64,000 bases of DNA from Arthrobacter sp. B1I2 (GTDB taxonomy: Bacteria > Actinomycetota > Actinomycetes > Actinomycetales > Micrococcaceae), in the NCBI RefSeq assembly GCF_030816485.1, contig NZ_JAUSYC010000001.1, positions 1,736,001 through 1,800,000 of the forward strand. The letters run 5' to 3'. The stretch's first letter is position 1; every line of letters starts with the position of its first letter. Under the pieces are notes generated by a model. It ran no database searches, was not told the origin of the DNA, and saw nothing but the letters and a program-made list of their open reading frames with translations. Position numbers and translations under genes: made by a program. This document shows positions 1-64,000 of the stretch, piece after piece.

Positions 1-382
1 CGAGCGCCGGCTGAAGTACATTTCCGACCATCTTGAAACCGCGCTGCGCGCCACGGCCCCCGGCGGTGAGGCGGAGTCCGTGGATCTTCGCGGCTATTAC
101 GTGTGGTCGTTTTTGGACAACTTTGAGTGGTCGGCAGGATACAAGCAGCCGTTCGGCCTTATGCACGTGGACTTCGAAACGCTGGAGCGGACGCCCAAGG
201 CATCCTACTTCTGGTTCCAGGAGCTGATCGAGGAACGCGACCTGGCTGCCGCGGCTGAGGCGGCGATCGCGCAGGCCGCGGTTCCGGATCTGCTGGGTGG
301 TGAAGATTTCGAGGGCAGTGCGGAAATGGTGGACAGTGAAGCGCCCGACGACGGCGCGCCCCTGGGTGCCAGCGCACAGTAA
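1..382 (+). CDS. Beta-glucosidase, GH1 family (3' part only)
   Basis: This is the C-terminal part of a glycoside hydrolase family 1 enzyme that hydrolyses beta-linked glucosides from the non-reducing end; the reading frame enters from the left edge at base 2. The visible chain contains the family's aglycone-side signature SFLDNFEWSAGY, followed by FGLMHVDFETLERTPKAS and a W-F pair, which is the usual end of the GH1 barrel. The catalytic glutamates lie outside the window. After the barrel there is an extra tail of about 50 residues rich in Ala, Glu and Asp, which is not part of the GH1 fold and has no recognisable role. It converges on the App1-family gene. The family call is secure; the natural substrate is not. 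Confidence 0.9.
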   Translation, partial: ERRLKYISDHLETALRATAPGGEAESVDLRGYYVWSFLDNFEWSAGYKQPFGLMHVDFETLERTPKASYFWFQELIEERDLAAAAEAAIAQAAVPDLLGGEDFEGSAEMVDSEAPDDGAPLGASAQ

Positions 383-450
383 CGCACACCACCGCAAGGC
401 ACAGCACCCTAAGTCACAGCACCGTAAGGCGCTGCTGGGTGTGGCGCCGG

Positions 451-1563
451 TCAGCCCCGGAGCAGGTCCAGCATGGCGAGCTGCTTGGCGATGCCGGCGC
501 CATCAGGGGAGTAGATCCACGGCACGCGGGAGGTTGTGTGGTCTCCGTCCTCGGAGTGGCCGCCCGCGAACACCGACTCGCTGACGGACAGCTGCCGGAT
601 GGCGATCGCAGCAACCTTGTCCGGGTTTTCGGCGGCAAAGGCGGAGTAGATGGCCTCGTCGTGCTGGCCGTTGTCACCGATCAGGAGCCACCGCATATCC
701 GGGAATTCCTGGGCCAGCCGCTCCAGGTTGCGGTGCTTGTGGTCCTGGCCGCTGCGGAACCAGCGGTCCTGCGTGAGGCCCCAGTCCGTCAACAGCAGCG
801 CGCCCTTGGGGTACATGTTGCGGGTCAGGAACCGCGCCAGGGTGGGGGCTGCGTTCCAGGGGCCGGTGGACAGGTAGATGACCGGCGCCTCGGGGTGTTC
901 AATGGTCAGCCGGTCCAGCAGCACGGCCATGCCCGGCGTGGCCATGCGTGCCCGTTCGCTGAGTACGAAGGTGTTCCACAAGGCCAGGAAGGGCCGGGGC
1001 AGGGCGGTCACCATGACGGTGTCGTCGATGTCCGAGACGATCCCGAATTCCACGCCCGGGGCGATCACCTGGATCAGTGCCTCGGCCGGTTCGGTTCCCT
1101 CCGCCCGCAGCACCGCGGTGTGCCAGCCGGGGGACAGCTGCACGTCCACCTCGGTGTCAATCAGCCCGCCCCGGTCCGCCGTGACGTGGGTGACCACATC
1201 GCCGATGGTGATTTCGACGTCGGTAAACTGCAACGGCACCCCGGTGAAGGCGCGCCAGCCGCGGATGTTCTGGGTGCCGTTCCTGGCTTCGTGCTCGGCC
1301 TTGCTCCCCGGCAGGGGACTCTGCGTCAGCAGCACCCGGCCCAGCACGCGCACCCGGGTGGTGGAGCCGTAGCCCTGGTAGGCGATGGTTTGCGGCACGA
1401 ACTTCCAGCGTTTCGCGAGCCTGATCCGGATGTCGTTGACCGTGTCCGACACATGGTGCGCCAGCCGGAAGAACTGGCTTCCGGAAAGGGCCGTGTGCCC
1501 CTTTGTGTTCCGCCGGGGTGGGCGCGCCGTGTCCTGGGCGGTGTTCTGCGGGGCCGTGTCCAT
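451..1563 (-). CDS. App1-family phosphatase domain protein (DUF2183)
   Basis: The 370-residue protein belongs to the App1/DUF2183 family, named after a yeast phosphatidate phosphatase. The DxDxT catalytic motif appears as SDIDDTVMVT near residue 178, followed by a HAD-like core with YLSTGPWN and GDNGQHDEAIY, typical of the family. The substrate of bacterial members is unknown, so phosphatidate phosphatase activity is only suggested. The chosen start is the ATG at 1563 (MDTAPQ). An in-frame ATG at 1596 overlaps the stop of the upstream DUF72 gene as TGATG and would add 11 residues; either is possible, and the overlap suggests translational coupling. The two genes form a short operon. Confidence 0.85.
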   Translation of the reverse strand: MDTAPQNTAQDTARPPRRNTKGHTALSGSQFFRLAHHVSDTVNDIRIRLAKRWKFVPQTIAYQGYGSTTRVRVLGRVLLTQSPLPGSKAEHEARNGTQNIRGWRAFTGVPLQFTDVEITIGDVVTHVTADRGGLIDTEVDVQLSPGWHTAVLRAEGTEPAEALIQVIAPGVEFGIVSDIDDTVMVTALPRPFLALWNTFVLSERARMATPGMAVLLDRLTIEHPEAPVIYLSTGPWNAAPTLARFLTRNMYPKGALLLTDWGLTQDRWFRSGQDHKHRNLERLAQEFPDMRWLLIGDNGQHDEAIYSAFAAENPDKVAAIAIRQLSVSESVFAGGHSEDGDHTTSRVPWIYSPDGAGIAKQLAMLDLLRG

Positions 1564-1595
1564 GCCACCACTCTGCCACAGCGCGGCAGCACGCA

Positions 1596-2327
1596 TCAGC
1601 CCTTGCCGAGGATCGCGCGCAGGGTCTGGGCGTTCCGCACTGCGTTCCCGCCGCCGTCGTTGTTGAAGTAGGCGTAGACATCGATGCCCGTGCCGTCCCA
1701 CTCACGGATCCGGTCGGCCCACCAGTGAAGGTCGTCGTCGGAGTACGAGCCGCCGTACAGGTGCTGCTGGTCTGGTCCGTGCAGCCGGACGTAGGCAAAG
1801 GGGGCGGTGGTCCGCAGGATGCATGGCAGGTTGGCGCCGCTCATGATGCAGTAGGCCGCCTGGTGCCGCTCCAGCAGGGAGAACACCTCGGGGCACTCCC
1901 AGCTGGGGTGCCTGAACTCCACTGCAACCCTGATCCAGGTGGGAACCGCGGCGAGGAAATAGTCCAGCCTTGCGTCGTCGCGCTCCAGTTGCGGCGGCAG
2001 CTGGACCAGGAGCACGGCACGTTTGTCCCCCAGCTCGTGCCAGCACCGGGCGATCCGCTCCACCCAGACTTCCGGTGAATACAGCTTGCGCGCATGGGTG
2101 AGTCCCCGCGGAGCTTTGACTGACATGCTGAACCCGGCCGGCAGGCGGTTGTTCCAGCCGGCGAAGGTGATATCCCTGGGCCAGCGGTAAAAGCTGGCGT
2201 TCAATTCCACCGTGCTGAAGTTGGCGACGTAGTACTGGAGCCGGTCCCGGACGGGCAGCCCCGGCGGGTACAGGACGTTCTCCCAGTGGTCGTAGCTCCA
2301 GCCGGAGGTGCCGATGTGGATTGCCAT
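1596..2327 (-). CDS. DUF72 domain-containing protein
   Basis: This 243-residue protein is a typical full-length DUF72 (YecE-like) protein with a TIM-barrel fold. Family hallmarks visible are the start MAIHIGTSGWSYDHW, the stretch FSTVELNASFYRWP near residues 35-50, YVRLHGPD near residue 185, and the C-terminal AYFNNDGGGNAV with following alanines. The biochemical function of the family is not established; its fold resembles endonuclease IV and sugar isomerases. The ATG at 2327 is chosen because the signature begins right there. It is divergently transcribed from the GH15 gene across 63 bp and is coupled to the App1-family gene downstream. Confidence 0.88.
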   Translation of the reverse strand: MAIHIGTSGWSYDHWENVLYPPGLPVRDRLQYYVANFSTVELNASFYRWPRDITFAGWNNRLPAGFSMSVKAPRGLTHARKLYSPEVWVERIARCWHELGDKRAVLLVQLPPQLERDDARLDYFLAAVPTWIRVAVEFRHPSWECPEVFSLLERHQAAYCIMSGANLPCILRTTAPFAYVRLHGPDQQHLYGGSYSDDDLHWWADRIREWDGTGIDVYAYFNNDGGGNAVRNAQTLRAILGKG

Positions 2328-2390
2328 TTGCCTCAGGCTACACCGGGGCCTTCCCCTTCCCTTCGCAGCTCTCTGTGGCAGGGTAATGGC

Positions 2391-4181
2391 ATGGCGCGAA
2401 TTGAAGATTATGCGGTGGTGGGCGATCTGCAGACTGGTGCCCTGATCAGCAAGGAAGGCTCGATCGACTGGCTTTGCCTTCCGCGGTTCGATTCCCCAGC
2501 CTGCTTCAATTCCCTGCTGGACACGCCGGACTCGGGGCGCTGGCTCCTGGCACCGGAAAGCGGGGGTGCATGCACCCGGCGGAGCTACCGCGACGGCACC
2601 CTGATTCTGGACACCGAGTGGGAGACGCCGGACGGAACGGTGCGGGTCACCGATTTCATGCCGCCGCGCGACTCCGTGGCTGACATCGTCCGGATCGTCG
2701 AAGGCATCAGCGGCAGCGTCAGGATGCGCGGTGAGCTGATCATGAGGTTCGACTACGGCCATATCGTGCCCTGGGTGCGCAAGGACAAGCGCGGGCTGCA
2801 CGCCATTGCCGGCCCGGACGCCGTCTACCTGGTCACTCCAGCGCCCCTGCACGGCGAGAACATGCACACCATCAGCGACTTCACTGTGAACGCCGGTGAG
2901 AAGGTGCCGTTCGTGCTGACCTGGGCGCCCAGCCACGTGGGGCGCCCGGTATCCGTGCAGGCAGAAGAAGTCCTGGAAAGCACCTTTTCGTTCTGGCGGG
3001 GCTGGTCCTCGCAATGCACCGTCAAGGGGAAGTACCAGGATGCCGTGCTCCGCTCCCTGGTAACGCTCAAGGCACTGACCTACGCCCCCACCGGGGGCAT
3101 CGTCGCTGCCGTCACAACATCGCTGCCGGAGCAGCCGGGCGGCCAGCGCAACTGGGACTACCGCTACTGCTGGCTGCGGGACGCCACCATGACCCTGCAG
3201 GCGCTGCTGGCTGCGGGCTACACCGCCGAAGCCGCCGCCTGGCGGGACTGGCTGCTCCGGGCCGTGGCCGGGGACCCCGCGGACCTGCAGATCATGTACG
3301 GGATCCATGGCGAGCGGCGGCTGCCGGAGATGGAATTGCCGTGGCTGGAGGGCTACGAGAACTCAGTCCCCGTGCGGATCGGAAATGCGGCAGCGGAACA
3401 GTTCCAGCTGGATGTATGGGGGGAAGTGCTTGACTGCCTCGCGCTGACCCGGAACTCGCTGCTGAAGCACACGGATGAGGCGTGGGATGTCCAGATCGCC
3501 CTGATGGAACACCTTGAAACAATCTGGGACCAGCCGGACAACGGGCTCTGGGAAATGCGGGGGCCGCGCCGGCACTTCACCCACTCCAAGGTCATGGCAT
3601 GGGTGGCAGCCGACCGGATGGTGAAGGGCGTGCGCGAGTCCGGCCTGCCGGGTCCCGTGGAGCGCTGGGAGGCGCTGCGGGACCAGATCCGCCAGGACAT
3701 CATGGCCAACGGCTTCGATCCTGGGCGGAACACCTTTGTCCAGTCCTACGGCCGTCCGGAACTGGATGCCAGCCTGCTGTTGATTCCCAGGGTGGGCTTC
3801 CTGCCTCCCGATGACCCCAAGGTGGTGGGGACCATCGATGCGATCCAGCGGGAGCTGACCCAGGACGGGTTTGTGCTGCGGTACCGGCCGGAACAGAGCG
3901 ACGACGGCCTGCCGGGGGACGAAGGCGTCTTCCTGGCCTGTTCGTTCTGGCTGGTGGAGGCGCTCCTCGGCGCGGGCCGCTATGAGGAATCGCGGGAACT
4001 CTTCGAGCGGCTGCTGGAACTGCGTAACGATGTGGGGCTGCTGAGCGAGGAATGGGCGGTGAAGGCCGGGCGCCAATTGGGCAATACGCCGCAGGCATTC
4101 AGCCACTTCGCGCTTGTGACTAGCGCCCTGGAACTCCATCAGGATACGGTTCGGCGCAGTGATACCCCCATTCCGTCGTAG
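2391..4181 (+). CDS. Glycoside hydrolase family 15 protein (glucoamylase/trehalase-like)
   Basis: The 596-residue protein has the two-part layout of actinobacterial GH15 enzymes. An N-terminal beta-sandwich begins IEDYAVVGDLQTGALIS and contains GSIDWLCLPRFDSP, and a C-terminal alpha/alpha-barrel begins near residue 240 with NWDYRYCWLRDATMTL. The segment LSEEWAVKAGRQLGN near residue 560 should carry the general base glutamate. Mycobacterial relatives are trehalases, others act on alpha-glucans or isomaltose, so the substrate is left open. The ATG at 2391 is chosen because the conserved N-terminus follows directly; longer frames upstream lack homology-like sequence. No signal peptide is visible, so the enzyme is probably cytoplasmic. 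Confidence 0.9.
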   Translation: MARIEDYAVVGDLQTGALISKEGSIDWLCLPRFDSPACFNSLLDTPDSGRWLLAPESGGACTRRSYRDGTLILDTEWETPDGTVRVTDFMPPRDSVADIVRIVEGISGSVRMRGELIMRFDYGHIVPWVRKDKRGLHAIAGPDAVYLVTPAPLHGENMHTISDFTVNAGEKVPFVLTWAPSHVGRPVSVQAEEVLESTFSFWRGWSSQCTVKGKYQDAVLRSLVTLKALTYAPTGGIVAAVTTSLPEQPGGQRNWDYRYCWLRDATMTLQALLAAGYTAEAAAWRDWLLRAVAGDPADLQIMYGIHGERRLPEMELPWLEGYENSVPVRIGNAAAEQFQLDVWGEVLDCLALTRNSLLKHTDEAWDVQIALMEHLETIWDQPDNGLWEMRGPRRHFTHSKVMAWVAADRMVKGVRESGLPGPVERWEALRDQIRQDIMANGFDPGRNTFVQSYGRPELDASLLLIPRVGFLPPDDPKVVGTIDAIQRELTQDGFVLRYRPEQSDDGLPGDEGVFLACSFWLVEALLGAGRYEESRELFERLLELRNDVGLLSEEWAVKAGRQLGNTPQAFSHFALVTSALELHQDTVRRSDTPIPS

Positions 4182-4242
4182 CGGGCGGATTCGTGTTGAG
4201 GCGGCGCGGACACGGGGCGAAACTTCTCCTTCGCAGGATAGA

Positions 4243-4254
4243 TAAGTATACTTA
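4243..4254. promoter_or_regulatory. 12-bp perfect palindrome upstream of the YegP-like gene
   Basis: The sequence TAAGTATACTTA is a perfect palindrome lying about 60 bp before the YegP-like start in an otherwise GC-rich gap. It could be a regulator-binding site or overlap a promoter. No regulator gene adjoins it. Confidence 0.4.
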
Positions 4255-4313
4255 CTAACACCTCATGGAGTGCTCCCAAGCACAGTGCCGTGATTGATGG
4301 AGGAGTGATAGTT

Positions 4314-4607
4314 ATGGCCGGATTTTTCGAACTCGTGGATGCCCCCGACGGTGGATACCGGATCAGGATGATGGACGGAAGCGGGAACCTGATGGCCATC
4401 TCGGTCACCTTCCCCACCAAGAGGGCCGCTGTGGCAGGGGTCGCAATGGCCCGGGAAATTGCCGGCACGGGCCTGATCCGGGACAAGAGCCTGAACGGGG
4501 CCGGATCCGTCATCCGGGAGCGTGTGCGGCCGGTCAGCTCTCCCAAGGAGGACGCTGTCAGGCGGAAGAAGGCTCCGGAAGAACGACGGACAGCGGTCAG
4601 CTCATGA
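4314..4607 (+). CDS. YegP-like DUF1508 family protein
   Basis: This 97-residue protein has one DUF1508/YegP-type unit at residues 1-55: AGFFELVDAPDGGYRIRMM, then a small-residue turn and TFPTKRAAVAGVAMAREIA. That matches the family's short beta-sheet plus helix pattern. The function of the family is unknown. A charged tail of about 40 residues rich in Arg and Lys follows. The ATG at 4314 is set by a strong ribosome-binding site GGAGGAG at 4299-4305; a GTG at 4290 in frame lacks this spacing. The stop overlaps the start of the HAD gene as ATGA, so the two are probably co-translated. Confidence 0.75.
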   Translation: MAGFFELVDAPDGGYRIRMMDGSGNLMAISVTFPTKRAAVAGVAMAREIAGTGLIRDKSLNGAGSVIRERVRPVSSPKEDAVRRKKAPEERRTAVSS

Positions 4608-5317
4608 CCGAGCCTGCAACGCCCCCTGGCGCACGGCGCCGGGGGGTCCTCTTTGACGTTGACGGGACCCTGATCGACTCGTCGTACATCCACACCATCG
4701 CGTGGTGGGGTGCGTTCCGCCAGTACGGCCATGACGTGCCCATGGCGGCCATTCATCAGCTCGTAGGCATGGGCGGCGCGCGGTTGGTGGACAACCTCCT
4801 GCCGTCCGGCCGGGACCGCGGCGAGGACGAGGACATCATGGCCAGCCACGGAGCCCTCTATGCGTCCCACTGGCCCTCGCTCCGCGCGCTTGACGGCGCC
4901 AAGGAACTGCTGGGCCAATGCCACGCGGGCGGGCTGGCCGTGGCGCTGGCCTCCTCGGCGCGGCAGCGGGACCTTCAGGTCATGCGGACCGTCCTGGACG
5001 CCGACGCCTTCATCGACGCCGCCACCAGTGCCAACGATGCCGAGGAAAGCAAGCCCGCGCCGGACATCCTGGAGGCGGCCCTGGCCGCCGTCGGTGTCGA
5101 CGCTGCGGATGCCGTCTACGTCGGTGACGCAGTCTGGGACATGCAGGCTGCGGCGGCGCTGGGGATCCCGTCCATTGGGGTTACCTGCGGGGGAATCCAG
5201 GCAGCCCAACTTCGCGACGCCGGTGCGGTGGAGGTTTACGAGGGGCCGCGGGACCTGCTGGAGAACCTTGGCTCAAGTGCCATCGGCCGGCTTCTTGCGC
5301 TGCAGCCGAACCGCTGA
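4604..5317 (+). CDS. HAD-family hydrolase (phosphoglycolate phosphatase/beta-PGM type)
   Basis: The 237-residue protein carries all four HAD motifs: FDVDGTLID near residues 17-25, ASSARQRD near 117, the lysine in ESKPAPDI near 150, and VGDAVWDMQAA near 170-180. A helical cap sits between motifs I and II, as in subclass I phosphatases such as phosphoglycolate phosphatase and beta-phosphoglucomutase. The substrate cannot be read from sequence. The ATG at 4604 overlaps the previous gene's stop by four bases, which indicates an operon with the YegP-like gene. Confidence 0.88.
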   Translation: MTEPATPPGARRRGVLFDVDGTLIDSSYIHTIAWWGAFRQYGHDVPMAAIHQLVGMGGARLVDNLLPSGRDRGEDEDIMASHGALYASHWPSLRALDGAKELLGQCHAGGLAVALASSARQRDLQVMRTVLDADAFIDAATSANDAEESKPAPDILEAALAAVGVDAADAVYVGDAVWDMQAAAALGIPSIGVTCGGIQAAQLRDAGAVEVYEGPRDLLENLGSSAIGRLLALQPNR

Positions 5318-5339
5318 CGGTGCCACTGCCCGGCAGTGG

Positions 5340-5588
5340 TCAGAGCGGCTGGCCGCCCGGCACTGAATCCTCGTCGCCGGCGATGGCGGGCTTGGTCCAT
5401 GACACCACCACCTTCACCGAGCCGTCGTCGTTCCGCTCAATGTCCGTGGCCACCTCGGCCGGCGGAGCGCCCATTTCCGCGATCCGCGCCCGGTAGGTGT
5501 TGACCAGTTCCACCAGGCTGTCTTCGGTCCATTCTCCGGGGCGCATGCGGGTGGAGATCTCGACCGGTTCCGGCTGGTACAGCGACAT
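5340..5588 (-). CDS. Hypothetical protein, 82 residues
   Basis: I do not recognise this family. The protein starts MSLYQPEPVEISTRMRPGEW and ends with a strand-rich segment, DDGSVKVVVSWTKPAIAG. It has no signal peptide, membrane segment or cysteine. It converges with the HAD gene and has its own upstream region that also serves the divergent alcohol dehydrogenase. High third-position GC in this frame supports a real gene. A function cannot be assigned. Confidence 0.6.
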   Translation of the reverse strand: MSLYQPEPVEISTRMRPGEWTEDSLVELVNTYRARIAEMGAPPAEVATDIERNDDGSVKVVVSWTKPAIAGDEDSVPGGQPL

Positions 5589-5816
5589 GGCGTTCCTCTT
5601 TCACGTGGTCTTCTGCTCTGGTCAACGGTTGCCCTGCTGCCTGATGCCTGCGCCCGGGCCCTTCCTACGCTAGGAGCAGTCTACGGCGGCCACAAGGTTT
5701 CATCAGCATGCTTACTTTTTTTCCGGAAAACCGATAGCGTCGAAGAAAGGGTGCCTGCAGGCGTCCTGGCCTGCCCCGGGAGACCCCCAGGGGCACAACA
5801 GAGCGAAAGGGAGACT

Positions 5817-6998
5817 GTGAAAGCACTGACGTGGCAAGGAAAGCGGTCGGTAAGCGTTGAAGAAGTACCTGATCCCGTCATCCAGGAACCAACGGATGCG
5901 ATCGTCCGGATCACCTCCACCGCCATCTGCGGGTCCGACCTGCACCTCTATGAAGTCCTGGGCCCCTACATGCACAAGGGGGATGTCATCGGCCATGAAC
6001 CGATGGGCATCGTGGAGGAAGTGGGTAGCGCCGTCACCAACCTCCGCAAGGGCGACCGTGTGGTGATTCCCTTCAACATCTCCTGCGGTTCCTGCTTCAT
6101 GTGCAGCCAAGGCCTGCAGTCGCAGTGCGAAACCACACAGGTGAAGGAGAAGGGTTCCGGTGCGGCACTGTTCGGTTTCTCCGAGCTGTATGGGTCGGTC
6201 CCCGGCGGACAGGCGGAGTTCCTTCGCGTCCCGCACGCCGATTATGGCCCCATTAAGGTGGGGAGTGAGCTTCCGGATGAACGCTACCTGTTCCTTTCCG
6301 ACATCCTGCCCACGGCGTGGCAGGGCGTGGAATACGCCAATGTCCAGCCGGGTGGCACGTTGACGGTTTTCGGCCTTGGACCTGTGGGCCAGTTCGCTAC
6401 CCGGATCGGGCTCCACCGCGGTTACCGGGTCGTTGGCGTCGATCCGGTCCCGGAACGGCGTGAAATGGCCGCCCGCCATGGCGTGGAAACGCTTGATTAC
6501 AGCAAGGGCGTCGCCGACGAACTGCGCGAGATGACAGATGGCAGGGGGCCGAACGGCATAGTGGACGCCGTCGGGATGGAAGCGCACGGTTCCCCCGTTG
6601 CCGGCTTCGCCCACCAGGCCCTTGGCCTCCTGCCCGACAAGCTTGCGCAGAAAGCGATGGAGACGGCCGGCGTGGACCGCCTGGCGGTGCTGCATACCGC
6701 AATCGACGCGGTCCGCCGTGGCGGCACGCTATCGCTGAGCGGCGTCTACGGCGGCGAGGCCAGCCCGATGCCGCTGCTCACCATGTTCGACAAGCAGCTC
6801 CAACTGCGCATGGGCCAGTGCAATGTGCGCAACTGGACGGATGCCCTCCTTCCCCTCGTGGAGGACGACGCCGATCCGCTGGGCGTCATGGATTTGGTCA
6901 CCCACCGCTCCGGCCTGGAGGGTGCGCCCGCACTGTACGAGAAGTTCCAGAAGAAGGAAGACGGCTGCATCAAAGTGGTCCTGAACCCCGGCGCATAA
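5817..6998 (+). CDS. Zinc-dependent alcohol dehydrogenase, formaldehyde-dehydrogenase-like
   Basis: The 393-residue protein is a medium-chain, zinc- and NAD(P)-dependent dehydrogenase. The catalytic zinc site shows as CGSDLH near residue 38 and GHEPMGIVEEVG near 60. The structural zinc loop CGSCFMCSQGLQSQC near residues 87-101 has four cysteines, and a Rossmann motif VFGLGPVGQFATRIG lies near 186. Length and sequence resemble glutathione-independent formaldehyde dehydrogenase and threonine dehydrogenase relatives, but the substrate is uncertain. The GTG at 5817 is used because the conserved chain VKALTWQG begins there, with a GGGAGA stretch upstream. It is followed by a long hairpin, so it is probably monocistronic. 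Confidence 0.87.
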   Translation: MKALTWQGKRSVSVEEVPDPVIQEPTDAIVRITSTAICGSDLHLYEVLGPYMHKGDVIGHEPMGIVEEVGSAVTNLRKGDRVVIPFNISCGSCFMCSQGLQSQCETTQVKEKGSGAALFGFSELYGSVPGGQAEFLRVPHADYGPIKVGSELPDERYLFLSDILPTAWQGVEYANVQPGGTLTVFGLGPVGQFATRIGLHRGYRVVGVDPVPERREMAARHGVETLDYSKGVADELREMTDGRGPNGIVDAVGMEAHGSPVAGFAHQALGLLPDKLAQKAMETAGVDRLAVLHTAIDAVRRGGTLSLSGVYGGEASPMPLLTMFDKQLQLRMGQCNVRNWTDALLPLVEDDADPLGVMDLVTHRSGLEGAPALYEKFQKKEDGCIKVVLNPGA

Positions 6999-7039
6999 GC
7001 CTGGATATGGCTCGTAAGCCTGTGTACAAAACCAGGTAA

Positions 7040-7086
7040 GCAGCAGTAGACGCCGTGATGGGCTCCATCACGGCGTCTGCTGCTGC
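7040..7086. terminator. Bidirectional hairpin between converging genes
   Basis: Two arms of 22 bases, 7040-7061 and 7065-7086, pair with only one G-T wobble around a three-base loop. The hairpin sits between the converging alcohol dehydrogenase and ureidoglycine aminohydrolase genes. There is no T-tract, so it may stall or protect transcripts rather than act as a classical intrinsic terminator. Confidence 0.6.
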
Positions 7087-7095
7087 CCGCTGGGA

Positions 7096-7908
7096 CTAGG
7101 TGAGGCGCACCTGGCGGTTCATGTCCTTGTAGAGCAGGTAGCGGAACTCGCCCGGGCCGCCGGCGTAGCAGGCCTGCGGGCAGAAGGCGCGGAGCCACAT
7201 GAAGTCGCCGGCCTCCACCTCCACCCAGTCGTTGTTCAGCAGGTACATGGCCTTGCCCTCCAGGACGTACAGGCCGTGTTCCATGACGTGGGTTTCCGGG
7301 AACGGGATCACCCCGCCCGGCTGGAACGTCACGATGTTCACCTGCATGTCGTGGGCCAGGTCGTTGGAGTCAGTGAAGCGGGTGGTCTTCCAGACGTCGT
7401 TGGTATCCGGCATGGACGTGGGCTCCACGTCCTTTTCGTTGGTGACGAAGGATTTGGCCTCGAAGCCTTCCAGGCGCTCGTAGGCCTTGCGGATCCAGTG
7501 GAAGGAGACGACGTCGTCGGAAACGTTCTCCAGCCCCCACTGTGCGCCGGCGGCCAGGTAGGCGTAGCCACCTTCCTCCAGCTGGTGCAGTTCGCCGTCG
7601 AGGGTCAGGTTCAGTTTGCCCTTGGTGACAAAGATGACGCCTTCCACGCCTTCCTCGAACTCTGCCCTGGGTGCCCCGCCGCCGGGACCGATTTCGACGA
7701 TCAGCTGCGAGAACGTGGTGGCGAAGCCGGAGATGGGGCGGGCGATGATCCAGGAGCGGGTGTTCGAAAAACCCGGAAGGTTTGACGTGACGATGTCCGT
7801 CATGACGCCCTTGGGGATCACCGTGTACGCCTCGGTGACGATGGCGCGCTCGGTGGTCAGGTGGGTCTGCGGCGGCAGCCCGCCGGTGGGGGAGTAGTAC
7901 TTGCCCAT
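7096..7908 (-). CDS. allE: (S)-ureidoglycine aminohydrolase
   Basis: The 270-residue bicupin enzyme releases ammonia from (S)-ureidoglycine to give ureidoglycolate, a late step of allantoin breakdown. The chain begins GKYYSPTGGLPPQTHL, which is characteristic. The second cupin contains ETHVMEHGLYVLEGKAMYL and ends FCPQACYAGGPGEFRYLLYKD, where the family's metal and substrate ligands lie. The ATG at 7908 follows an AAAGGAT Shine-Dalgarno and lies 17 bases after the probable stop of the DUF6986 gene. As given, the DUF6986 frame reads through into this gene without a stop, but that results from a likely one-base insertion upstream. It forms an operon with DUF6986 and malate synthase. Confidence 0.9.
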   Translation of the reverse strand: MGKYYSPTGGLPPQTHLTTERAIVTEAYTVIPKGVMTDIVTSNLPGFSNTRSWIIARPISGFATTFSQLIVEIGPGGGAPRAEFEEGVEGVIFVTKGKLNLTLDGELHQLEEGGYAYLAAGAQWGLENVSDDVVSFHWIRKAYERLEGFEAKSFVTNEKDVEPTSMPDTNDVWKTTRFTDSNDLAHDMQVNIVTFQPGGVIPFPETHVMEHGLYVLEGKAMYLLNNDWVEVEAGDFMWLRAFCPQACYAGGPGEFRYLLYKDMNRQVRLT

Positions 7909-7925
7909 GAACAAAGATCCTTTGC

Positions 7926-9201
7926 TTAGGAGTTGGAAGTGGTGGCGAGCCGCGGGTGCGCCAGTGCGGTGAGCCGGGGAAGTCCGACCGCCGGCAAGCA
8001 CCTGGACTTCCCCAGCCCCCACTGCGCCGCACTGCACGCCCCGGAGCACGAAGGCGGCCAGGGCACGGGCCGTGGCGGGCTCGTCCATGACGCCGCCTTC
8101 GGTCCGCTCCACATAGCTGCGCAGGCGGGCGGCGGCAGCAGGCAGACCCTCACGGTAGAACGCGTAGGTAGCGGCGAACCGGCTGGCCAGTTGGGCCGGG
8201 TGCAGGTCCCAGCCCTGGTAGTAGCCGCGCTCCAGCGAGCGCCGGACCAGGCGTCCGTGCAGCTGCCAGGCGTTCTCCACGTTGTCGCCCACCGGGATGA
8301 TGTTGGTGGATCCGTCCGAGAGCCGGATGCCGGTACCGGCCACGGCCAGCTGCATGACTTCCTTGGCGAAATCGGCCACGGGGTGCTCCATGGACTGGTA
8401 TTCGGCCGAGATCTGCAGCGACGCCGAGTAGTCGTACGTGCCGTAGTGCAGGCCGCTGATCCGGCCGGGGACGGCATGCGGCAGCTGCGCCACCGGTGAC
8501 GTGCCCTCCGGCCCGAGGATCAGCTGCGGCGTTTCCACCTGGACCTCGAACCGCAGCCGCCCGCCCGGCAGGGAGTGGACTTCCTCCAGCCGGGACACGG
8601 CGTAGTCCATGGCCTGCACCTGGGCCACCGTGGTGACCTTGGGCAGCGTTAGGACCAGCCCGTCGGGCAGTTCACCCGCGGCCGCCAGGCCGGAGACGAA
8701 CAGGTCCAGGGTGCGCAGCCCGCGGGCGCGGGTGGCCGCCTCGAAGCACTTGAAGCGGATGCCGATGAACGGGGGAGCGGACCCGGCTGCGACTGCGGCG
8801 GCCACCGCGGACGCCGCGGCAACCGCGGCGGCGTCCTCGGCGTCGTCTCCCCTGTCCCCGAAACCGTCCTCAAAGTCCAGGCGCAGGTCCTCGATTGGCT
8901 CGCTGGCCAGCTTCGCCTCAACGCGCGCGGCCACGGCTTCGGCGAGGCCTGCGTCCTGGCCCAGGAGCCGCCCCAGCTTTTCGAAGCCGCCGTGCGCGTC
9001 CGCCGTCGCCGTTGCTTCGGCGCCCCACCCGGCAGTGAGCGACGCCGTGAAACGGTCCGCGGGCACGTACACCGTGTGCACGGGCTGGCGGGAGCCGTCG
9101 TCGCCGGGGTAGTTCCGGTCCAGGAGGCGGTCCGTGGCGGCCAGCTGCCCGTCGATGTGTGCCAGGTCCCCCGCCGAGAGCGATGGTTTGGGTGCTGCCA
9201 T
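7926..9201 (-). pseudogene. DUF6986 aldolase-like protein, frame broken near its 3' end
   Basis: The protein of about 424 residues resembles the HpcH/HpaI aldolase and citrate-lyase-beta fold class now called DUF6986. Visible pieces are LRLDFEDGFGDRG near residue 100, FIGIRFKCFEA, LTLPKVTTVAQVQAMDY and RFEVQVETPQLILG. Its reaction is unknown. It starts one base after the malate synthase stop. A one-base insertion around 7986-7994 shifts the frame. In the alternative frame the chain ends ALAHPRLATTSNS with a TAA at 7926 and high third-position GC, while the frame as written continues into allE with poor codon quality. The total length minus one base is a multiple of three, consistent with one extra base. 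I consider the gene intact in the organism. Confidence 0.75.
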
Positions 9202-9202
9202 C

Positions 9203-10801
9203 TCAGCCCACCAGTTCGTAGGCGGGCGTGGTGAGGAAGTCGGTGTAGTCGTCTGAGAGGCAGATGCCCGCGATCAGTTCGCTGGCCGGCCGGTAGTAGC
9301 GGCGGAAGGCTTCGTCGCCGAACTCGGCGCGCAGCCGCTCAGTTTCCTCGCCCAGGATCCGCTCTACCAGTTCCTTGGTTACCGTGTTGCCGGTGTCCGC
9401 CAGGACGGACTTGTTGCGGATCTGCTGCCACACCTGGGAGCGGGAGATTTCCGCGGTGGCGGCATCCTCCATCAGGTTGTGGATGGCCACGGCGCCGTTT
9501 CCGGACAGCCAGACGGCGGTGTAGGCCACGGCGACGTAGAGGTTCAGGCGCAGGCCGGCCTCGGTGACCTGGCCGCCCGCGGAGGACACATCCAGCAGCT
9601 GTTCAGCCGTGACGGAAACCTCCGGGCGCTGCTTGTCCACCTGGTTGGGCTTGTCGCCCAGCACGGAGTCGAAGACCTCGCGGCAGGTTGGGACCAGGTC
9701 CGGGTGCGCAACCCAGGAGCCATCGAACCCGTCATTTGCCTCGCGGGTCTTGTCCGCCCGCACCTTCTCGAACGCCGCTTCGGTGACTTCGGGGTGGCGG
9801 CGGTTGGGGATCACAGCGGCCATGCCGCCCATGGCGAAGGCACCGCGCTTGTGGCAGGTCTTCACCAGCAGTTCGGTGTACGCCCGCATGAACGGGGCCG
9901 TCATCACCACCGACGCGCGGTCCGGCAGGACGAACTCCTCGCCGGCGTCCCGGAAGTACTTGATGATGCTGAACAGGTAGTCCCAGCGGCCGGCGTTGAG
10001 GCCCGAAGCGTGGTCCCGCAGTTCGTAGAGGATCTCATCCATCTCGAAGGCCGCCGGTATGGTCTCGATCAGGACCGTAGCCCGGATGGTTCCCTGGTTC
10101 AGTCCCAGGAAGTCCTGCGCGAAGACAAACACGTCGTTCCACAGCCGGGCCTCAAGGTGGCTCTCCATCTTGGGCAGGTAGTAGTACGGCCCCTGCCCGT
10201 TGAGCACCAGCTGTTTGGCGATGTGGAAGAAGTGCAGGCCGAAGTCCACCAGCGCGCCCACTGCGGGTTCGCCGTTGATGAGCAGGTGCTTCTCCGGCAT
10301 GTGCCAGCCGCGGGGGCGGGCCACCACGACGGCGAGCGGCGCGTCGGTGCGAAGCCGGTACTCCTTGCCCTCGTCCGAGGTGTAGCTGAGGGTGCCCTGG
10401 GCAGCGTCGCGGAGGTTCAGGATGGCGTCGATGACGTTCGCCCAGGTGGGCGTGCTGGCGTCCTCGAGGTCCGCCAGCCACACCTTGGCGCCGGAGTTCA
10501 GGGCATTGATGGCCATCTTCGCCGGCGAGGCGGGCCCGGTCATCTCAACCCGGCGGTCCTGCAGGGCTGCCGGTGCGGGCGCAACTTTCCAGTCGCCGTC
10601 GCGCACTTCCTTGGTTTCCGGCAGGAAGTCCAGCTTGCCGGTATCGGCGACCCGCTGCCGTTTGACGGCACGTGCCGCCAGGAGCTCGTTGCGGGTGCCG
10701 GCGAACCGGTTGTGAAGCTCCTCCACGAACGCGAGTGCCTTGGGTGTGAGGATCTCCTCTGCGCGGTCGATCGGCCGGGGATCTGTGACGGTGATGGCCA
10801 T
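9203..10801 (-). CDS. aceB: Malate synthase A
   Basis: The 532-residue enzyme condenses glyoxylate with acetyl-CoA to malate. The segment [18 protein letters not shown] near residues 205-222 and the signature around [19 protein letters not shown] near 247-265 are diagnostic of the A isoform, as is [13 protein letters not shown]. The N-terminal [19 protein letters not shown] also matches. There is no isocitrate lyase beside it; instead it sits between malic enzyme and ureide-degradation genes, which suggests a dedicated role in using glyoxylate made from purines. The ATG at 10801 has AAGGA upstream, and the stop is followed after one base by the DUF6986 start. Confidence 0.95.
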
Positions 10802-10834
10802 TTCTGGTCCTTTCCTTGGCTGGAAGTCGGGCGG

Positions 10835-12277
10835 TCAGGCGGAGGCCAGGGCGGCTTCGGGTGCTGATGCTGCAGCAGCCGCGGTTGCCACGTTGGCGGC
10901 GTGGGCTGCAGCAGCCACGGCTGCGGCGACGTCGGCGGTCACGTGCGGGTCGAAGATGCTGGGGATAATGTAGCTGGCATTGAGCTCGTCGTCAGCTACC
11001 CGCTTGGCGATAGCCTCCGCGGCGGCCACCAGCATCTCCGGGGTGATGTCCGAGGCTCCGGCGTCGAGCAGGCCGCGGAAGAAGCCCGGGAAAGCCAACA
11101 CGTTGTTGATCTGGTTGGGGAAGTCGCTGCGGCCCGTGGCCACCACGGCGGCGTGCCTGGACGCAACGGCGGGGTCCACCTCGGGCGTGGGGTTGGCCAT
11201 GGCGAACACGACGGCGTTTTCCGCCATGGAGGCCACGTGCTCCTCGGCCAGGATGTTCGGCGCGGAGACGCCGATGAAGACGTCGGCGCCCGCCATGGCC
11301 TGGTGCAGGCTGCCGGCGAAGCCCTCCTGGTTGGTGTTCTCCGCGATCCAGGTGCGGTGCCCGTCGTCGTACGTCTCTCCCTTGTGGATGGCGCCGGAGC
11401 GGCCCGCGGCGATGATGTGCTGCGCTCCCTGTGCCTTGAGGAGCTGGATGATGGCCGATCCGGCTGCGCCGACGCCGGAAACCACAATCTTCACGTCCTC
11501 GATCTTCTTGCCCACCACGCGCAGTGCGTTGACCAGGGCTGCAAGGGTGACGATGGCGGTGCCGTGCTGGTCGTCGTGGAAGACCGGGATATCCAGTTCC
11601 TCGCGCAGGCGGGCCTCAATCTCGAAGCAGCGTGGGGCCGCGATGTCCTCCAGGTTCACGCCGCCGAACACCGGTGCCAGCAGCTTGACGGTGCGGATGA
11701 TTTCCTCAGTGTCCTGGGTGTCCAGGCAGACCGGCCAGGCGTCCACATTGGCGAACTGCTTGAACAGGGCAGCCTTGCCTTCCATCACGGGCAGGGCGGC
11801 GGCCGGGCCGATGTTGCCCAGGCCCAGCACGGCGGAACCGTCGGTGACCACGGCCACGGTGTTGCGCTTGACGGTGAGGTTGCGGGCGGTGGCGGGGTCC
11901 TCGGCGATGGCCAGGCAGACGCGGGCGACACCGGGGGTGTAGGCCCGGGAAAGGTCATCCCGGTTGCGCAGCGGGACCTTGGGGACCACTTCGAGCTTGC
12001 CGCCGAGGTGCATCAGGAAGGTGCGGTCCGAGACGTGCTGGACGGTGACGCCGTCCAGCGCATTCAGGGCGTCCTTGACGCGTGCTGCGTGCGCGTCGTC
12101 AGTGGTGTTGCAGGTGACGTCCACAACCAGGGTCTCGTGGTGGGACTCGGTGACGTCCAGGGCCGTGATCGCGGCGCCGGCCGCCCCGACGGCCGCTGCA
12201 AGTTCGCTGGTGGCGCTGAAGCTTGACGGTGCTTCCACGCGCAGGGTGATCGAATTTCCGGGGCTGGGGTTCGCCAT
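10835..12277 (-). CDS. NAD(P)-dependent malic enzyme with N-terminal ACT-like domain
   Basis: The 480-residue protein oxidatively decarboxylates malate to pyruvate. Residues 1-85 look like an ACT-type regulatory domain (LRVEAPSSFSATSELAAAV, then LDVTESHHETLVVDV). The catalytic part has SRAYTPGVARVC near 130, the metal-binding region FGGVNLEDIAAPRCFEIE near 210, HDDQHGTAIVTLAALVNAL near 240, and a dinucleotide-binding VVSGVGAAGSA near 273. It is the first gene of the aceB-DUF6986-allE run, about 33 bp before aceB. The ATG at 12277 is preceded by AGGAGG. A ligand for the ACT domain is not known from sequence. Confidence 0.93.
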   Translation of the reverse strand: MANPSPGNSITLRVEAPSSFSATSELAAAVGAAGAAITALDVTESHHETLVVDVTCNTTDDAHAARVKDALNALDGVTVQHVSDRTFLMHLGGKLEVVPKVPLRNRDDLSRAYTPGVARVCLAIAEDPATARNLTVKRNTVAVVTDGSAVLGLGNIGPAAALPVMEGKAALFKQFANVDAWPVCLDTQDTEEIIRTVKLLAPVFGGVNLEDIAAPRCFEIEARLREELDIPVFHDDQHGTAIVTLAALVNALRVVGKKIEDVKIVVSGVGAAGSAIIQLLKAQGAQHIIAAGRSGAIHKGETYDDGHRTWIAENTNQEGFAGSLHQAMAGADVFIGVSAPNILAEEHVASMAENAVVFAMANPTPEVDPAVASRHAAVVATGRSDFPNQINNVLAFPGFFRGLLDAGASDITPEMLVAAAEAIAKRVADDELNASYIIPSIFDPHVTADVAAAVAAAAHAANVATAAAAASAPEAALASA

Positions 12278-12325
12278 TGAATGTCCTCCTGTTGGGCCTT
12301 TTCCGGCCTGTGCTCTGTTCTGAAT

Positions 12326-12368
12326 GTTTTCGTATTATGGATATTATTATCTACTTTATGGAAACACA
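12326..12368. promoter_or_regulatory. AT-rich divergent promoter with degenerate inverted-repeat sites
   Basis: The gap between malic enzyme and the IclR gene contains an unusually AT-rich stretch. It begins with the 11-base core GTTTTCGTATT at 12326-12336, which also occurs in the aceE promoter, and includes a TATGGAAAC half-site near 12357-12365. Both halves resemble the TTTCCG...CGGAAA repeat found before the urate-side genes. It is a reasonable place for IclR binding, but this is an inference from position and similarity. Confidence 0.4.
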
Positions 12369-12497
12369 AGCCCTCTGGTCTTGCCGCCGGGTAAGCGTCG
12401 CGGTGGGAACTGCCGTGCTGTATCTTGGGTGTTCTAAACAATTCTTTTCACGATGCGGATAAGAGTTGTCGGATTCCGAGCCGTAGGAGACAACGGA

Positions 12498-13253
12498 ATG
12501 GCAGAAAAAGCCTCTGGTGGGGTGCAGTCGGTGGAGCGGGTCTTCGAGCTGCTGGAGCTCATCACCGATGCCGGCGGCGACGTCACGCTCAGCGAGCTCT
12601 CGTCCTCCACGGACCTGCCGTTGCCCACCATCCACCGCCTGCTCCGTACCCTGGTGTCGCTTGGCTACATCCGCCAGTTGCCCAACCGGCGCTACGCCCT
12701 GGGACCGCGGCTCATCCGGCTGGGCGAAGGTGCCAACAAGCAGCTCGGCGCCCTGGCCCAGCCGCAGCTGAAGATCCTGGTGGACCGGCTGGGGGAGACG
12801 TCCAACATGGCCGTGCTGGACTCGGACATGGTGATCTACGTGGCCCAGGTGCCGTCGCTGCACTCGATGCGCATGTTCACCGAGGTGGGCCGGCGCGCCC
12901 ACACCCACGCCACCGGCGTCGGCAAGGCTATCCTGGCCCAGCTCGATGACGACGCTGTCCGCGGCATCGTGGCCCGCGCCGGGATGCCAACGCCTACCGC
13001 CAAGAGCATCGGCGATGTGGAGGAACTCCTGGCCGACCTGAAGCTCATCCGCGAGCGGGGCTACTCCATTGACGAGGAGGAGCAGGAGCTCGGCGTCCGC
13101 TGCTTCGCCATGGCCGTGCCCAACGCCCCCACGCCCACGGCCATCTCCGTGTCCGGCCCGGTCTCCCGGGTGGACGAAAACTTCGCCGACAAGGCCGTGC
13201 CCATCCTCCGCGAAGCGGCCGAGGCCATCTCCCGCGAGCTGAACCGCACCTGA
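12498..13253 (+). CDS. IclR-family transcriptional regulator (AllR-like)
   Basis: The 251-residue protein has a winged helix at residues 10-65 (SVERVFELLELITDAGG, then LSELSSSTDLPLPTIHRLLRTL) and a C-terminal IclR effector domain. That domain includes HTHATGVGKAILAQL near 135 and YSIDEEEQELGVRCFAMAV near 190, with its conserved cysteine. IclR proteins in this context often sense allantoin, glyoxylate or related acids, and the position between glyoxylate and purine genes supports such a role. The ATG at 12498 is chosen because TAGGAG lies at 12484-12489; the in-frame ATG at 12453 has no such site. It is divergent from the malic enzyme operon. Confidence 0.9.
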   Translation: MAEKASGGVQSVERVFELLELITDAGGDVTLSELSSSTDLPLPTIHRLLRTLVSLGYIRQLPNRRYALGPRLIRLGEGANKQLGALAQPQLKILVDRLGETSNMAVLDSDMVIYVAQVPSLHSMRMFTEVGRRAHTHATGVGKAILAQLDDDAVRGIVARAGMPTPTAKSIGDVEELLADLKLIRERGYSIDEEEQELGVRCFAMAVPNAPTPTAISVSGPVSRVDENFADKAVPILREAAEAISRELNRT

Positions 13254-13262
13254 CGCACCCCT

Positions 13263-13329
13263 TGGAGTTTTTGGGCAGATAACGTGACTTCGGCGGCTGC
13301 CACGTCCCGTTAGCTGTCCAAAAACTCCA
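13263..13329. repeat. Intergenic hairpin repeat, copy 1
   Basis: This 67-bp inverted repeat has 16-base outer arms at 13263-13278 and 13314-13329, with one G-T type difference, and an inner TAACG/CGTTA pair. It belongs to a five-copy family in this window and lies between the converging IclR and NCS2 permease genes. Confidence 0.85.
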
Positions 13330-13393
13330 GTGCCACGCACGACGGCGGTCCCTCCTTTTCGGAGCGGGCCGCCGTCGTCTTTTCCGTGGAGAG

Positions 13394-14899
13394 TCAGTGC
13401 TCTGGCGTCTTCCCGGCTGACTGGACGGGGACTTCCTTGCCGTCGCAGTCGATGAGCCTGCCGTTCTCGAAGCGGTCGCCTTCGGCCAGGCACCGCAGGT
13501 CCTCCGCGCGCACCAGCCGCTCGGTGCCGGCCACGAACACCGACTGGTTGTCCGAATTGCCCGCCCGCAGGTGGTTGAACAGCAGGTTCAGCAGGATGGC
13601 CATCACGGCGGCGGAGCTGATGCCCGAGTGGAAGATGGTGCCGAACCAGGACGGGAACTGGTCGTAGAAGGCCGGTGCGGCGATGGGGATCATCCCGAAG
13701 CCGATGGACGCGGCCACCACGATCAGGTTCATGTTGTTCTTGTAGTCCACCTTTGACAGGGTGCGGATGCCGCTCGCCGCCACGGTTCCGAAGAGGACGA
13801 CGCCGGCACCGCCCAGGACGGGTGTGGGCACCGCCGCGACCACCCGGCCCAGGATGGGCAGCAGGCCGAGGACCACCAGGATCACGCCGCCGGCGCTGAC
13901 CACGAACCGGCTCTTGACGCCGGTGATGGCCACCAGGCCCACGTTCTGCGCGAAAGCGCTCTGGGTGAAGGAGTTGAACAGCGGGGAGACGGCGCTGGAG
14001 AGCATGTCTGCCCGCAGGCCGTTGCCGATGCGCTTGGAGTCCACCTTGGTGCCCACGATCTCGCCCACCGCGATGATGTCCGCGGACGTCTCGGTCAGGG
14101 TGACCAGGATGACGATCAGCATGGAAATGATGGCTGCGACCTCGAACGTCGGCGGGCCGAAGGCGAAGGGGGTGGGGAAGGCGACGATCTCACCCTGGCC
14201 CACCTTGGAGAAGTCAGCCATGCCGAAGACCACCGCGATCAGCGTGCCCAGCACCATCGCAAGGAGGATTGACAGCCGGGAAATCGCGGCGCTGCCCACC
14301 TTGCTGAGGAGCAGGACGATGGCCATGGTGGCCGCGGCCAGCCCGATGTTCGCAACGCTCCCGTAGTTGGGCGCCTTGTTGTTGCCGCCCATGGCCCAGT
14401 TGGCGGCCACCGGCATCAGGGTGAGGCCGATGGTGGTGATCACGGTTCCGGTGACGACCGGCGGGAAGAAACGGATGATCTTCGAGAAGAGCGGTGTGAT
14501 CAGCAGGCCGATCAGGGAGGCTGCGATGACGGAACCAAAGACTGCCTGGATTCCGCCGCCGCCGTGCACGATGGCCACCATTGTGGAGACGCCGGCGAAG
14601 GAGACGCCCTGCACCAGCGGCAGCTGGGAGCCGAAGAAGGGGACTCCGACGGTCTGCAGGATGGTGGCGAGGCCGCCGACGAACAGGCAGGCCGCGATGA
14701 GCAGGCCGATGTCCTGGGAATTCATCCCCGCTGCCGCGCCGATGATCAGGGGAGGGGCAATGATGCCGCCGTACATGGTGAGGACGTGCTGGAAGCCGTA
14801 GGCAAAAGTGCTTCCGATCGGGAGGCGCTGGTCCTCGGGGCGGGCGGGCCGTGCACCCTTTTGGGTGGCTGCAGAGGCCGGTTTCTTCTTGGTGTTCAT
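13394..14899 (-). CDS. NCS2 family nucleobase:cation symporter (xanthine/uracil permease type)
   Basis: This 501-residue membrane protein has around 12-14 hydrophobic segments between residues 30 and 455. It carries the NCS2 hallmarks QHVLTMYGG near residue 38, the acidic helix LTETSADIIAVGEIVG near 270 and QNVGLVAITGVKSR near 315, which resembles the family motif preceding TM10. Adjacent urate oxidase suggests that it carries urate or xanthine, but this is from context. A soluble tail of about 65 residues after the last helix contains LVRAEDLRCLAEGDRFENG and is longer than usual. The ATG at 14899 lies within a short tandem repeat that also creates an out-of-frame ATG upstream. Confidence 0.9.
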   Translation of the reverse strand: MNTKKKPASAATQKGARPARPEDQRLPIGSTFAYGFQHVLTMYGGIIAPPLIIGAAAGMNSQDIGLLIAACLFVGGLATILQTVGVPFFGSQLPLVQGVSFAGVSTMVAIVHGGGGIQAVFGSVIAASLIGLLITPLFSKIIRFFPPVVTGTVITTIGLTLMPVAANWAMGGNNKAPNYGSVANIGLAAATMAIVLLLSKVGSAAISRLSILLAMVLGTLIAVVFGMADFSKVGQGEIVAFPTPFAFGPPTFEVAAIISMLIVILVTLTETSADIIAVGEIVGTKVDSKRIGNGLRADMLSSAVSPLFNSFTQSAFAQNVGLVAITGVKSRFVVSAGGVILVVLGLLPILGRVVAAVPTPVLGGAGVVLFGTVAASGIRTLSKVDYKNNMNLIVVAASIGFGMIPIAAPAFYDQFPSWFGTIFHSGISSAAVMAILLNLLFNHLRAGNSDNQSVFVAGTERLVRAEDLRCLAEGDRFENGRLIDCDGKEVPVQSAGKTPEH

Positions 14900-14958
14900 G
14901 GCAGACTTTCTTGGTTCATGGCAGACGTCATCGTCTGGCTAACTGGTGTCTGGCTAAC
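14894..14958. repeat. Two short direct repeats upstream of the permease start
   Basis: GTTCATGGCAGAC occurs at 14894-14906 and 14914-14926, the first copy containing the permease start codon, and GTCTGGCTAAC occurs at 14933-14943 and 14948-14958. They look like small tandem duplications in the 5' untranslated region. Confidence 0.6.
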
Positions 14959-14978
14959 AGGGTTTGAAGGGTGTGCGT

Positions 14979-15047
14979 CCGGAGTTTTCGGGCACATATG
15001 CGGACTTGAGGGGTGCTGAAGTCGTCTTATCTGCCCAAAAACTCCGG
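14979..15047. repeat. Intergenic hairpin repeat, copy 2
   Basis: This 69-bp inverted repeat has arms beginning CCGGAGTTTT and ending AAAACTCCGG. It is the most diverged copy of the family. It separates the NCS2 permease from urate oxidase, two genes on the same strand, so it may mark a transcript boundary between them. Confidence 0.8.
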
Positions 15048-15075
15048 ACCGGATGGGGTTGTTGGCAGTGACGGG

Positions 15076-15984
15076 TCAGCAGAAGCCGGCGATGCCGGAC
15101 CAGGCCCCCGGGGCCGCCGCAGCGTCTTCACGCTGCACGGTGGCCTCGATCAGGCCGTACGGGCGGTCCGCCGCATAGAAGACCTCGTTCGGGTTGTCCA
15201 AACCGAACGGGCTGAGGTCCACCAGGAAGTGGTGCTTGTTGGGCATGGAGAACTTGATCTCGTCGATTTCGCTGTGTGCCTCAAGGACCTTGGCGCCCAT
15301 GTCGAACAGGGTCTGCTGCAGGGCGTGGGAGTACTTTTCGGTGAAGCCTTCGAGCAGGAGCCCCTTGACGTCGTCGTAGCTCTTGTTGAAGTCCAGGGTG
15401 CTGAAGTCGGTGCCGGTCTTGAAGCGCCAGCGGGCCGAAACGTCCGTGGCGAGGATCCGGTCGGTGGTTTCCGGCAGTGTGGTGTAGCGGTCCCGGGGGT
15501 AGCCGACAAAGCCGGACTGGGTGGATTTCAGGACGGTCAGGTCCTTGAGCCCGGAGATGAGGTGGCTGGTGGCGCCGTCGCGGACCAGGACGGCGGTCCG
15601 GACTTCCTGGCCGTTGCGGACGAACGAATGGTCGTGTTCGCTGCCGTGAGCCTGGATGCGGTTCCATGCATAGGACTCTGCTTCCCAGCGGCCGCCGGTG
15701 ACCCAGTCGAAGCTGGAGGTGAAGTGCTCGCCGAGGCGCAGCAGGAATGCCTCCGGCGAGCCAATGCCGTCACGGGCGAAGGCGTAGATGGTGTTCTTCT
15801 GGGTGTCGGTGGCCACCACGTGGGCGTTGTCGCCCTCCAGGTGGGCCGCGGCGAAGTCGCCCCGCAGTTGCGAGGTGACGCTCAGGTCCTCGATTTCGTG
15901 GCGGTCGGTGTCCCGGGTGATTTTGACGACGCGGACTTCTGCCTTGCCGTACTGGTTTTCGCCGAGAATGATCTTGCTGCTCAT
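15076..15984 (-). CDS. uox: Factor-independent urate oxidase
   Basis: The 302-residue enzyme oxidises urate to 5-hydroxyisourate without a cofactor. The length equals that of the well-known Arthrobacter globiformis uricase. Diagnostic segments are QSGFVGYPRDRYTTLPE near 170-185, followed by TDRILATDVSARW, and the C-terminal region DNPNEVFYAADRPYGLIEATV. The ATG at 15984 (MSSKIILGENQYGKAEVRVV) is chosen because this is the family's usual N-terminus; an in-frame ATG at 16017 would add 11 residues. It is transcribed away from the 58-residue ORF across a 360-bp regulatory gap. No HIU hydrolase or OHCU decarboxylase, the usual partners, is seen in the window. Confidence 0.95.
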   Translation of the reverse strand: MSSKIILGENQYGKAEVRVVKITRDTDRHEIEDLSVTSQLRGDFAAAHLEGDNAHVVATDTQKNTIYAFARDGIGSPEAFLLRLGEHFTSSFDWVTGGRWEAESYAWNRIQAHGSEHDHSFVRNGQEVRTAVLVRDGATSHLISGLKDLTVLKSTQSGFVGYPRDRYTTLPETTDRILATDVSARWRFKTGTDFSTLDFNKSYDDVKGLLLEGFTEKYSHALQQTLFDMGAKVLEAHSEIDEIKFSMPNKHHFLVDLSPFGLDNPNEVFYAADRPYGLIEATVQREDAAAAPGAWSGIAGFC

Positions 15985-16008
15985 GGTCTGTTCCCAATCT
16001 CCGGTAAG

Positions 16009-16155
16009 TGGAACCAAGGTTCCATCACTGAAATTAAGCGCGCGTTTCGAGCGCGTTTCCGGTGGAGCCGACCCAACAAAAAAGAGCCGACATCCATTGA
16101 TGCCAGCTCATTACGACCCTGCCTGCTGCTCCCAGGTTACGTGACCTGCGCCACG
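16009..16155. promoter_or_regulatory. Urate oxidase upstream region with inverted repeats
   Basis: In the 360-bp gap between urate oxidase and the 58-residue ORF, TGGAACC and GGTTCCA form an inverted repeat at 16009-16024, close to the oxidase start. At 16140-16155, CGTGA-CCTGCG-CCACG resembles a CRP/GlxR site with two mismatches. The rest of the gap up to 16250 shows nothing else I can name. Confidence 0.35.
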
Positions 16156-16254
16156 AGTTGACTAACAGCGTACCCCCGCAAGCCGGTGGTGTACATCACA
16201 GGAAGAAAATCCTGTTTATGACTGGCCGGGGTCCACTTCGCGTTCGCCAGGCCG

Positions 16255-16320
16255 TTGACGACCGCCGCCCCAGGTCCTAAGCTTCTCGCATATCAATAAA
16301 ACTTTTCCGAAATACGGAAA
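16255..16320 (+). promoter_or_regulatory. Promoter-like boxes and palindromic operator before the 58-residue ORF
   Basis: TTGACG at 16255-16260 and TAAGCT at 16278-16283 are spaced by 17 bases like a sigma-70-type promoter. Just downstream, TTTCCG-AAATA-CGGAAA at 16304-16320 is a clear 17-bp inverted repeat. A repressor bound there would sit over the start of the transcript. The repeat resembles the site at 19465-19481 in the same island. Confidence 0.45.
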
Positions 16321-16344
16321 TAGCAATTTGAATAGGAGGAGCAG

Positions 16345-16521
16345 ATGACCCCCCAGGAGCAAGACGCCGTCGTGGAATTCCCGGCACCGGGGCAGGAGCT
16401 GTACCTGCCGTTCGGAGCCACTGATCCCGACTTCTACATTCCTGCCGAGCACGAGCGCCGCAGCGGAGGACTGTCCCGCTGGCTTCGTGCCCTTCCGGTG
16501 TTCGGCCGGCAGCGTTTCTGA
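16345..16521 (+). CDS. Uncharacterised 58-residue protein in the purine island
   Basis: This small ORF begins at an ATG with a very good ribosome-binding site, TAGGAGGAG at 16333-16341, and ends at a TGA at 16519. The product starts MTPQEQDAVVEFPAPGQELY, continues LPFGATDPDFYIPAEHER and ends in a basic segment, LSRWLRALPVFGRQRF. It has an acidic N-terminal half and a basic amphipathic C-terminus, with no signal peptide or cysteine. I do not recognise a family. A palindromic operator and promoter-like boxes precede it, and it is divergent from urate oxidase. These signals make a real gene likely; the function is unknown. Confidence 0.65.
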   Translation: MTPQEQDAVVEFPAPGQELYLPFGATDPDFYIPAEHERRSGGLSRWLRALPVFGRQRF

Positions 16522-16554
16522 CGCGACTGAGGACCCGCATCTTCGCTGAGGACC

Positions 16555-16603
16555 CGCAAATTCCCTGGCGCGGCCCAAGTTTCGACGCGTCAGGGAATTT
16601 GCG
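16555..16603. repeat. Inverted repeat after the 58-residue ORF
   Basis: CGCAAATTCCCTG at 16555-16567 pairs perfectly with CAGGGAATTTGCG at 16591-16603, and a further CAATTTGCGCGTC copy lies at 16613-16625. The GAGGACCCGCA motif is also doubled just upstream. It sits between converging genes and may be a terminator, but its sequence differs from the five-copy hairpin family. Confidence 0.6.
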
Positions 16604-16639
16604 CGTCAGCCTGCAATTTGCGCGTCGACTGGGTCACCC

Positions 16640-17884
16640 TCAGGAGCCGGGCCGTCCCGGCCACTGCTTGCCCGCCCACGGGTCGTAGTCCGCGATGAGT
16701 TCCTCCTGTGCAGGGCGTTCGGCCTCAGGTACGTGCTGCAGGTTCACCCGCACCCGGTACCAGAGCGAGCTGGACCCGCGCATCCCGTCAACCAGGACAT
16801 CAGCGGGCTCAAGGGCAGGCACGACGCCGGCGTGCCGGGACTTCCATTCGTCGAGCGCCGCGAGCGCTTCCGGCTTTGTCCTGGTCCGGGCCACTTCGAT
16901 GAGCGGCATCAGCGACTGCCGGCGTCCGGATCCGTTGCCGCTGCGCGGGTCTTTCTCCGCCGGGCCCAGCTTTTCGGCAAGCGCCAGGAGGCCATCCAGC
17001 CTGCCCATTGCGCCGTCAATGCCGGCATGCGGGTCCCCAATCTCCGCGAACCTCTCCAGCACGGTGGGCACCGTAAACTGCTCCGGCCGCGCAGTGCGCA
17101 CCTCTTCCCAGGTGAGTGGGGTGGAGACCCGGGCATCGGGCAGCGGCCTGATGGAGTAGGCAGAGGCAACGGTGCGGTCCTTGGCGTTCTGGTTGAAGTC
17201 CACGAACACGCTTTCGCCGCGTTCCTCCTTCCACCACCGTGCGGTGGCCAGGCCGGGAGCCCGGTTTTCCACCTCCCGGGCCAGGGTTTCGGCAGCGAGC
17301 CGGACATCCCGGTAGGACCAGTCCGTGGCGATGCGCACCAGGATGTGCAGCCCGCGCGATCCGCTGGTCTTCGGCCAACCCACCAGGCCCGCGTCGTCCA
17401 GGACCTCCTGCGCCACGTATGCCACGTCCACGATCTGGGACCAGTCCACGCCCGGCATGGGGTCCAGGTCCACGCGGAGTTCGTCCGGGTGTTCAAGGTC
17501 CTCGGCGCGGACCGGGTGCGGGTTCAGGTCCAGGCAGCCGAGGTTTATCACCCAGGCCAGGCCGGCCGCATCGCGGATCACTGCCTCCTCGGCTGAGGTC
17601 CCCGACGCGTAGTGCAGTGTGGTGGTGTCGATGAAGGGCGGGTGGTTCTCCGGCACACGCTTTTGGAAGAACGGCTCCGCGTCGATGCCCTTGGGAAACC
17701 GCTTGAGCACCATCGGCCGGCCGCCCGCACCCCGCAGCGCCCCGTCCGCCACCGCCAGGTAATACCGCACCAGGTCGAGCTTGGTCAGCCCGGGCTCCGG
17801 GAATACCACCTTGTCCGGGCTTGAGATCCGGACTTTAGTTCCATCCACATCGAGAACCTCGGGCGGCGTCTTTGACGGAGTCAT
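16640..17884 (-). CDS. ligD: LigD-type polymerase domain protein (NHEJ primase-polymerase)
   Basis: The 414-residue protein is a stand-alone polymerase domain of the archaeo-eukaryotic primase type found in bacterial LigD. Visible family markers are SSPDKVVFPEPGLTKLDLV near residue 22, FFQKRVPENHPPF near 72, the catalytic RVDLDPMPGVDW with its two acidic residues near 137-141, and SGSRGLHILVRI near 173. The segment NAKDRTVASAYSIRP lies near 233. No ligase or nuclease domain and no Ku gene is in the window, so it may act with partners elsewhere. It lies 31 bp after the 8-oxoguanine deaminase gene on the same strand, which is an odd placement within a purine island. Confidence 0.88.
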   Translation of the reverse strand: MTPSKTPPEVLDVDGTKVRISSPDKVVFPEPGLTKLDLVRYYLAVADGALRGAGGRPMVLKRFPKGIDAEPFFQKRVPENHPPFIDTTTLHYASGTSAEEAVIRDAAGLAWVINLGCLDLNPHPVRAEDLEHPDELRVDLDPMPGVDWSQIVDVAYVAQEVLDDAGLVGWPKTSGSRGLHILVRIATDWSYRDVRLAAETLAREVENRAPGLATARWWKEERGESVFVDFNQNAKDRTVASAYSIRPLPDARVSTPLTWEEVRTARPEQFTVPTVLERFAEIGDPHAGIDGAMGRLDGLLALAEKLGPAEKDPRSGNGSGRRQSLMPLIEVARTRTKPEALAALDEWKSRHAGVVPALEPADVLVDGMRGSSSLWYRVRVNLQHVPEAERPAQEELIADYDPWAGKQWPGRPGS

Positions 17885-17915
17885 GGCGCCACGCTAGCAG
17901 TTGGCGCCTTACGCG

Positions 17916-19280
17916 TCAGCCGTTAACCAGGCGCCGTGCCGCGGCCGAATGTTCCGCGATCAGCCCGGCCATGTCCAGTCCAGGGATCCGTCCGTCCACC
18001 ACCCGCCACTGCCCTCCCACCATCACCCGGTCTGCCCGGTCGGCGGCGCACAGGAGGAGTGCGGCAATGGGGTCGTGGCTGCCGGAAAAACGCAGGTCAT
18101 CGAGCTTGAACAGTGCCAGGTCCGCCTGCATCCCTGGTGCCAGCCGACCCAGCCCGGGCCGTCCCAGGACGGCCGCAGATCCGCTGGTGGCCCAGCCCAG
18201 TGCCCGCTCCACCGGCACGTCGGCCCCGTAGCGCAGCCGCTGGAGATAGAGGGCCTGCCGCGCTTCCAGGATCATGTTGGAGGCATCGTTCGACGCCGAG
18301 CCGTCCACGCCCAGCCCCACCGGGACGCCGGCGTCCTCCAGCTCCAGGACCCGGGCGGTGCCTGACGCCAGCCGCATGTTGGAGGTGGGGCAATGCGCGA
18401 CGGCGGTCCCCGCGGCACCGAGGCGGGTGACCTCCGCGTCGCTGAAGTGGATGCCGTGCCCCAGCCAGGTGCGGTCCGTCAGCCAGCCCACGCTGTCCAG
18501 GTAATCCACCGTCCGCAGGCCGAACCGTTCCCGGCAGAAGTCCTCCTCGTCCAGGGTTTCGGCCAAGTGGGTGTGCAGCCGGACGTCGAGCCGCTCAGCA
18601 AGCGCAGCGCTTTCGGCCATGGTCTCCCTCGTCACCGAGAACGGCGAACAGGGCGCCATGGCAATCTGGATCACGGCGTCGTCGCCGCGCTCGTGGTACT
18701 GGCCAACCAGCCGCTCGCTGTCCGCCAGCACCACCTCCGGCGCCTGGACGGTGGACTGGGGCGGGAGGCCGCCGTCGTCCGTTCCCAGGGTCATGGACCC
18801 GCGCGTCAAGGTCGCCCGCATCCCCAGCCGCCGTACCGCCCCGACCTCGATGTCCACCGCATCTTCAAGGCCGGCGGGAAAGAGATAGTGGTGGTCGGCG
18901 GCGGTTGTGCAGCCGGAGAGCAGCAGCTCGGCAAGGGCCACCGTGGCGGCCAGTTCCAGGTCCTTCGGCGTAAGCCGGGCCCACACCGGATAGAGGTTCT
19001 GCAGCCAGGGGAACAGCGGTGCATTGGCCACCGGCCCCCAGGCGCGGGTGAGGGTCTGGTAGAAGTGGTGGTGCGTGTTGATCAGGCCGGGCAGGATGAC
19101 GTGGCTGCCGGCGTCGAACGTTTCGGTGCAGGGTGCGGACGGCTGTTGCCCCGCGGCCAGTACTTCGGTGATGACGCCGTCGCTGACCACCAGGCCGCCC
19201 GAGGCGTCGAGGCTGTTGGCCGTGAAGGCTGCCAGGGGGTTCCGGATCCAGAGCCGGGAATCGGGATGGGGCTGGGGCAT
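17916..19280 (-). CDS. 8-oxoguanine deaminase (amidohydrolase family)
   Basis: The 454-residue amidohydrolase has the metal site NTHHHFYQTLTRAWG near residues 66-80, HTHLAET near 220, LGHGIHFSDAEV near 255 and VDGSASNDASNM near 310. This set matches 8-oxoguanine deaminases, which convert 8-oxoguanine or related purines to urate, more closely than S-adenosylhomocysteine deaminases or TrzN. A role feeding urate to the nearby urate oxidase fits. The ATG at 19280 (MPQPHPDSRLWIRNP) has AGGACC upstream. It is divergent from guanine deaminase across 401 bp. Confidence 0.85.
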   Translation of the reverse strand: MPQPHPDSRLWIRNPLAAFTANSLDASGGLVVSDGVITEVLAAGQQPSAPCTETFDAGSHVILPGLINTHHHFYQTLTRAWGPVANAPLFPWLQNLYPVWARLTPKDLELAATVALAELLLSGCTTAADHHYLFPAGLEDAVDIEVGAVRRLGMRATLTRGSMTLGTDDGGLPPQSTVQAPEVVLADSERLVGQYHERGDDAVIQIAMAPCSPFSVTRETMAESAALAERLDVRLHTHLAETLDEEDFCRERFGLRTVDYLDSVGWLTDRTWLGHGIHFSDAEVTRLGAAGTAVAHCPTSNMRLASGTARVLELEDAGVPVGLGVDGSASNDASNMILEARQALYLQRLRYGADVPVERALGWATSGSAAVLGRPGLGRLAPGMQADLALFKLDDLRFSGSHDPIAALLLCAADRADRVMVGGQWRVVDGRIPGLDMAGLIAEHSAAARRLVNG

Positions 19281-19395
19281 GGGAGGTCCTGTTCTGAGGG
19301 CGGTGGCATTAATCCAGCTCAGTGAGGTCCTGTCTGCTGATCCAGGTGCCGCGGCTGCGGGCAGCGGCGGGTGGGATTCAGACTAGGGATCAAGC

Positions 19396-19528
19396 CTGAC
19401 CTGCGTCAACGTCTGCAGAATGTGACCGGCCGGCCGGCACATCCGTGAAAAGGCCGAAACATGGATTTCACATAGCGAAATTAAATTTCCAGAAAACTAT
19501 GGCGTGGCCCACAAAGCGGTGCTAATCT
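19396..19528. promoter_or_regulatory. Divergent control region of the deaminase genes
   Basis: This part of the 401-bp gap holds a CRP-like core, CTGA-CCTGCG-TCAA at 19396-19409, and an inverted repeat, ATTTC-N7-GAAAT, at 19465-19481. An extended -10-like TGCTAATCT lies at 19520-19528 and points toward guanine deaminase. The inverted repeat is placed just upstream of the expected -35 and resembles the operator at 16304-16320. All assignments rest on position and sequence only. Confidence 0.35.
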
Positions 19529-19556
19529 CGATTCTGCCAAAGGCGGGCGCCCGAAC

Positions 19557-19663
19557 CCGGGAAGCTATCTACCAGGCGCAACTTAACCTTCACAGCACAT
19601 GCTGAAGCCTGGTAACCGTTCGCACCTGGTTCTACTGGTCCTGCACGGCAACAGGCTTCCCGG
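19557..19663 (+). ncRNA. Candidate structured leader RNA upstream of guanine deaminase
   Basis: A closing helix pairs CCGGGAAGC (19557-19565) with GCTTCCCGG (19655-19663). Inside, ACCAGGC (19571-19577) pairs with GCCTGGT (19607-19613) and encloses a small CAGC/GCTG hairpin. A second CCTGGT at 19625-19630 could pair with the same ACCAGG, giving two exclusive folds. The Shine-Dalgarno AAAGGAAG lies just after the closing helix. This looks like a riboswitch or other structured leader, but I cannot match it to a known class. Confidence 0.4.
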
Positions 19664-19681
19664 CAAAAAGGAAGTCGCATC

Positions 19682-20176
19682 ATGAGTACCACCGTCACGG
19701 CCGAACAGTTTTTGGCCCGCTCCATCCGGCTGGCAACGGCCAACGTCCTCAACAGCGGCGGCCCCTTCGGCGCCATGATCGTCACGGCGGAGGGGCAAAC
19801 GTTCGACGGCGTCAACCGCGTCACAGCGGACAACGACCCCACAGCCCACGCCGAAGTCACCGCCATCCGCAACGCCTGCCGCGAACTGGGCACCTTCGAC
19901 CTCACCGGCGCAGTCCTCTACACCAGCTGCGAGCCATGCCCCATGTGCCTGGCCTCCGCGCTCTGGGCCCGGGTGGGCCGCGTGGTCTACGCGGCCGACC
20001 GCCACGACGCCGCCTCCGTCGGGTTCGACGACGCCGTCTTCTACGAATACTTCGAAAACCAGGACAGGGACTCCCTGATGCCGGTCTCCAGGCTGGAACT
20101 GGGCGATCCCCATGCCCCGGCCCCGCTGGAGCCGTTCAACACCTGGAACGCGCTCGAATCCAGGATCGATTACTAG
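19682..20176 (+). CDS. guaD: Guanine deaminase (cytidine-deaminase fold)
   Basis: The 164-residue zinc enzyme converts guanine to xanthine. The zinc and proton-shuttle motif HAEVTAIRNAC is near residue 60, and PCPMCLASALWARVGRVVYA is near 85-104. The tail YEYFENQDRDSLMPVSRLEL is typical of the GuaD branch rather than TadA. The ATG at 19682 follows AAAGGAAG. It starts an operon that runs through the AzgA-like permease (9 bp gap), XdhC and xanthine dehydrogenase, so guanine can be deaminated and then oxidised to urate. Confidence 0.9.
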   Translation: MSTTVTAEQFLARSIRLATANVLNSGGPFGAMIVTAEGQTFDGVNRVTADNDPTAHAEVTAIRNACRELGTFDLTGAVLYTSCEPCPMCLASALWARVGRVVYAADRHDAASVGFDDAVFYEYFENQDRDSLMPVSRLELGDPHAPAPLEPFNTWNALESRIDY

Positions 20177-20185
20177 GCGGCTGGG

Positions 20186-21726
20186 ATGACCATCCTGGAC
20201 CACTCCCACGAGGAGCAGCCGGCTCCAACCACCAGCACCTCCCGGCGGGCCCCCCGCACGCCGGCGCAGGGACCACAGACACCCCAGCCGCCGGCGTCGG
20301 AATCCTTTGTGGACCGGTTCTTCCAGGTCACCCGGCGCGGCTCAACCCTTGCCCGTGAATTCCGCGGCGGCCTGGTCACCTTCTTCACCATGGCGTACAT
20401 CGTCATCCTGAACCCCCTGATCCTCGGCGGGTTCAGCGCGGACAACGCCCCCACAGACGTCGCCGGCGGCTGGCTCTCCGCCGCACAGGTAGGCGCCGTC
20501 ACCGGACTCACCGCCGGCGTCATGACCATCCTCTTCGGCCTGATCGCCAACCTGCCGTTCGGGCTCGCTGCCGGCCTGGGCATCAACTCCTTCCTGGCCG
20601 TCTCGGTGATCCAGGAAGTCACCTGGCCCGAGGCCATGGGCCTGGTGGTGATCAACGGCCTCCTGATCGTCCTCTTCGGCGTCACCGGAGCCCGGACCGC
20701 CATCTTCCGGGCCGTCCCCAAGGAACTGAAGGCCGCCATTACCGTGGGCATCGGCCTGTTCATCGCCTTCATCGGCTTCGTGGACTCCGGCTTCGTCCGG
20801 CCCACCGCAGGCGGTCCACCGGTCCAGCTGGGCGACGGCGGCTCCATTACCTCCGTGCCCACGCTCGTGTTCGTCGTCGGTCTTCTGGCCATGGGGATCC
20901 TGGTGGCGCGCAAGGTCCAGGGCGGCCTGCTTATCGGCATCGTCGGCACCACCGTGCTGGCCGCCGTCGTGGAAGCCGTCCTGAAGCTCGGCCCGGCCAG
21001 CGCCACCAACCCCGGCGGCTGGCACCTGAACACCCCGGTCCTGTCCGGCCGGCTGGTCTCGGCACCGGACCTGGGCCTGGTGGGGCAGTTCGACCTGTTC
21101 GGCTCATTCGCCAGGATCGGCGGCCTCGCGGCCACCATGCTGGTGTTCACCCTGGTGTTCACCAACTTCTTCGACGCCATGGGAACCATGACCGGCCTGG
21201 CCAGGAGCGCCGGCGTCGCGCACAAGGACGGTACCTTCCCGAGGCTGAAAGCGGCCTTCATCGTGGAAGGCTTCGGCGCCGTGGCGGGCGGGGCCACCTC
21301 CGGTTCCTCCAACACGGTGTACATCGACTCCGCGCGGGCATCGGCGAAGGGGCGCGGACCGGCCTGGCCTCGGTGGTCACCGGTGTGCTGTTCCTCGGTT
21401 CGATGTTCCTCACCCCGCTCACCAGCGTGGTGCCGCTCGAGGTTGCCGCCGCCGCCCTGGTGGTGGTGGGCGCCATGATGATGGCCCAGATCCGCGAGAT
21501 CAAGTTCACCAAGTTCGCCGTGGCCCTGCCGGCATTCCTCACCATCGTCACCATGCCGCTGAGCTACTCGATCGCCAACGGCATCGGCGTGGGCTTCGTG
21601 AGCTGGGCCGTTATTGGGGCGGCATCCGGCAAGGCGAAAAAGATCCATCCCCTGATGTGGGTGGTCAGCGCCGGGTTCCTGGTGTACTTCGCCCGCGGAC
21701 CGATCAACCACCTGCTGGGCGGCTGA
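20186..21726 (+). pseudogene. AzgA/PbuG-type guanine-hypoxanthine permease, frame broken
   Basis: The full reading, about 513 residues, is an NCS2-superfamily permease of the AzgA group that imports guanine, hypoxanthine or adenine. Markers are FRGGLVTFFTMAYIVILNP near residue 55, GLAAGLGINSFLAV near 130 and FTNFFDAMGTMTGLARSAG near 330. After SGSSNTVYIDS the frame as given turns to ASAKGRGPAW and stops later, whereas the +1 frame continues GIGEGARTGLASVVTGVLF to a normal end at 21726. Total length plus one is a multiple of three, so a single base is missing around 21330-21338. A cluster of Pro/Thr-rich residues precedes the first helix. It lies between guaD and the xanthine dehydrogenase genes. 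Confidence 0.82.
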
Positions 21727-21827
21727 GCGTTGCCCCAACCACTGCCAGGAGCCGGGTCAACGCTTGGCCCGGCCCCTGGCAGGACCGACAATGGAGACCA
21801 CCGCCGCGCGGAAGAAGGAGTGCCGCC

Positions 21828-23075
21828 ATGCTTGATTTGATCCCTTCGCTCGGCCCCTGGATGCCCCGGCTCGCAGGCCAGCCGTTTGCCGTGGCCACCA
21901 TCGCGGCCGCCTCCGGTTCGGTGCCCCGTCCCGTGGGCACGTCCATGCTGGTCACCGAAGCCGGCGAGGTGCTGGGCAGCCTCTCCGGCGGCTGCGTGGA
22001 GGGCGCCGTGGTGGCGCTCGCCCAGGAGGCAATGGACGACGGCGGCACGCGCCTTGAGGCCTTCGGATTCAGTGCCGCGGACGCCTTCGCCGCCGGGCTC
22101 ACCTGTGGGGGAGAACTCGACATCCACATCCAACCCGTGCCGCCCGCCGTGCCGGGCGAAGCTGGGCATCCGCTGCGCACCGCCCTCCGGCACCTCGCTG
22201 AAGCCGGCCCGGACCAACCCGTGGCGCTGGTGCGGGTGCTGGGCAACCCGGGAGGCGGCGCCGTCGTCCTTCAGCATCCGGCCACCTTCCGCCTGGCTGC
22301 GTCCCCGGGGCTGTCATCCCTGCTGCACGGGGAGGCAGTGCTGCAGGTGGAGTCCATCCTGCGCAGCGGCGGCACCGGCCTGGTCCGCCTTCCGCAGCCG
22401 GGGGGCTGCCCTCCGGACCGCGGCGGCCGGGACAGGCACCTTGGGCCCGGGGAACAGGCCATCCTGGTGGAGTCGCGGCTGGCACCGCCGCGGATGCTGG
22501 TGTTCGGCGCCAACGACTTCGGCGCGGCGCTGGTCCCGGCCGCCAAGCTGCTGGGCTATCACGTGACCCTCGTGGATGCCCGCCCGGCCTTTGCGTCACA
22601 GCCCCGTTTTGCCGCCGCCCACCAGGTGGTGGCCGACTGGCCGCACCGGTACCTGGCAGCGGAAGCGGCTGCGGGCCGTACGGACAACCGCACCGTGGCC
22701 GCCGTCCTGACCCACGATCCGAAGTTCGATATCCCGCTGCTGGAAACCGCACTGGCCCTGGACTTCGCGTACGTGGGGGCCATGGGGTCCCGCCGGAGCC
22801 ACCTCCAGCGGGTTGCGGAGCTCCTTAGTGCAGGCGTCCGGCCGGAGCGGATTGCCCGGCTGCACTCACCCATCGGACTGGACCTCGGCGCCGTCACCCC
22901 CGCCGAAGTGGCCGTTTCCGTCACCGCGGAAATTATCGCCGCCCGCAGCCGCACCGCCAGCTGCCTGCCGCTGAGCGAAACTTCCGGCACCATCCACCCG
23001 CACCCCATCCCCCCGCAACCCGCGCCCGCCCCGGCGCCCACAGACTTTGACAGGCAGGAGATCGCATGGACATGA
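21828..23075 (+). CDS. XdhC-family molybdenum cofactor insertion protein
   Basis: The 415-residue protein has the XdhC two-part layout. The N-terminal CoxI-like domain contains PVGTSMLVTEAGEVLGSLSGG and CVEG near residues 40-60 plus TCGGELDIHI near 95. The C-terminal Rossmann domain has MLVFGANDFGAALVPAAKLL near 230 and AYVGAMGSRRSHLQRVAEL near 315. XdhC proteins load and sulfurate the molybdenum cofactor for xanthine dehydrogenase. After about residue 385 there is a Pro/Ala-rich tail not needed for the fold. The ATG at 21828 has GAAGGAG upstream. The stop overlaps the next start by ten bases, so translation of the dehydrogenase is probably coupled. Confidence 0.88.
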   Translation: MLDLIPSLGPWMPRLAGQPFAVATIAAASGSVPRPVGTSMLVTEAGEVLGSLSGGCVEGAVVALAQEAMDDGGTRLEAFGFSAADAFAAGLTCGGELDIHIQPVPPAVPGEAGHPLRTALRHLAEAGPDQPVALVRVLGNPGGGAVVLQHPATFRLAASPGLSSLLHGEAVLQVESILRSGGTGLVRLPQPGGCPPDRGGRDRHLGPGEQAILVESRLAPPRMLVFGANDFGAALVPAAKLLGYHVTLVDARPAFASQPRFAAAHQVVADWPHRYLAAEAAAGRTDNRTVAAVLTHDPKFDIPLLETALALDFAYVGAMGSRRSHLQRVAELLSAGVRPERIARLHSPIGLDLGAVTPAEVAVSVTAEIIAARSRTASCLPLSETSGTIHPHPIPPQPAPAPAPTDFDRQEIAWT

Positions 23076-23995
23076 ACACCATCGAGGCGGTGGTCCGCAC
23101 CACCGACCCCGGCCAATGGCGCGACGGCGACGCCTGGCTGGCCGGCGGGACGGTCCTTTTCTCCTACGGCAGTTACGCCTTCGGGCCGCAGCCGCTCAAA
23201 CGGCTCCTGGACCTCGGCGCAGCAGGCTGGACGCCCATGACCGTCACCGACGACGGGATTGAGCTCGCCGCCACCTGCACCATCACCGAGCTGTACGGCC
23301 TTCCCGCCGCACCGGAAACATCCGGCAGGGCCTGGCCGGCGCTGGACCTGGTCCGCGCATGTTGTGACTCCTTCGTGGCCTCCTTCAAGGTATGGAACAT
23401 GTCCACCGTGGGCGGCAACATCTGCACCTCACTTCCCGCCGGGCCAATCACCTCCCTCTGCGCCGGGCTGGACGGCACGGCCACCATCCTGGCTCCCGGC
23501 GGCGGCAGCCGCACCGTCCCGGTGGCGGACTTCATCACCGGTGACGCCAGGAACTGCCTGGCACCCGGCGAACTGCTCCGCAGCGTCCACCTCCCGGCGT
23601 CGGCCCTTTCCGCCCGCGTGGCGTTCCGCCGCCTGTCGCTGAGCAACCTGGGCCGGTCCGGGGTGCTGCTGATTGGAACGCTCGACGGCGGGACCTCCCT
23701 GGTCCTCACGGTCACCGCGGCCACCAAGCGGCCCGTGCAGCTGCGCTTCGACGACGTGCCGGCGGCGCACCACCTGGCGGCGGCGCTTGACGCCGCAATC
23801 CCCGCCGCGCTCTACCACGATGACATCCACGGACTTCCCGCCTGGCGCCGGGACATGACCTACCTCCTCGCCGAGGAGATCCGCGCTGAACTCGCCGCCC
23901 CGGAAGGAGCCCCCGGTCTTCAAATCTCCGGTGATTTCTGGCCGCCGCACGCCCTGCCCGGGCAGGCCGGCGACGCACTCTTGAAAGGGGCCTGA
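23066..23995 (+). CDS. Xanthine dehydrogenase, FAD-binding subunit
   Basis: The 309-residue protein is a CoxM/XdhB-type FAD subunit. It contains AWLAGGTVLFSYGSYAF near residue 25, the FAD phosphate loop WNMSTVGGNICTSLPAGP near 113-130, and RRLSLSNLGRSG near 195, where the isoalloxazine-side residues lie. It transfers electrons from the 2Fe-2S centres to NAD+ or oxygen. The ATG at 23066 lies inside the last codons of the XdhC gene; a second in-frame ATG two codons later is possible. The next gene begins two bases after its stop. Confidence 0.88.
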   Translation: MDMNTIEAVVRTTDPGQWRDGDAWLAGGTVLFSYGSYAFGPQPLKRLLDLGAAGWTPMTVTDDGIELAATCTITELYGLPAAPETSGRAWPALDLVRACCDSFVASFKVWNMSTVGGNICTSLPAGPITSLCAGLDGTATILAPGGGSRTVPVADFITGDARNCLAPGELLRSVHLPASALSARVAFRRLSLSNLGRSGVLLIGTLDGGTSLVLTVTAATKRPVQLRFDDVPAAHHLAAALDAAIPAALYHDDIHGLPAWRRDMTYLLAEEIRAELAAPEGAPGLQISGDFWPPHALPGQAGDALLKGA

Positions 23996-23997
23996 AC

Positions 23998-26847
23998 ATG
24001 GCCATCGACATCAACGGATCACCTGCGGACGCCGCACCCCGCCCCGGCCAGTGCCTGCGGACCTTCCTGCGCGAGCAGGGCAACCTGGGGGTGAAGAAGG
24101 GCTGCGACGGCGGCGACTGCGGCGCGTGCACCGTGCACGTGGACGGCGTGCCGGTCCACAGCTGCATCTACCCTGCCGTGCGGGCAGAAGGGCACACGGT
24201 CACCACCATTGAGGGCCTGGCTGCCACCTCCGGCGGCCCGGACCAGCTCCACCCCATGCAGCAGCAGTTCATGGAGCGGCAGGGTTTCCAGTGCGGGTTC
24301 TGCACGGCCGGCATGGTAATGACGGCCGCAACGTTTGACGACGACCAGAAGGAGAACCTGCCCCGGAACCTCAAGGGCAACCTCTGCCGCTGCACCGGGT
24401 ACCGCGCCATCGGCGACGCCATCTGCGCGGACGCCGGCCACCCCGATCCGCACGGCCCAGGCTCGGGCATCGCGGGGGAGGGGCAGCCGGATCCGGAGCC
24501 CGGACAGCTGGGCGACGACGTCCCCGCCCCGGCCAGCCGCGCAGTGGTGACTGGTACGGCCCGCTACACCCTGGACATCCCCCGGGAACAGCAGCAGGGC
24601 CTGCTGCACCTGAAGATCCTGCGCTCGCCGCACGCCCACGCCCGGGTGGTCTCCATTGATAAGGCGGCGGCTCTGAAGGTTTCCGGCGTGGTGGCCGTCT
24701 TCACGCACGAGGATGCCCCCGCCCGGCTGTTCTCCACCGCGCAGCACGAGCTCTTCACCGACGACCCGGACGATACGCGGGTGCTCGATGACGTGGTGCG
24801 GTTCATCGGGCAGCGGGTGGCCGCCGTCGTGGCGGAATCGGTGGGCGCCGCGGAAGCCGGGGTCCGTGCCCTGCAGGTGCAATATGAGGAACTGCCGGCT
24901 GTCTTCTCGCCGCAGGACGCGCTGCTTCCGGGCGCGCCGCTGGTCCACGGGGACAAGGACGCGTCCAGCTCCCGGATCGCCCGGCCTGAACGCAACGTGG
25001 TGGCTGAGCTGCACTCGGAGCTGGGAAGCGTGGCTGAGGGCTTCGCTTCTGCCGACTTCATCCACCAGCAGACCTACCAAACGCAGCGGGTACAGCACGT
25101 GGCACTGGAAACCCACGCGGCCATCGCCTCGGTGGATGCTGAGGGGCGTTTGCAGGTCCGCACGTCCAGCCAGGTCCCGTTCCTGGTCCGCCGTACGCTG
25201 TGCCGGGTTTTCGGGCTGGAAGAGGACCAGGTGCATGTGGTGGCCGGGCGCGTGGGCGGTGGGTTCGGCGGCAAGCAGGAAGTCCTCACCGAGGACCTCG
25301 TGGCGCTCGCGGCCCTGGAACTGAAGCGGCCCGTCCAGCTGGAACTGACCCGCACCGAGCAGTTCGCCGCCACCACCACCCGGCACCCGTTTACCATCAA
25401 GCTCAAGACCGGGGCCACGGCGGCCGGTGACCTGACCGCGCTGGAACTGGACGTGCTCACCAACACCGGGGCCTACGGCAACCACGGCCCGGGGGTGATG
25501 TTCCACGGCTGCGGGGAATCGCTGGCGGTGTACAAGTGCGCCAACAAGAAGGTGGACGCGCATGCCATGTACACCAACACGGTGCCGGCCGGTGCGTTCC
25601 GCGGCTACGGGCTGAGCCAGATGATCTTCGCCATCGAGTCCGCCATGGATGAACTGGCCGCCGGCATCGGGATGGACCCGCTGGAGTTCCGCCGCCGGAA
25701 CATGGTCCGCGAAGGGGACCACATGCTTTCCACCCAGCCAGACCCGGAGGAGGACGTCCATTACGGCAGCTACGGGCTGGACCAGTGCCTGGACCTGGTC
25801 CGGGACGCGCTGGACAGGGGCCGCGAACGCTACCGGGCCGCCGGCCTGGACAACCTGGGCCCGGACTGGATGACCGGTGAGGGCGCCGCGCTGTCCATGA
25901 TCGACACCGTGCCCCCGCGCGGGCACTTTGCCCACACCCGGCTAAGGCTCCTGCCGGACGGAACGTACCAGGCCGACGTCGGGACCGCTGAGTTCGGCAA
26001 CGGCACCACCACGGTGCACACCCAGCTTGCGGCGACGGCGCTGTCCACCACAGCCCTGCGGGTGGCCGTGCGGCAGTCGGATACGGACCTGATCGAGCAC
26101 GACACGGGCGCCTTTGGTTCCGCGGGCACCGTGGTGGCCGGAAAGGCCACCCTCGCCGCTGCCGAGGAACTGGCCGTCCGCATCCGGGCGTTCGCCGCCG
26201 GGATCCGTCAGACCCAGGCCTCCGCCTGTGTCCTTGACGGCGACGCTGTGGTGATTGGTGGGACCCGGGTGGCACTTTCCGAACTCGCGCAGGCCGCCGC
26301 GGAAGCCGGCGTCGAACTCGCCGCCGAAGGGCGCTGGGGCGGCACGCCACGCTCCGTCGCGTTCAACGTGCACGGCTTCCGGGTGGCGGTGAACCGCGGC
26401 ACCGGCGAACTGAAGATCCTGCAAAGCGTCCAGGCTGCCGACGCCGGCGTGGTGGTCAACCCGCGGCAGTGCCGGGGCCAGATCGAGGGCGGCATCGCCC
26501 AGGCGATCGGCGCGGCGCTGTACGAGGAGGTGGTGGTGGACGACGCCGGGAAGGTCACCACGGACATCCTGCGGCAGTACCACATCCCCACCTTTGCGGA
26601 CGTCCCGCGCAGCGAGGTGTATTTCGCCGATACCAACGATGCGCTGGGGCCGCTGGGAGCAAAATCAATGAGCGAAAGCCCCTTCAATCCCGTAGCGCCG
26701 GCACTGGCCAACGCCATCCGGAACGCCACCGGAGTGCGGTTCACGCAGCTTCCCATCGCACGGGACCGGATTTACCTGGGACTCAAGGAGGCGGGGCTTG
26801 TCCCGGATCCCGTATCCTTGGCGGCAGCACCGCCGTCGGGCCGTTAA
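23998..26847 (+). CDS. Xanthine dehydrogenase, fused 2Fe-2S and molybdopterin subunit
   Basis: This 949-residue protein joins the 2Fe-2S subunit to the molybdopterin subunit. The first cluster loop is GCDGGDCGACTVHVDG with a further Cys about ten residues on (near 35-60). The second cluster uses CGFCTAGM near 99 and NLCRCTGYRAIGDA near 130. The molybdopterin domain starts near residue 190 with RAVVTGTARYTLDI, and shows RVGGGFGGKQEVLTED near 415, AFRGYGLSQ near 530 and GAKSMSESPFNPVAPA near 887. Together with the separate FAD subunit it oxidises hypoxanthine and xanthine to urate. The N-terminal ferredoxin-like part is short. The start ATG is fixed by GAAAGGGG upstream. Confidence 0.9.
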   Translation: MAIDINGSPADAAPRPGQCLRTFLREQGNLGVKKGCDGGDCGACTVHVDGVPVHSCIYPAVRAEGHTVTTIEGLAATSGGPDQLHPMQQQFMERQGFQCGFCTAGMVMTAATFDDDQKENLPRNLKGNLCRCTGYRAIGDAICADAGHPDPHGPGSGIAGEGQPDPEPGQLGDDVPAPASRAVVTGTARYTLDIPREQQQGLLHLKILRSPHAHARVVSIDKAAALKVSGVVAVFTHEDAPARLFSTAQHELFTDDPDDTRVLDDVVRFIGQRVAAVVAESVGAAEAGVRALQVQYEELPAVFSPQDALLPGAPLVHGDKDASSSRIARPERNVVAELHSELGSVAEGFASADFIHQQTYQTQRVQHVALETHAAIASVDAEGRLQVRTSSQVPFLVRRTLCRVFGLEEDQVHVVAGRVGGGFGGKQEVLTEDLVALAALELKRPVQLELTRTEQFAATTTRHPFTIKLKTGATAAGDLTALELDVLTNTGAYGNHGPGVMFHGCGESLAVYKCANKKVDAHAMYTNTVPAGAFRGYGLSQMIFAIESAMDELAAGIGMDPLEFRRRNMVREGDHMLSTQPDPEEDVHYGSYGLDQCLDLVRDALDRGRERYRAAGLDNLGPDWMTGEGAALSMIDTVPPRGHFAHTRLRLLPDGTYQADVGTAEFGNGTTTVHTQLAATALSTTALRVAVRQSDTDLIEHDTGAFGSAGTVVAGKATLAAAEELAVRIRAFAAGIRQTQASACVLDGDAVVIGGTRVALSELAQAAAEAGVELAAEGRWGGTPRSVAFNVHGFRVAVNRGTGELKILQSVQAADAGVVVNPRQCRGQIEGGIAQAIGAALYEEVVVDDAGKVTTDILRQYHIPTFADVPRSEVYFADTNDALGPLGAKSMSESPFNPVAPALANAIRNATGVRFTQLPIARDRIYLGLKEAGLVPDPVSLAAAPPSGR

Positions 26848-26898
26848 TTTCCGCCGGCAAATTCACCCAGCTCCGGGACAACCCCATATAGTCGGGGG

Positions 26899-27879
26899 AT
26901 GGAACAGCGGATTTTAGGCAAGACCGGACGGAACGTGTCCGTCGTGGGGCTGGGCACCTGGCAGCTCGGCGCGGACTGGGGCAACGTTGACCCGGCGCAG
27001 GCCCAGGCCATCCTGGCGGCATCGGTGGAAGCGGGTGTCACGTTCTTCGACACGGCCGACGTCTATGGCGACGGCAAGAGCGAACAGGCCATCGGGAAAT
27101 TCCTGGCGGACAACCCCGGCCTCGGTGTCACCGTGGCCACCAAGATGGGCCGCCGGATGGAACAGCGTCCGGAAAACTACACCCTGGCCAACTTCCGCCA
27201 GTGGGTGGACCGCTCCCGGAAGAATCTGCGCAGGGACACCCTGGACCTGGTCCAGTTGCACTGCCCGCCCACGCCCGTGTACAGCAACAACGAGGTCTAC
27301 GACGCCCTGGACACCCTCGTCGCCGAAGGGGCCATCCGTAACTACGGTGTCAGCGTGGAGCGCACCGATGAGGCCCTCGAGGCGATCCGCCACGAGGGAA
27401 CAGCCTCGGTCCAGATCATCCTCAACGCATTCCGGCTCAAGCCGCTGGATGAAGTCCTTCCCGCCGCGAAGGCCGCCGGGGTGGGCATCATTGCCCGCGT
27501 GCCGCTGGCTTCCGGCCTGCTGTCCGGCAAGTACACGAAGGACACCAGCTTCGCGGAGAATGATCACCGGAACTACAACCGCCAGGGCGAAGCCTTCGAT
27601 GTCGGTGAGACCTTCTCCGGCGTGGACTATGAGCTGGGCCTGAAGGCCGTGGCGGAGTTCGAGCAGCTGGTGCCGGAGGGCACCACCACGGCGCAGGCGG
27701 CCATCGCGTGGATTGCGGCGCAGGACGGTGTCAGTTCCGTGATTCCCGGGGCACGCAACGTGGAGCAGGCCAGGGCCAATGCCGCCGCAGCCACGGTCAG
27801 CGTCGGTAAGGAATTCGATGACGGCGTCCGTTGGATCTACGACCACTACTTCCGCGAGGCTATCCACCCGCGCTGGTAG
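26899..27879 (+). CDS. Aldo/keto reductase
   Basis: The 326-residue protein is a complete NAD(P)H-dependent aldo/keto reductase. The catalytic tetrad can be read as Asp and Tyr in FDTADVYGDGKSE near residues 50-62, Lys in ATKMGRRME near 80, and His in LVQLHCPP near 118. The C-terminal cofactor motif SSVIPGARNVEQARANAAA is near 280. The substrate is unknown. It starts 51 bp after the xanthine dehydrogenase gene in the same direction and may be cotranscribed, though it need not belong to purine metabolism. Confidence 0.9.
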   Translation: MEQRILGKTGRNVSVVGLGTWQLGADWGNVDPAQAQAILAASVEAGVTFFDTADVYGDGKSEQAIGKFLADNPGLGVTVATKMGRRMEQRPENYTLANFRQWVDRSRKNLRRDTLDLVQLHCPPTPVYSNNEVYDALDTLVAEGAIRNYGVSVERTDEALEAIRHEGTASVQIILNAFRLKPLDEVLPAAKAAGVGIIARVPLASGLLSGKYTKDTSFAENDHRNYNRQGEAFDVGETFSGVDYELGLKAVAEFEQLVPEGTTTAQAAIAWIAAQDGVSSVIPGARNVEQARANAAAATVSVGKEFDDGVRWIYDHYFREAIHPRW

Positions 27880-27929
27880 GCCGCAGGTCCGCAACGGTCA
27901 CGGGCGCATAAGTACCGGGGAGTCTGCTG

Positions 27930-28670
27930 GTGGGCAAACGATCGGATTACCGAACCGTGCTGCGTTCCCTGCCTCCTGACCAGTGGGTGGCGTACCTGAA
28001 TGCGGAATCGGGCCTTCCAGGGCCCAGAGGCAACATCGAGCTCGCGGAAGCTTTTGCCGACATGGCTGACCCTGCCCTGATCCGGTGGTGCTCGGGGAGC
28101 CAGGATGAGTATCTGGCGACGTGCGGTGCCGTAGGGTGGGGGCGCCTGTTGACCGAAGGCGACGGGCAGGCCGCGCAGACCCTGAGGGCATTGGCCTCCG
28201 ATCCCCGCTGGCGGGTGCGGGAAGGCGTTGCCATGGCCCTCCAGCGGCTGGGCGACACCAATATGCCCGCGTTGTGGGCCCTGGTCCAGGATTGGGTGGC
28301 TGGTCCGCCGCTGGTCCAACGCGCCGTTGCGGCCGGTATCTGTGAACCCCGTCTTCTTGGCGCGCCGCAGGACGCCGCACGTGCCTTGGAGGCGCTGGAC
28401 CGGATCACGGCCTCTGTTGTGGGTGCGGATGCCGGCACCCGGCGTACCGAACCATTCCGGGTGCTGCGGCAGGGCCTGGGTTACTGCTGGAGTGTTGCCA
28501 TAGCGGCGTCTCCCGCGGCGGGCTTCCGGCTCCTGGAGCGGTGGGCGGCCACCCCTGACAGGGACGTGCGCTGGATGGTGCGGGAGAACCTCAAAAAGGC
28601 CCGGCTGGCCAAGGCCGACTCCGCGGCTGCTGCACGCGTGGCCGCGGTGCTGGATCAGGCCGGTCAATGA
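27930..28670 (+). CDS. HEAT-repeat domain protein
   Basis: The 246-residue protein is almost entirely helical. It contains HEAT-like repeats, the clearest being ALASDPRWRVREGVAMALQRLG near residues 86-107 and ERWAATPDRDVRWMVRENLKKA near 205-226. Such proteins usually serve as scaffolds or DNA-glycosylase-like folds; this one has no recognisable catalytic residues. The GTG at 27930 has GGGGAG upstream. Its stop overlaps the start of the uracil-DNA glycosylase gene as ATGA, suggesting they function together or at least are co-translated. Confidence 0.7.
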   Translation: MGKRSDYRTVLRSLPPDQWVAYLNAESGLPGPRGNIELAEAFADMADPALIRWCSGSQDEYLATCGAVGWGRLLTEGDGQAAQTLRALASDPRWRVREGVAMALQRLGDTNMPALWALVQDWVAGPPLVQRAVAAGICEPRLLGAPQDAARALEALDRITASVVGADAGTRRTEPFRVLRQGLGYCWSVAIAASPAAGFRLLERWAATPDRDVRWMVRENLKKARLAKADSAAAARVAAVLDQAGQ

Positions 28671-29320
28671 CTGGTGTGTCCATCAGCTCGTTTGTCCGCC
28701 GGCTCGCCGCCGTGGAGACAGGCTCCGGGTGTACCAATTTCTTCGACCAGGCTCTCCCGGAGAACGCGCTGCGCAGGCACAACCTCGAGATCTACCTGCA
28801 GGAGATGCTGGACCGGCGGCCCAAGGTACTGCTGGTAGGGGAGGCGCCGGGGTTCAGGGGAATGCGGATCACCGGGGTGCCCTTCACCAACCGGACCATC
28901 CTTGACGGCCCGGCCAACAGCTTCGGGCTCTTCGGGCCCGGGAAGGGTTACGTGCTGCCGCCCGACGCTGCGGGAATTGCCGCCGAACCAACTGCAACGG
29001 TGCTGTGGCAGGTCCTGGAAGAGGTGGGCCTCCTTCCGTTGCTGTGGAGTGCATTTCCCTGGCATCCGCATCAGCCGGGGAATCCCTTGTCCAACCGCAC
29101 GCCCAAACCCTCGGAAACGAAGCTGGGGACGCCTTTCTGGCAGGAGCTCTCGGAGCTGTTCGGCATCAGCTCGATTGTGGCGGTGGGCAACGTGGCGCAA
29201 CACAGCCTGTTGCGCAGCGGCCTTGCGGCACCCAGGATCCGCCATCCCGCCCACGGCGGCCGGTCCGGATTCAAACGGGGACTGGAGCAGCTGCTGGAGG
29301 CCGGGATGGGTGCCTGCTAG
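28667..29320 (+). CDS. Uracil-DNA glycosylase superfamily protein
   Basis: The 217-residue protein has the features of the uracil-DNA glycosylase superfamily: VLLVGEAPGFRGMRITGVPFT near residues 55-75, which is the water-activating motif region, WSAFPWHPHQPGNPLSNRTP near 125-145, VAVGNVAQHSLL near 175, and the histidine motif RHPAHGG near 193. No iron-sulfur cysteine set of family 4 or 5 is visible. It probably removes uracil or related bases from DNA, but the exact subfamily is uncertain. It is coupled to the HEAT-repeat gene and converges on the SRPBCC gene. Confidence 0.82.
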   Translation: MTGVSISSFVRRLAAVETGSGCTNFFDQALPENALRRHNLEIYLQEMLDRRPKVLLVGEAPGFRGMRITGVPFTNRTILDGPANSFGLFGPGKGYVLPPDAAGIAAEPTATVLWQVLEEVGLLPLLWSAFPWHPHQPGNPLSNRTPKPSETKLGTPFWQELSELFGISSIVAVGNVAQHSLLRSGLAAPRIRHPAHGGRSGFKRGLEQLLEAGMGAC

Positions 29321-29343
29321 GGGTGTCGCCTCTTGACCCGTTG

Positions 29344-30015
29344 TTATGCCGTTTGCGGGGCCTTACCAGCTGCGCGTTCGATATTCCGCTTCAGGACGGA
29401 CATCATTCGTGCCTGCATGATCCAGACCACGAGGGGAAGCCAGAAAGAGAGCCACCGGGGGCGCAAGACCTCATAGCCGCCGATGACGAGCCGGGTGCGC
29501 CCTCCGGGCAACTCCTTAAGCAGGAAGCCCCAGAGCCCTTCCGTATAGGCAGGCGGCCGTGGCTGTGCCGCGTCAAGGGGGCGCCCCATCAGGTCGCTCA
29601 ACCCATGCAGCCCCAGGAAGCGGTTCGGCTCGAGCGCTGCCACCGTCCAGGCGTCCACCGGGCCTTGGCTGCGGGTCCAGTACTTCACTTTGTCACCGAG
29701 CGAAATGTCCTGCCACTCCGGGTGGACTGTCCGGGCGCTCGGGCGCCCCGCATTATCCAGATGGTCCCAGGAGTACCAGCCGCCACGGTCCCCGCCCATC
29801 TGGACAAGCCACGGCCATACCTCGTCCGGCGGGGCGTTGATGGTGACGGCCATGGTTGCCCCTCTTTTGCCGTTGGGAACCACGTCGGCGCCGGGATACG
29901 GGCCGTAAACTTCCTCATCTGTTGCGCCCCAGTGATTGAGCCGGGGGCGTACCCAGACTCCATACAGGGCAGTTGCCGTCCCTGCCGCGCCCGCCAGTTT
30001 GCGTCCCAACATCAT
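29344..30015 (-). CDS. SRPBCC-fold protein with N-terminal membrane anchor
   Basis: The 223-residue protein begins with a short hydrophobic stretch, LAGAAGTATALYGVWV, which may anchor it. An SRPBCC (START-like) ligand-binding domain follows, with MAVTINAPPDEVWPWLVQMG near residue 55, GGWYSWDHLDN near 78 and LGDKVKYW near 108. A second hydrophobic region, LSFWLPLVVWIMQARMMSVL, near 187 suggests a membrane-associated helix. The ligand and function are unknown. Two adjacent ATG codons at 30015 and 30012 are equivalent start choices. Confidence 0.75.
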   Translation of the reverse strand: MMLGRKLAGAAGTATALYGVWVRPRLNHWGATDEEVYGPYPGADVVPNGKRGATMAVTINAPPDEVWPWLVQMGGDRGGWYSWDHLDNAGRPSARTVHPEWQDISLGDKVKYWTRSQGPVDAWTVAALEPNRFLGLHGLSDLMGRPLDAAQPRPPAYTEGLWGFLLKELPGGRTRLVIGGYEVLRPRWLSFWLPLVVWIMQARMMSVLKRNIERAAGKAPQTA

Positions 30016-30086
30016 GTAAGAAGCGTGGCACCGCCTGCACCGGCGGGGAAGGGACCAAAGTCGCGCTGCCTGTTGAAGGCTGCGCC

Positions 30087-30707
30087 CTAACCGAGCAGAT
30101 GGAGCTGGTCCGGCGTATCCACGTCCTCGCCGGTGGACTGGTCGCTGCAGTCCACCTCATCCACCAGGTCCGGATGCGCCTGCAGGAAGCCGCGCGCCCC
30201 GGCGTCGCCCGATACCGTTGCGCACACCGCTTGGCGCAGGGAGGCATCGATGAGCAGGGGATGCCCGCGGCGGAGTCCCGCCTCACCTTGGCTGTCACGA
30301 CGGCGGTACGCGGCGGCGGTGATCCGCCCGGGGCGGTGGCGGGACAGCAGCCGCTCCACCGTTCCCGGGGTAAGGCCCGGCTGGTCCACGAGGGCGATCA
30401 GCAGGTGGTCGGCCGGGTCTGCGGCCTGGTGACCGAGGAGGAAGGAGCTTCCCATGCCTGACTCCCAGCCCGGGTTGGCCACCACCCGGCAGCCATCCAG
30501 ACTGGCAGCGGCTTCAACGTCTGCCGCTCCGGCGCCGAGGACCACCACCACCTCCCGGCAGCCGCCGTCGAGCATCCTGCCCGCGATGCTTTCCACCAGC
30601 GGCCGCCCGCGGTACGGCAGTAAAGCCTTCGGGCCCAGGCCCAGGCGGGTGCCCGCACCTGCGGCCAGCACTACGCCGGTGGTCCTGACCTCATCCGCGA
30701 TCCCCAT
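30087..30707 (-). CDS. MobA-like NTP transferase (molybdenum cofactor cytidylyltransferase type)
   Basis: The 206-residue protein has a nucleotidyltransferase Rossmann-type core: VVLAAGAGTRLGLGPKALLP near residues 12-30, NPGWESGMGSSFLLG near 79-93, and LIALVDQPGLTPGTVERLL near 103-121. These match the CoxI/MocA branch that makes molybdopterin cytosine dinucleotide, the cofactor form commonly used by xanthine-dehydrogenase-type enzymes. With XDH only 3 kb away it may mature that enzyme. NTP transferases of other pathways share the fold, so the substrate is inferred. Confidence 0.8.
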   Translation of the reverse strand: MGIADEVRTTGVVLAAGAGTRLGLGPKALLPYRGRPLVESIAGRMLDGGCREVVVVLGAGAADVEAAASLDGCRVVANPGWESGMGSSFLLGHQAADPADHLLIALVDQPGLTPGTVERLLSRHRPGRITAAAYRRRDSQGEAGLRRGHPLLIDASLRQAVCATVSGDAGARGFLQAHPDLVDEVDCSDQSTGEDVDTPDQLHLLG

Positions 30708-30719
30708 AGCTGCACCCTA

Positions 30720-30788
30720 TTGGAGTTTTTGGGCAGATATCGTGACTTCTACCGCTTGGAGGTCCTTGTAGCTGCCCAAAAACTCCAA
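30720..30788. repeat. Intergenic hairpin repeat, copy 3
   Basis: The outer arms TTGGAGTTTTTGGGCAG (30720-30736) and CTGCCCAAAAACTCCAA (30772-30788) are perfectly complementary over 17 bases. Inner GACTTC/GAGGTC pairing extends the hairpin. It lies between the MobA-like gene and the end of aceE. Confidence 0.9.
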
Positions 30789-30794
30789 GGGTTG

Positions 30795-33553
<2,759 letters not shown>

Positions 33554-33591
33554 GGCAGCCTCTTTTCATCTTTGAACGCATGGGTGCTTAG

Positions 33592-33612
33592 GTTTTCGTA
33601 TTGTGAGAAAAC
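33592..33612. promoter_or_regulatory. Inverted repeat in the aceE promoter
   Basis: GTTTTC and GAAAAC flank nine bases at 33592-33612, about 40-60 bp before the aceE start and 73 bp before the divergent SDR gene. Its 11-base left part GTTTTCGTATT is identical to that upstream of malic enzyme and IclR. It looks like an operator for a shared regulator. Confidence 0.5.
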
Positions 33613-33684
33613 ACTTTTGCTCTTCGAGATTATGTAGAGGTGGACGTACGATGCAATTATGACCGGCCCGGCAAGGAGAACACG

Positions 33685-34446
33685 ATGAGCACCACTGACC
33701 AGATCTGTAGAGTCGCCGTCGTCACCGGGGCCGGGTCCGGCATCGGCCGGGAGGTAGTCCGCCAGATGCTGGCCGAAGGCTACTGCGTGGCACTTGCGGG
33801 CCGCCGGGAGGCGCAGCTGAAGGAAACGGCTGGAGGGCACGCTGACGCACTCGTGGTGCCCTGCGACGTTACCCGGCCCGACGACGTCGAGCGGCTTTTC
33901 GCCGCAGCCCGCCAAGAGTGGGGGCGCGTGGATGTGCTCTTCAACAATGCCGGCGTATTTGGTCCGGCGGCCGGGGTGGACGAAATCAGCCTGGAGGACT
34001 GGAACGCCACCGTCGCCGTGAACCTCACCGGGTCCATGCTCTGCGCAGCGGCAGCAGTCCGGGCCATGAAAGGGCAGAAGCCCCAGGGCGGGCGGATCAT
34101 CAACAACGGCTCGATTTCGGCGCATTCGCCCCGGCCACGGACCGTGGCCTACACCGTCACCAAGCACGCCATGACAGGCCTGACCAAGAGCATCGAACTG
34201 GACGGCCGGGGCTATGGCATCACCTGCGGACAGATCGATATCGGCAACACAGCCACGGAGATCATGGACACCATCGGCGTCGGCTCGGGGGCGTTGCAGG
34301 CGGACGGCAGCCGGAAGGTGGAACCGATGTTTCCCGTGGCGGACGCGGCGCGCGCAGTGCTGATGATGGCCAATATGCCGGCCTCGGCCAGCGTGGGATC
34401 GGTGGTCGTCACCGCAGCGGGCATGCCGTTCATAGGCCGCGGCTGA
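33685..34446 (+). CDS. Short-chain dehydrogenase/reductase (SDR)
   Basis: The 253-residue enzyme is a classical SDR: cofactor motif TGAGSGIGREVV near residues 14-25, NNAG near 91, catalytic Ser in NGSISAHSP near 145 and the Tyr-Lys pair in AYTVTKHAM near 158-162. It would be NAD(P)H-dependent; the substrate is unknown. The ATG at 33685 is preceded by AAGGAG; an in-frame upstream start at 33640 lacks this. It is divergent from aceE. Confidence 0.88.
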   Translation: MSTTDQICRVAVVTGAGSGIGREVVRQMLAEGYCVALAGRREAQLKETAGGHADALVVPCDVTRPDDVERLFAAARQEWGRVDVLFNNAGVFGPAAGVDEISLEDWNATVAVNLTGSMLCAAAAVRAMKGQKPQGGRIINNGSISAHSPRPRTVAYTVTKHAMTGLTKSIELDGRGYGITCGQIDIGNTATEIMDTIGVGSGALQADGSRKVEPMFPVADAARAVLMMANMPASASVGSVVVTAAGMPFIGRG

Positions 34447-34457
34447 CGCCCCCACCT

Positions 34458-34528
34458 CCGGAGTTTTTGGACAGATAACGGGACTTCCGGGCCGGCAAAG
34501 TCCTTGTATCTGTCCAAAAACTCTGCGG
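34458..34528. repeat. Intergenic hairpin repeat, copy 4
   Basis: The arms GAGTTTTTGGACAGATA (34461-34477) and TATCTGTCCAAAAACTC (34507-34523) pair perfectly. Compared with copy 3, both GGGCAG and its partner CTGCCC have changed to GGACAG and CTGTCC, a compensatory change that keeps the stem. It lies just after the SDR gene. Confidence 0.9.
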
Positions 34529-34587
34529 AAGTTGCAGTGGCCTGTGGATAACCTCCCGAGGGGTGCCGACAGGTGGCTCAATGGAGC

Positions 34588-35601
34588 ATGAGCAGATTGT
34601 CACCCTTGCCTGAAGGTTTGAACTTTCTGCCCTTTTCCATTGCGGAAGCTGAGCGTGCAGGCCTGGCAACGAGCAGACTTTTCGCTGCAGACCTGTACCG
34701 GCCCAGCCGCGGACTGCGCGTGCCGAAATCAGCGCCGCCGGAACTGGCAGCCCTCGTCCGCACGCACACCCGTCAGGACGCGGAAACTTTCGCAAGCCTG
34801 ATAACCGCCGCCCAGATTCTCGGCTTTCCGCTGCCTCCCTGGGCGGAGTTCAGGCCGGACGGCGGCGGCCCTGTTACGGCCGCCGTGGAACCTGTGCCCT
34901 GGGGCAAGAAATCAGGCAGTCATTTTCGTCAGCCGGGGCGGTTCCTTCACCTCTCCAGGAAAGGCGGCGGCTCCCTTCCCCGGCGCAGAGGCATCGCCGG
35001 ACATTTGCTGAAGGTCCGCGACGGAGACCTCATCTACATCGACGGGCTGCGACTGACATCAATTCCCCGGACCTGGGTGGACCTTGGTTCCGTCCTGCCG
35101 GTGGACGACCTCATCGTCGCGGGGGATGCCATCATCAGTGAGCATGCGAGGAATTTCGGTGAGCCCAGGCGCCCGATGGTGCCTCTGGCTGAGCTGCGGG
35201 GATTCGTGGATGGGGCCAACGGGATCCACGGCGTCCGGAAGGCGAGGGAAGCGCTTGACCGTGTGCGTGTAGGCGTCGATTCACCACCGGAAACGAAACT
35301 CCGCCTGATGCTGGACGGCGCCGGGCTTCCGGAGTTCAAGCCCAATTGCCGGGTGGACGACGTATTCGGGAGGCCGGTGTGGACGGATCTCGGAAGCCGG
35401 CGTTTCCGCACTTGCGTCGAATACGAGGGCTTGCACCACCTCTCGCCGGAGCAGCAGGCCCTGGATTCTTACCGGGACCAGCGCGTGGTGGAAGCGGGTT
35501 GGCGGCAGGTCAAGATTAATCGCATCGATATGGAGCGGGGGCCGGAGTGGGTGGTGTCGAGAGTCTCCCAGGCTCTGCGGAAACAAGGGTGGCAGCGGTG
35601 A
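34588..35601 (+). CDS. AbiEi-like antitoxin/DUF559 endonuclease-fold protein
   Basis: The 337-residue protein combines two parts. The N-terminal half, with FAADLYRPSRGLRVPKSAPP near residue 34 and FASLITAAQILGFPLPPWAE near 70, resembles the AbiEi-type antitoxin family common in Arthrobacter. The C-terminal part has the DUF559/Vsr-like endonuclease pattern CVEYEGLHHLSPEQQALDSY with RDQRVVEAGWRQVKI near residues 280-310. No AbiEii-type toxin gene is adjacent, so a toxin-antitoxin function is not supported here. The start may be the ATG at 34588 or a GTG at 34573. It is flanked on both sides by hairpin repeats, and its TGA stop is inside copy 5. Confidence 0.75.
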   Translation: MSRLSPLPEGLNFLPFSIAEAERAGLATSRLFAADLYRPSRGLRVPKSAPPELAALVRTHTRQDAETFASLITAAQILGFPLPPWAEFRPDGGGPVTAAVEPVPWGKKSGSHFRQPGRFLHLSRKGGGSLPRRRGIAGHLLKVRDGDLIYIDGLRLTSIPRTWVDLGSVLPVDDLIVAGDAIISEHARNFGEPRRPMVPLAELRGFVDGANGIHGVRKAREALDRVRVGVDSPPETKLRLMLDGAGLPEFKPNCRVDDVFGRPVWTDLGSRRFRTCVEYEGLHHLSPEQQALDSYRDQRVVEAGWRQVKINRIDMERGPEWVVSRVSQALRKQGWQR

Positions 35602-35664
35602 GTTTTTTGGACAGCTATGACGACTTTGGGGGCGCGGAGGTCCCCGTATCTGCCCAAAAACTCA
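35599..35664. repeat. Intergenic hairpin repeat, copy 5
   Basis: The left arm TGAGTTTTTTGGACAG and right arm CTGCCCAAAAACTCA pair with one bulged T and a G-C/A change. The first three bases are the stop codon of the AbiEi/DUF559 gene. It sits between that gene and the converging sterol-carrier gene. Confidence 0.82.
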
Positions 35665-35685
35665 AGGGGTCGTAGGGGTGACGGG

Positions 35686-36063
35686 TTAGAGCGGCAGGAG
35701 CGTCGAGAGGTCCGCGCGGAGGCCCGAGGCAGCAACCTTGTGGGCGGCTACGGCGTCTGCCCAGCCCAACTGGCCGGTCACCAGCGCAAGCCAGGTGGCG
35801 GCGTCGCACTCAATCACGTTGGGCGGGGTGCCGCGCGTATGCCGCGGGCCCTCAACGCACTGGGTGACGCCAAACGGCGGCACACGCACCTCCACCGAGT
35901 TCCCCGGCGCACGCGCCGTCAGCTCCTCCAATGAGTATCTGACGGCAGTGGCCAGGACGGTCCGCGGCAGGGGAGCATCCGACGGCCGCCGGGCAGCTTC
36001 CTGCCACGCCTTCAGTGCTGCTTTGCCTTCCAGGACGTCAATACGACGGCGGGCTACGGCCAT
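35686..36063 (-). CDS. Sterol carrier family (SCP2-like) protein
   Basis: The 125-residue protein resembles the small actinobacterial sterol-carrier-like family. It has the conserved start MAVARRRIDVLEGKAALKAW, AVRYSLEELTARAPGNSVEVR near 50, and WLALVTGQLGWADAVAAHKV near 95 that forms the hydrophobic-tunnel helix. Its ligand is unknown. The ATG at 36063 has GAAAGGAAG upstream, whereas the longer frame to 36228 has none and a shadow-like composition. It follows the asparaginase gene by 31 bp and could be in its operon. Confidence 0.78.
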   Translation of the reverse strand: MAVARRRIDVLEGKAALKAWQEAARRPSDAPLPRTVLATAVRYSLEELTARAPGNSVEVRVPPFGVTQCVEGPRHTRGTPPNVIECDAATWLALVTGQLGWADAVAAHKVAASGLRADLSTLLPL

Positions 36064-36094
36064 GCGTTCAGTCTTCCTTTCAGGGGTGACCAAG

Positions 36095-37111
36095 TCAGTC
36101 CAGGAGCGCGGAAACCGCCGGGCCCAACCTGATCTTCCCCACCGGACGGCCGCCGCCGAGCACGGGTTCAACCACCTGCTCCAGGGCGCTGGCAACTCCC
36201 GGGATCTCCACGGCCCCCGCCGCGGCAAGGAGGGTCAGGGCCACCAGCGAGGTGGCGCGGACGTTTCCATCAAGGATCTTGACCGCAACGGAAACCCCCT
36301 GGGGCGTGGCCATGGCCAGGACTCCCTCAGCCCCGATTTTGGCGATGATCTCCAGTTCGTCCATCACCAGGGTGTTGGCTTCGCCGCGGCCCTGCACCGC
36401 CCACGGGTAATCGAGCATGGAGGTGGCGATGGTGGCGGCCCTGGCGCTGAAGCTCTGGTCGCCGGGAGCCTTGGCCAAGTGGGAGTAGGCCCGGGCCAGG
36501 CCTTTCAGGGAAACAGCTGCCACCGGGGCGCCGCAGCCGTCGATCCCCAGGTGCGCGATCTTCTCGCCGGTGTATTCCTCGATGACGGTGCGGACCCGCT
36601 GCTGCAGTGGATGGTTCGGCTCCAGGTAGCTGTGCGTGTCCCACCCGTTTTCGGTGCAGGCCCAGAGGAAAGCGGCATGCTTCCCGGAACAGTTGTACGC
36701 CAGCCGCGACTTCCCCTTTTCCGAGCGCACCAACCAGTTCCGGGCCGTTTCATCCTGCGGCCAGGCTTCCGGACACTGCAGCTGGTCCTCACGGACTCCG
36801 GCCGCCTTGAGCATGCCCGCCACCACATCCATGTGGTCCAGGGATCCCGTGTGGCTTCCGCAGGCAATGGCCACCTGGGCACCCCGCAGCGGAACACCCG
36901 ACTGCATGGAGGCCAGCGCCTGGAACGGCTTGAGCGTGGATCGCGCGAAGATGGGCGTGTTGATGTCACCGAGCTCGGTGACCACCGAGCCGTCGGCGGA
37001 CAGGAGGACGGCTGAACCGATGTGCCGGGACTCCACAAAGCCACTGCGCTCGATCACGGCCAGTTCGACGGCGGAGTCCACGGTGAAGGTGGCATGCGGG
37101 TTGTGCGGCAT
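36095..37111 (-). CDS. L-asparaginase II family protein
   Basis: The 338-residue protein belongs to the asparaginase II (AnsA-type, PF06089-like) family that hydrolyses L-asparagine. Family segments are VESRHIGSAVLLSADGSVV near 30-48, FARSTLKPFQALA near 56-68, the catalytic-region IACGSHTGSLDHMDV near 86, CSGKHAAFLWACT near 146, and LGIDGCGAPVAAVSLKG near 190. There is no signal peptide, so it acts in the cytoplasm. The substrate assignment follows the family; it has not been confirmed. Confidence 0.85.
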   Translation of the reverse strand: MPHNPHATFTVDSAVELAVIERSGFVESRHIGSAVLLSADGSVVTELGDINTPIFARSTLKPFQALASMQSGVPLRGAQVAIACGSHTGSLDHMDVVAGMLKAAGVREDQLQCPEAWPQDETARNWLVRSEKGKSRLAYNCSGKHAAFLWACTENGWDTHSYLEPNHPLQQRVRTVIEEYTGEKIAHLGIDGCGAPVAAVSLKGLARAYSHLAKAPGDQSFSARAATIATSMLDYPWAVQGRGEANTLVMDELEIIAKIGAEGVLAMATPQGVSVAVKILDGNVRATSLVALTLLAAAGAVEIPGVASALEQVVEPVLGGGRPVGKIRLGPAVSALLD

Positions 37112-37169
37112 ACTGCCAGTCTATGGGCCAGCCCCGCAGATGCCCGGTCAGCCCGGCGGCGCGTAGCAG

Positions 37170-38757
37170 CTATTGCACGGTGACCATCACGGACTGCCAG
37201 CCTGATGCGCCGTCAGGGACCGGATCGGCGCGTTGGTCCGTCTGGACCTCCCCGTTCCCGTCGGTGGCCCGGACCTTGATGTAATGGGGGCCGGGTGTGG
37301 CATCCCACTCGTAGGACCACTGGCGCCAGGTGACGGTGGAAGCTTCAGTGGAGAGGGTGGCTTCCACCCAGTCGCCGTTGTCGATCTGGAGTTCCACCTT
37401 GGTGATGCCGCGCGTCTGGGCCCATGCGGTACCGCCCACGGCGACTTTCCCCGCGGGGACTTTCGCGAAGGATTTGGGCACGTCCACACGTGCCATCGTC
37501 TTAATGGGCCCGCGCTCGGACCAGCCGCGCTCTGTCCAGTAGGCCTTGCTGTCCGCGAACCGGGTGACCTCCAGGTCCACCACCCACTTTGTGGCGGAGA
37601 CGAACCCGTACAGCCCGGGAACCACCATCCGCACGGGGTAGCCGTGCTCCAGCGGCAGCGGCTCGCCGTTCATGCCGATGGCCAGCATGGCGTCCCGGTC
37701 ATCCTGCAGGACCTCCAGGGGAGTGGAGGCACTGAAGCCGTCGATTGACGTGGACAGCACCATGTCCGCCCCGTCCTTGGGCCTGGCGCGGGCCAGGACA
37801 TCGCGGATGGGAAGGCCCAGCCACTTGGCGTTTCCGGCCAGGTTGCCCCCCACGGGGTTGGATACGCAGGTCAGGGTGACTTGGGATTCGATCAGTTCGG
37901 CGTCAAGCAGGTCCTGGAACGTGAGGGTCACTTCCTGCTCCACCAGCCCATGCACACGCAGCTCCCAGTCATCAACGTTGACTTCCGGGTACGCTCAGGG
38001 CCGTATCGATGCGGTAGAACTCACCGTTGGGCGTCACCCACGGCGGAACGCCGGGGACCGGGGACTGGACCCCGGCCGGCACCGGGGCTGCGGCCCTTGC
38101 CGGCGACGGCAGGCTCAGCGCTTCCCGGGCCTGGGCCACATTGCTGCGCGCGGCAGCCAGCAGCCGTCCACCCGTTGCAGCGATGCCCGCCGCCACGGCA
38201 GTGATCCCGGCAGCAGCGAAGAAGCGGCGCCGACTGGTGCCATGGCTCCCAGCCTGTTCGCCGCCGTCGGCCGCTTTATCCGCCGGCGACTCCGGCCACG
38301 CCTTCAGCCCCCACAGCGGCACCATCAGGCGGCGGAGGACCATCAGCCCGGCGACGGTTCCCAGCACGGAAGGGATGGCGTCTGCGGCGCCCACACCCGA
38401 ACGGGTCACCACGCAGGCCACAATCACCACCCCCATGAACAGGACACCCAGGACACCCAGCGCCCATTTCCGGTAGGCCACCACGCCAAGGATGCAGGCG
38501 AGCACCGCGATCGTCAGGCCCATGCCTACGAATAGGGCCGCCTTGTCATTGGTGCCGAAGGTGGCGATCGCAAAGTCCTTCAACCTGGGCGGCGTGAAGT
38601 CGATGAAGGTGGACCCCAAGGCAAACAGCGGTGTTGCCCTGGCGGTGAAGAAGGCCCCGATCAGCTCCGCAACGGCAAGGACGACGGCGGCTGCCACCAC
38701 GCCTGCCAGTGCGGCCATGGGGGCGGGGCCGGTAATCCGTTCTCGCAGCTTTGTCAT
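37170..38757 (-). pseudogene. Membrane-anchored molybdopterin oxidoreductase, frame broken
   Basis: The reconstructed protein of about 528 residues has five to six N-terminal hydrophobic segments (for example MAALAGVVAAAVVLAVAEL and AALFVGMGLTIAVLACILG). A Tat-like RRRFFAAAG near residue 183 follows, and then a sulfite-oxidase-type molybdopterin domain. The Mo-ligating cysteine is the one in VTLTCVSNPVGG, and an immunoglobulin-like dimerisation domain ends the chain. The frame as written stops soon after DTALSVPG. Deleting one base from CCCGGAAG at 37985-37989 gives VPEVNVDDWELRVHGL and joins both ORFs; total length minus one is a multiple of three. The electron acceptor and substrate are unknown. 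It is divergent from purD. Confidence 0.83.
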
Positions 38758-38828
38758 GTGTATGGTTCGGAGCGGGCAGGAGTCCGGATTGACCCGGCGG
38801 GGGAGGACACAGCTTAGGAGCGGGAAGG

Positions 38829-40169
38829 GTGCACAAAGTACCCTTGGACACTGTGAAGGTACTCGTCATTGGCCCCGGAGGCCGCGAACACGCCATTGTC
38901 CGCTCCCTGCTTGCCGACCCCAACGTGTCCGAGGTCCACGCGGCGCCGGGCAATGCCGGCATCAGCAAGCTGGTTCCCACATACAAGATCAACGGCAACG
39001 ATCCCGAGGCGGTTGCGGAGCTGGCCACCCGGCTCGGCGTGGACCTCGTGGTGGTGGGGCCGGAGGCTCCGCTGGCCGCAGGCGTATCCGATGCCGTGCG
39101 CGACGCCGGTATCCCCGTGTTCGGGCCCAGCAAGGCAGCAGCCCAGCTGGAGGCGTCGAAGGCTTTTGCCAAGGAAGTCATGGCGGAGGCCGGCGTCCCC
39201 ACGGCCATGGCCATGGTGGCCGCCAACGCCGAGGAAGCAGCATCGGCACTGGACACCTTCGGCGCCCCGTACGTGGTGAAGGACGATGGGCTCGCCGCAG
39301 GCAAGGGCGTGGTGGTCACCCGGGACCGCGACGAAGCCCTGGCGCACGCGCAGTCCTGCTTCGACGCCGGCGGCTCGGTGGTCATCGAGGAATTCCTGGA
39401 CGGCCCGGAAGTCTCCTTGTTTGTCCTCTGCGATGGGCAGAACACGGTGGCGCTCTCGCCCGCCCAGGACTTCAAGCGCATCTTCGACAACGACGAAGGG
39501 CCCAATACCGGCGGCATGGGCGCCTACACGCCGCTCGAGTGGGCCCCCGAGGGACTGGTGCAGGAAGTCCTTGAACGGGTAGCCCAGCCCACCGTCAACG
39601 AAATGGCCCGCCGCGGCACTCCGTTCGTCGGCGTGCTGTTCGTCGGCCTGGCCCTCACGTCGCGCGGCACCCGCGTCATCGAATTCAACGTCCGCTTTGG
39701 CGACCCCGAAACCCAGGCGGTCCTCGCCCGGCTCAAGACCCCCCTCGGTGCGCTGCTCATGGCAGCCGCCAAGGGCGAACTGGACAAGGCAGAAGAGCTG
39801 CGTTGGGCCAAGGAAACCGCCGTCGCCGTTGTTATCGCCTCGGAGAACTACCCGGACACACCCCGCACCGGCGACCGCATCCGCGGGCTCAAGAAGGTGG
39901 AGGAACTCGACGGCGTGCACGTCATCCACGCCGGAACTGCCCTGGATGAGGAAGGCAAAGTAGTGTCCGCCGGCGGGCGGGTCCTGGCCGTCGTCGCCCT
40001 GGGCGGCGACCTGGTGGAGGCACGCGAGAAAGCGTACGACGGCGTCGAGCTGGTCAAGCTGGACGGATCCCAGTTCCGCACCGACATCGGACGCAAAGCC
40101 GCCCGCGGGGAAATCAAGGTGCCGTACGGTGCCACGGGCGCGATGCCCATCGTGAAAGCAAAGGCCTGA
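38829..40169 (+). CDS. purD: Phosphoribosylamine-glycine ligase
   Basis: The 446-residue ATP-grasp enzyme makes glycinamide ribonucleotide in purine biosynthesis. It has VLVIGPGGREHAIVRSLL at the N-terminus, the ATP-grasp segment APYVVKDDGLAAGKGVVV near 150, EEFLDGPEVSLFVLCDG near 185 and GDPETQAVLARLKTPL near 295. The GTG at 38829 has AGGAG spaced about seven bases upstream; the later GTG at 38853 directly before the conserved chain lacks a site. It is followed after three bases by purC. Confidence 0.95.
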   Translation: MHKVPLDTVKVLVIGPGGREHAIVRSLLADPNVSEVHAAPGNAGISKLVPTYKINGNDPEAVAELATRLGVDLVVVGPEAPLAAGVSDAVRDAGIPVFGPSKAAAQLEASKAFAKEVMAEAGVPTAMAMVAANAEEAASALDTFGAPYVVKDDGLAAGKGVVVTRDRDEALAHAQSCFDAGGSVVIEEFLDGPEVSLFVLCDGQNTVALSPAQDFKRIFDNDEGPNTGGMGAYTPLEWAPEGLVQEVLERVAQPTVNEMARRGTPFVGVLFVGLALTSRGTRVIEFNVRFGDPETQAVLARLKTPLGALLMAAAKGELDKAEELRWAKETAVAVVIASENYPDTPRTGDRIRGLKKVEELDGVHVIHAGTALDEEGKVVSAGGRVLAVVALGGDLVEAREKAYDGVELVKLDGSQFRTDIGRKAARGEIKVPYGATGAMPIVKAKA

Positions 40170-40172
40170 CCT

Positions 40173-41111
40173 ATGACTGCAACCCCAGAGAACCGCGGCT
40201 ACGCCACCAAAACCCTGGACCTGCCGGGCTGGACGCACATCTACTCCGGCAAGGTGCGCGACCTCTACGAACCCGCCGACGAGTCCATCCTGCAGCGCCT
40301 TGGGCAGGATTGCGTGCTGGTGGTGGCCAGCGACCGGATCAGCGCCTACGACCACGTGCTGTCCAGTGAAATCCCGGACAAGGGGCGGATCCTCACCCAG
40401 TTGAGCCTCTGGTGGTTCGACCAGCTGGGTGTGGAACACCACGTGCTCGGTTCCACATTGGAGGACGGTGTGCCGGCTGAGGTCGAAGGGCGGGCCATGA
40501 TCTGCAAGAAGCTGGACATGTTCCCGGTGGAGTGCATTGCCCGCGGCTACCTCACGGGTTCCGGGCTGCAGGAATACAAGGCCTCCGGTACGGTGTGCAA
40601 CATTCCGCTGCCGGAAGGGCTGGTGGACGGGTCCAGGCTCGAGCACGCCATCTTCACGCCCTCGGCGAAGGCCCTGGTTGGTGAGCACGACGAGAACATC
40701 ACCTACGACGCCGTGGTGGCCCTGGTGGGGGACGACATCGCCGGCCGACTGAGCGAGCTGACGCTCAAGATCTACACAACGGCGGAAAAGATCACCCGGG
40801 AGCGCGGCATCATCCTGGCCGACACCAAGGTGGAGTTCGGCTACGATGCGGTTTCAGGGTCAATCACCCTGGGCGACGAGGTGCTGACCCCGGATTCCTC
40901 GCGTTTCTGGGACGCCGCCACCTATAAGCCGGGCCAGGCCCAGCCTTCCTACGACAAGCAGTATGTGCGGGACTGGCTGACCTCGGCCGGGTCCGGCTGG
41001 GACAGGTCCTCGGACACCCCTCCGCCGGCGCTGCCCGCGGACGTGGTGGAGCGTACCCGGAGCAGGTACGTCGAAGCGTACGAGAAGATCACCGGCGAGA
41101 AGTTTTCCTAG
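40173..41111 (+). CDS. purC: Phosphoribosylaminoimidazole-succinocarboxamide synthase
   Basis: The 312-residue SAICAR synthase has SGKVRDLYE near residue 25, VVASDRISAYDHVLSSEIPD near 50-69, the ribosyl-phosphate site CIARGYLTGSGLQEY near 122, and TAEKITRERGIILADTKVEFG near 205. It is in an operon with purD, so the two genes supply de novo purine synthesis just outside the catabolic island. A hairpin follows the stop. Confidence 0.95.
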   Translation: MTATPENRGYATKTLDLPGWTHIYSGKVRDLYEPADESILQRLGQDCVLVVASDRISAYDHVLSSEIPDKGRILTQLSLWWFDQLGVEHHVLGSTLEDGVPAEVEGRAMICKKLDMFPVECIARGYLTGSGLQEYKASGTVCNIPLPEGLVDGSRLEHAIFTPSAKALVGEHDENITYDAVVALVGDDIAGRLSELTLKIYTTAEKITRERGIILADTKVEFGYDAVSGSITLGDEVLTPDSSRFWDAATYKPGQAQPSYDKQYVRDWLTSAGSGWDRSSDTPPPALPADVVERTRSRYVEAYEKITGEKFS

Positions 41112-41120
41112 ATCAGACTG

Positions 41121-41158
41121 AAGCCAGGTAAGCCCGCTCCGGTGGGTTTGCCTGGCTT
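41121..41158. terminator. Hairpin between purC and the HTH-TPR gene
   Basis: AAGCCAGGTAAGCCC at 41121-41135 pairs with GGGTTTGCCTGGCTT at 41144-41158, with two G-T wobbles. It lies between converging genes and could stop transcription from both sides. Confidence 0.7.
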
Positions 41159-41161
41159 TGG

Positions 41162-42427
41162 TCAGCTGGCTTTCGCAGCCGCCTCGGCCCGTTTCTGTGC
41201 CAGTTTGATCTCAAGGATCGCGTCCAGCGCCTGCTGGACCCTGTCCTGTGCACCTGCCGCAGCGAAGGCCTTCTGGGCTTCCTCGAGATGCACCAGCGCC
41301 TCCTCGGTTTCTCCAGAGGCCTTCAAGGACTTGCCAAGCAGCAGTGAGACCTCCCCGGCTGTGTGCTTGGCGAGCTCCCCACGCTCGGCGTGGATTTCGC
41401 GAAGTTTTTCGACGGCGGCAACGATGTCTCCGGTCAGGTACAGCCAGCGGGCTCGAATGAACGCGACCTCGAGCTGATCTGACTTGTTTCCACCGACAAT
41501 GGACAACGCCAGTTCTGCCCTCTCGATTGATGACAGCGTCTCCGGCTCCACGATGCCCGAGGAAAGCCGAACGGCTGCGGAGGCCTTGTTGAACCGTGCC
41601 CACAGTTCGATGTCGTTGGCGGGAGAGAGCAGGCGGGCAGCCCGCTCGTGGTGCTTGACGCCTTCCGCGTAGTCGTGGCGCATAAAAGCCACGTTTCCTA
41701 CAACCCACGCCACCTCTCCGGCAAGCTGGCTCATTGACAGCTCGTCAACGTGATCGATCATCGCCTGGCAATATTTCCAGGCCTCGTCCAGCCGTCCGCT
41801 TTCAGCGAGAGCACCGATCAGAGCATGATGGGCGTTGATGATCAGGGTGGAGCCCTTTGGGAGTTGCTTGCAGAGGTCCACAGCCTGGATCCCCTGGTCC
41901 ACGGCAAGGCTAAGCTGGCCTTGTCCCTGGTAGATGCCGGCCAGCATCTGGTGGGCCCGAACGGCAAGGCCAGCCGATTCCCTGGCCATGGGGTGCTCCA
42001 GCAGGTGCTCCATGATCTTCTGCGCTTCGCGCCAGTTTCCCTGCTTGATGAGGCATTCAGCCTGCATGTACGTCATGTTCCACCACGCACTGGTGTTTCG
42101 CCCCTCAAGGGCAATCTTCGCAGCTGTGGCAGCATGGCTTGCTGCCAGGGGATAGTCACGAAGGTCCCACGCCTGCCGTGCGTAGAGGCCTGCCAGGACG
42201 TATTCAGCGTCGCTCACGGAAATAGGTTGGCTCCACGCCTCCAGAGCCTTGGGCGCCAACTCCAGCCTCCGCGCCAATTCTTCAATTACTTCAGCCGTCG
42301 GTTCCCGGCGGCCGGTTTCGAGCAGCGAAATGTAGCTGGGTGAATACAGGTCCTTGCCCAGTTCGGCCTGCGTCAGTCCACGCTCAAGGCGCTCCGCGCG
42401 GAGTTTTTCTCCGAACCCGTTGCCCAC
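41162..42427 (-). CDS. Xre-type HTH and TPR transcriptional regulator (RRNPP-like)
   Basis: The 421-residue protein has an N-terminal Xre/Cro helix-turn-helix at about residues 5-60, with LRAERLERGLTQAELGKDLY and YISLLETGRREPTAEVIEEL. The rest is a chain of tetratricopeptide-type helix pairs, such as WWNMTYMQAECLIKQGNWRE near 110, AHQMLAGIYQGQGQLSLAV near 157, HHALIGALAESGRLDEAW near 200 and LLGKSLKASGETEEALVHLE near 365. HTH plus TPR is the architecture of peptide-sensing RRNPP regulators. The GTG at 42427 is chosen because AAGGAGGAAA ends six bases before it; an in-frame ATG at 42448 would place that site inside the gene. It is divergent from the peptide gene across 129 bp. Peptide sensing is an inference from architecture and context. 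Confidence 0.8.
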   Translation of the reverse strand: MGNGFGEKLRAERLERGLTQAELGKDLYSPSYISLLETGRREPTAEVIEELARRLELAPKALEAWSQPISVSDAEYVLAGLYARQAWDLRDYPLAASHAATAAKIALEGRNTSAWWNMTYMQAECLIKQGNWREAQKIMEHLLEHPMARESAGLAVRAHQMLAGIYQGQGQLSLAVDQGIQAVDLCKQLPKGSTLIINAHHALIGALAESGRLDEAWKYCQAMIDHVDELSMSQLAGEVAWVVGNVAFMRHDYAEGVKHHERAARLLSPANDIELWARFNKASAAVRLSSGIVEPETLSSIERAELALSIVGGNKSDQLEVAFIRARWLYLTGDIVAAVEKLREIHAERGELAKHTAGEVSLLLGKSLKASGETEEALVHLEEAQKAFAAAGAQDRVQQALDAILEIKLAQKRAEAAAKAS

Positions 42428-42465
42428 GCGTTTCCTCCTTCTGGCCATTTAGGCCCGCCGAATGC

Positions 42466-42505
42466 TTGACAGCCCCTGTGGAAAATATTTTACAATGTGT
42501 GTCAA
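42466..42505 (+). promoter_or_regulatory. Peptide-gene promoter with AAAATATTTT palindrome
   Basis: TTGACA at 42466-42471 and TACAAT at 42491-42496 look like -35 and -10 boxes for the peptide gene, with a rather long 19-base spacer. A perfect 10-bp palindrome, AAAATATTTT at 42482-42491, lies in that spacer, and TGTCAA at 42500-42505 mirrors the -35 box. The region is much richer in A/T than its surroundings and is a natural binding site for the divergent HTH regulator. Confidence 0.5.
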
Positions 42506-42556
42506 CAAGGACAGTGCTGGCTTTGTAACGAATCCGACTCGTATTGAGGAACTTAT

Positions 42557-42775
42557 ATGTTGAAGAAGATCGCAACCGCGGCCGTCCTGGCTGGGGCCCT
42601 GGCTTTTTCTGCGGCGGCTCCGGCCGTCCTGTCTGCAGGTTCCGTCGCCGATAATTCGGGTGCGTCGGTAGCTGTAGGTAACTGGCCTGATCCCGCCTCC
42701 GGAAAGGTGAAGAAGGACAAAAAGACCGACACCACCGTCACCACGTACGTGGGCAACTGGCCTGATCCCGCATAA
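42557..42775 (+). CDS. Secreted 72-residue precursor with twin VGNWPDPA motifs
   Basis: The protein begins with a typical signal peptide: Lys-Lys at residues 3-4, a hydrophobic core to about residue 22, and possible cleavage after LSA or SVA near residues 27-31. The motif VGNWPDPA occurs at residues 40-47 and again at 65-72, where it forms the exact C-terminus. The link between the copies contains five lysines (GKVKKDKK) and a Thr-rich segment. The ATG follows GAGGA with a seven-base spacer. I know no family with this motif. The layout resembles precursors of secreted signalling peptides, and its divergent neighbour is an HTH-TPR regulator. A simple cell-envelope or stress peptide remains possible. 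Confidence 0.75.
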   Translation: MLKKIATAAVLAGALAFSAAAPAVLSAGSVADNSGASVAVGNWPDPASGKVKKDKKTDTTVTTYVGNWPDPA

Positions 42776-42804
42776 CCAGCTTCCTCACACCAGGAGGCGA
42801 GGGC

Positions 42805-42840
42805 GGCCCCGGAGCAACAGCTCCGGGGCCGTTCCTTTTA
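42805..42840 (+). terminator. Intrinsic terminator of the peptide gene
   Basis: An 11-bp GC-rich stem, GGCCCCGGAGC (42805-42815) and GCTCCGGGGCC (42820-42830), with a four-base loop is followed by GTTCCTTTTA. This is a textbook rho-independent terminator 30 bp after the peptide gene's stop, implying a short dedicated transcript. Confidence 0.88.
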
Positions 42841-42880
42841 ACCTGGAGGATACTGGCTGTGACCTAATTGAGATACAACA

Positions 42881-42910
42881 AGAGGGTCTCCGCAAGGAGA
42901 CCCTCTTTTT
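42881..42910. terminator. Terminator near tRNA-Pro
   Basis: AGAGGGTCTCC (42881-42891) pairs with GGAGACCCTCT (42896-42906) around GCAA, followed on the plus strand by TTTT. On the minus strand it lies just after the tRNA gene and is followed by a weaker TTGTTGT tract, so it probably ends the tRNA transcript and also backs up the peptide-gene terminator. Confidence 0.8.
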
Positions 42911-42914
42911 GTAA

Positions 42915-42991
<77 letters not shown>

Positions 42992-43074
42992 ATCCGCTGC
43001 AAAAGCAACTTTACAAGGATAGCCGATCCCGGGCCCCTATGCGAAATCCTCGGCCGCCCTACCGAAGACGCGCT

Positions 43075-44901
43075 TTAGACCAGGGACTCTTTCCACGCCC
43101 CGTGCAGGTCGGCGAAGCGCCCGCCGCCGCCGATCAATTCCTCAGGGGTGCCATCCTCCACGATCCGTCCGTCGTGCACCACCAGGACGCGGTCAGCCGT
43201 CTCCACTGTGGACAGCCGGTGCGCGATGATCAGCGCCGTCCTGCGTGCCGCCTCCGTGCCGGCGAGCAGCCGGGCCAGCCCGGCCTGCACAAGGCGTTCG
43301 GACGGGATGTCCAAAGAGGACGTGGCCTCATCCAGGATCAGGACTGCCGGCTTGGCCAGGAAAGCCCTGGCGAAGCTGATCAGCTGCCGCTGCCCGGAGG
43401 AAACCCTGCCGCCGCGCTTGTTGACGTCCGTGTCGTAGCCTTCGGGGAGTTCCAGGATGAACTCGTGGGCGCCCACTGCCTTGGCCGCCTCTTCTATTTC
43501 CGCACGGGACGCTTCCGGCCGGCCCAAAGCGATGTTGTCCGCCACCGAGCCGCTGAACAGGAAAGCTTCCTGGGTCACCATCACGATGTTACGGCGGAGG
43601 TCGGAAGTGGCCAGGGCACGAAGGTCCACGCCATCAAGGGTCAGTGTGCCTGACGTGACGTCGTAGAACCTGGCAATGAGTTTGGCCAGGGTGGACTTTC
43701 CTGCACCGGTCTGCCCCACCAGCGCCACGGTCTGCCCGGCCGGGATCTGCAGGTCCAGGCGGGGGACCACCAGCGGGCCGTCACCGTAGCGGAACTCGAC
43801 GCCCCTGAAGTCAATGCGCCCAGTGGCGCTGGGCAGGGCCACCGGGTTCTTCGGGGGCCGGACCGTGGGCACCTCTTCGAGGAGTCCGGACACCTTCTCC
43901 AGGGCTGCCTGCGCGCTCTGGAACGAGTTGTAGAACATGGCCATCTGGTCCACCGGCTGGAAGAACCGCTTGGTGGAGAGGATGAGGGCCAGGAGTACGC
44001 CCACGGCCAGGTCGCCGCCCAGTACGCGGAATCCGCCGAAGAGCAGGACGACGGCCACGCAGACGTTGCCGATCAGCACCAGGCCCGGCTGGAAGATGCC
44101 GTTGAGGTTGATGGAGCGGACGGTGACCAGGCGGTAGTCCTCGGCGAGTTTCCCGTAGCGCTCCGAGTTTTCCTTCTCTTTGCGGAACGCCTTCACTGCG
44201 CGGATGCCGGTCATGGTTTCCACGAAATGCACGATCAGCCGGGCGGAGACCACGCGGGATTCACGGAAGGCGATCTGGGAGTGCTTCTGGTACCAGCGGG
44301 ACAGGAAGAACATGGGCACGCCGGCAGCCAGCACCAGCAGGCCGCTCCGCCAGTCCAAGGCAAAGATGGTGACGGCGGTAAAGGCCATGAAGAGCATTCC
44401 CGAGGCGAGGGAGCTGACCCCCGAATCGAGGAGTTCGCGCAGTGCCTCCAGGTCCGAGGTTTGCCGGGCGATGATCCGGCCGGAAGTGTACCTTTCGTGG
44501 AACTCCAGGCTGAGCCGCTGCGTGTGCCGGAACACGCGCACCCTCAGGTCCAGCAGCATCGCCTGGCTAAGGCGCGCAGTGGAGGTGACGTACAGGGCGG
44601 TGAGCCCCGCCGTCGTAATGGCTGCCAGGAGGTAGGCGACGCCGGTGATCACCAGTGGGAGGTTGTCGCCGGCCTGAATGGCGGGAAGGGCATGGTCGAT
44701 CCCGAAGGCGATCAGCGCAGGGCCTGCCACCCGTGCGGCCTGGGAAAGGACCACCATGGCGATGGTCAGCCAGAACCGTACCCGCACCGGACGGATCAGC
44801 GAGCCCAGCAAGGCGAGTGACCGCCGCCGGACGGCCCTGCTGTCGCTCTTGCTGAGGTGGGCGTTGTCTTCGTTGGCGGTGCCGAACGTTGCGCTGCTCA
44901 T
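43075..44901 (-). CDS. ABC exporter half, membrane and ATPase domains fused
   Basis: The 608-residue protein has a six-helix exporter domain to about residue 330, followed by an ATPase domain. The Walker A motif is [15 protein letters not shown] near 400, the Q-loop [18 protein letters not shown] near 442, the signature [19 protein letters not shown] near 500 and Walker [14 protein letters not shown]. It starts within the stop of the upstream ABC gene (ATGA overlap), so the two form a heterodimer. Substrates of such pairs include drugs, lipids and peptides; nothing here decides between them. Confidence 0.9.
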
Positions 44902-46706
44902 CGGGTCACTTCCTCAGCCTGGTCTTCCAGTGCCGACAGTTCGGAGTCCAGGTCCCGCGGTTCCGGGTCCAGGCTGGCGATGACGTACCGGTAATGGTGG
45001 TTGCTGGCCAGGAGTTCCGTGTGCGTTCCGACGGCGGTGATGCGGCCGTCCTCGAGCAGGGCCACCCTGTCAGCGAGGGCCACAGTGGACGGCCGATGGG
45101 CCACGATCAGGGTGGTGGTGTCCTTCAGGACCTCGCGGAGCCGCGCCTCCACCAGTTCCTCGGTGTGCACGTCCAGGGCGGACAGCGGATCGTCCAGGAC
45201 AAGGACGCGTGGGCGGGCGGCGATGGCGCGTGCCAGGGCGATCCGCTGGCGCTGTCCGCCGGACAGGCTCAGGCCTTCCTCGCCGATCAACGTGTCCACG
45301 CCCTCGGGCAGGGAGTACGCGAAGTGCGCCTGCGCCACGTCGAGCGCTTCGTCCAGGACCTCCTCGGAGCGGACCGGGGCGCCGAGCAGGACGTTGTCCC
45401 GTACGGAGTTGGAGAAGAGCGTGGTGTCCTCGAAGGCCACGCCCACGACCCTGCGCAGTTCCTCCACGTCGAAGTCCCGGATGTCGATTCCGTCGATGGT
45501 GATTGCACCGCTGGTGACGTCATACAGGCGGGGCACCAGCTGGATCAGCGCGCTTTTGCCGCTGCCGGTGATGCCCACCAGGGCCATCGTTTCACCGGGC
45601 CGGACGTCCAGGTTGATGTCCTTCAGGATTGGCTTATCCGGTGCGTCCTCGAAGGCAAAGGTGGCGTTGTTGAAGTGGAGCGCACCGGCCAGTTCGCTTG
45701 GGTTGCGGGGCTCGGCCGGGCTGGTGATGGTGTTCTCCGTGTCCATAACTTCGTAGTGGCGGTCGACGGCGGTCTTGGCAGTCAGTGCCATGGCCAGGAG
45801 CATGCCGGAGAACTCCACAGGGGAGGCGATGACAGCCGCGGTGGCGAAGAACGCCACCAGGGCACCAATGCTCAGCTGCCCGCTGGCGCACAGCATGACT
45901 CCCACCACCAGCCCGGCTCCCAGCGCGAGCTCGGGAAGCAGGGTGACCACCATGGTGAACGTTGCCTGGTGGCGCGCCTTTTCGATCTCGGTCTGGCGCA
46001 GTTCCTCCGCCTGCTCATTGAAGTTTTCCAGGGCCTCGCGGCTGCGGCCGAATGCCTTGAGCACGCGGATGCCGTGGACCGATTCCTCCACGGTGGTGGC
46101 GAGGTCGCCGGCCTGGTCCTGGCTGCGCCGTGCCACCTTGCTGAACCGGGTGCGGAACCGGAAGCTGTTGATGGTGATGGGAACGGCGGCGGCGAGGAAG
46201 ATCAGGGCCAGCTGCCAGCTCATGGCGAACATGGCCGCGATGCCGATAATCACGGTAAGGGTGGTAACCACCAGCATGATGGCGCCAAAGGCCATCCATC
46301 GGCGCAGGAAGTTGAGGTCCGTCATGGCCCGGGACAGCAGCTGGCCGGAGCCCCACCGGTCGTGGAAGGAGACCGTCAGGTCCTGCAGGTGGTCGTACAG
46401 GGACACCCGCATCCGGGTCTCAACGGTGGTGGCAGGGTTGATGACGAACTGCCGGCGCAGCGCCACCAGTCCCGCTTCGGCGACGCCGAGGACCAGGATC
46501 ACGGCTGCAGAAGTCCAGACCGCGTCCGGGCTGCCCCCTGGCTGCAGAACAGTGTTGACCAGGACCCTCAACACCTGGGGGATGGTCAGGGCCACGATGC
46601 TGGCCAGGAGAGCGCAAAGGAGCCCCAGCAGGAGCCTGGGGATGATCGGCCGGACGTGCGGATAAAGACGGCTGATGGATCGAAAAAATGGAGTCTGCTT
46701 GGCCAT
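44898..46706 (-). CDS. ABC exporter half, partner subunit
   Basis: The 602-residue protein has the same layout as its partner. Walker A is [20 protein letters not shown] near 375, the signature [18 protein letters not shown] near 475 and Walker [20 protein letters not shown] near 497. In this subunit the residue after Walker B is Asp (LDDP) rather than Glu, which often marks the degenerate site of a heterodimeric exporter. That fits pairing with the downstream subunit, whose motif reads LDEAT. An inverted repeat, GTAGTT-N9-AACTAC, lies upstream. Confidence 0.9.
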
Positions 46707-46733
46707 GCCCGCTTCTCAAGCTCTAAATCGAAT

Positions 46734-46754
46734 GTAGTTTCCTCTAGCAACTAC
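46734..46754. promoter_or_regulatory. Inverted repeat upstream of the ABC exporter
   Basis: GTAGTT (46734-46739) and AACTAC (46749-46754) flank nine bases, 28-48 bp before the exporter start. MarR-type regulators often bind such sites in front of paired exporters, but no MarR gene is adjacent. Confidence 0.4.
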
Positions 46755-46901
46755 CCTATGCCATGGCGTGAGACGGTTCACAGTAGTCATGGCGCCCGCC
46801 GACTGCTTGCCCAGTTATTGCAGACCGTAATCCCGCTTGCCCTATCAGATCTGGTCCCTAAACCCCGGTTATGACAACCACATCTGATGGAGCAACAGGG
46901 G

Positions 46902-47846
46902 TCAGTTGCGGGAGGTAAGGGTCAGCAGGACGGCCTCGGGTTTGCAGGCGATCCTTACCGGGGCGAAGCGCGAGGTGCCGATGCCGCCTGAGACGTTGAC
47001 CGGCGTCGTGCTTCCGTTGCTTGACCAGTCGTTGAGGCCTTTTGCACGCCAGGTGGGAAGGTCGCAGTTGGCGACGACGGCGCCGTACCCGGGGATGCAC
47101 AACTGGCCGCCGTGCGTGTGGCCAGCCAGCAGGAGGTCCGCTCCGCTTTCGGTGAAGTGGTCCAGCACCCGCTGGTAGGGGGCGTGGATGACGGCAACCC
47201 GAAGATGGTCATTCGCGTCCTGGCTGACCGTTCCGCGCGGCCAGCCGGCATACCGCTCCCGGTTCAGGTGCGGGTCATCGACGCCCGAGAAGTCGAAGCG
47301 CATGCCGTTGAGGACCAATGACTGGTGGCGGTTGGTCAGGTCCACCCAGCCACTCATGCCGAAGCCCGAGCGCAGGCGCGGCCAGTCGAGGGCAACCGGC
47401 TTGGGCTTCGCCCTGGATGGTCCAAGCAAGTAGGACGCAGGGTTCTTCGGGCTGGGCGCGAAGTAGTCGTTGGAGCCCGGGACAAAGACGCCGGGGAACT
47501 GCAGCAGCGGCTTCAAGGCATCCAGCAGCGGGTCCACGGCCTTGACGTGGCTGAGGTTGTCGCCGGTGTTGACCACCAGGTCCGGCCGTAGGTCCGCCAG
47601 CGACCCAAGCCAGTCCGCTTTCTTCTTCTGTCCGGGCACGAAATGGATATCGCTCAGGTGCAGAATCCGAAAAGGGGCCCGGCCCGGCGGCAGGATGGCC
47701 AGGGTTTCCTCGCGAAGGACGAACTGGTTCTTCTCCCACAGGCCGTAGCCGAACGCAGCCATCCCGGCCGCGGTGCCGGCGCCGGCAGTGACGGCAAAGC
47801 CGCGCCCGATTGCGCGGGCGCGGCTTGCCAGGCTATCGATGCTCAT
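46902..47846 (-). CDS. Metallophosphoesterase, membrane-anchored
   Basis: The 314-residue protein has an N-terminal hydrophobic stretch, GFAVTAGAGTAAGMAAFGYG, then a calcineurin-type phosphoesterase domain. The metal motifs are LHLSDIHFVPG near residue 62, VNTGDNLSH near 92, GSNDYF near 122, and LLAGHTHGGQLCIPGYGAV near 240. Similar YkuE-like proteins act on lipid-linked or nucleotide phosphates, but the substrate is unknown. It begins six bases after the PBP stop and forms an operon with it. Confidence 0.87.
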   Translation of the reverse strand: MSIDSLASRARAIGRGFAVTAGAGTAAGMAAFGYGLWEKNQFVLREETLAILPPGRAPFRILHLSDIHFVPGQKKKADWLGSLADLRPDLVVNTGDNLSHVKAVDPLLDALKPLLQFPGVFVPGSNDYFAPSPKNPASYLLGPSRAKPKPVALDWPRLRSGFGMSGWVDLTNRHQSLVLNGMRFDFSGVDDPHLNRERYAGWPRGTVSQDANDHLRVAVIHAPYQRVLDHFTESGADLLLAGHTHGGQLCIPGYGAVVANCDLPTWRAKGLNDWSSNGSTTPVNVSGGIGTSRFAPVRIACKPEAVLLTLTSRN

Positions 47847-47852
47847 GCGCGT

Positions 47853-50195
47853 TTAGCCGTTTCCTTTTCCGTTGCCGTTACTGTTCCCGTTGCTGCTGGG
47901 TGCAGGGGCAGGGGCCGGGGCCGGCGCCTGGGTAGCGGGAGCCTGCGTTGCCTGCGGGGCCGGGGCGGGAGCCTGGGTTGACTGCGGAGCGGTGGTGGCG
48001 GGGGTGGTGTTCCGGGTGGTTCCGTTGATCATGTTGCTTGGCGGCGCGGGGAAGGGATTGGTTCCATAGGCGGGAGCGACCTTGGCCATGTAGGTGGAGA
48101 ACATGGGGCCGGCGATCATGTAGCCGTCAATGCCCTCGTAAAACTTTCCGTTGACAGTGATGTTCTGTCCCGCGCGGTCCTGGGCACCCAGCGGATCGCC
48201 GAACCAGGCGGCGGTGGCAAGGCCGGTGGTGTGGCCAACAACCCAGGTGGACCCGTTGTTGTTTGACGTACCGGTCTTGGCACCAATGGGGAAGCTGGTG
48301 GTCGTGGAAATCCGCGGCCGGATCAACGAACCCGAACCCCGGTTCAGGACTTCCTGCAGCGCATAGTTCACACCTCGGGCAACCTCTGGCTTGATGGCGT
48401 CGCGGCAACTGCTGGTCTGCGCGGGCAGTTGCTTTCCGGTGGCGTCCGTAACCGAGGAGATGGCGATCGGTTCGCAGTACTTGCCGTCGTTGGCGAACGT
48501 GGCAAATGCGCTGGCCATAGTCAGCGGCGCGGTCTGGGTGGAACCCAGCAGGTTGCCCAGGGTCATCATGTTCACCTTGGGGTTCGGCTCGCTGCCGTCA
48601 GCTGAGGGCAAACCGCTGTGCAGCCCTACGGCATCCACGATCTTCTGGATACCGCAGAAGTCCAGCTGCGCGGCCGAGGCGAACGTCACGGTGTTGATGG
48701 AGTTGTAGAGGCCCTCCAGGACGGTCAAGGGACGGTACCACTTGGTCTCAGCGTTCTGCAGGTCATCGGCCGCGTCCAGGCCTGCGTTCTTCTGCGCCGT
48801 ACTGTAGGCGCCCTGTACCTTGCCGCAGGTGTTCCGCCAGGGGTAGCCCACCGGGTAGACGCGCTGGGCTGCGTTGACCACGGTGTTCATGGTCTTGCCC
48901 TCGTTAAGCCACTCGGCAAACGTGAACGGCTTCATGGTGGACCCGGGCTGGGCGCCGCCCATGCCGTTGAGGTCGTTGCCGTCCTTATCCAGCTTGTCCA
49001 CGTTGAAGTTCAGCTGCGAGTCAAAGCCCTGGCCAGGCAGGAACGTGGTGTTCTGGGCCATGGAGATGATCTTGCCGGTGCCGGGCTGCACGGATACCAT
49101 CGCCGCGCCCCACTTGTCCGGGTTGGCGCCGGCGGCGGCGTTGGCCTGCTCCTGGGCGGCCGCCTGGGCGCTCGGATCGAGTGTGGTGGTAATGGTCAGG
49201 CCGCCACCGTAGATGAGCCGCTGCCGTTCCTTCACGTCCGCTCCGTAAGCCGAATTGTTCTCCAGCAGGTGCAGGATGTAGTCGCAGAAGTACGGGGCAG
49301 AGGCCGCGTAGGCGCAGCCCTGCTTGGGCTGGGTGACCTTGGGCTCCACCGGGGTGGCTACGGCGGCATCGTGCTCCGCCTGGGTGATCTTGTTCTGGTT
49401 AAGCATCAGTCCCAGCACCAGGTCCCGGCGCTGCTTGGACTTCTCCGGATTCGTGATGGGGTCAAAGGCGGAGGGACTGTTCACCAGGCCGGCCAGGAGC
49501 GCTGCCTGCGGCAGGGTCAGATCCTTTGAGGTGGTGCTGAAGAAGTACCGGGAAGCGGCCTCAATGCCATATGCGTCACGGTTGAAGAACACGATGTTCA
49601 GGTAGCCCTCAAGGATCTGGTCCTTGCTGAACTCCTTCTCCAGGGCGATGGCAAGCTTCATTTCGCGCAGCTTGTCGCCCACGCCCTTGTTGACACCGTT
49701 GAGCTTGATCTGGTCCTCTTCGCCCGCGGCCGCGAGGTTCGAGTTGAGCACGTTGTTGACGTACTGCTGCGTGATGGTGGAGGCGCCCTGCTTGTTGCCG
49801 CTCGCAGTGGCGACCAGTGCACGCAGGATGCCGGTGGTGTCAACGCCGCCGTGATCGTAGAACCTGCTGTCCTCGACGGCGATGATGGCTTTCTTCATGT
49901 TCGGCGAAATTTGGTCCAGCGGAACCTTGGTGCGGTTCTCCGTGTAGACGTTGGCGATCTCGCTGCCGTCCGCAGCCAGGATCCGGGTGGTCTGGCTCGG
50001 GGGATCAACCTTCAGTTCCGCCGGAAGGGAGTCGAAAAAGTCGATGGAACCGCTTGCCGCACTGCCGGAGACGGCCGCCGCGGGGACCAGCAGGCCCGCC
50101 ACGAGGACACCGCAAATCGCGCTCACACCAAGGAAAAGAAGAATCTTACCCAGTGTGGTGGCAGTGTCGAATAAGGGGTTGTTGCGAGTCGCCAT
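47853..50195 (-). CDS. Class A penicillin-binding protein (glycosyltransferase/transpeptidase)
   Basis: The 780-residue bifunctional enzyme polymerises and cross-links peptidoglycan. A membrane helix lies near residues 18-42. The GT51 domain has EDSRFYDHGGVD near 108, GASTITQQYVNNVL near 135 and EFSKDQILEGYLN near 185. The transpeptidase has SxxK as GSTMKPF near 430, SIN in YNSINTVTF near 520, and KTG in IGAKTGTSNNN near 655. A Pro/Ala/Thr/Gln-rich tail of about 60 residues ends the chain. The ATG at 50195 is chosen; the longer open frame upstream overlaps the divergent DUF4177 gene and has no conserved sequence. Confidence 0.93.
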   Translation of the reverse strand: MATRNNPLFDTATTLGKILLFLGVSAICGVLVAGLLVPAAAVSGSAASGSIDFFDSLPAELKVDPPSQTTRILAADGSEIANVYTENRTKVPLDQISPNMKKAIIAVEDSRFYDHGGVDTTGILRALVATASGNKQGASTITQQYVNNVLNSNLAAAGEEDQIKLNGVNKGVGDKLREMKLAIALEKEFSKDQILEGYLNIVFFNRDAYGIEAASRYFFSTTSKDLTLPQAALLAGLVNSPSAFDPITNPEKSKQRRDLVLGLMLNQNKITQAEHDAAVATPVEPKVTQPKQGCAYAASAPYFCDYILHLLENNSAYGADVKERQRLIYGGGLTITTTLDPSAQAAAQEQANAAAGANPDKWGAAMVSVQPGTGKIISMAQNTTFLPGQGFDSQLNFNVDKLDKDGNDLNGMGGAQPGSTMKPFTFAEWLNEGKTMNTVVNAAQRVYPVGYPWRNTCGKVQGAYSTAQKNAGLDAADDLQNAETKWYRPLTVLEGLYNSINTVTFASAAQLDFCGIQKIVDAVGLHSGLPSADGSEPNPKVNMMTLGNLLGSTQTAPLTMASAFATFANDGKYCEPIAISSVTDATGKQLPAQTSSCRDAIKPEVARGVNYALQEVLNRGSGSLIRPRISTTTSFPIGAKTGTSNNNGSTWVVGHTTGLATAAWFGDPLGAQDRAGQNITVNGKFYEGIDGYMIAGPMFSTYMAKVAPAYGTNPFPAPPSNMINGTTRNTTPATTAPQSTQAPAPAPQATQAPATQAPAPAPAPAPSSNGNSNGNGKGNG

Positions 50196-50232
50196 GTTTT
50201 CCACTTTACCGGCAACGACTACGCTTTCTCTC

Positions 50233-50388
50233 ATGACCAAATGGGAGTACGCGACGATTCCGCTCATTATCCACGCCACAAAGCAGATCCTGGACCAGTG
50301 GGGAGAGGACGGCTGGGAGCTCGTCCAGGTTGTCCCCGGACCTGACGGCAACGGCCTTGTCGCCTACCTCAAGAGGGAGAAGCAGTAG
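50233..50388 (+). CDS. DUF4177-family small protein
   Basis: This 51-residue protein fits DUF4177 in length and pattern: KWEYATIPLI at the start, ILDQWGEDGWELVQVVPGPDG in the middle and YLKREK at the end. The function of the family is unknown. The ATG at 50233 sits at the conserved start (MTKWEYA). It is separated by one base from the RidA-family gene and probably leads a three-gene operon with RidA and NUDIX, divergent from the PBP gene. Confidence 0.82.
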   Translation: MTKWEYATIPLIIHATKQILDQWGEDGWELVQVVPGPDGNGLVAYLKREKQ

Positions 50389-50389
50389 C

Positions 50390-50923
50390 ATGGGCAGCCC
50401 CGCAGAAGCCCAGTCCAGCGCCGCAACGGCGCCGGCGTCCGCCGTAGAGCAGCGCCTCGCTGAACTTGGCATCACCCTCCCGGAGGTCGCCGCTCCGGTG
50501 GCTTCCTACGTACCCGCCGTGGTCTCCGGCAGCCACGTCTACACCTCGGGCCAGCTGCCGTTTATTAAAGGCAAACTCGAAGCTACGGGCAAGGTGTCGG
50601 CCGGTACCGAGGGGTTCGCCGACGAACCCACCGTTTCCCCCGAGGACGCGCAGCGCTACGCAGCGGTGTGTGCTGTCAACGCCCTGGCCGCCGTCAAGAG
50701 CGTCATCGGGGACCTGGACCGGATCACCCGGATCGTGAAGGTTGTGGGATTCGTCTCCTCGGATCCTTCGTTCACGGGCCAGCCGGCCGTCGTCAACGGC
50801 GCCTCGGAACTGCTGGGCCGCGTCCTTGGTGACGCCGGGCAGCACGCACGTTCCGCCGTCGGCGTTGCCGTTCTTCCGCTCGACTCTCCCGTAGAGGTCG
50901 AGCTGATCGCCGAATTCAGCTAA
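50390..50923 (+). CDS. RidA/YjgF family protein
   Basis: The 177-residue protein belongs to the RidA family, which removes reactive enamine/imine intermediates. Matches are SGSHVYTSGQLPFIKG near 46, AQRYAAVCAVNALAAVKSVIG near 87-107, GDLDRITRIVKVVGFVSS near 107 and ARSAVGVAVLPLDSPVEVEL near 155. The active-site arginine of archetypal RidA is found here in the HARSAVG segment. It has an extra N-terminal 20 residues rich in Ala. Its ATG follows the previous stop by one base. Confidence 0.85.
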   Translation: MGSPAEAQSSAATAPASAVEQRLAELGITLPEVAAPVASYVPAVVSGSHVYTSGQLPFIKGKLEATGKVSAGTEGFADEPTVSPEDAQRYAAVCAVNALAAVKSVIGDLDRITRIVKVVGFVSSDPSFTGQPAVVNGASELLGRVLGDAGQHARSAVGVAVLPLDSPVEVELIAEFS

Positions 50924-50936
50924 GACCGGACACCCC

Positions 50937-51848
50937 TTGCCGCATCTCTCACGACGCCTTTTTGCACTTCCCCAGGATCTTGAAGGGGCAGCGCAGAGCT
51001 GGCTCGAACACGGCGAACGGACCCCCAGGGCCGCTCGCTATGCCTCATCAGTGGTTCTCCTGCGTGATTCACCCACTGGTTTGGAGACGTGGCTGGGTTA
51101 CCGGCCCGGCTCTTCGCCGCTGGGTGTCCTGGCATTCCCCGGCGGCTCCCTTGACCCGGCCGACGACGATCCGATGGGTTGGCTTGGCCCCTCACCGCAG
51201 CATTGGGCTGAGCAGATGGGAACGGACGACGTCGGGCTGGCGCGACGCCATGTGGTGGGCGCCATCCGCGAACTCTTCGAAGAAACAGGCGTGCTGCTGG
51301 CCGGGCCGGACATGTCCAGCACGGTCGAGGCCACATCCACGCCCGAGTGGATGCGTGCGCGCATCGCTGTGGCCGACCAGGAGAAGACGCTTGCCCAGGT
51401 GCTGGGCAAGCGCGGCCTCTCCCTGCGCACCGACCTGCTCAAATCCCTCGTCAACTGGCGCAGCCCCGACTTTGCGCACCGCCGGTTCGACACCCGCTAC
51501 TTCGCCGCCACCCTGCCGCTTGGCCAGGAACCCTCGCTGCTCGAAGGCAAGGGCGTGTGGGGCAGGTGGGTCAACGCGGCACAGGTGATCCAGGAACGGA
51601 ATACCACAGCCCTGGGTGACGAGGCGGGCCAGGAGAACACCGTGGGCCGCACCCTGGGTGGACTGCTGGTCCCCGGTTCCGAAATCATGCTCGAGAAGAT
51701 GGCCTCGGCCAACGGCTGCATCGCCTACCTGAGCTACAAGCGCAAGCCCCATGTATATCAGCCCACCCTGGTTGAAGAGGACGGCAAGCTCATGCTCGAA
51801 GTCGAGGCCGCCAAGACCGTGGCGGGGGACCACCAGCGCGAACGCTGA
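50937..51848 (+). CDS. NUDIX hydrolase
   Basis: The 303-residue protein contains a Nudix box starting near residue 75 and extending over VGAIRELFEETGVLL near 105, which holds the REx2EE metal-binding core. The flanking sequence VVLLRDSPTGLETWLGYRPG and LAFPGGSLDPAD is typical. A long C-terminal region follows, as in MutT-like homologues acting on CoA or larger nucleotide substrates; the substrate is unknown. The start is a TTG at 50937, 13 bases after the RidA stop, since no ATG or GTG precedes the conserved part. It is the last gene of the operon. Confidence 0.83.
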   Translation: MPHLSRRLFALPQDLEGAAQSWLEHGERTPRAARYASSVVLLRDSPTGLETWLGYRPGSSPLGVLAFPGGSLDPADDDPMGWLGPSPQHWAEQMGTDDVGLARRHVVGAIRELFEETGVLLAGPDMSSTVEATSTPEWMRARIAVADQEKTLAQVLGKRGLSLRTDLLKSLVNWRSPDFAHRRFDTRYFAATLPLGQEPSLLEGKGVWGRWVNAAQVIQERNTTALGDEAGQENTVGRTLGGLLVPGSEIMLEKMASANGCIAYLSYKRKPHVYQPTLVEEDGKLMLEVEAAKTVAGDHQRER

Positions 51849-51907
51849 CGGGCCGGGACCCGGAGTAAAATCGTCAACAAAGCCACACCGGGAGCAAGGG
51901 GGCGCCT

Positions 51908-52909
51908 TTGCGCGCAACGGTCAAGGACGTAGCGCGCCTCGCAGGGGTTTCGCCAAAGACGGTCTCGAACGTCATGAACGGCGTTGTCCCGGTCAGCGGT
52001 CCCACCAGGTTCAGGGTGGAACAGGCCATGGCGGAACTGGATTACGTTCCCAACCTATCTGCCCGGGGATTGCGCAACGGCAGGTCGGGTGTGATCGCCC
52101 TGGCCTTGCCCGATTTGGCGACCCCCTACTCGGCGGAGATCGCGCACAGCGTCGTGGAAGTAGCCCACGAGCAGGGGTGGAGCGTACAGATCGAGGAGAC
52201 GGGGTCCGATCCCGCCCGCGAATACGAACTGATGTCCCGGGCACGGTCCAACCTGGTTGACGGGCTCATCCTCAACCCGGTGGTACTGGACGAGAGTGCC
52301 GTCAAAGTAGGGGTTTCCCTCCCCCCGGTGGTCCTGCTGGGCGAAGTGTCCCAAAAACTGGCTGACCGTGTATGGGTGGACAGTGTGGCGGCAGCCCGCG
52401 ACATGACGCTGGCACTCGCCAGGACCGGCAGGCGGCGTATTGCCGTGCTGGGAGCCGCGGAAGGCCGGGGTTCGGCGGCAGCCCTCCTCCGTACCCGTGG
52501 TTACCAGGCCGCACTTGAAGAACTTGGCATTGCCTTTGATGACTCATTGATCATCCCCTGCGAAAAGTGGAGCCCGGACACGGCAGCGAAAGCACTGTCC
52601 AGCTACCTGGACTCCCAGCCGCTTCCCGAGGCACTGTTCTGCTTCACCGACTCCATGGCCATCGGCGCGCTCAGTGTGCTGTGGAAGCGTGGCATCAGGG
52701 TTCCGGACGACGTGGCCGTTGCCGGTTTCGACGATATTGCCGACGCACAGTACGCGGTGCCGTCGCTGACAACCGTGTCCTTCGACAAGCGCCAGGTGGC
52801 GGGCGAGGCCTTGCGCCTCCTTACCGAGCGCATGGGCGACCGCGGGGGCCCGCAGAAGGTAGTCGCCATCGACTACAAGGTTGTGGAACGGCAGAGTACG
52901 TCCTCCTAG
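51908..52909 (+). CDS. LacI-family transcriptional regulator of the arabinoside operon
   Basis: The 333-residue protein has a LacI helix-turn-helix at residues 3-24 (TVKDVARLAGVSPKTVSNVM), the hinge VPNLSARGLRNGRSG near 46-60, and a periplasmic-binding-like effector domain with ALFCFTDSMAIGALSVLW near 235 and VAVAGFDDIADAQYAVPSLT near 265. It begins at a TTG with AAGGGG upstream. It lies directly before the ABC and arabinofuranosidase genes and a matching palindrome, so it probably represses that operon in the absence of an arabinose-type sugar. Confidence 0.88.
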   Translation: MRATVKDVARLAGVSPKTVSNVMNGVVPVSGPTRFRVEQAMAELDYVPNLSARGLRNGRSGVIALALPDLATPYSAEIAHSVVEVAHEQGWSVQIEETGSDPAREYELMSRARSNLVDGLILNPVVLDESAVKVGVSLPPVVLLGEVSQKLADRVWVDSVAAARDMTLALARTGRRRIAVLGAAEGRGSAAALLRTRGYQAALEELGIAFDDSLIIPCEKWSPDTAAKALSSYLDSQPLPEALFCFTDSMAIGALSVLWKRGIRVPDDVAVAGFDDIADAQYAVPSLTTVSFDKRQVAGEALRLLTERMGDRGGPQKVVAIDYKVVERQSTSS

Positions 52910-53002
52910 CTTCCGGCAGCTCATCGCAATCTTGGGGCAGGCCGTTAATCGAGACAATCAACTCAGTTTGCGAACGCTAACAATTCTCCATTGCGATAGT
53001 CA

Positions 53003-53016
53003 TTACATCGATGTAA
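53003..53016. promoter_or_regulatory. LacI-type operator upstream of the ABC operon
   Basis: TTACATCGATGTAA is a perfect 14-bp palindrome with the central CG typical of LacI-family sites. It lies between the LacI gene and the sugar-binding protein, 109 bp before the latter. A second partial palindrome, GCGAACGC at 52970-52977, is also nearby. Confidence 0.6.
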
Positions 53017-53124
53017 CGTGAGACCTGCGTCACAGCGGAAGCTGCTGCAGGCAGAGAAGCATGCAGCAGCAAGAGCCTGCGGCGTGGGAATGACTTTCAG
53101 CGGACCCATCCAAAGGAGTGACGG

Positions 53125-54459
53125 GTGAAGCAGTTTGATTTTTTCGAGGGCAGGCAGCTTTCAAGGCGGCAGATGTTGTCGGGAACCGCAGCAATGGGCA
53201 GCGTGTTTGCTGCGGCGGCCCTGGCAGGGTGCGGTGGGAACGCCTCCGCTGCCTCTGTCAGGGACATCCAGTTCTGGCATCTCCTGTCCGGCGGCGACGG
53301 CATCAAGATGCAGGCCATGATCAGCAAGGCGAATGAGGGCAACCCCGGGTTCAAAGTGCACCCGACCGTCCTTGCGTGGGGCCCGCCCTACTACACCAAG
53401 CTGGCCATGGCCTCGGCCGGCGGCCGTCCACCGCAGCTGGCCATCATGCATGCCAGCAGGGTCCCGGGTTATGCGCCCGGTGGACTGATTGACCCTTGGG
53501 ACCTGGACCTGCTGTCCGAACACGGGGTAACAGCGCAGAGCTTTGCCCCGAGGATCTGGGACAAGAGCCAGAACAATGGCAAGGTCTTTTCGATCGCCTT
53601 GGACTCACATCCGTTTGTCATGTTCTACAACCGTGACGTGGCCGGGAAAGCGGGACTGCTTGGCGGCAACGGGCAGTTGCAGGAGGCGCATTCCCCGCAG
53701 GAATTCCTTGCCATGGCCCGGGAAATGCAGAAGGTGACGCAGGCCCACGGGCTGTCCTTTGGGTACCTCGGCAGCGGGTCCCAGATGTGGCGCCTCTTCT
53801 ACACCCTCTACAAGCAGCACGGGGCGGACATGGAGCTCACCCCGGGCAAGCCGATGGTTGCGGACAACGAGGCGGCCATCGAGTCCCTGCAGTTCATGAC
53901 GTCGCTCTTCGACGACACTGTCGCGGCGCAGAGCGGTGATATCAGCACGGGCATTGCCGAATTCGCCCGCGGCGGTTCAGGCATGCTTTTCAGCGGGGTC
54001 TGGGAGCTTCCCACCTTCAAGAAAGCCAAGCTGCCTGTTGATGCCGCCACAATCCCCACGCTTTTCGGGACTCCGGCAGCCTATGCCGACTCGCATTCCT
54101 TTGTGCTTCCCCGGCAGTTGAATGTCGATGAAGGGAAGCGGCGCGACGTCTACAAGTTCGTGAGCGACATCCTCAAGGGCTCGCTGTCCTGGGCCGAGGC
54201 CGGGCATATTCCCGCCTACCAGCCGGTGGTGCAGTCACAGGCCTACCGCGAACTGACGCCGCAAATCCACTATGCCAACGCCGCGGAGATTATCGCGTAC
54301 GACCCGGAGGCCTGGTTCAGCGGGTCGGGCTCCGACTGGCAAACCTACTTCGCCGAGACCGTACAGAACGTACTCCTCGGCCGCGACAAGGCTGCTGATG
54401 GCTGGGATGCCTTCGTGCGGCGCACCAACACCCTGCTTTCCCGTCCCAACCCGGTTTGA
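53125..54459 (+). CDS. Sugar ABC transporter substrate-binding lipoprotein
   Basis: The 444-residue protein has a signal region with twin arginine and a lipobox: SRRQMLSGTAAMG at residues 13-25, then AAALAGCGG, in which Cys near residue 36 would be lipidated. The mature part resembles carbohydrate-binding proteins of the CUT1 type, with IQFWHLLSGGDGIKMQAMI near 48 and an FYNRDVAGKAGLL motif near 168. It begins at a GTG with AAAGGAG upstream and is followed by two permeases. The sugar is inferred to be an arabinoside because of the GH51 gene. Confidence 0.87.
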   Translation: MKQFDFFEGRQLSRRQMLSGTAAMGSVFAAAALAGCGGNASAASVRDIQFWHLLSGGDGIKMQAMISKANEGNPGFKVHPTVLAWGPPYYTKLAMASAGGRPPQLAIMHASRVPGYAPGGLIDPWDLDLLSEHGVTAQSFAPRIWDKSQNNGKVFSIALDSHPFVMFYNRDVAGKAGLLGGNGQLQEAHSPQEFLAMAREMQKVTQAHGLSFGYLGSGSQMWRLFYTLYKQHGADMELTPGKPMVADNEAAIESLQFMTSLFDDTVAAQSGDISTGIAEFARGGSGMLFSGVWELPTFKKAKLPVDAATIPTLFGTPAAYADSHSFVLPRQLNVDEGKRRDVYKFVSDILKGSLSWAEAGHIPAYQPVVQSQAYRELTPQIHYANAAEIIAYDPEAWFSGSGSDWQTYFAETVQNVLLGRDKAADGWDAFVRRTNTLLSRPNPV

Positions 54460-54484
54460 ACCGCCAAGCGACATAGGAGTCCAA

Positions 54485-55459
54485 ATGAGTTCCTTAGCAA
54501 CATCACACGACAGCGAGGGCCAGGCGGGTACGCTGCCTGGGCTGTCACGGAAAAAGCCGATAAACCAGGCGGGGTCCGGGCGGACCCGGTCACAGGGGAG
54601 CAGGAACAACCTCAACGGTTGGGCCTTTGCCGCGCCCTTCCTGGCGTTCTTCCTGGTCTTCCTCGTCTGGCCGCTCCTTTACGGCCTCTACATGAGCCTG
54701 ACCGGCAAGTCACTGACAGGCGCCAACGACAGCATCATTGGCCTTGCCAACTACGCAGAGGCGCTGGCCGACGCCGACATGTGGCATTCGCTGGGCAACA
54801 CCCTGTACTTCACGGTCATCAGCACCGTCCCACTGGTGATAGTCGCACTCGTCATGGCGGCCCTGCTGAACGTCGGGCTGCCGGCACAGTGGCTGTGGCG
54901 GGTTTCCTACTTTGCCCCGTACCTGCTGGCCTCCACCGTGGTGTCACTGTTCTTCACCTGGATGTACAACCCGCAGTTGGGCCTCATCAACGACACCCTG
55001 GTGAAAATCGGGCTGCCGAAGGTGGCCTGGCTGAACGATCCCGGTGTAGCGATGTGGGCTATCGTCATCGCCACACTGTGGTGGACGGTGGGCTTCAACT
55101 TCCTCCTGTACCTGGCAGCGATGCAGAACATCCCCGCCCAGCACTATGAAGCAGCGTCACTGGATGGCGCTGGCGCCTGGCGGCAGTTCTTCTCCATCAC
55201 CCTGCCGCAGCTGGCCCCCACCTCCGTCATGATCGTGCTCCTCCAGATCCTGGCCTCATTGAAGATTTTCGACCAGGTCTACCAGATGACGGCCGGCGGC
55301 CCCGGCGGTGCAACCAGGCCCGTGGTGCAGTACATCTTCGAATCCGGCTTCACCGGGTACCGGCTGGGTTATTCCGCAGCCATCTCCTACATCTTCTTCG
55401 GGCTGATCGTGGCTGTTTCAGTCCTCCAGTTCTTCATCACACGCCGCAGGAGTGCATAG
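54485..55459 (+). CDS. Sugar ABC transporter permease (first)
   Basis: The 324-residue permease has six membrane helices after a charged 40-residue N-terminal tail, starting with FAAPFLAFFLVFLVWPLLYG near 50. The ABC permease EAA loop is YEAASLDGAGAWRQFFSITLP near residue 222. It resembles MalF-type permeases of CUT1 importers. The ATG at 54485 follows AGGAG. No ATPase gene occurs in the operon, as is common when a shared MsiK-type ATPase is used. Confidence 0.88.
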   Translation: MSSLATSHDSEGQAGTLPGLSRKKPINQAGSGRTRSQGSRNNLNGWAFAAPFLAFFLVFLVWPLLYGLYMSLTGKSLTGANDSIIGLANYAEALADADMWHSLGNTLYFTVISTVPLVIVALVMAALLNVGLPAQWLWRVSYFAPYLLASTVVSLFFTWMYNPQLGLINDTLVKIGLPKVAWLNDPGVAMWAIVIATLWWTVGFNFLLYLAAMQNIPAQHYEAASLDGAGAWRQFFSITLPQLAPTSVMIVLLQILASLKIFDQVYQMTAGGPGGATRPVVQYIFESGFTGYRLGYSAAISYIFFGLIVAVSVLQFFITRRRSA

Positions 55460-55461
55460 CC

Positions 55462-56358
55462 ATGGCAACTGAAACCCTCACCCGTCCCGGTACCTCCGCT
55501 GCGGCCTCCGCCGGGCACCGGAGGACCGGCCGCAAGATGACCCCGGGTCGGGCAGCGGTCCTGGCGGTCGCCGCGCTGCTGGCCGTCCTCTGGCTGGTGC
55601 CCTTCGCCTGGGCAACCGTCACGGCTTTCAAGAGCGAGACAGACGCCGCTTCTCCGAAGATCAGCTGGATCCCGGCGTCGGGCTTTACCGCCGATGCCTT
55701 CGTGAAGGTGTTCCAGGACGGCAACATCCCGCTGTGGACGTGGAACTCCCTGTATACGTCCGCTGCCATTACGGTCATTACCCTGGTCATTTCAGCGCTG
55801 GTGGCCTACGCCCTGTCCCGCATCGAATTCCGGGGCAAGAAGGTCCTGATGACGGTCATTATCGCGTCCATCATCATCCCTCCGCCGGTCCTGATCATCC
55901 CGCTGTTCTACCAAATGGTGGCACTGCACATGATCGACACGTCATGGGCCATCATCCTTCCGCAGGTCATCCACCCGGCCATGGTGTTCGTGCTCAAGAA
56001 GTTCTTCGACCAGATTCCGCGGGAGCTTGAGGAAGCCGCTGTGATGGACGGGGCCAGCCGGATGCGGATCTTCCTGCAGGTGGTCCTGCCACTGTCCCGC
56101 CCCATACTCGCCGCCGTCGCGATCTTCGTGTTCATCGGTGCCTGGAACAACTTCCTCTGGCCCTTCATCGCCACCAACGACGGGTCCATCCTGACCCTTC
56201 CGGTGGGACTGCAGACGATCAAGAGCGCCTACGGCATCCAGTACGCCCAGAACATGGCATCGGCGCTGCTGGCTGCCCTGCCCCTGATCGTGGTTTTCCT
56301 TTTCTTCCAGCGCCAGATCATCAAGGGCGTTGCGACGACGGGACTCGCCGGTACCTGA
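55462..56358 (+). CDS. Sugar ABC transporter permease (second)
   Basis: The 298-residue permease is MalG-like. Its first helix is AAVLAVAALLAVLWLVPFAW near 30-50, and the EAA loop reads ELEEAAVMDGASRMRIFLQV near 190. The last helices are around ALLAALPLIVVFLFFQ. It starts two bases after the first permease. The pair forms the membrane channel for the sugar bound by the lipoprotein. Confidence 0.9.
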   Translation: MATETLTRPGTSAAASAGHRRTGRKMTPGRAAVLAVAALLAVLWLVPFAWATVTAFKSETDAASPKISWIPASGFTADAFVKVFQDGNIPLWTWNSLYTSAAITVITLVISALVAYALSRIEFRGKKVLMTVIIASIIIPPPVLIIPLFYQMVALHMIDTSWAIILPQVIHPAMVFVLKKFFDQIPRELEEAAVMDGASRMRIFLQVVLPLSRPILAAVAIFVFIGAWNNFLWPFIATNDGSILTLPVGLQTIKSAYGIQYAQNMASALLAALPLIVVFLFFQRQIIKGVATTGLAGT

Positions 56359-56411
56359 TTCCCGCCTTCGATTTTCCACACAGACCCCAAGCACACCCAA
56401 GGAGATTGCAC

Positions 56412-57950
56412 ATGTCCCGCGCCAGGATCACCCTTGACCGCGACTTCACCATAGGCGAAGTGCCCCGCCGGCTTTTTGGCTCGTTCGTCGAGCACATGGG
56501 CCGCTGCGTCTACACCGGTATTTTCGAACCGGGCCACCCGGAGGCAGATGAAAACGGCTTCCGCCAGGACGTCCTCAAGCTCGTCAAGGAGCTCGGCGCC
56601 ACTGTAATCCGCTATCCCGGCGGCAACTTCGTCTCCGGCTATGACTGGGAAGACGGGATCGGACCCCGCGAGGACCGGCCCCGCCGCCTTGACGGCGCCT
56701 GGCACACCCTGGAAACCAACGCTTTTGGGCTCCACGAATTCGTGGACTGGTCGCGCCAGGCCGGTACCGAAATCATGGAAGCCATCAACCTTGGTACCCG
56801 GGGAGTGGACGCCGCCCGCGCCATCGTGGAGTACGCCAACCACCCCGGCGGCACCCGCCTCTCGGACCTGCGTGCCAAAAACGGCCACAAGGACCCGTTC
56901 AACATCAAACTGTGGTGCCTGGGCAATGAAATGGACGGTCCCTGGCAGATCGGCCACAAGACGGCGGAAGAGTACGGCCGGCTGGCCCAGGAGGCAGCCA
57001 AGGCCATGCGGTTCGTGGATCCGGACATCGAACTGGTGGCCTGTGGAAGCTCGAACTCCGGAATGCCCACCTTCGGGGCCTGGGAGCAGACGGTCCTGTC
57101 CCACGCATACCAGGAAGTGGACTATGTCTCACTGCATGCCTACTACCAGGAGCGTGACGGCGACGTGGGCAGCTTCCTGGCCAGCGCCGTGGACACCGAC
57201 TACTTCATCGAATCGGTCGTAGCCACCGCCGACGCAGTCCGGGCCAAAGGCAAGCACAAGAAGCACATCAACCTGTCCTTTGACGAATGGAACGTCTGGT
57301 ACCAGCGGGGCCTGGACACGGAGGACCAGCCGCACAACGTCTCCAAGGCCGGCTGGCGTGAGCACCCCAGGGTCATCGAGGACAAGTACAACGTGACGGA
57401 CGCCGTCGTCGTCGGTACCCTGCTCAACTCGCTGCTCCGCCATGGGGACAGGGTCAAGATCGCCAACCAGGCACAGCTGGTCAATGTCATTGCCCCCATC
57501 TTCAGCGAGGAAAATGGGCCGGCCTGGCGCCAGACCATCTTCCACCCCTTTGCCCGGATGGCCGAACTGGCGAAGGGCCAGATCCTGCGGCTGTCCGTTG
57601 ACTCCGACAAGTACGGCAGCGCGCGCTTTGGTGACACGGACCTGGTGGATGTCAGCGCCACCTGGAACGAGGAAACGGGCCGCGTAGCGCTGTTCTTCGC
57701 CAACCGCGGCCTTGAAGAGGCTGCGGACGTGGAAGTCAGCCTGCGTGGATTCGACGCCCGCCGGGTACTCCGGGCTGAGGTCCTGGAAATCCCTGAGGGT
57801 GGGGACCGTTTCAGCATCAACAACCAGGAGAATCCCGGCCGGGTGGGCCTGAAGCCGCTGGAGGGAGCAAAGGCAACCGGCTCTGAGCTGCGCCTCAGCC
57901 TTCCCGCTTTGTCATGGGCCGTCGTCGAACTGGACGTGGTGAAGAACTGA
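56412..57950 (+). CDS. Alpha-L-arabinofuranosidase, GH51
   Basis: The 512-residue intracellular enzyme removes L-arabinofuranosyl residues from arabinan or arabinoxylan oligosaccharides. The acid/base glutamate is in LWCLGNEMDGPW near residue 175, and the nucleophile glutamate in LSFDEWNVWYQRG near 293. The N-terminal SFVEHMGRCVYTGIFEPGHP and the YPGGNFVSGYDWEDGIGP segment are diagnostic. The ATG at 56412 has AAGGAG seven bases upstream. It closes the ABC operon and is followed by a strong hairpin. Together with the transporter it shows uptake and cleavage of arabinose oligomers. Confidence 0.95.
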   Translation: MSRARITLDRDFTIGEVPRRLFGSFVEHMGRCVYTGIFEPGHPEADENGFRQDVLKLVKELGATVIRYPGGNFVSGYDWEDGIGPREDRPRRLDGAWHTLETNAFGLHEFVDWSRQAGTEIMEAINLGTRGVDAARAIVEYANHPGGTRLSDLRAKNGHKDPFNIKLWCLGNEMDGPWQIGHKTAEEYGRLAQEAAKAMRFVDPDIELVACGSSNSGMPTFGAWEQTVLSHAYQEVDYVSLHAYYQERDGDVGSFLASAVDTDYFIESVVATADAVRAKGKHKKHINLSFDEWNVWYQRGLDTEDQPHNVSKAGWREHPRVIEDKYNVTDAVVVGTLLNSLLRHGDRVKIANQAQLVNVIAPIFSEENGPAWRQTIFHPFARMAELAKGQILRLSVDSDKYGSARFGDTDLVDVSATWNEETGRVALFFANRGLEEAADVEVSLRGFDARRVLRAEVLEIPEGGDRFSINNQENPGRVGLKPLEGAKATGSELRLSLPALSWAVVELDVVKN

Positions 57951-57962
57951 CCCACGCTTAAA

Positions 57963-58000
57963 CATAAAGAAGGCCGCCCCGAGGGGCGGCCTTCTTTATG
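57963..58000. terminator. Bidirectional terminator between GH51 and CRP
   Basis: CATAAAGAAGGCCGCCCC at 57963-57980 and its complement at 57983-58000 form a perfect 18-bp stem, with A- and T-runs on the outer sides. It can terminate transcription from both converging genes. Confidence 0.9.
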
Positions 58001-58004
58001 CGGT

Positions 58005-58682
58005 CTAGCGGGAACGCTGGCGGAGGCGCTGCATGTCCAGGATGACCACGGCGCGGGCTTCGAGGCGGAGCCAGCCGCGCTGGACGAACTCGGCGAGGGC
58101 CTTGTTGACCGTTTCGCGGGACGCGCCAACGAGTTGGGCCAGTTCTTCCTGGGTGAGCTCGTGTGCCACCAGGACGCCGTCGGTTGCGGGCCGGCCGAAG
58201 CGGTCCGCCAGGTCCAGCAGGGCCTTGGCCACGCGGCCGGGGACGTCGGAGAAGACCAGGTCGGAGAGGGAGTCGTTGGTGCGGCGCAAGCGGCGGGCCA
58301 GGGCCTGCAGCAGCTGGGCCGAAACCTCGGGGCGCGTGCGCAGCAGGGTGTTCAGGCTCTCGTTCTTGAGCCCGGCCAGCCTGGTTTCGGACACGGCGGT
58401 GGCGGTGGCGGTGCGGGGGCTGGGATCGAACAGCGCCATCTCGCCGAAGAGCTCGCCCGGGCCGAGGATGGCCAGCAGCGATTCGCGGCCGTCGGGGGAG
58501 GTGCGGCCGAGCTTTACCTTGCCGGAGACGATGAAGTACAGCTGGTCACCCTGGTCACCTTCGCGGAACACTGATGCGCCGCGGGACAGGTCCACCTCGG
58601 TGAGCTCATCCGTCAGCAGCCGGAATGCGTCGTCGTCGAGCGTGGCGAATAGGGGTGCTCGGCGCAGTACCTCGATGTCCAT
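58005..58682 (-). CDS. Crp/Fnr-family regulator (GlxR-like)
   Basis: The 225-residue protein has a cyclic-nucleotide-binding domain with FGEMALFDPSPRTATATAV near 88-106 and a C-terminal winged helix with LTQEELAQLVGASRETVNKAL near 175-195. It matches actinobacterial GlxR/CRP in length and sequence, which act as global cAMP-responsive regulators. The ATG at 58682 has CAGGAG upstream. The longer frame beyond 58682 lacks conserved sequence and was rejected. CRP-like sites occur in the purine island. Confidence 0.92.
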   Translation of the reverse strand: MDIEVLRRAPLFATLDDDAFRLLTDELTEVDLSRGASVFREGDQGDQLYFIVSGKVKLGRTSPDGRESLLAILGPGELFGEMALFDPSPRTATATAVSETRLAGLKNESLNTLLRTRPEVSAQLLQALARRLRRTNDSLSDLVFSDVPGRVAKALLDLADRFGRPATDGVLVAHELTQEELAQLVGASRETVNKALAEFVQRGWLRLEARAVVILDMQRLRQRSR

Positions 58683-58877
58683 GAAATCTCCTGAGTAAAA
58701 GTATCGGCTGTGGCGCTTGTGCCATTGTTTCAGAATTTTCAACGTTCTGTGACGAACTTGGCAGCCGAAACCCCTGCGGGCAGTTGAATCCATGTCCGCC
58801 GGAGGGCGCCGCACGCCACAGAAGATTGTCAGCGTCCGCCACTAGAATAGGGGTTCAACTGTTAATAAGGAGCCTTT

Positions 58878-60062
58878 GTGGTCGGCCTGACTGTCCTGGA
58901 CATCGTCCTGATCCTGGCATTGCTGTCATACCTGTTCTATGGCCTCCGCAACGGATTCCTGGTCACTGTTGGCGGCCTCGCCGGGTTTGCCGCCGGTGCC
59001 ATCGCCGCATTCTTTGCCGTCCCCCTCGTCAGCACGTTCGTCGAGGATTCAGGGTGGAGGCTCACCGCCATCATCGCAGCCGCCGTCGTCCTGATAGCCC
59101 TGGGACATGGCCTGGGCACCATGCTGGGGCGGCAACTCCGCGGCGTTGTCCGGATCCGGCCGCTGCGTGCGGTGGACCGGCTGGTGGGCGGGGCATTGAA
59201 CCTTGCGGTGTCCGCACTGGTGATGTCCATGCTGGCCTTCAGCGTCAGCTCCCTCGGGGTGCCGGTTGTGTCCCAGCAGCTGGCCGAGTCCAAGGTGATC
59301 CGTTTCATTGACGGGCTCACCCCAACTCCCGTCAAAGCCACCATGGCTCAGCTGCGTTCCACGGTGATCGGCAACGGTATCCCCACGTTGATCGAAGGGC
59401 TGGACCAGGGACAGACAGTCCAGGTGCCCAACACCAGCACCAATACGCCTGCGCTTAACAAAGCGGCGCAGTCGGTCCTCAGGATTGCCGGTACTGCCTA
59501 CGAATGCGGCCAGAACCAGACCGGCAGCGGCTTCGTAGTGTCCCAGGACCGCGTGGTCACCAACGCGCACGTCGTTGCGGGCGTGTCGCAGCCAGTGGTG
59601 GAGATGCCCGACGGCGGTGCGATGCCCGGGCGTGTGGTCTACTTCGATACCAAGCGGGATCTGGCGGTCCTGGCCGTGGACAACCTGCCGTCCCGGCCGC
59701 TGCCGCTGAGCCGCGACCTGCCCGGCGGCAGCCAGGCCGCGTTCGCCGGGTACCCGCATGGCGGACCCTTCCAGTCCAAGCCCGCCACCGTGCAGGACAT
59801 CGCAACGGTCCTGGTCCCGGACATCTATGGAAACAATCCCTCGCCGGAGGACATCTACCGCCTGGCCGGGGATGTGCAGCCGGGGAACTCCGGCGGCCCG
59901 CTGCTCACCACCGACGGCCAGGTGGCCGGGGTGGTCTTCGCCAAGGCAACCTCGGACGCCGAAGTGGGGTTCGCCATCACCATGAACGACCTCGATCCGG
60001 TCGCGGAGCAGGCCCCGGCACTGTCCTCGCCCGTTTCCTCCGGGCAGTGCATCCAGAAGTAG
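58878..60062 (+). CDS. MarP-family membrane serine protease
   Basis: The 394-residue protein starts with four membrane helices of the CvpA type (LTVLDIVLILALLSYLFYG, GFAAGAIAAFFAVPLVSTF, LTAIIAAAVVLIALGHGLG and LVMSMLAFSVSSLG). A trypsin-fold periplasmic domain follows. The catalytic triad is His in TNAHVVAG near 233, Asp in TKRDLAVLAVD near 262 and Ser in GDVQPGNSGGPLL near 343. This matches MarP proteases that protect the cell against acid and oxidative stress. Two cysteines, near 210 and close to the C-terminus (SSGQCIQK), may form a disulfide as in the family. The GTG at 58878 has AAGGAG upstream. Confidence 0.9.
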   Translation: MVGLTVLDIVLILALLSYLFYGLRNGFLVTVGGLAGFAAGAIAAFFAVPLVSTFVEDSGWRLTAIIAAAVVLIALGHGLGTMLGRQLRGVVRIRPLRAVDRLVGGALNLAVSALVMSMLAFSVSSLGVPVVSQQLAESKVIRFIDGLTPTPVKATMAQLRSTVIGNGIPTLIEGLDQGQTVQVPNTSTNTPALNKAAQSVLRIAGTAYECGQNQTGSGFVVSQDRVVTNAHVVAGVSQPVVEMPDGGAMPGRVVYFDTKRDLAVLAVDNLPSRPLPLSRDLPGGSQAAFAGYPHGGPFQSKPATVQDIATVLVPDIYGNNPSPEDIYRLAGDVQPGNSGGPLLTTDGQVAGVVFAKATSDAEVGFAITMNDLDPVAEQAPALSSPVSSGQCIQK

Positions 60063-60072
60063 TACCCGCCCG

Positions 60073-60537
60073 CTACAGGATCTCGGCCAGGTAATCGATG
60101 GCGAGTTTGTAGCCGAAGACTCCGGCACCAACGATCACGGCCGCGCAGACCGGGGACAGGTAGGAGTGGTGCCGGAATTCCTCCCGCTGGTGCACGTTGG
60201 TGATGTGCACCTCGACGGCGGGCAGCTGCACTGCGGCCAGGGCGTCGCGAAGAGCCACGGACGTATGGGTGAAGGCACCGGCGTTCAGGACAATGCCCAC
60301 GGCGGCGCCCCGCGCCGCGTGGATGGCGTCCAGCAGGACGCCCTCGTGATTGGACTGGACGCACTCCACCGCGAAGCCGTGCTGTTCTGCGGCGGAGGCG
60401 GCCAGCTGCTCCACGTCGGCAAGGGTTGAGGTGCCGTACTTCTCCGGCTCCCGCGTACCCAGCAGGTTCAGGTTGGGGCCGTTGATGACCAGGATGGTGC
60501 CGCGGCCGGCTTCGACGGTGGAGGAGGCTTCAGTCAT
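60073..60537 (-). CDS. aroQ: Type II 3-dehydroquinate dehydratase
   Basis: The 154-residue enzyme of the shikimate pathway has [21 protein letters not shown] near residues 15-35, where Tyr is catalytic, [15 protein letters not shown] near 61, [16 protein letters not shown] near 85-100, and [20 protein letters not shown] near 108-127. All sites needed for activity are present. It converges on the marP gene and has a short N-terminal extension of about 12 residues. Confidence 0.95.
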
Positions 60538-60621
60538 GCCTGCAAATCTATCGGTTGGCCCCGCCCGCCGCGCATTCTTACGTTCGGAATGTGCGGCAGG
60601 CAGGGCAGGACCGGCGGTGGG

Positions 60622-62818
60622 TCAGAGGGCAGTGACGTTCAGCAGCAGGGCGTGCTCAGGGTTGAGGATGGGCATCGGCAGCCCCACCTCGGCAAGGAAC
60701 CTGCCGCTTGCCGTTGCGCCGGTGGACAGCCACGCCGGCGGTTGTGTCTGCGTGAAGGTGTGCCCGTAATCGGCGTCGGACTCCGTGGGGAAGACGGCAT
60801 CCACCCGGTAGCTGCGGTCCGCCTCCAGACCGGGAAGGCCGATCCGTCCCGGCTGCTCGGCAGCGGAGGTGCGCGTGCTGACCAGGGCGAACAGTGCCGC
60901 CGTCGTGCCTTCCGCTACGTCTGCGGCGTCTGCCACCACGCCGTGCAGCAGGAGCGCTTCATCCATTACATCGGCGTTGACCCGGCGGCCCGCTGTGGAT
61001 CAGGTCCCGATGTTCCTTGTACAGCCCCACGAAGCGCCGCAGCTCCTCCCGTTCCTTTCCCTGCACACCGCGGATGTCCCATTCCATGCCGAAATGCCCA
61101 AAGAGGGCGGTGATGGCACGGAATGACAGATCGTGCGTGCGGGCAGTGGTGTGCGATGTGGTGGGGCCAACGTGGCTGCCCACCAGTTCCGGCGGGACCA
61201 CGGCACCCGTCCAGCGCTGGATGGTCTGCCGCTCCAGGGCATCATTGCAGTCCGACGCCCAGATCCGGTCCGTCCGTTCCAGGATGCCCAGATCCACCCG
61301 CGCACCGCCGGAGGAGCAGCTTTCAATTTCGACGCCGGGGTGTGCCTTCCGGAGCTCGTCGAACAGTCTGTAGGCGGCGAGGGTCTGCGCGTGGACAGAG
61401 GGGCGGCCGGCGTGGCCGTGCTCCGTCAGATCCCGGTTCTGGTCCCACTTGAGGTAACTGATGTTGTTTTCGGCGAGCAGCGCGTCGATCCGGTCGTAGA
61501 TGTACTGCCAGGCCTCCGGGTTCACCAGGTCGATAATGTGCTGGTTGCGCCATTCCAGGGGCAGCCGGCCGCCGTCCTTGTGCGCTGCGGCAGACGGGCC
61601 CACAATCCAGTCCGGATGTTCGCGGGCAATGTCCGAGTCCAGGTTCACCATCTCCGGCTCCACCCACAGCCCGAACTCCATGCCGCGGGAGGTGACGGCA
61701 TCGATCAGCGGGGTCAGGCCCTGGGGCCACAGGGTCTCATCCACGTACCAGTCGCCCAGGCCGGCGTGGTCGTCGCGGCGGCCGCGGAACCAGCCGTCGT
61801 CGAGCACGAAGCGTTCCACACCAAGATCGGAGGCGGATTCTGCCAGCTCGATCAGTGTGTCCAGGTTGTGGTCGAAGTACACGGCCTCCCACGTATTAAG
61901 CACTACCGGGCGGGGCTTTCCGGCGGGCAGGCCGGTGGATGCGGTGGGCAGGACGTGATGCGGGCGGGACCGGAACCAGCTGTAGAAGGCCTCCGTGATC
62001 CCGTCCAGGCCGCGGTCCGAGTAGGCGGCGAACAGGGCCGGGGTGGTGTAGCTGCCGCCGGGTGCCAGGATGACCTCGGCGGCGCCCAGGAGCTCCGAGC
62101 CGCCGATCATGGTGCGGCCGTCGCCAATAGTGTCGGCGAACTGCTCGTGGTTCCCGCTCCAGGCCAAGTGGGTGGCCCAGACCTTGCCGTGGCGGTTGCC
62201 AAAGCCCCGGGTGCCGGCGGCGAAGAGCAGCGAGGAATCGTGCCCGGTGCGGCCGTGCCGGCCGGTGCGGACCCACGTGCCCTGCTGGATGGCGCGGCGC
62301 TGGGGGTGGCGCTCGCGGCACCAGCGACCGGTCAGGTCGAGAAGTTCGACGGCGTCCGGCGCCACGGGGAGGACAGTGGCCAGTTCATCGACCTGGAAAG
62401 GAGTGGTTCCTTCGTTGGTGACGGTATGGCGGAGTTCCAGCAGGCCGCCGTGGTGAAGCGTGAGCGAGGACGAGACGCTGATCCCGGTGTCCGCGTCGGC
62501 CTGGACAATGGTGGCGCTGGCTCCCTGGGCGGTGACGGACGAGAGGCGGAGGCGGGAGGAGAAGTCGAGGCCGGCAGCATCTTCGGAGCTGCGGGAGCCG
62601 CGCAGCGCGGGGCGCCCGCGCCATGAGGAGGAAGCCTGGGGGAGGAGTCCCGCGGGGACGCGGGCGTCGATGGCGGAGTGCGGGACCGGGGCCGCGAGGA
62701 TTGCGGGATCGGGCAGGGCAGTGCCCAGGTCCGCGCCCCAGTGGATGACCTCGGCCTCCCCGCTGTCGAAGCTGATCACCAGGCTGGTGCCGGCGGAACG
62801 GAGGTGGAGGGGTTCCAT
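60622..62818 (-). pseudogene. Alpha-galactosidase, GH36, frame broken near its C-terminus
   Basis: The reconstructed protein of about 731 residues hydrolyses terminal alpha-galactosides such as melibiose and raffinose. It has an N-terminal beta-sandwich, then FVLDDGWFRGRRDDHAGLGD near 340, the nucleophile aspartate in YLKWDQNRDLTEHG near 470, and the acid/base aspartate in RIWASDCNDALERQ near 535. The frame stops at GQRRCNG because of one extra C near 60987. Deleting it gives LIHSGRRVNADVMDEALLLH and continues to a C-terminal beta-sandwich ending at 60622. Total length minus one is a multiple of three. The start is the ATG at 62818; a GTG at 62851 is also in frame. Confidence 0.87.
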
Positions 62819-62891
62819 AAGGAGGTCTCTTTCGTTGTGTGGGGGATGCACCTGGGGCCAGGGGCAATTCCCTCAATTAGCTGAGGATAGC

Positions 62892-62959
62892 CGGATGCCG
62901 CCGCCGCGAGGAGGGGGCGGCGGCATCCGTTCTGTGGCTGCGACCACATACGCAGCCAC
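62892..62959. other. Two hairpins between the SBP and alpha-galactosidase genes
   Basis: CGGATGCCGCCGCC at 62892-62905 pairs with 62916-62929, and GTGGCTGCG at 62934-62942 pairs with 62951-62959. They follow the solute-binding protein gene. No T-tract follows them on the minus strand, so they may protect the SBP transcript's 3' end or limit read-through into the alpha-galactosidase gene. Confidence 0.5.
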
Positions 62960-62975
62960 GGCCTGGGGCAGGCGC

Positions 62976-64000
62976 CTACTTGAACAGGGCGTTGACCTGC
63001 TCGTTCGCCTGCGTCAGGGAGCTGGCGGGGGCCTTGCCGGACACCACGGCGTCCATGGCCGGCTTCAGGATGCCCTTGACCTTGGCCGTGTTGTCAGTGA
63101 TGGGGTACAGGAACGTGGTCTTGTTCTTGACGTGCTCGGTGAAAGCGGTCACGTCCACGCCCTTGGCCTTGAACGCCTCGGCAGCCTTGTCGGAGGAAGT
63201 CTTCAGCGCCGGGAACACCACAGCCTTGGATGCAACCACGTCCTGGCAGTCGGCGGACGCAAGGTACTCCACCCACTTGATGGACGCGTCCTTCTTCTTG
63301 GTGCCGGCCCAGATGGAGTCCGCCAGGCCGTTGAACATCGACGCCCGCTTGCCCTCCGGGCCCACAGGAGTCGGAGCGATGCCAAGGTCGATGCCCTTGT
63401 AGCCGGTGTACTGGCCGATCATCCACGAACCGTGTGCGTTGATGGCAGACTTTCCGGCCGCGAAGGTGTCCGCCATGCTGGCGCCGACCGTCGTTTCCAG
63501 CCTGGGCATGTAGCCCTTGTCCGCGAGGCCGGCGAACCAATCCATGGAGGCCTGGAACTTGGGGTCATCGAAGTTGTAGTGGGTTCCCCACGGGTTCTTG
63601 TCCGTGTGCGACCATCCGGTGGTGTTGGTGAGGTAGCTCCACTCGGTCTGCCCCGAGGAGTCGCCGCCACCGTTGAGGCCGAGCCCGTAGACGTCCACGT
63701 TGTTCTTGTCGAAGCCCGCCTCGTCACCACGCTTGCCGTTCTTGTCCACGGTGAGGTGCGCAATGACCTTCTCGTAGGTGCCGCCGTCCTTCGGGTTCCA
63801 GGTGAGGTTCTTCATCTGGTCCTCGGTAATGCCGGCGGAAGCAGCCATCGCCTTGTTGTAGAACAGCCCGATGGTGTCCCAGTCCTTCGGCAGGCCGTAG
63901 CGCTTGCCGTCCTGGCCTACCCAGAGGTCGGCGAGGCCCTCGTTGTAGGCGCCCACATCGATGTTGTCCTTCTTGACGGCGTCGTCGATGGCCAGCAGTT
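62976..64000 (-). CDS. Sugar ABC transporter substrate-binding protein (5' end outside window)
   Basis: At least 341 residues of an extracellular solute-binding protein are visible; the N-terminus and any lipobox lie beyond the right edge. Features include YGLPKDWDTIGLFYNKAMA near the visible start, WVEYLASADCQDVVASKAVV and a C-terminal NEQVNALFK. It belongs to the CUT1 class of sugar-binding proteins. The adjacent alpha-galactosidase suggests an alpha-galactoside ligand such as raffinose or melibiose. The GTG at 63956 is an internal valine, not a start. Confidence 0.85.
   Translation of the reverse strand, partial: LLAIDDAVKKDNIDVGAYNEGLADLWVGQDGKRYGLPKDWDTIGLFYNKAMAASAGITEDQMKNLTWNPKDGGTYEKVIAHLTVDKNGKRGDEAGFDKNNVDVYGLGLNGGGDSSGQTEWSYLTNTTGWSHTDKNPWGTHYNFDDPKFQASMDWFAGLADKGYMPRLETTVGASMADTFAAGKSAINAHGSWMIGQYTGYKGIDLGIAPTPVGPEGKRASMFNGLADSIWAGTKKKDASIKWVEYLASADCQDVVASKAVVFPALKTSSDKAAEAFKAKGVDVTAFTEHVKNKTTFLYPITDNTAKVKGILKPAMDAVVSGKAPASSLTQANEQVNALFK

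Follow-up and report, generated by a model that had tools for sequence, protein, structure and literature searches.

A pair of divergent genes in a soil bacterium, one encoding a DNA-binding regulator and the other a small protein with a repeated octapeptide, probably forms a peptide-pheromone system that is RRNPP-like (Phr/NprX-type). Because of RRNPP precedents, we infer the steps of export, release, import, groove binding and regulation. The propeptide would be exported by Sec and its leader removed, whereupon the octapeptide xGNWPDPz (here VGNWPDPA) would be freed by proteases and would accumulate with cell density. An Opp-type permease would take the octapeptide in, and its binding to the concave face of the TPR superhelix would alter the grip of the regulator on a 40-bp element, so that the propeptide gene and the regulator, and perhaps further genes too, would be transcribed differently. 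In related strains, an HTH-less paralogue that has a GWWPN-type peptide of its own may act like Rap, by protein contact, perhaps on a neighbouring GGDEF-EAL enzyme. That the pair works like an RRNPP system is well supported; RRNPP membership by descent is not established.

The locus lies in a 64-kb window, by which we mean the whole stretch of DNA analysed (contig bases 1736001-1800000 of a 4.68-Mb genome). Its features, in window coordinates, are as follows.

41162..42427, minus strand: receptor/regulator with an N-terminal Xre-type HTH and a C-terminal TPR superhelix, 421 aa from GTG 42427.
42466..42505, no strand assigned: promoter/operator-like element TTGACA-N17-TTTACA-N5-TGTCAA, 40 bp, in the divergent gap.
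42557..42775, plus strand: propeptide gene, 72 aa, with a Sec-type leader and two octapeptide copies, from the sequence and from relatives.
42557..42637, plus strand: Sec-type signal peptide, about residues 1-27, of the form KK-hydrophobic-AxA with a putative cleavage site.
42674..42697, plus strand: copy 1, VGNWPDPA, residues 40-47, candidate pheromone.
42749..42772, plus strand: copy 2, VGNWPDPA, residues 65-72, candidate pheromone, ending at the stop codon.
42799..42837, plus strand: strong hairpin 3' of the propeptide gene, a probable terminator (z -7.0 for a 70-base stretch).
42915..42991, minus strand: tRNA-Pro(CGG), bordering the locus.

In Pfam, residues 12-71 of the regulator matched HTH_31/HTH_3, and TPR_12/TPR_2 matched as well, all above cut-off. 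An AlphaFold model of residues 78-427 is a chain of paired helices, with RapI and NprR among its structural matches. The Xre HTH and TPR helices that a previous sequence-only reading had assigned to this protein are thus confirmed, and the regulator has the domain order of RRNPP receptors, an HTH followed by a C-terminal TPR superhelix. No RRNPP-specific model matched the window regulator in the profile search.

The regulator frame is open from ATG 42448 (41162-42448, minus strand, 428 aa). A Shine-Dalgarno sequence, AGGAGG, lies inside the first codons after this ATG, the majority of homologues start at M/V-G-x-x-FG, downstream of those codons, and an SD-like AGGAG/GGAGG stands at the GTG-equivalent start in 80/80 named relatives. 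Because of the SD position and the homologue starts, GTG 42427 is the likely beginning of a 421-residue protein. This start gives the 129-bp divergent layout that the sequence-only reading had described, and both genes are where it had placed them. Its 72-residue signal-peptide protein with a twin motif was also borne out, and a similar leader was found in relatives; Sec-type leaders were judged throughout from sequence reading or by rule, as opposed to a signal-peptide predictor. The terminator that it had ascribed to this gene stood in part: the hairpin at 42799-42837 is strong, but it has a short T run only and is absent from the list of the terminator scan, which instead gives a hairpin at 42880-42907 on both strands.

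The neighbouring genes are ordinary and encode asparaginase II, a molybdopterin oxidoreductase domain, purD, purC, tRNA-Pro, two ABC transporters, a phosphoesterase and a penicillin-binding protein. The two ABC transporter genes are adjacent to each other beyond tRNA-Pro (window 43075-46706, minus strand) and may have a role in peptide export or reflect mere synteny. Nine SBP_bac_5 proteins are encoded in the genome, a number that is not specific evidence for peptide import.

The pair is a constant feature of the genus. A receptor orthologue was present in 36/36 other same-genus genomes (77-97% identity), and the propeptide adjoined the receptor in 37/37 genomes, own genome included; the propeptides of L016 and L054 were counted on inspection, outside the first motif rule. 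Named records of Arthrobacter, Pseudarthrobacter and Paenarthrobacter, taken as the best 80 of 309, had a divergent propeptide in 80/80, of which 77 passed the fixed rule and 3 had a shortened propeptide. Among these best 80 of 309, the nearest relatives by receptor were Arthrobacter sp. 135MFCol5.1 (97%) and a Pseudarthrobacter (96%). The two sets have 13 loci in common, and together a divergent propeptide was found in 117/117 same-genus receptor loci (104 distinct), three of them shortened after copy 1. The adjacent small propeptide gene of RRNPP systems is therefore present in 117/117 same-genus loci, with export predicted from the leader. In a wider sample counted by eye, 77/77 same-genus genomes had the receptor and at least two motif matches.

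In the three shortened propeptides (L097, L102 and L105) a stop follows octapeptide copy 1, and a disturbed remnant of copy 2 lies further on. These loci keep the receptor and the 40-bp element, and they are possible single-copy or altered-signal variants.

The 40-bp element was found in the gap of 117/117 same-genus HTH-receptor loci. On the other hand, its outer repeat, TTGACA-N28-TGTCAA, occurred in 0/17 loci of the HTH-less paralogue described below, so that the element tracks HTH-bearing receptors and not HTH-less ones. Eight loci from other genera were tested, and the outer repeat was present in 4/8, or 6/8 under a relaxed rule. The inner symmetry of the element was not significant (0.059), and the outer TTGACA/TGTCAA inverted repeat alone stands. 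The genome holds a single perfect site (zero mismatches), and a regulon search by operator in this genome returned the locus itself and one 3-mismatch site. A promoter of the propeptide's own, as proposed in the sequence-only reading, was not among the results of a consensus scan at its thresholds; in its favor is the TTGACA...TACAAT contained in the 40-bp element, an element present in 117/117 loci. Judged by its sequence, the element is probably promoter and operator combined.

We scored the octapeptide in 79 propeptides, comprising 78 of the 80 named records and the window (L121 and L137 were left out by the start rule). Genes had one copy in 4 cases, two in 46, three in 15 and four in 14, and the octapeptide ended at the stop in 76/79. 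RRNPP pheromones are mature peptides of about 5-10 residues taken from the end of their propeptides. Positions 2, 4, 5, 6 and 7 were G, W, P, D and P in 197/197 copies, while position 3 was N in 194 and I in 3. Within this invariant core there was synonymous variation, with four codons each for Gly and Pro and two for Asp. GC-rich DNA contains many short ORFs, and one might suppose that the small frame arose by chance next to a regulator of the usual Xre-TPR kind. The 197 motif copies, the invariant core and the synonymous variation refute this for the genus, and with shuffled controls below 1 percent we give chance practically no credence. The earlier claim that the peptide ORF is more than accidental is upheld by the same data.

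Within-gene pairs were identical as peptides in 152/175 cases, and 142 of those 152 differed in bases. The first residue was the same in 169/175 pairs versus 0.55 shuffled and the last in 160/175 versus 0.77 shuffled, in a shuffle that leaves species relatedness in. A conserved core with concerted change of copies is what one would predict of a processed short signal, and not of a linker or structural protein. Where the receptor has diverged most, the peptide differs as well, with SGNWPYPV in L054 (receptor 77%), GNWPYP twice in G425 (77%) and GNWPNP twice in G399 (80%). L016 has TGIWPDPM in both copies. A propeptide at L108 3102-3362 has three copies of GIWPDPM and one of GNWPDPM, perhaps caught midway through homogenisation. 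The first peptide residue co-varied with receptor columns 134-176 and the last with columns 181-238; this is a weak lead, with 6 and 5 label changes uncorrected for column number, and gene conversion could have affected linked sites together. Taken together, the Sec-type leader, C-terminal location, tandem copies and concerted change are typical of Phr/NprX-type precursors and support the RRNPP-type signalling that the sequence-only reading had suggested.

Some same-genus genomes also contain unlinked, leaderless small ORFs with one to four GNWPDP copies, most of them with repeats. The following, all on the minus strand, have no evident leader.

L058 4025-4402, minus strand: leaderless motif ORF.
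L060 3383-3592, minus strand: leaderless motif ORF.
L059 3993-4199, minus strand: leaderless motif ORF.
L061 3946-4131, minus strand: leaderless motif ORF.
L062 4031-4135, minus strand: leaderless motif ORF.

The L061 ORF also has a GWWPDLM copy and so mixes both motif types. The ORFs of L059, L060 and L061 come after a gene whose product matched nothing in Pfam; the preceding proteins of L059 and L060 are Pro/Ala-rich and 33% identical. A third motif match in the window's own genome (L083) was taken as chance because its frame is not propeptide-like.

Given the leaderless ORFs that carry this octapeptide (L058-L062), some peptide might be set free within the cell as well. It could then be a same-cell signal, in which the propeptide informs a cell about its own secretion, proteolysis or envelope state and not about population density. 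We consider this unlikely, as the relatives examined have a Sec-type leader on their linked propeptides and the RRNPP precedents are exported and then re-imported. The same-cell and population readings have the receptor mechanism in common and differ in use only, and to that extent their odds overlap.

The same-genus search also returned a TPR paralogue in 17 genomes, with matches that begin at query residue 64-83 and show 37-45% identity. Eight HTH-less proteins, six from paralogue loci and two from genus g52, were scanned (L031, L036, L040, L043, L044, L046, the second protein of L082, and L176) and gave no HTH match. TPR models were below cut-off in these proteins, and their receptor homology rests on sequence match and alignment. 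The HTH-less paralogue faces a small leader-bearing ORF in 17/17 loci (13 by rule, L035-L038 by inspection), with the motif GWWP[N/D/H], or YWPN/WWPN in some, in one to five copies. These paralogues therefore have the Rap-Phr combination of a TPR receptor without HTH and a propeptide of its own. By motif search, a GGDEF gene was within the fetched stretch in 17/17 HTH-less loci (L031-L047), and the GGDEF protein scanned at one locus was HAMP-GGDEF-EAL. Our guess is that the HTH-less receptor might act on c-di-GMP turnover in the manner of Rap.

Beyond the genus, the receptor was found in 221/395 genomes and 17/32 genera of the family (E<=1e-20), and receptor-propeptide pairs occurred in 11 further genera, with the following motifs.

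L063: IGNWPDPM, five copies.
L071: VGNWPDP[SATF], four copies.
L072: VGIWPN, two copies.
L073: PGNWPD, three copies.
L074: VGNWPDAV, five copies.
L075: PGIWPD, three copies.
L078: VGEWPH, two copies.
L079: VG[DN]WPH, eight copies.
L179: AVGNWPDR, five copies.
L082: KVGNWPDG, three copies, and DDWPH.
L192: LVNWWPN.

Another family of the order has GGSWPT in three copies (L181) and SDTWPA (L182). Across the class, 84/345 genomes and 39/126 genera had a receptor match (E<=1e-12), some of these matches covering the HTH only. At many class-wide loci the facing ORF has a leader, is about 40 aa long or slightly longer, and ends in WPGMCC, DFCC, YCC or similar.

To count such partners we used a fixed rule, a divergent leader-bearing ORF with a WP or CC end. 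It returned a partner in 193/236 fetched receptor loci versus 31/4720 shuffles, and in 169/209 distinct loci versus 28/4180 shuffles (L175 and L229 gave no receptor, L202 was left out for its short upstream region, and duplicates were removed for the distinct counts). Outside the same-genus HTH sets, 69/106 distinct loci had a partner versus 18/2120 shuffles, four of the 106 being further same-genus loci. In hold-outs taken after the rule was fixed, a partner was seen in 18/26 new loci of family f35 versus 3/900 shuffles and in 9/28 new loci of a Streptomyces-type genus versus 8/900 shuffles, or 27/54 together. These counts omit the earlier-seen L281, L282, L287 and L288 (f35) and L261 and L273 (Streptomyces-type), with which the raw counts are 21/30 and 9/30. 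The Streptomyces-type genus, g132, we infer to be Streptomyces on a basis that includes Streptomyces plasmid matches. D/E-[ILVM]-x-WP was on the divergent strand in 10/40 loci (Streptomyces-type and three plasmid loci, with L226/L261 and L231/L273 each counted twice), compared to 1/40 on the other strand and 3/800 simple shuffles.

The sequence-only reading had expected a small ORF beside each homologue. This held throughout the genus (117 loci), whereas 37/106 distinct loci outside the same-genus HTH sets had no propeptide by rule, six of which (L035-L038, L188, L189) show one by eye. By rule there was also none at 7/7 second receptors of genus g28, at the g43 locus, at 2/3 g45 loci scored and at 19/28 new Streptomyces-type loci. 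Such loci may be solo receptors or may have peptides invisible to the rule. The converse expectation, that the peptide gene would not be widespread without the regulator, agreed with the data; among receptor-less genera, G182 alone had two motif matches, on opposite strands (by eye).

A mobile-element reading was considered and rejected: a search of 50,697 phage records gave no homologue of the receptor, and in viral contigs no match was confirmed. Plasmid records matching the receptor numbered 37 (35 Streptomyces, 1 Embleya, 1 Kitasatospora), each at <60% identity. Of three plasmid loci inspected, two had a DIGWP stretch on the divergent strand, with the leader unclear.

C-terminal CC peptides adjoin many receptors in other actinobacterial families (L203-L225, L279-L305), and they are possibly a second signal chemistry, disulfide or metal linked. 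Since such CC ends could bind metal and divergent regulator-target pairs are common, the small secreted protein might itself be the effector, antimicrobial or binding the envelope or metal, while the regulator controls its gene and senses another cue. This appears rather improbable: the copies are very short, usually C-terminal and mostly changing in concert, diverged receptors have diverged peptides, and HTH-less receptors retain the same kind of divergent partner. No peptide-modification enzyme was found in nine neighbouring ORFs scanned (36098-50351), although this stretch does include two ABC transporter genes.

Histidine kinases sense many of the peptides of Gram-positive bacteria, and the conserved gap element looks autoregulatory; the HTH-TPR protein might then merely control propeptide expression, with the peptide read by an Agr- or Com-like membrane sensor. 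We find this quite improbable, because the same nine ORFs (36098-50351) include no histidine kinase or response regulator and peptide ends co-vary, if weakly, with receptor columns. The TPR protein is also the propeptide's partner in other genera and families, an argument that is one-sided because loci were fetched by receptor.

Returning to the pheromone-receptor reading, the HTH-less receptor, with its different pherotype and a GGDEF gene close by, and the class-wide WP and CC peptides extend what the sequence-only reading had proposed. We lean slightly towards one ancient family of intracellular TPR receptors and secreted peptides across the class Actinomycetes, Streptomyces-type included, in parallel to Firmicutes RRNPP. 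It would use two chemistries (xWP and C-terminal CC), its pherotypes would be specific to lineages, some leaderless peptide ORFs would be orphans, and a branch of receptors lacking the HTH would link the peptide to c-di-GMP turnover. Linked pairs in many Actinobacteria suggest that bacteria believed to communicate chiefly through small molecules also have a peptide language. If it is widespread, Arthrobacter, Streptomyces and their relatives would gain a genetically encoded, directly testable signal; octapeptides are synthesisable, so that tests could begin at once. Possible uses include waking silent gene clusters and the study of soil-community specificity and of joint change in pheromone and receptor.

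In the open-licence PMC literature, none of the matches listed described these peptides or an RRNPP-type pair from Actinomycetota. Motif searches of this literature gave no relevant paper, and PMC13136126 has no word starting with "peptide". In PMC9765709, the RRNPP family was searched in Firmicutes, with nearly all members in Bacilli, and PMC10075063, a survey, describes actinobacterial signals as typically small molecules.

As in the RRNPP/RRNPPA systems (NprR-NprX, PlcR-PapR, Rgg-SHP, PrgX, AimR-AimP), an HTH and TPR receptor adjoins a small propeptide gene, with export predicted here, the candidate active peptide is at or near the propeptide C-terminus, and the structural matches include NprR and RapI. 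In contrast to them, the present pairs are in Actinomycetota, have divergent gene order and a conserved promoter/operator-like element, and carry xGNWPDPz, GWWPN, DIxWP and CC-type peptides. The likeness to Rap-Phr lies in an HTH-less TPR receptor with its own propeptide and in one to four identical or slightly changed copies; duplicated Phr pheromones are described in PMC11343458, where Phr105 has one internal and one C-terminal copy. Unlike in Rap-Phr, a GGDEF gene is the neighbour here (17/17 loci), and up to eight copies occur in the HTH-receptor locus of another genus (L079). Leaderless communication peptides, as described in PMC10518010, have a counterpart in the leaderless ORFs with pheromone sequence (L058-L062), except that these are extra, unlinked ORFs and the linked gene has a leader. 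With the gamma-butyrolactone and LuxR-type signalling of Actinobacteria, as covered in PMC4748050, the pair would share population signalling in the same phylum, while signal chemistry and receptor folds differ.
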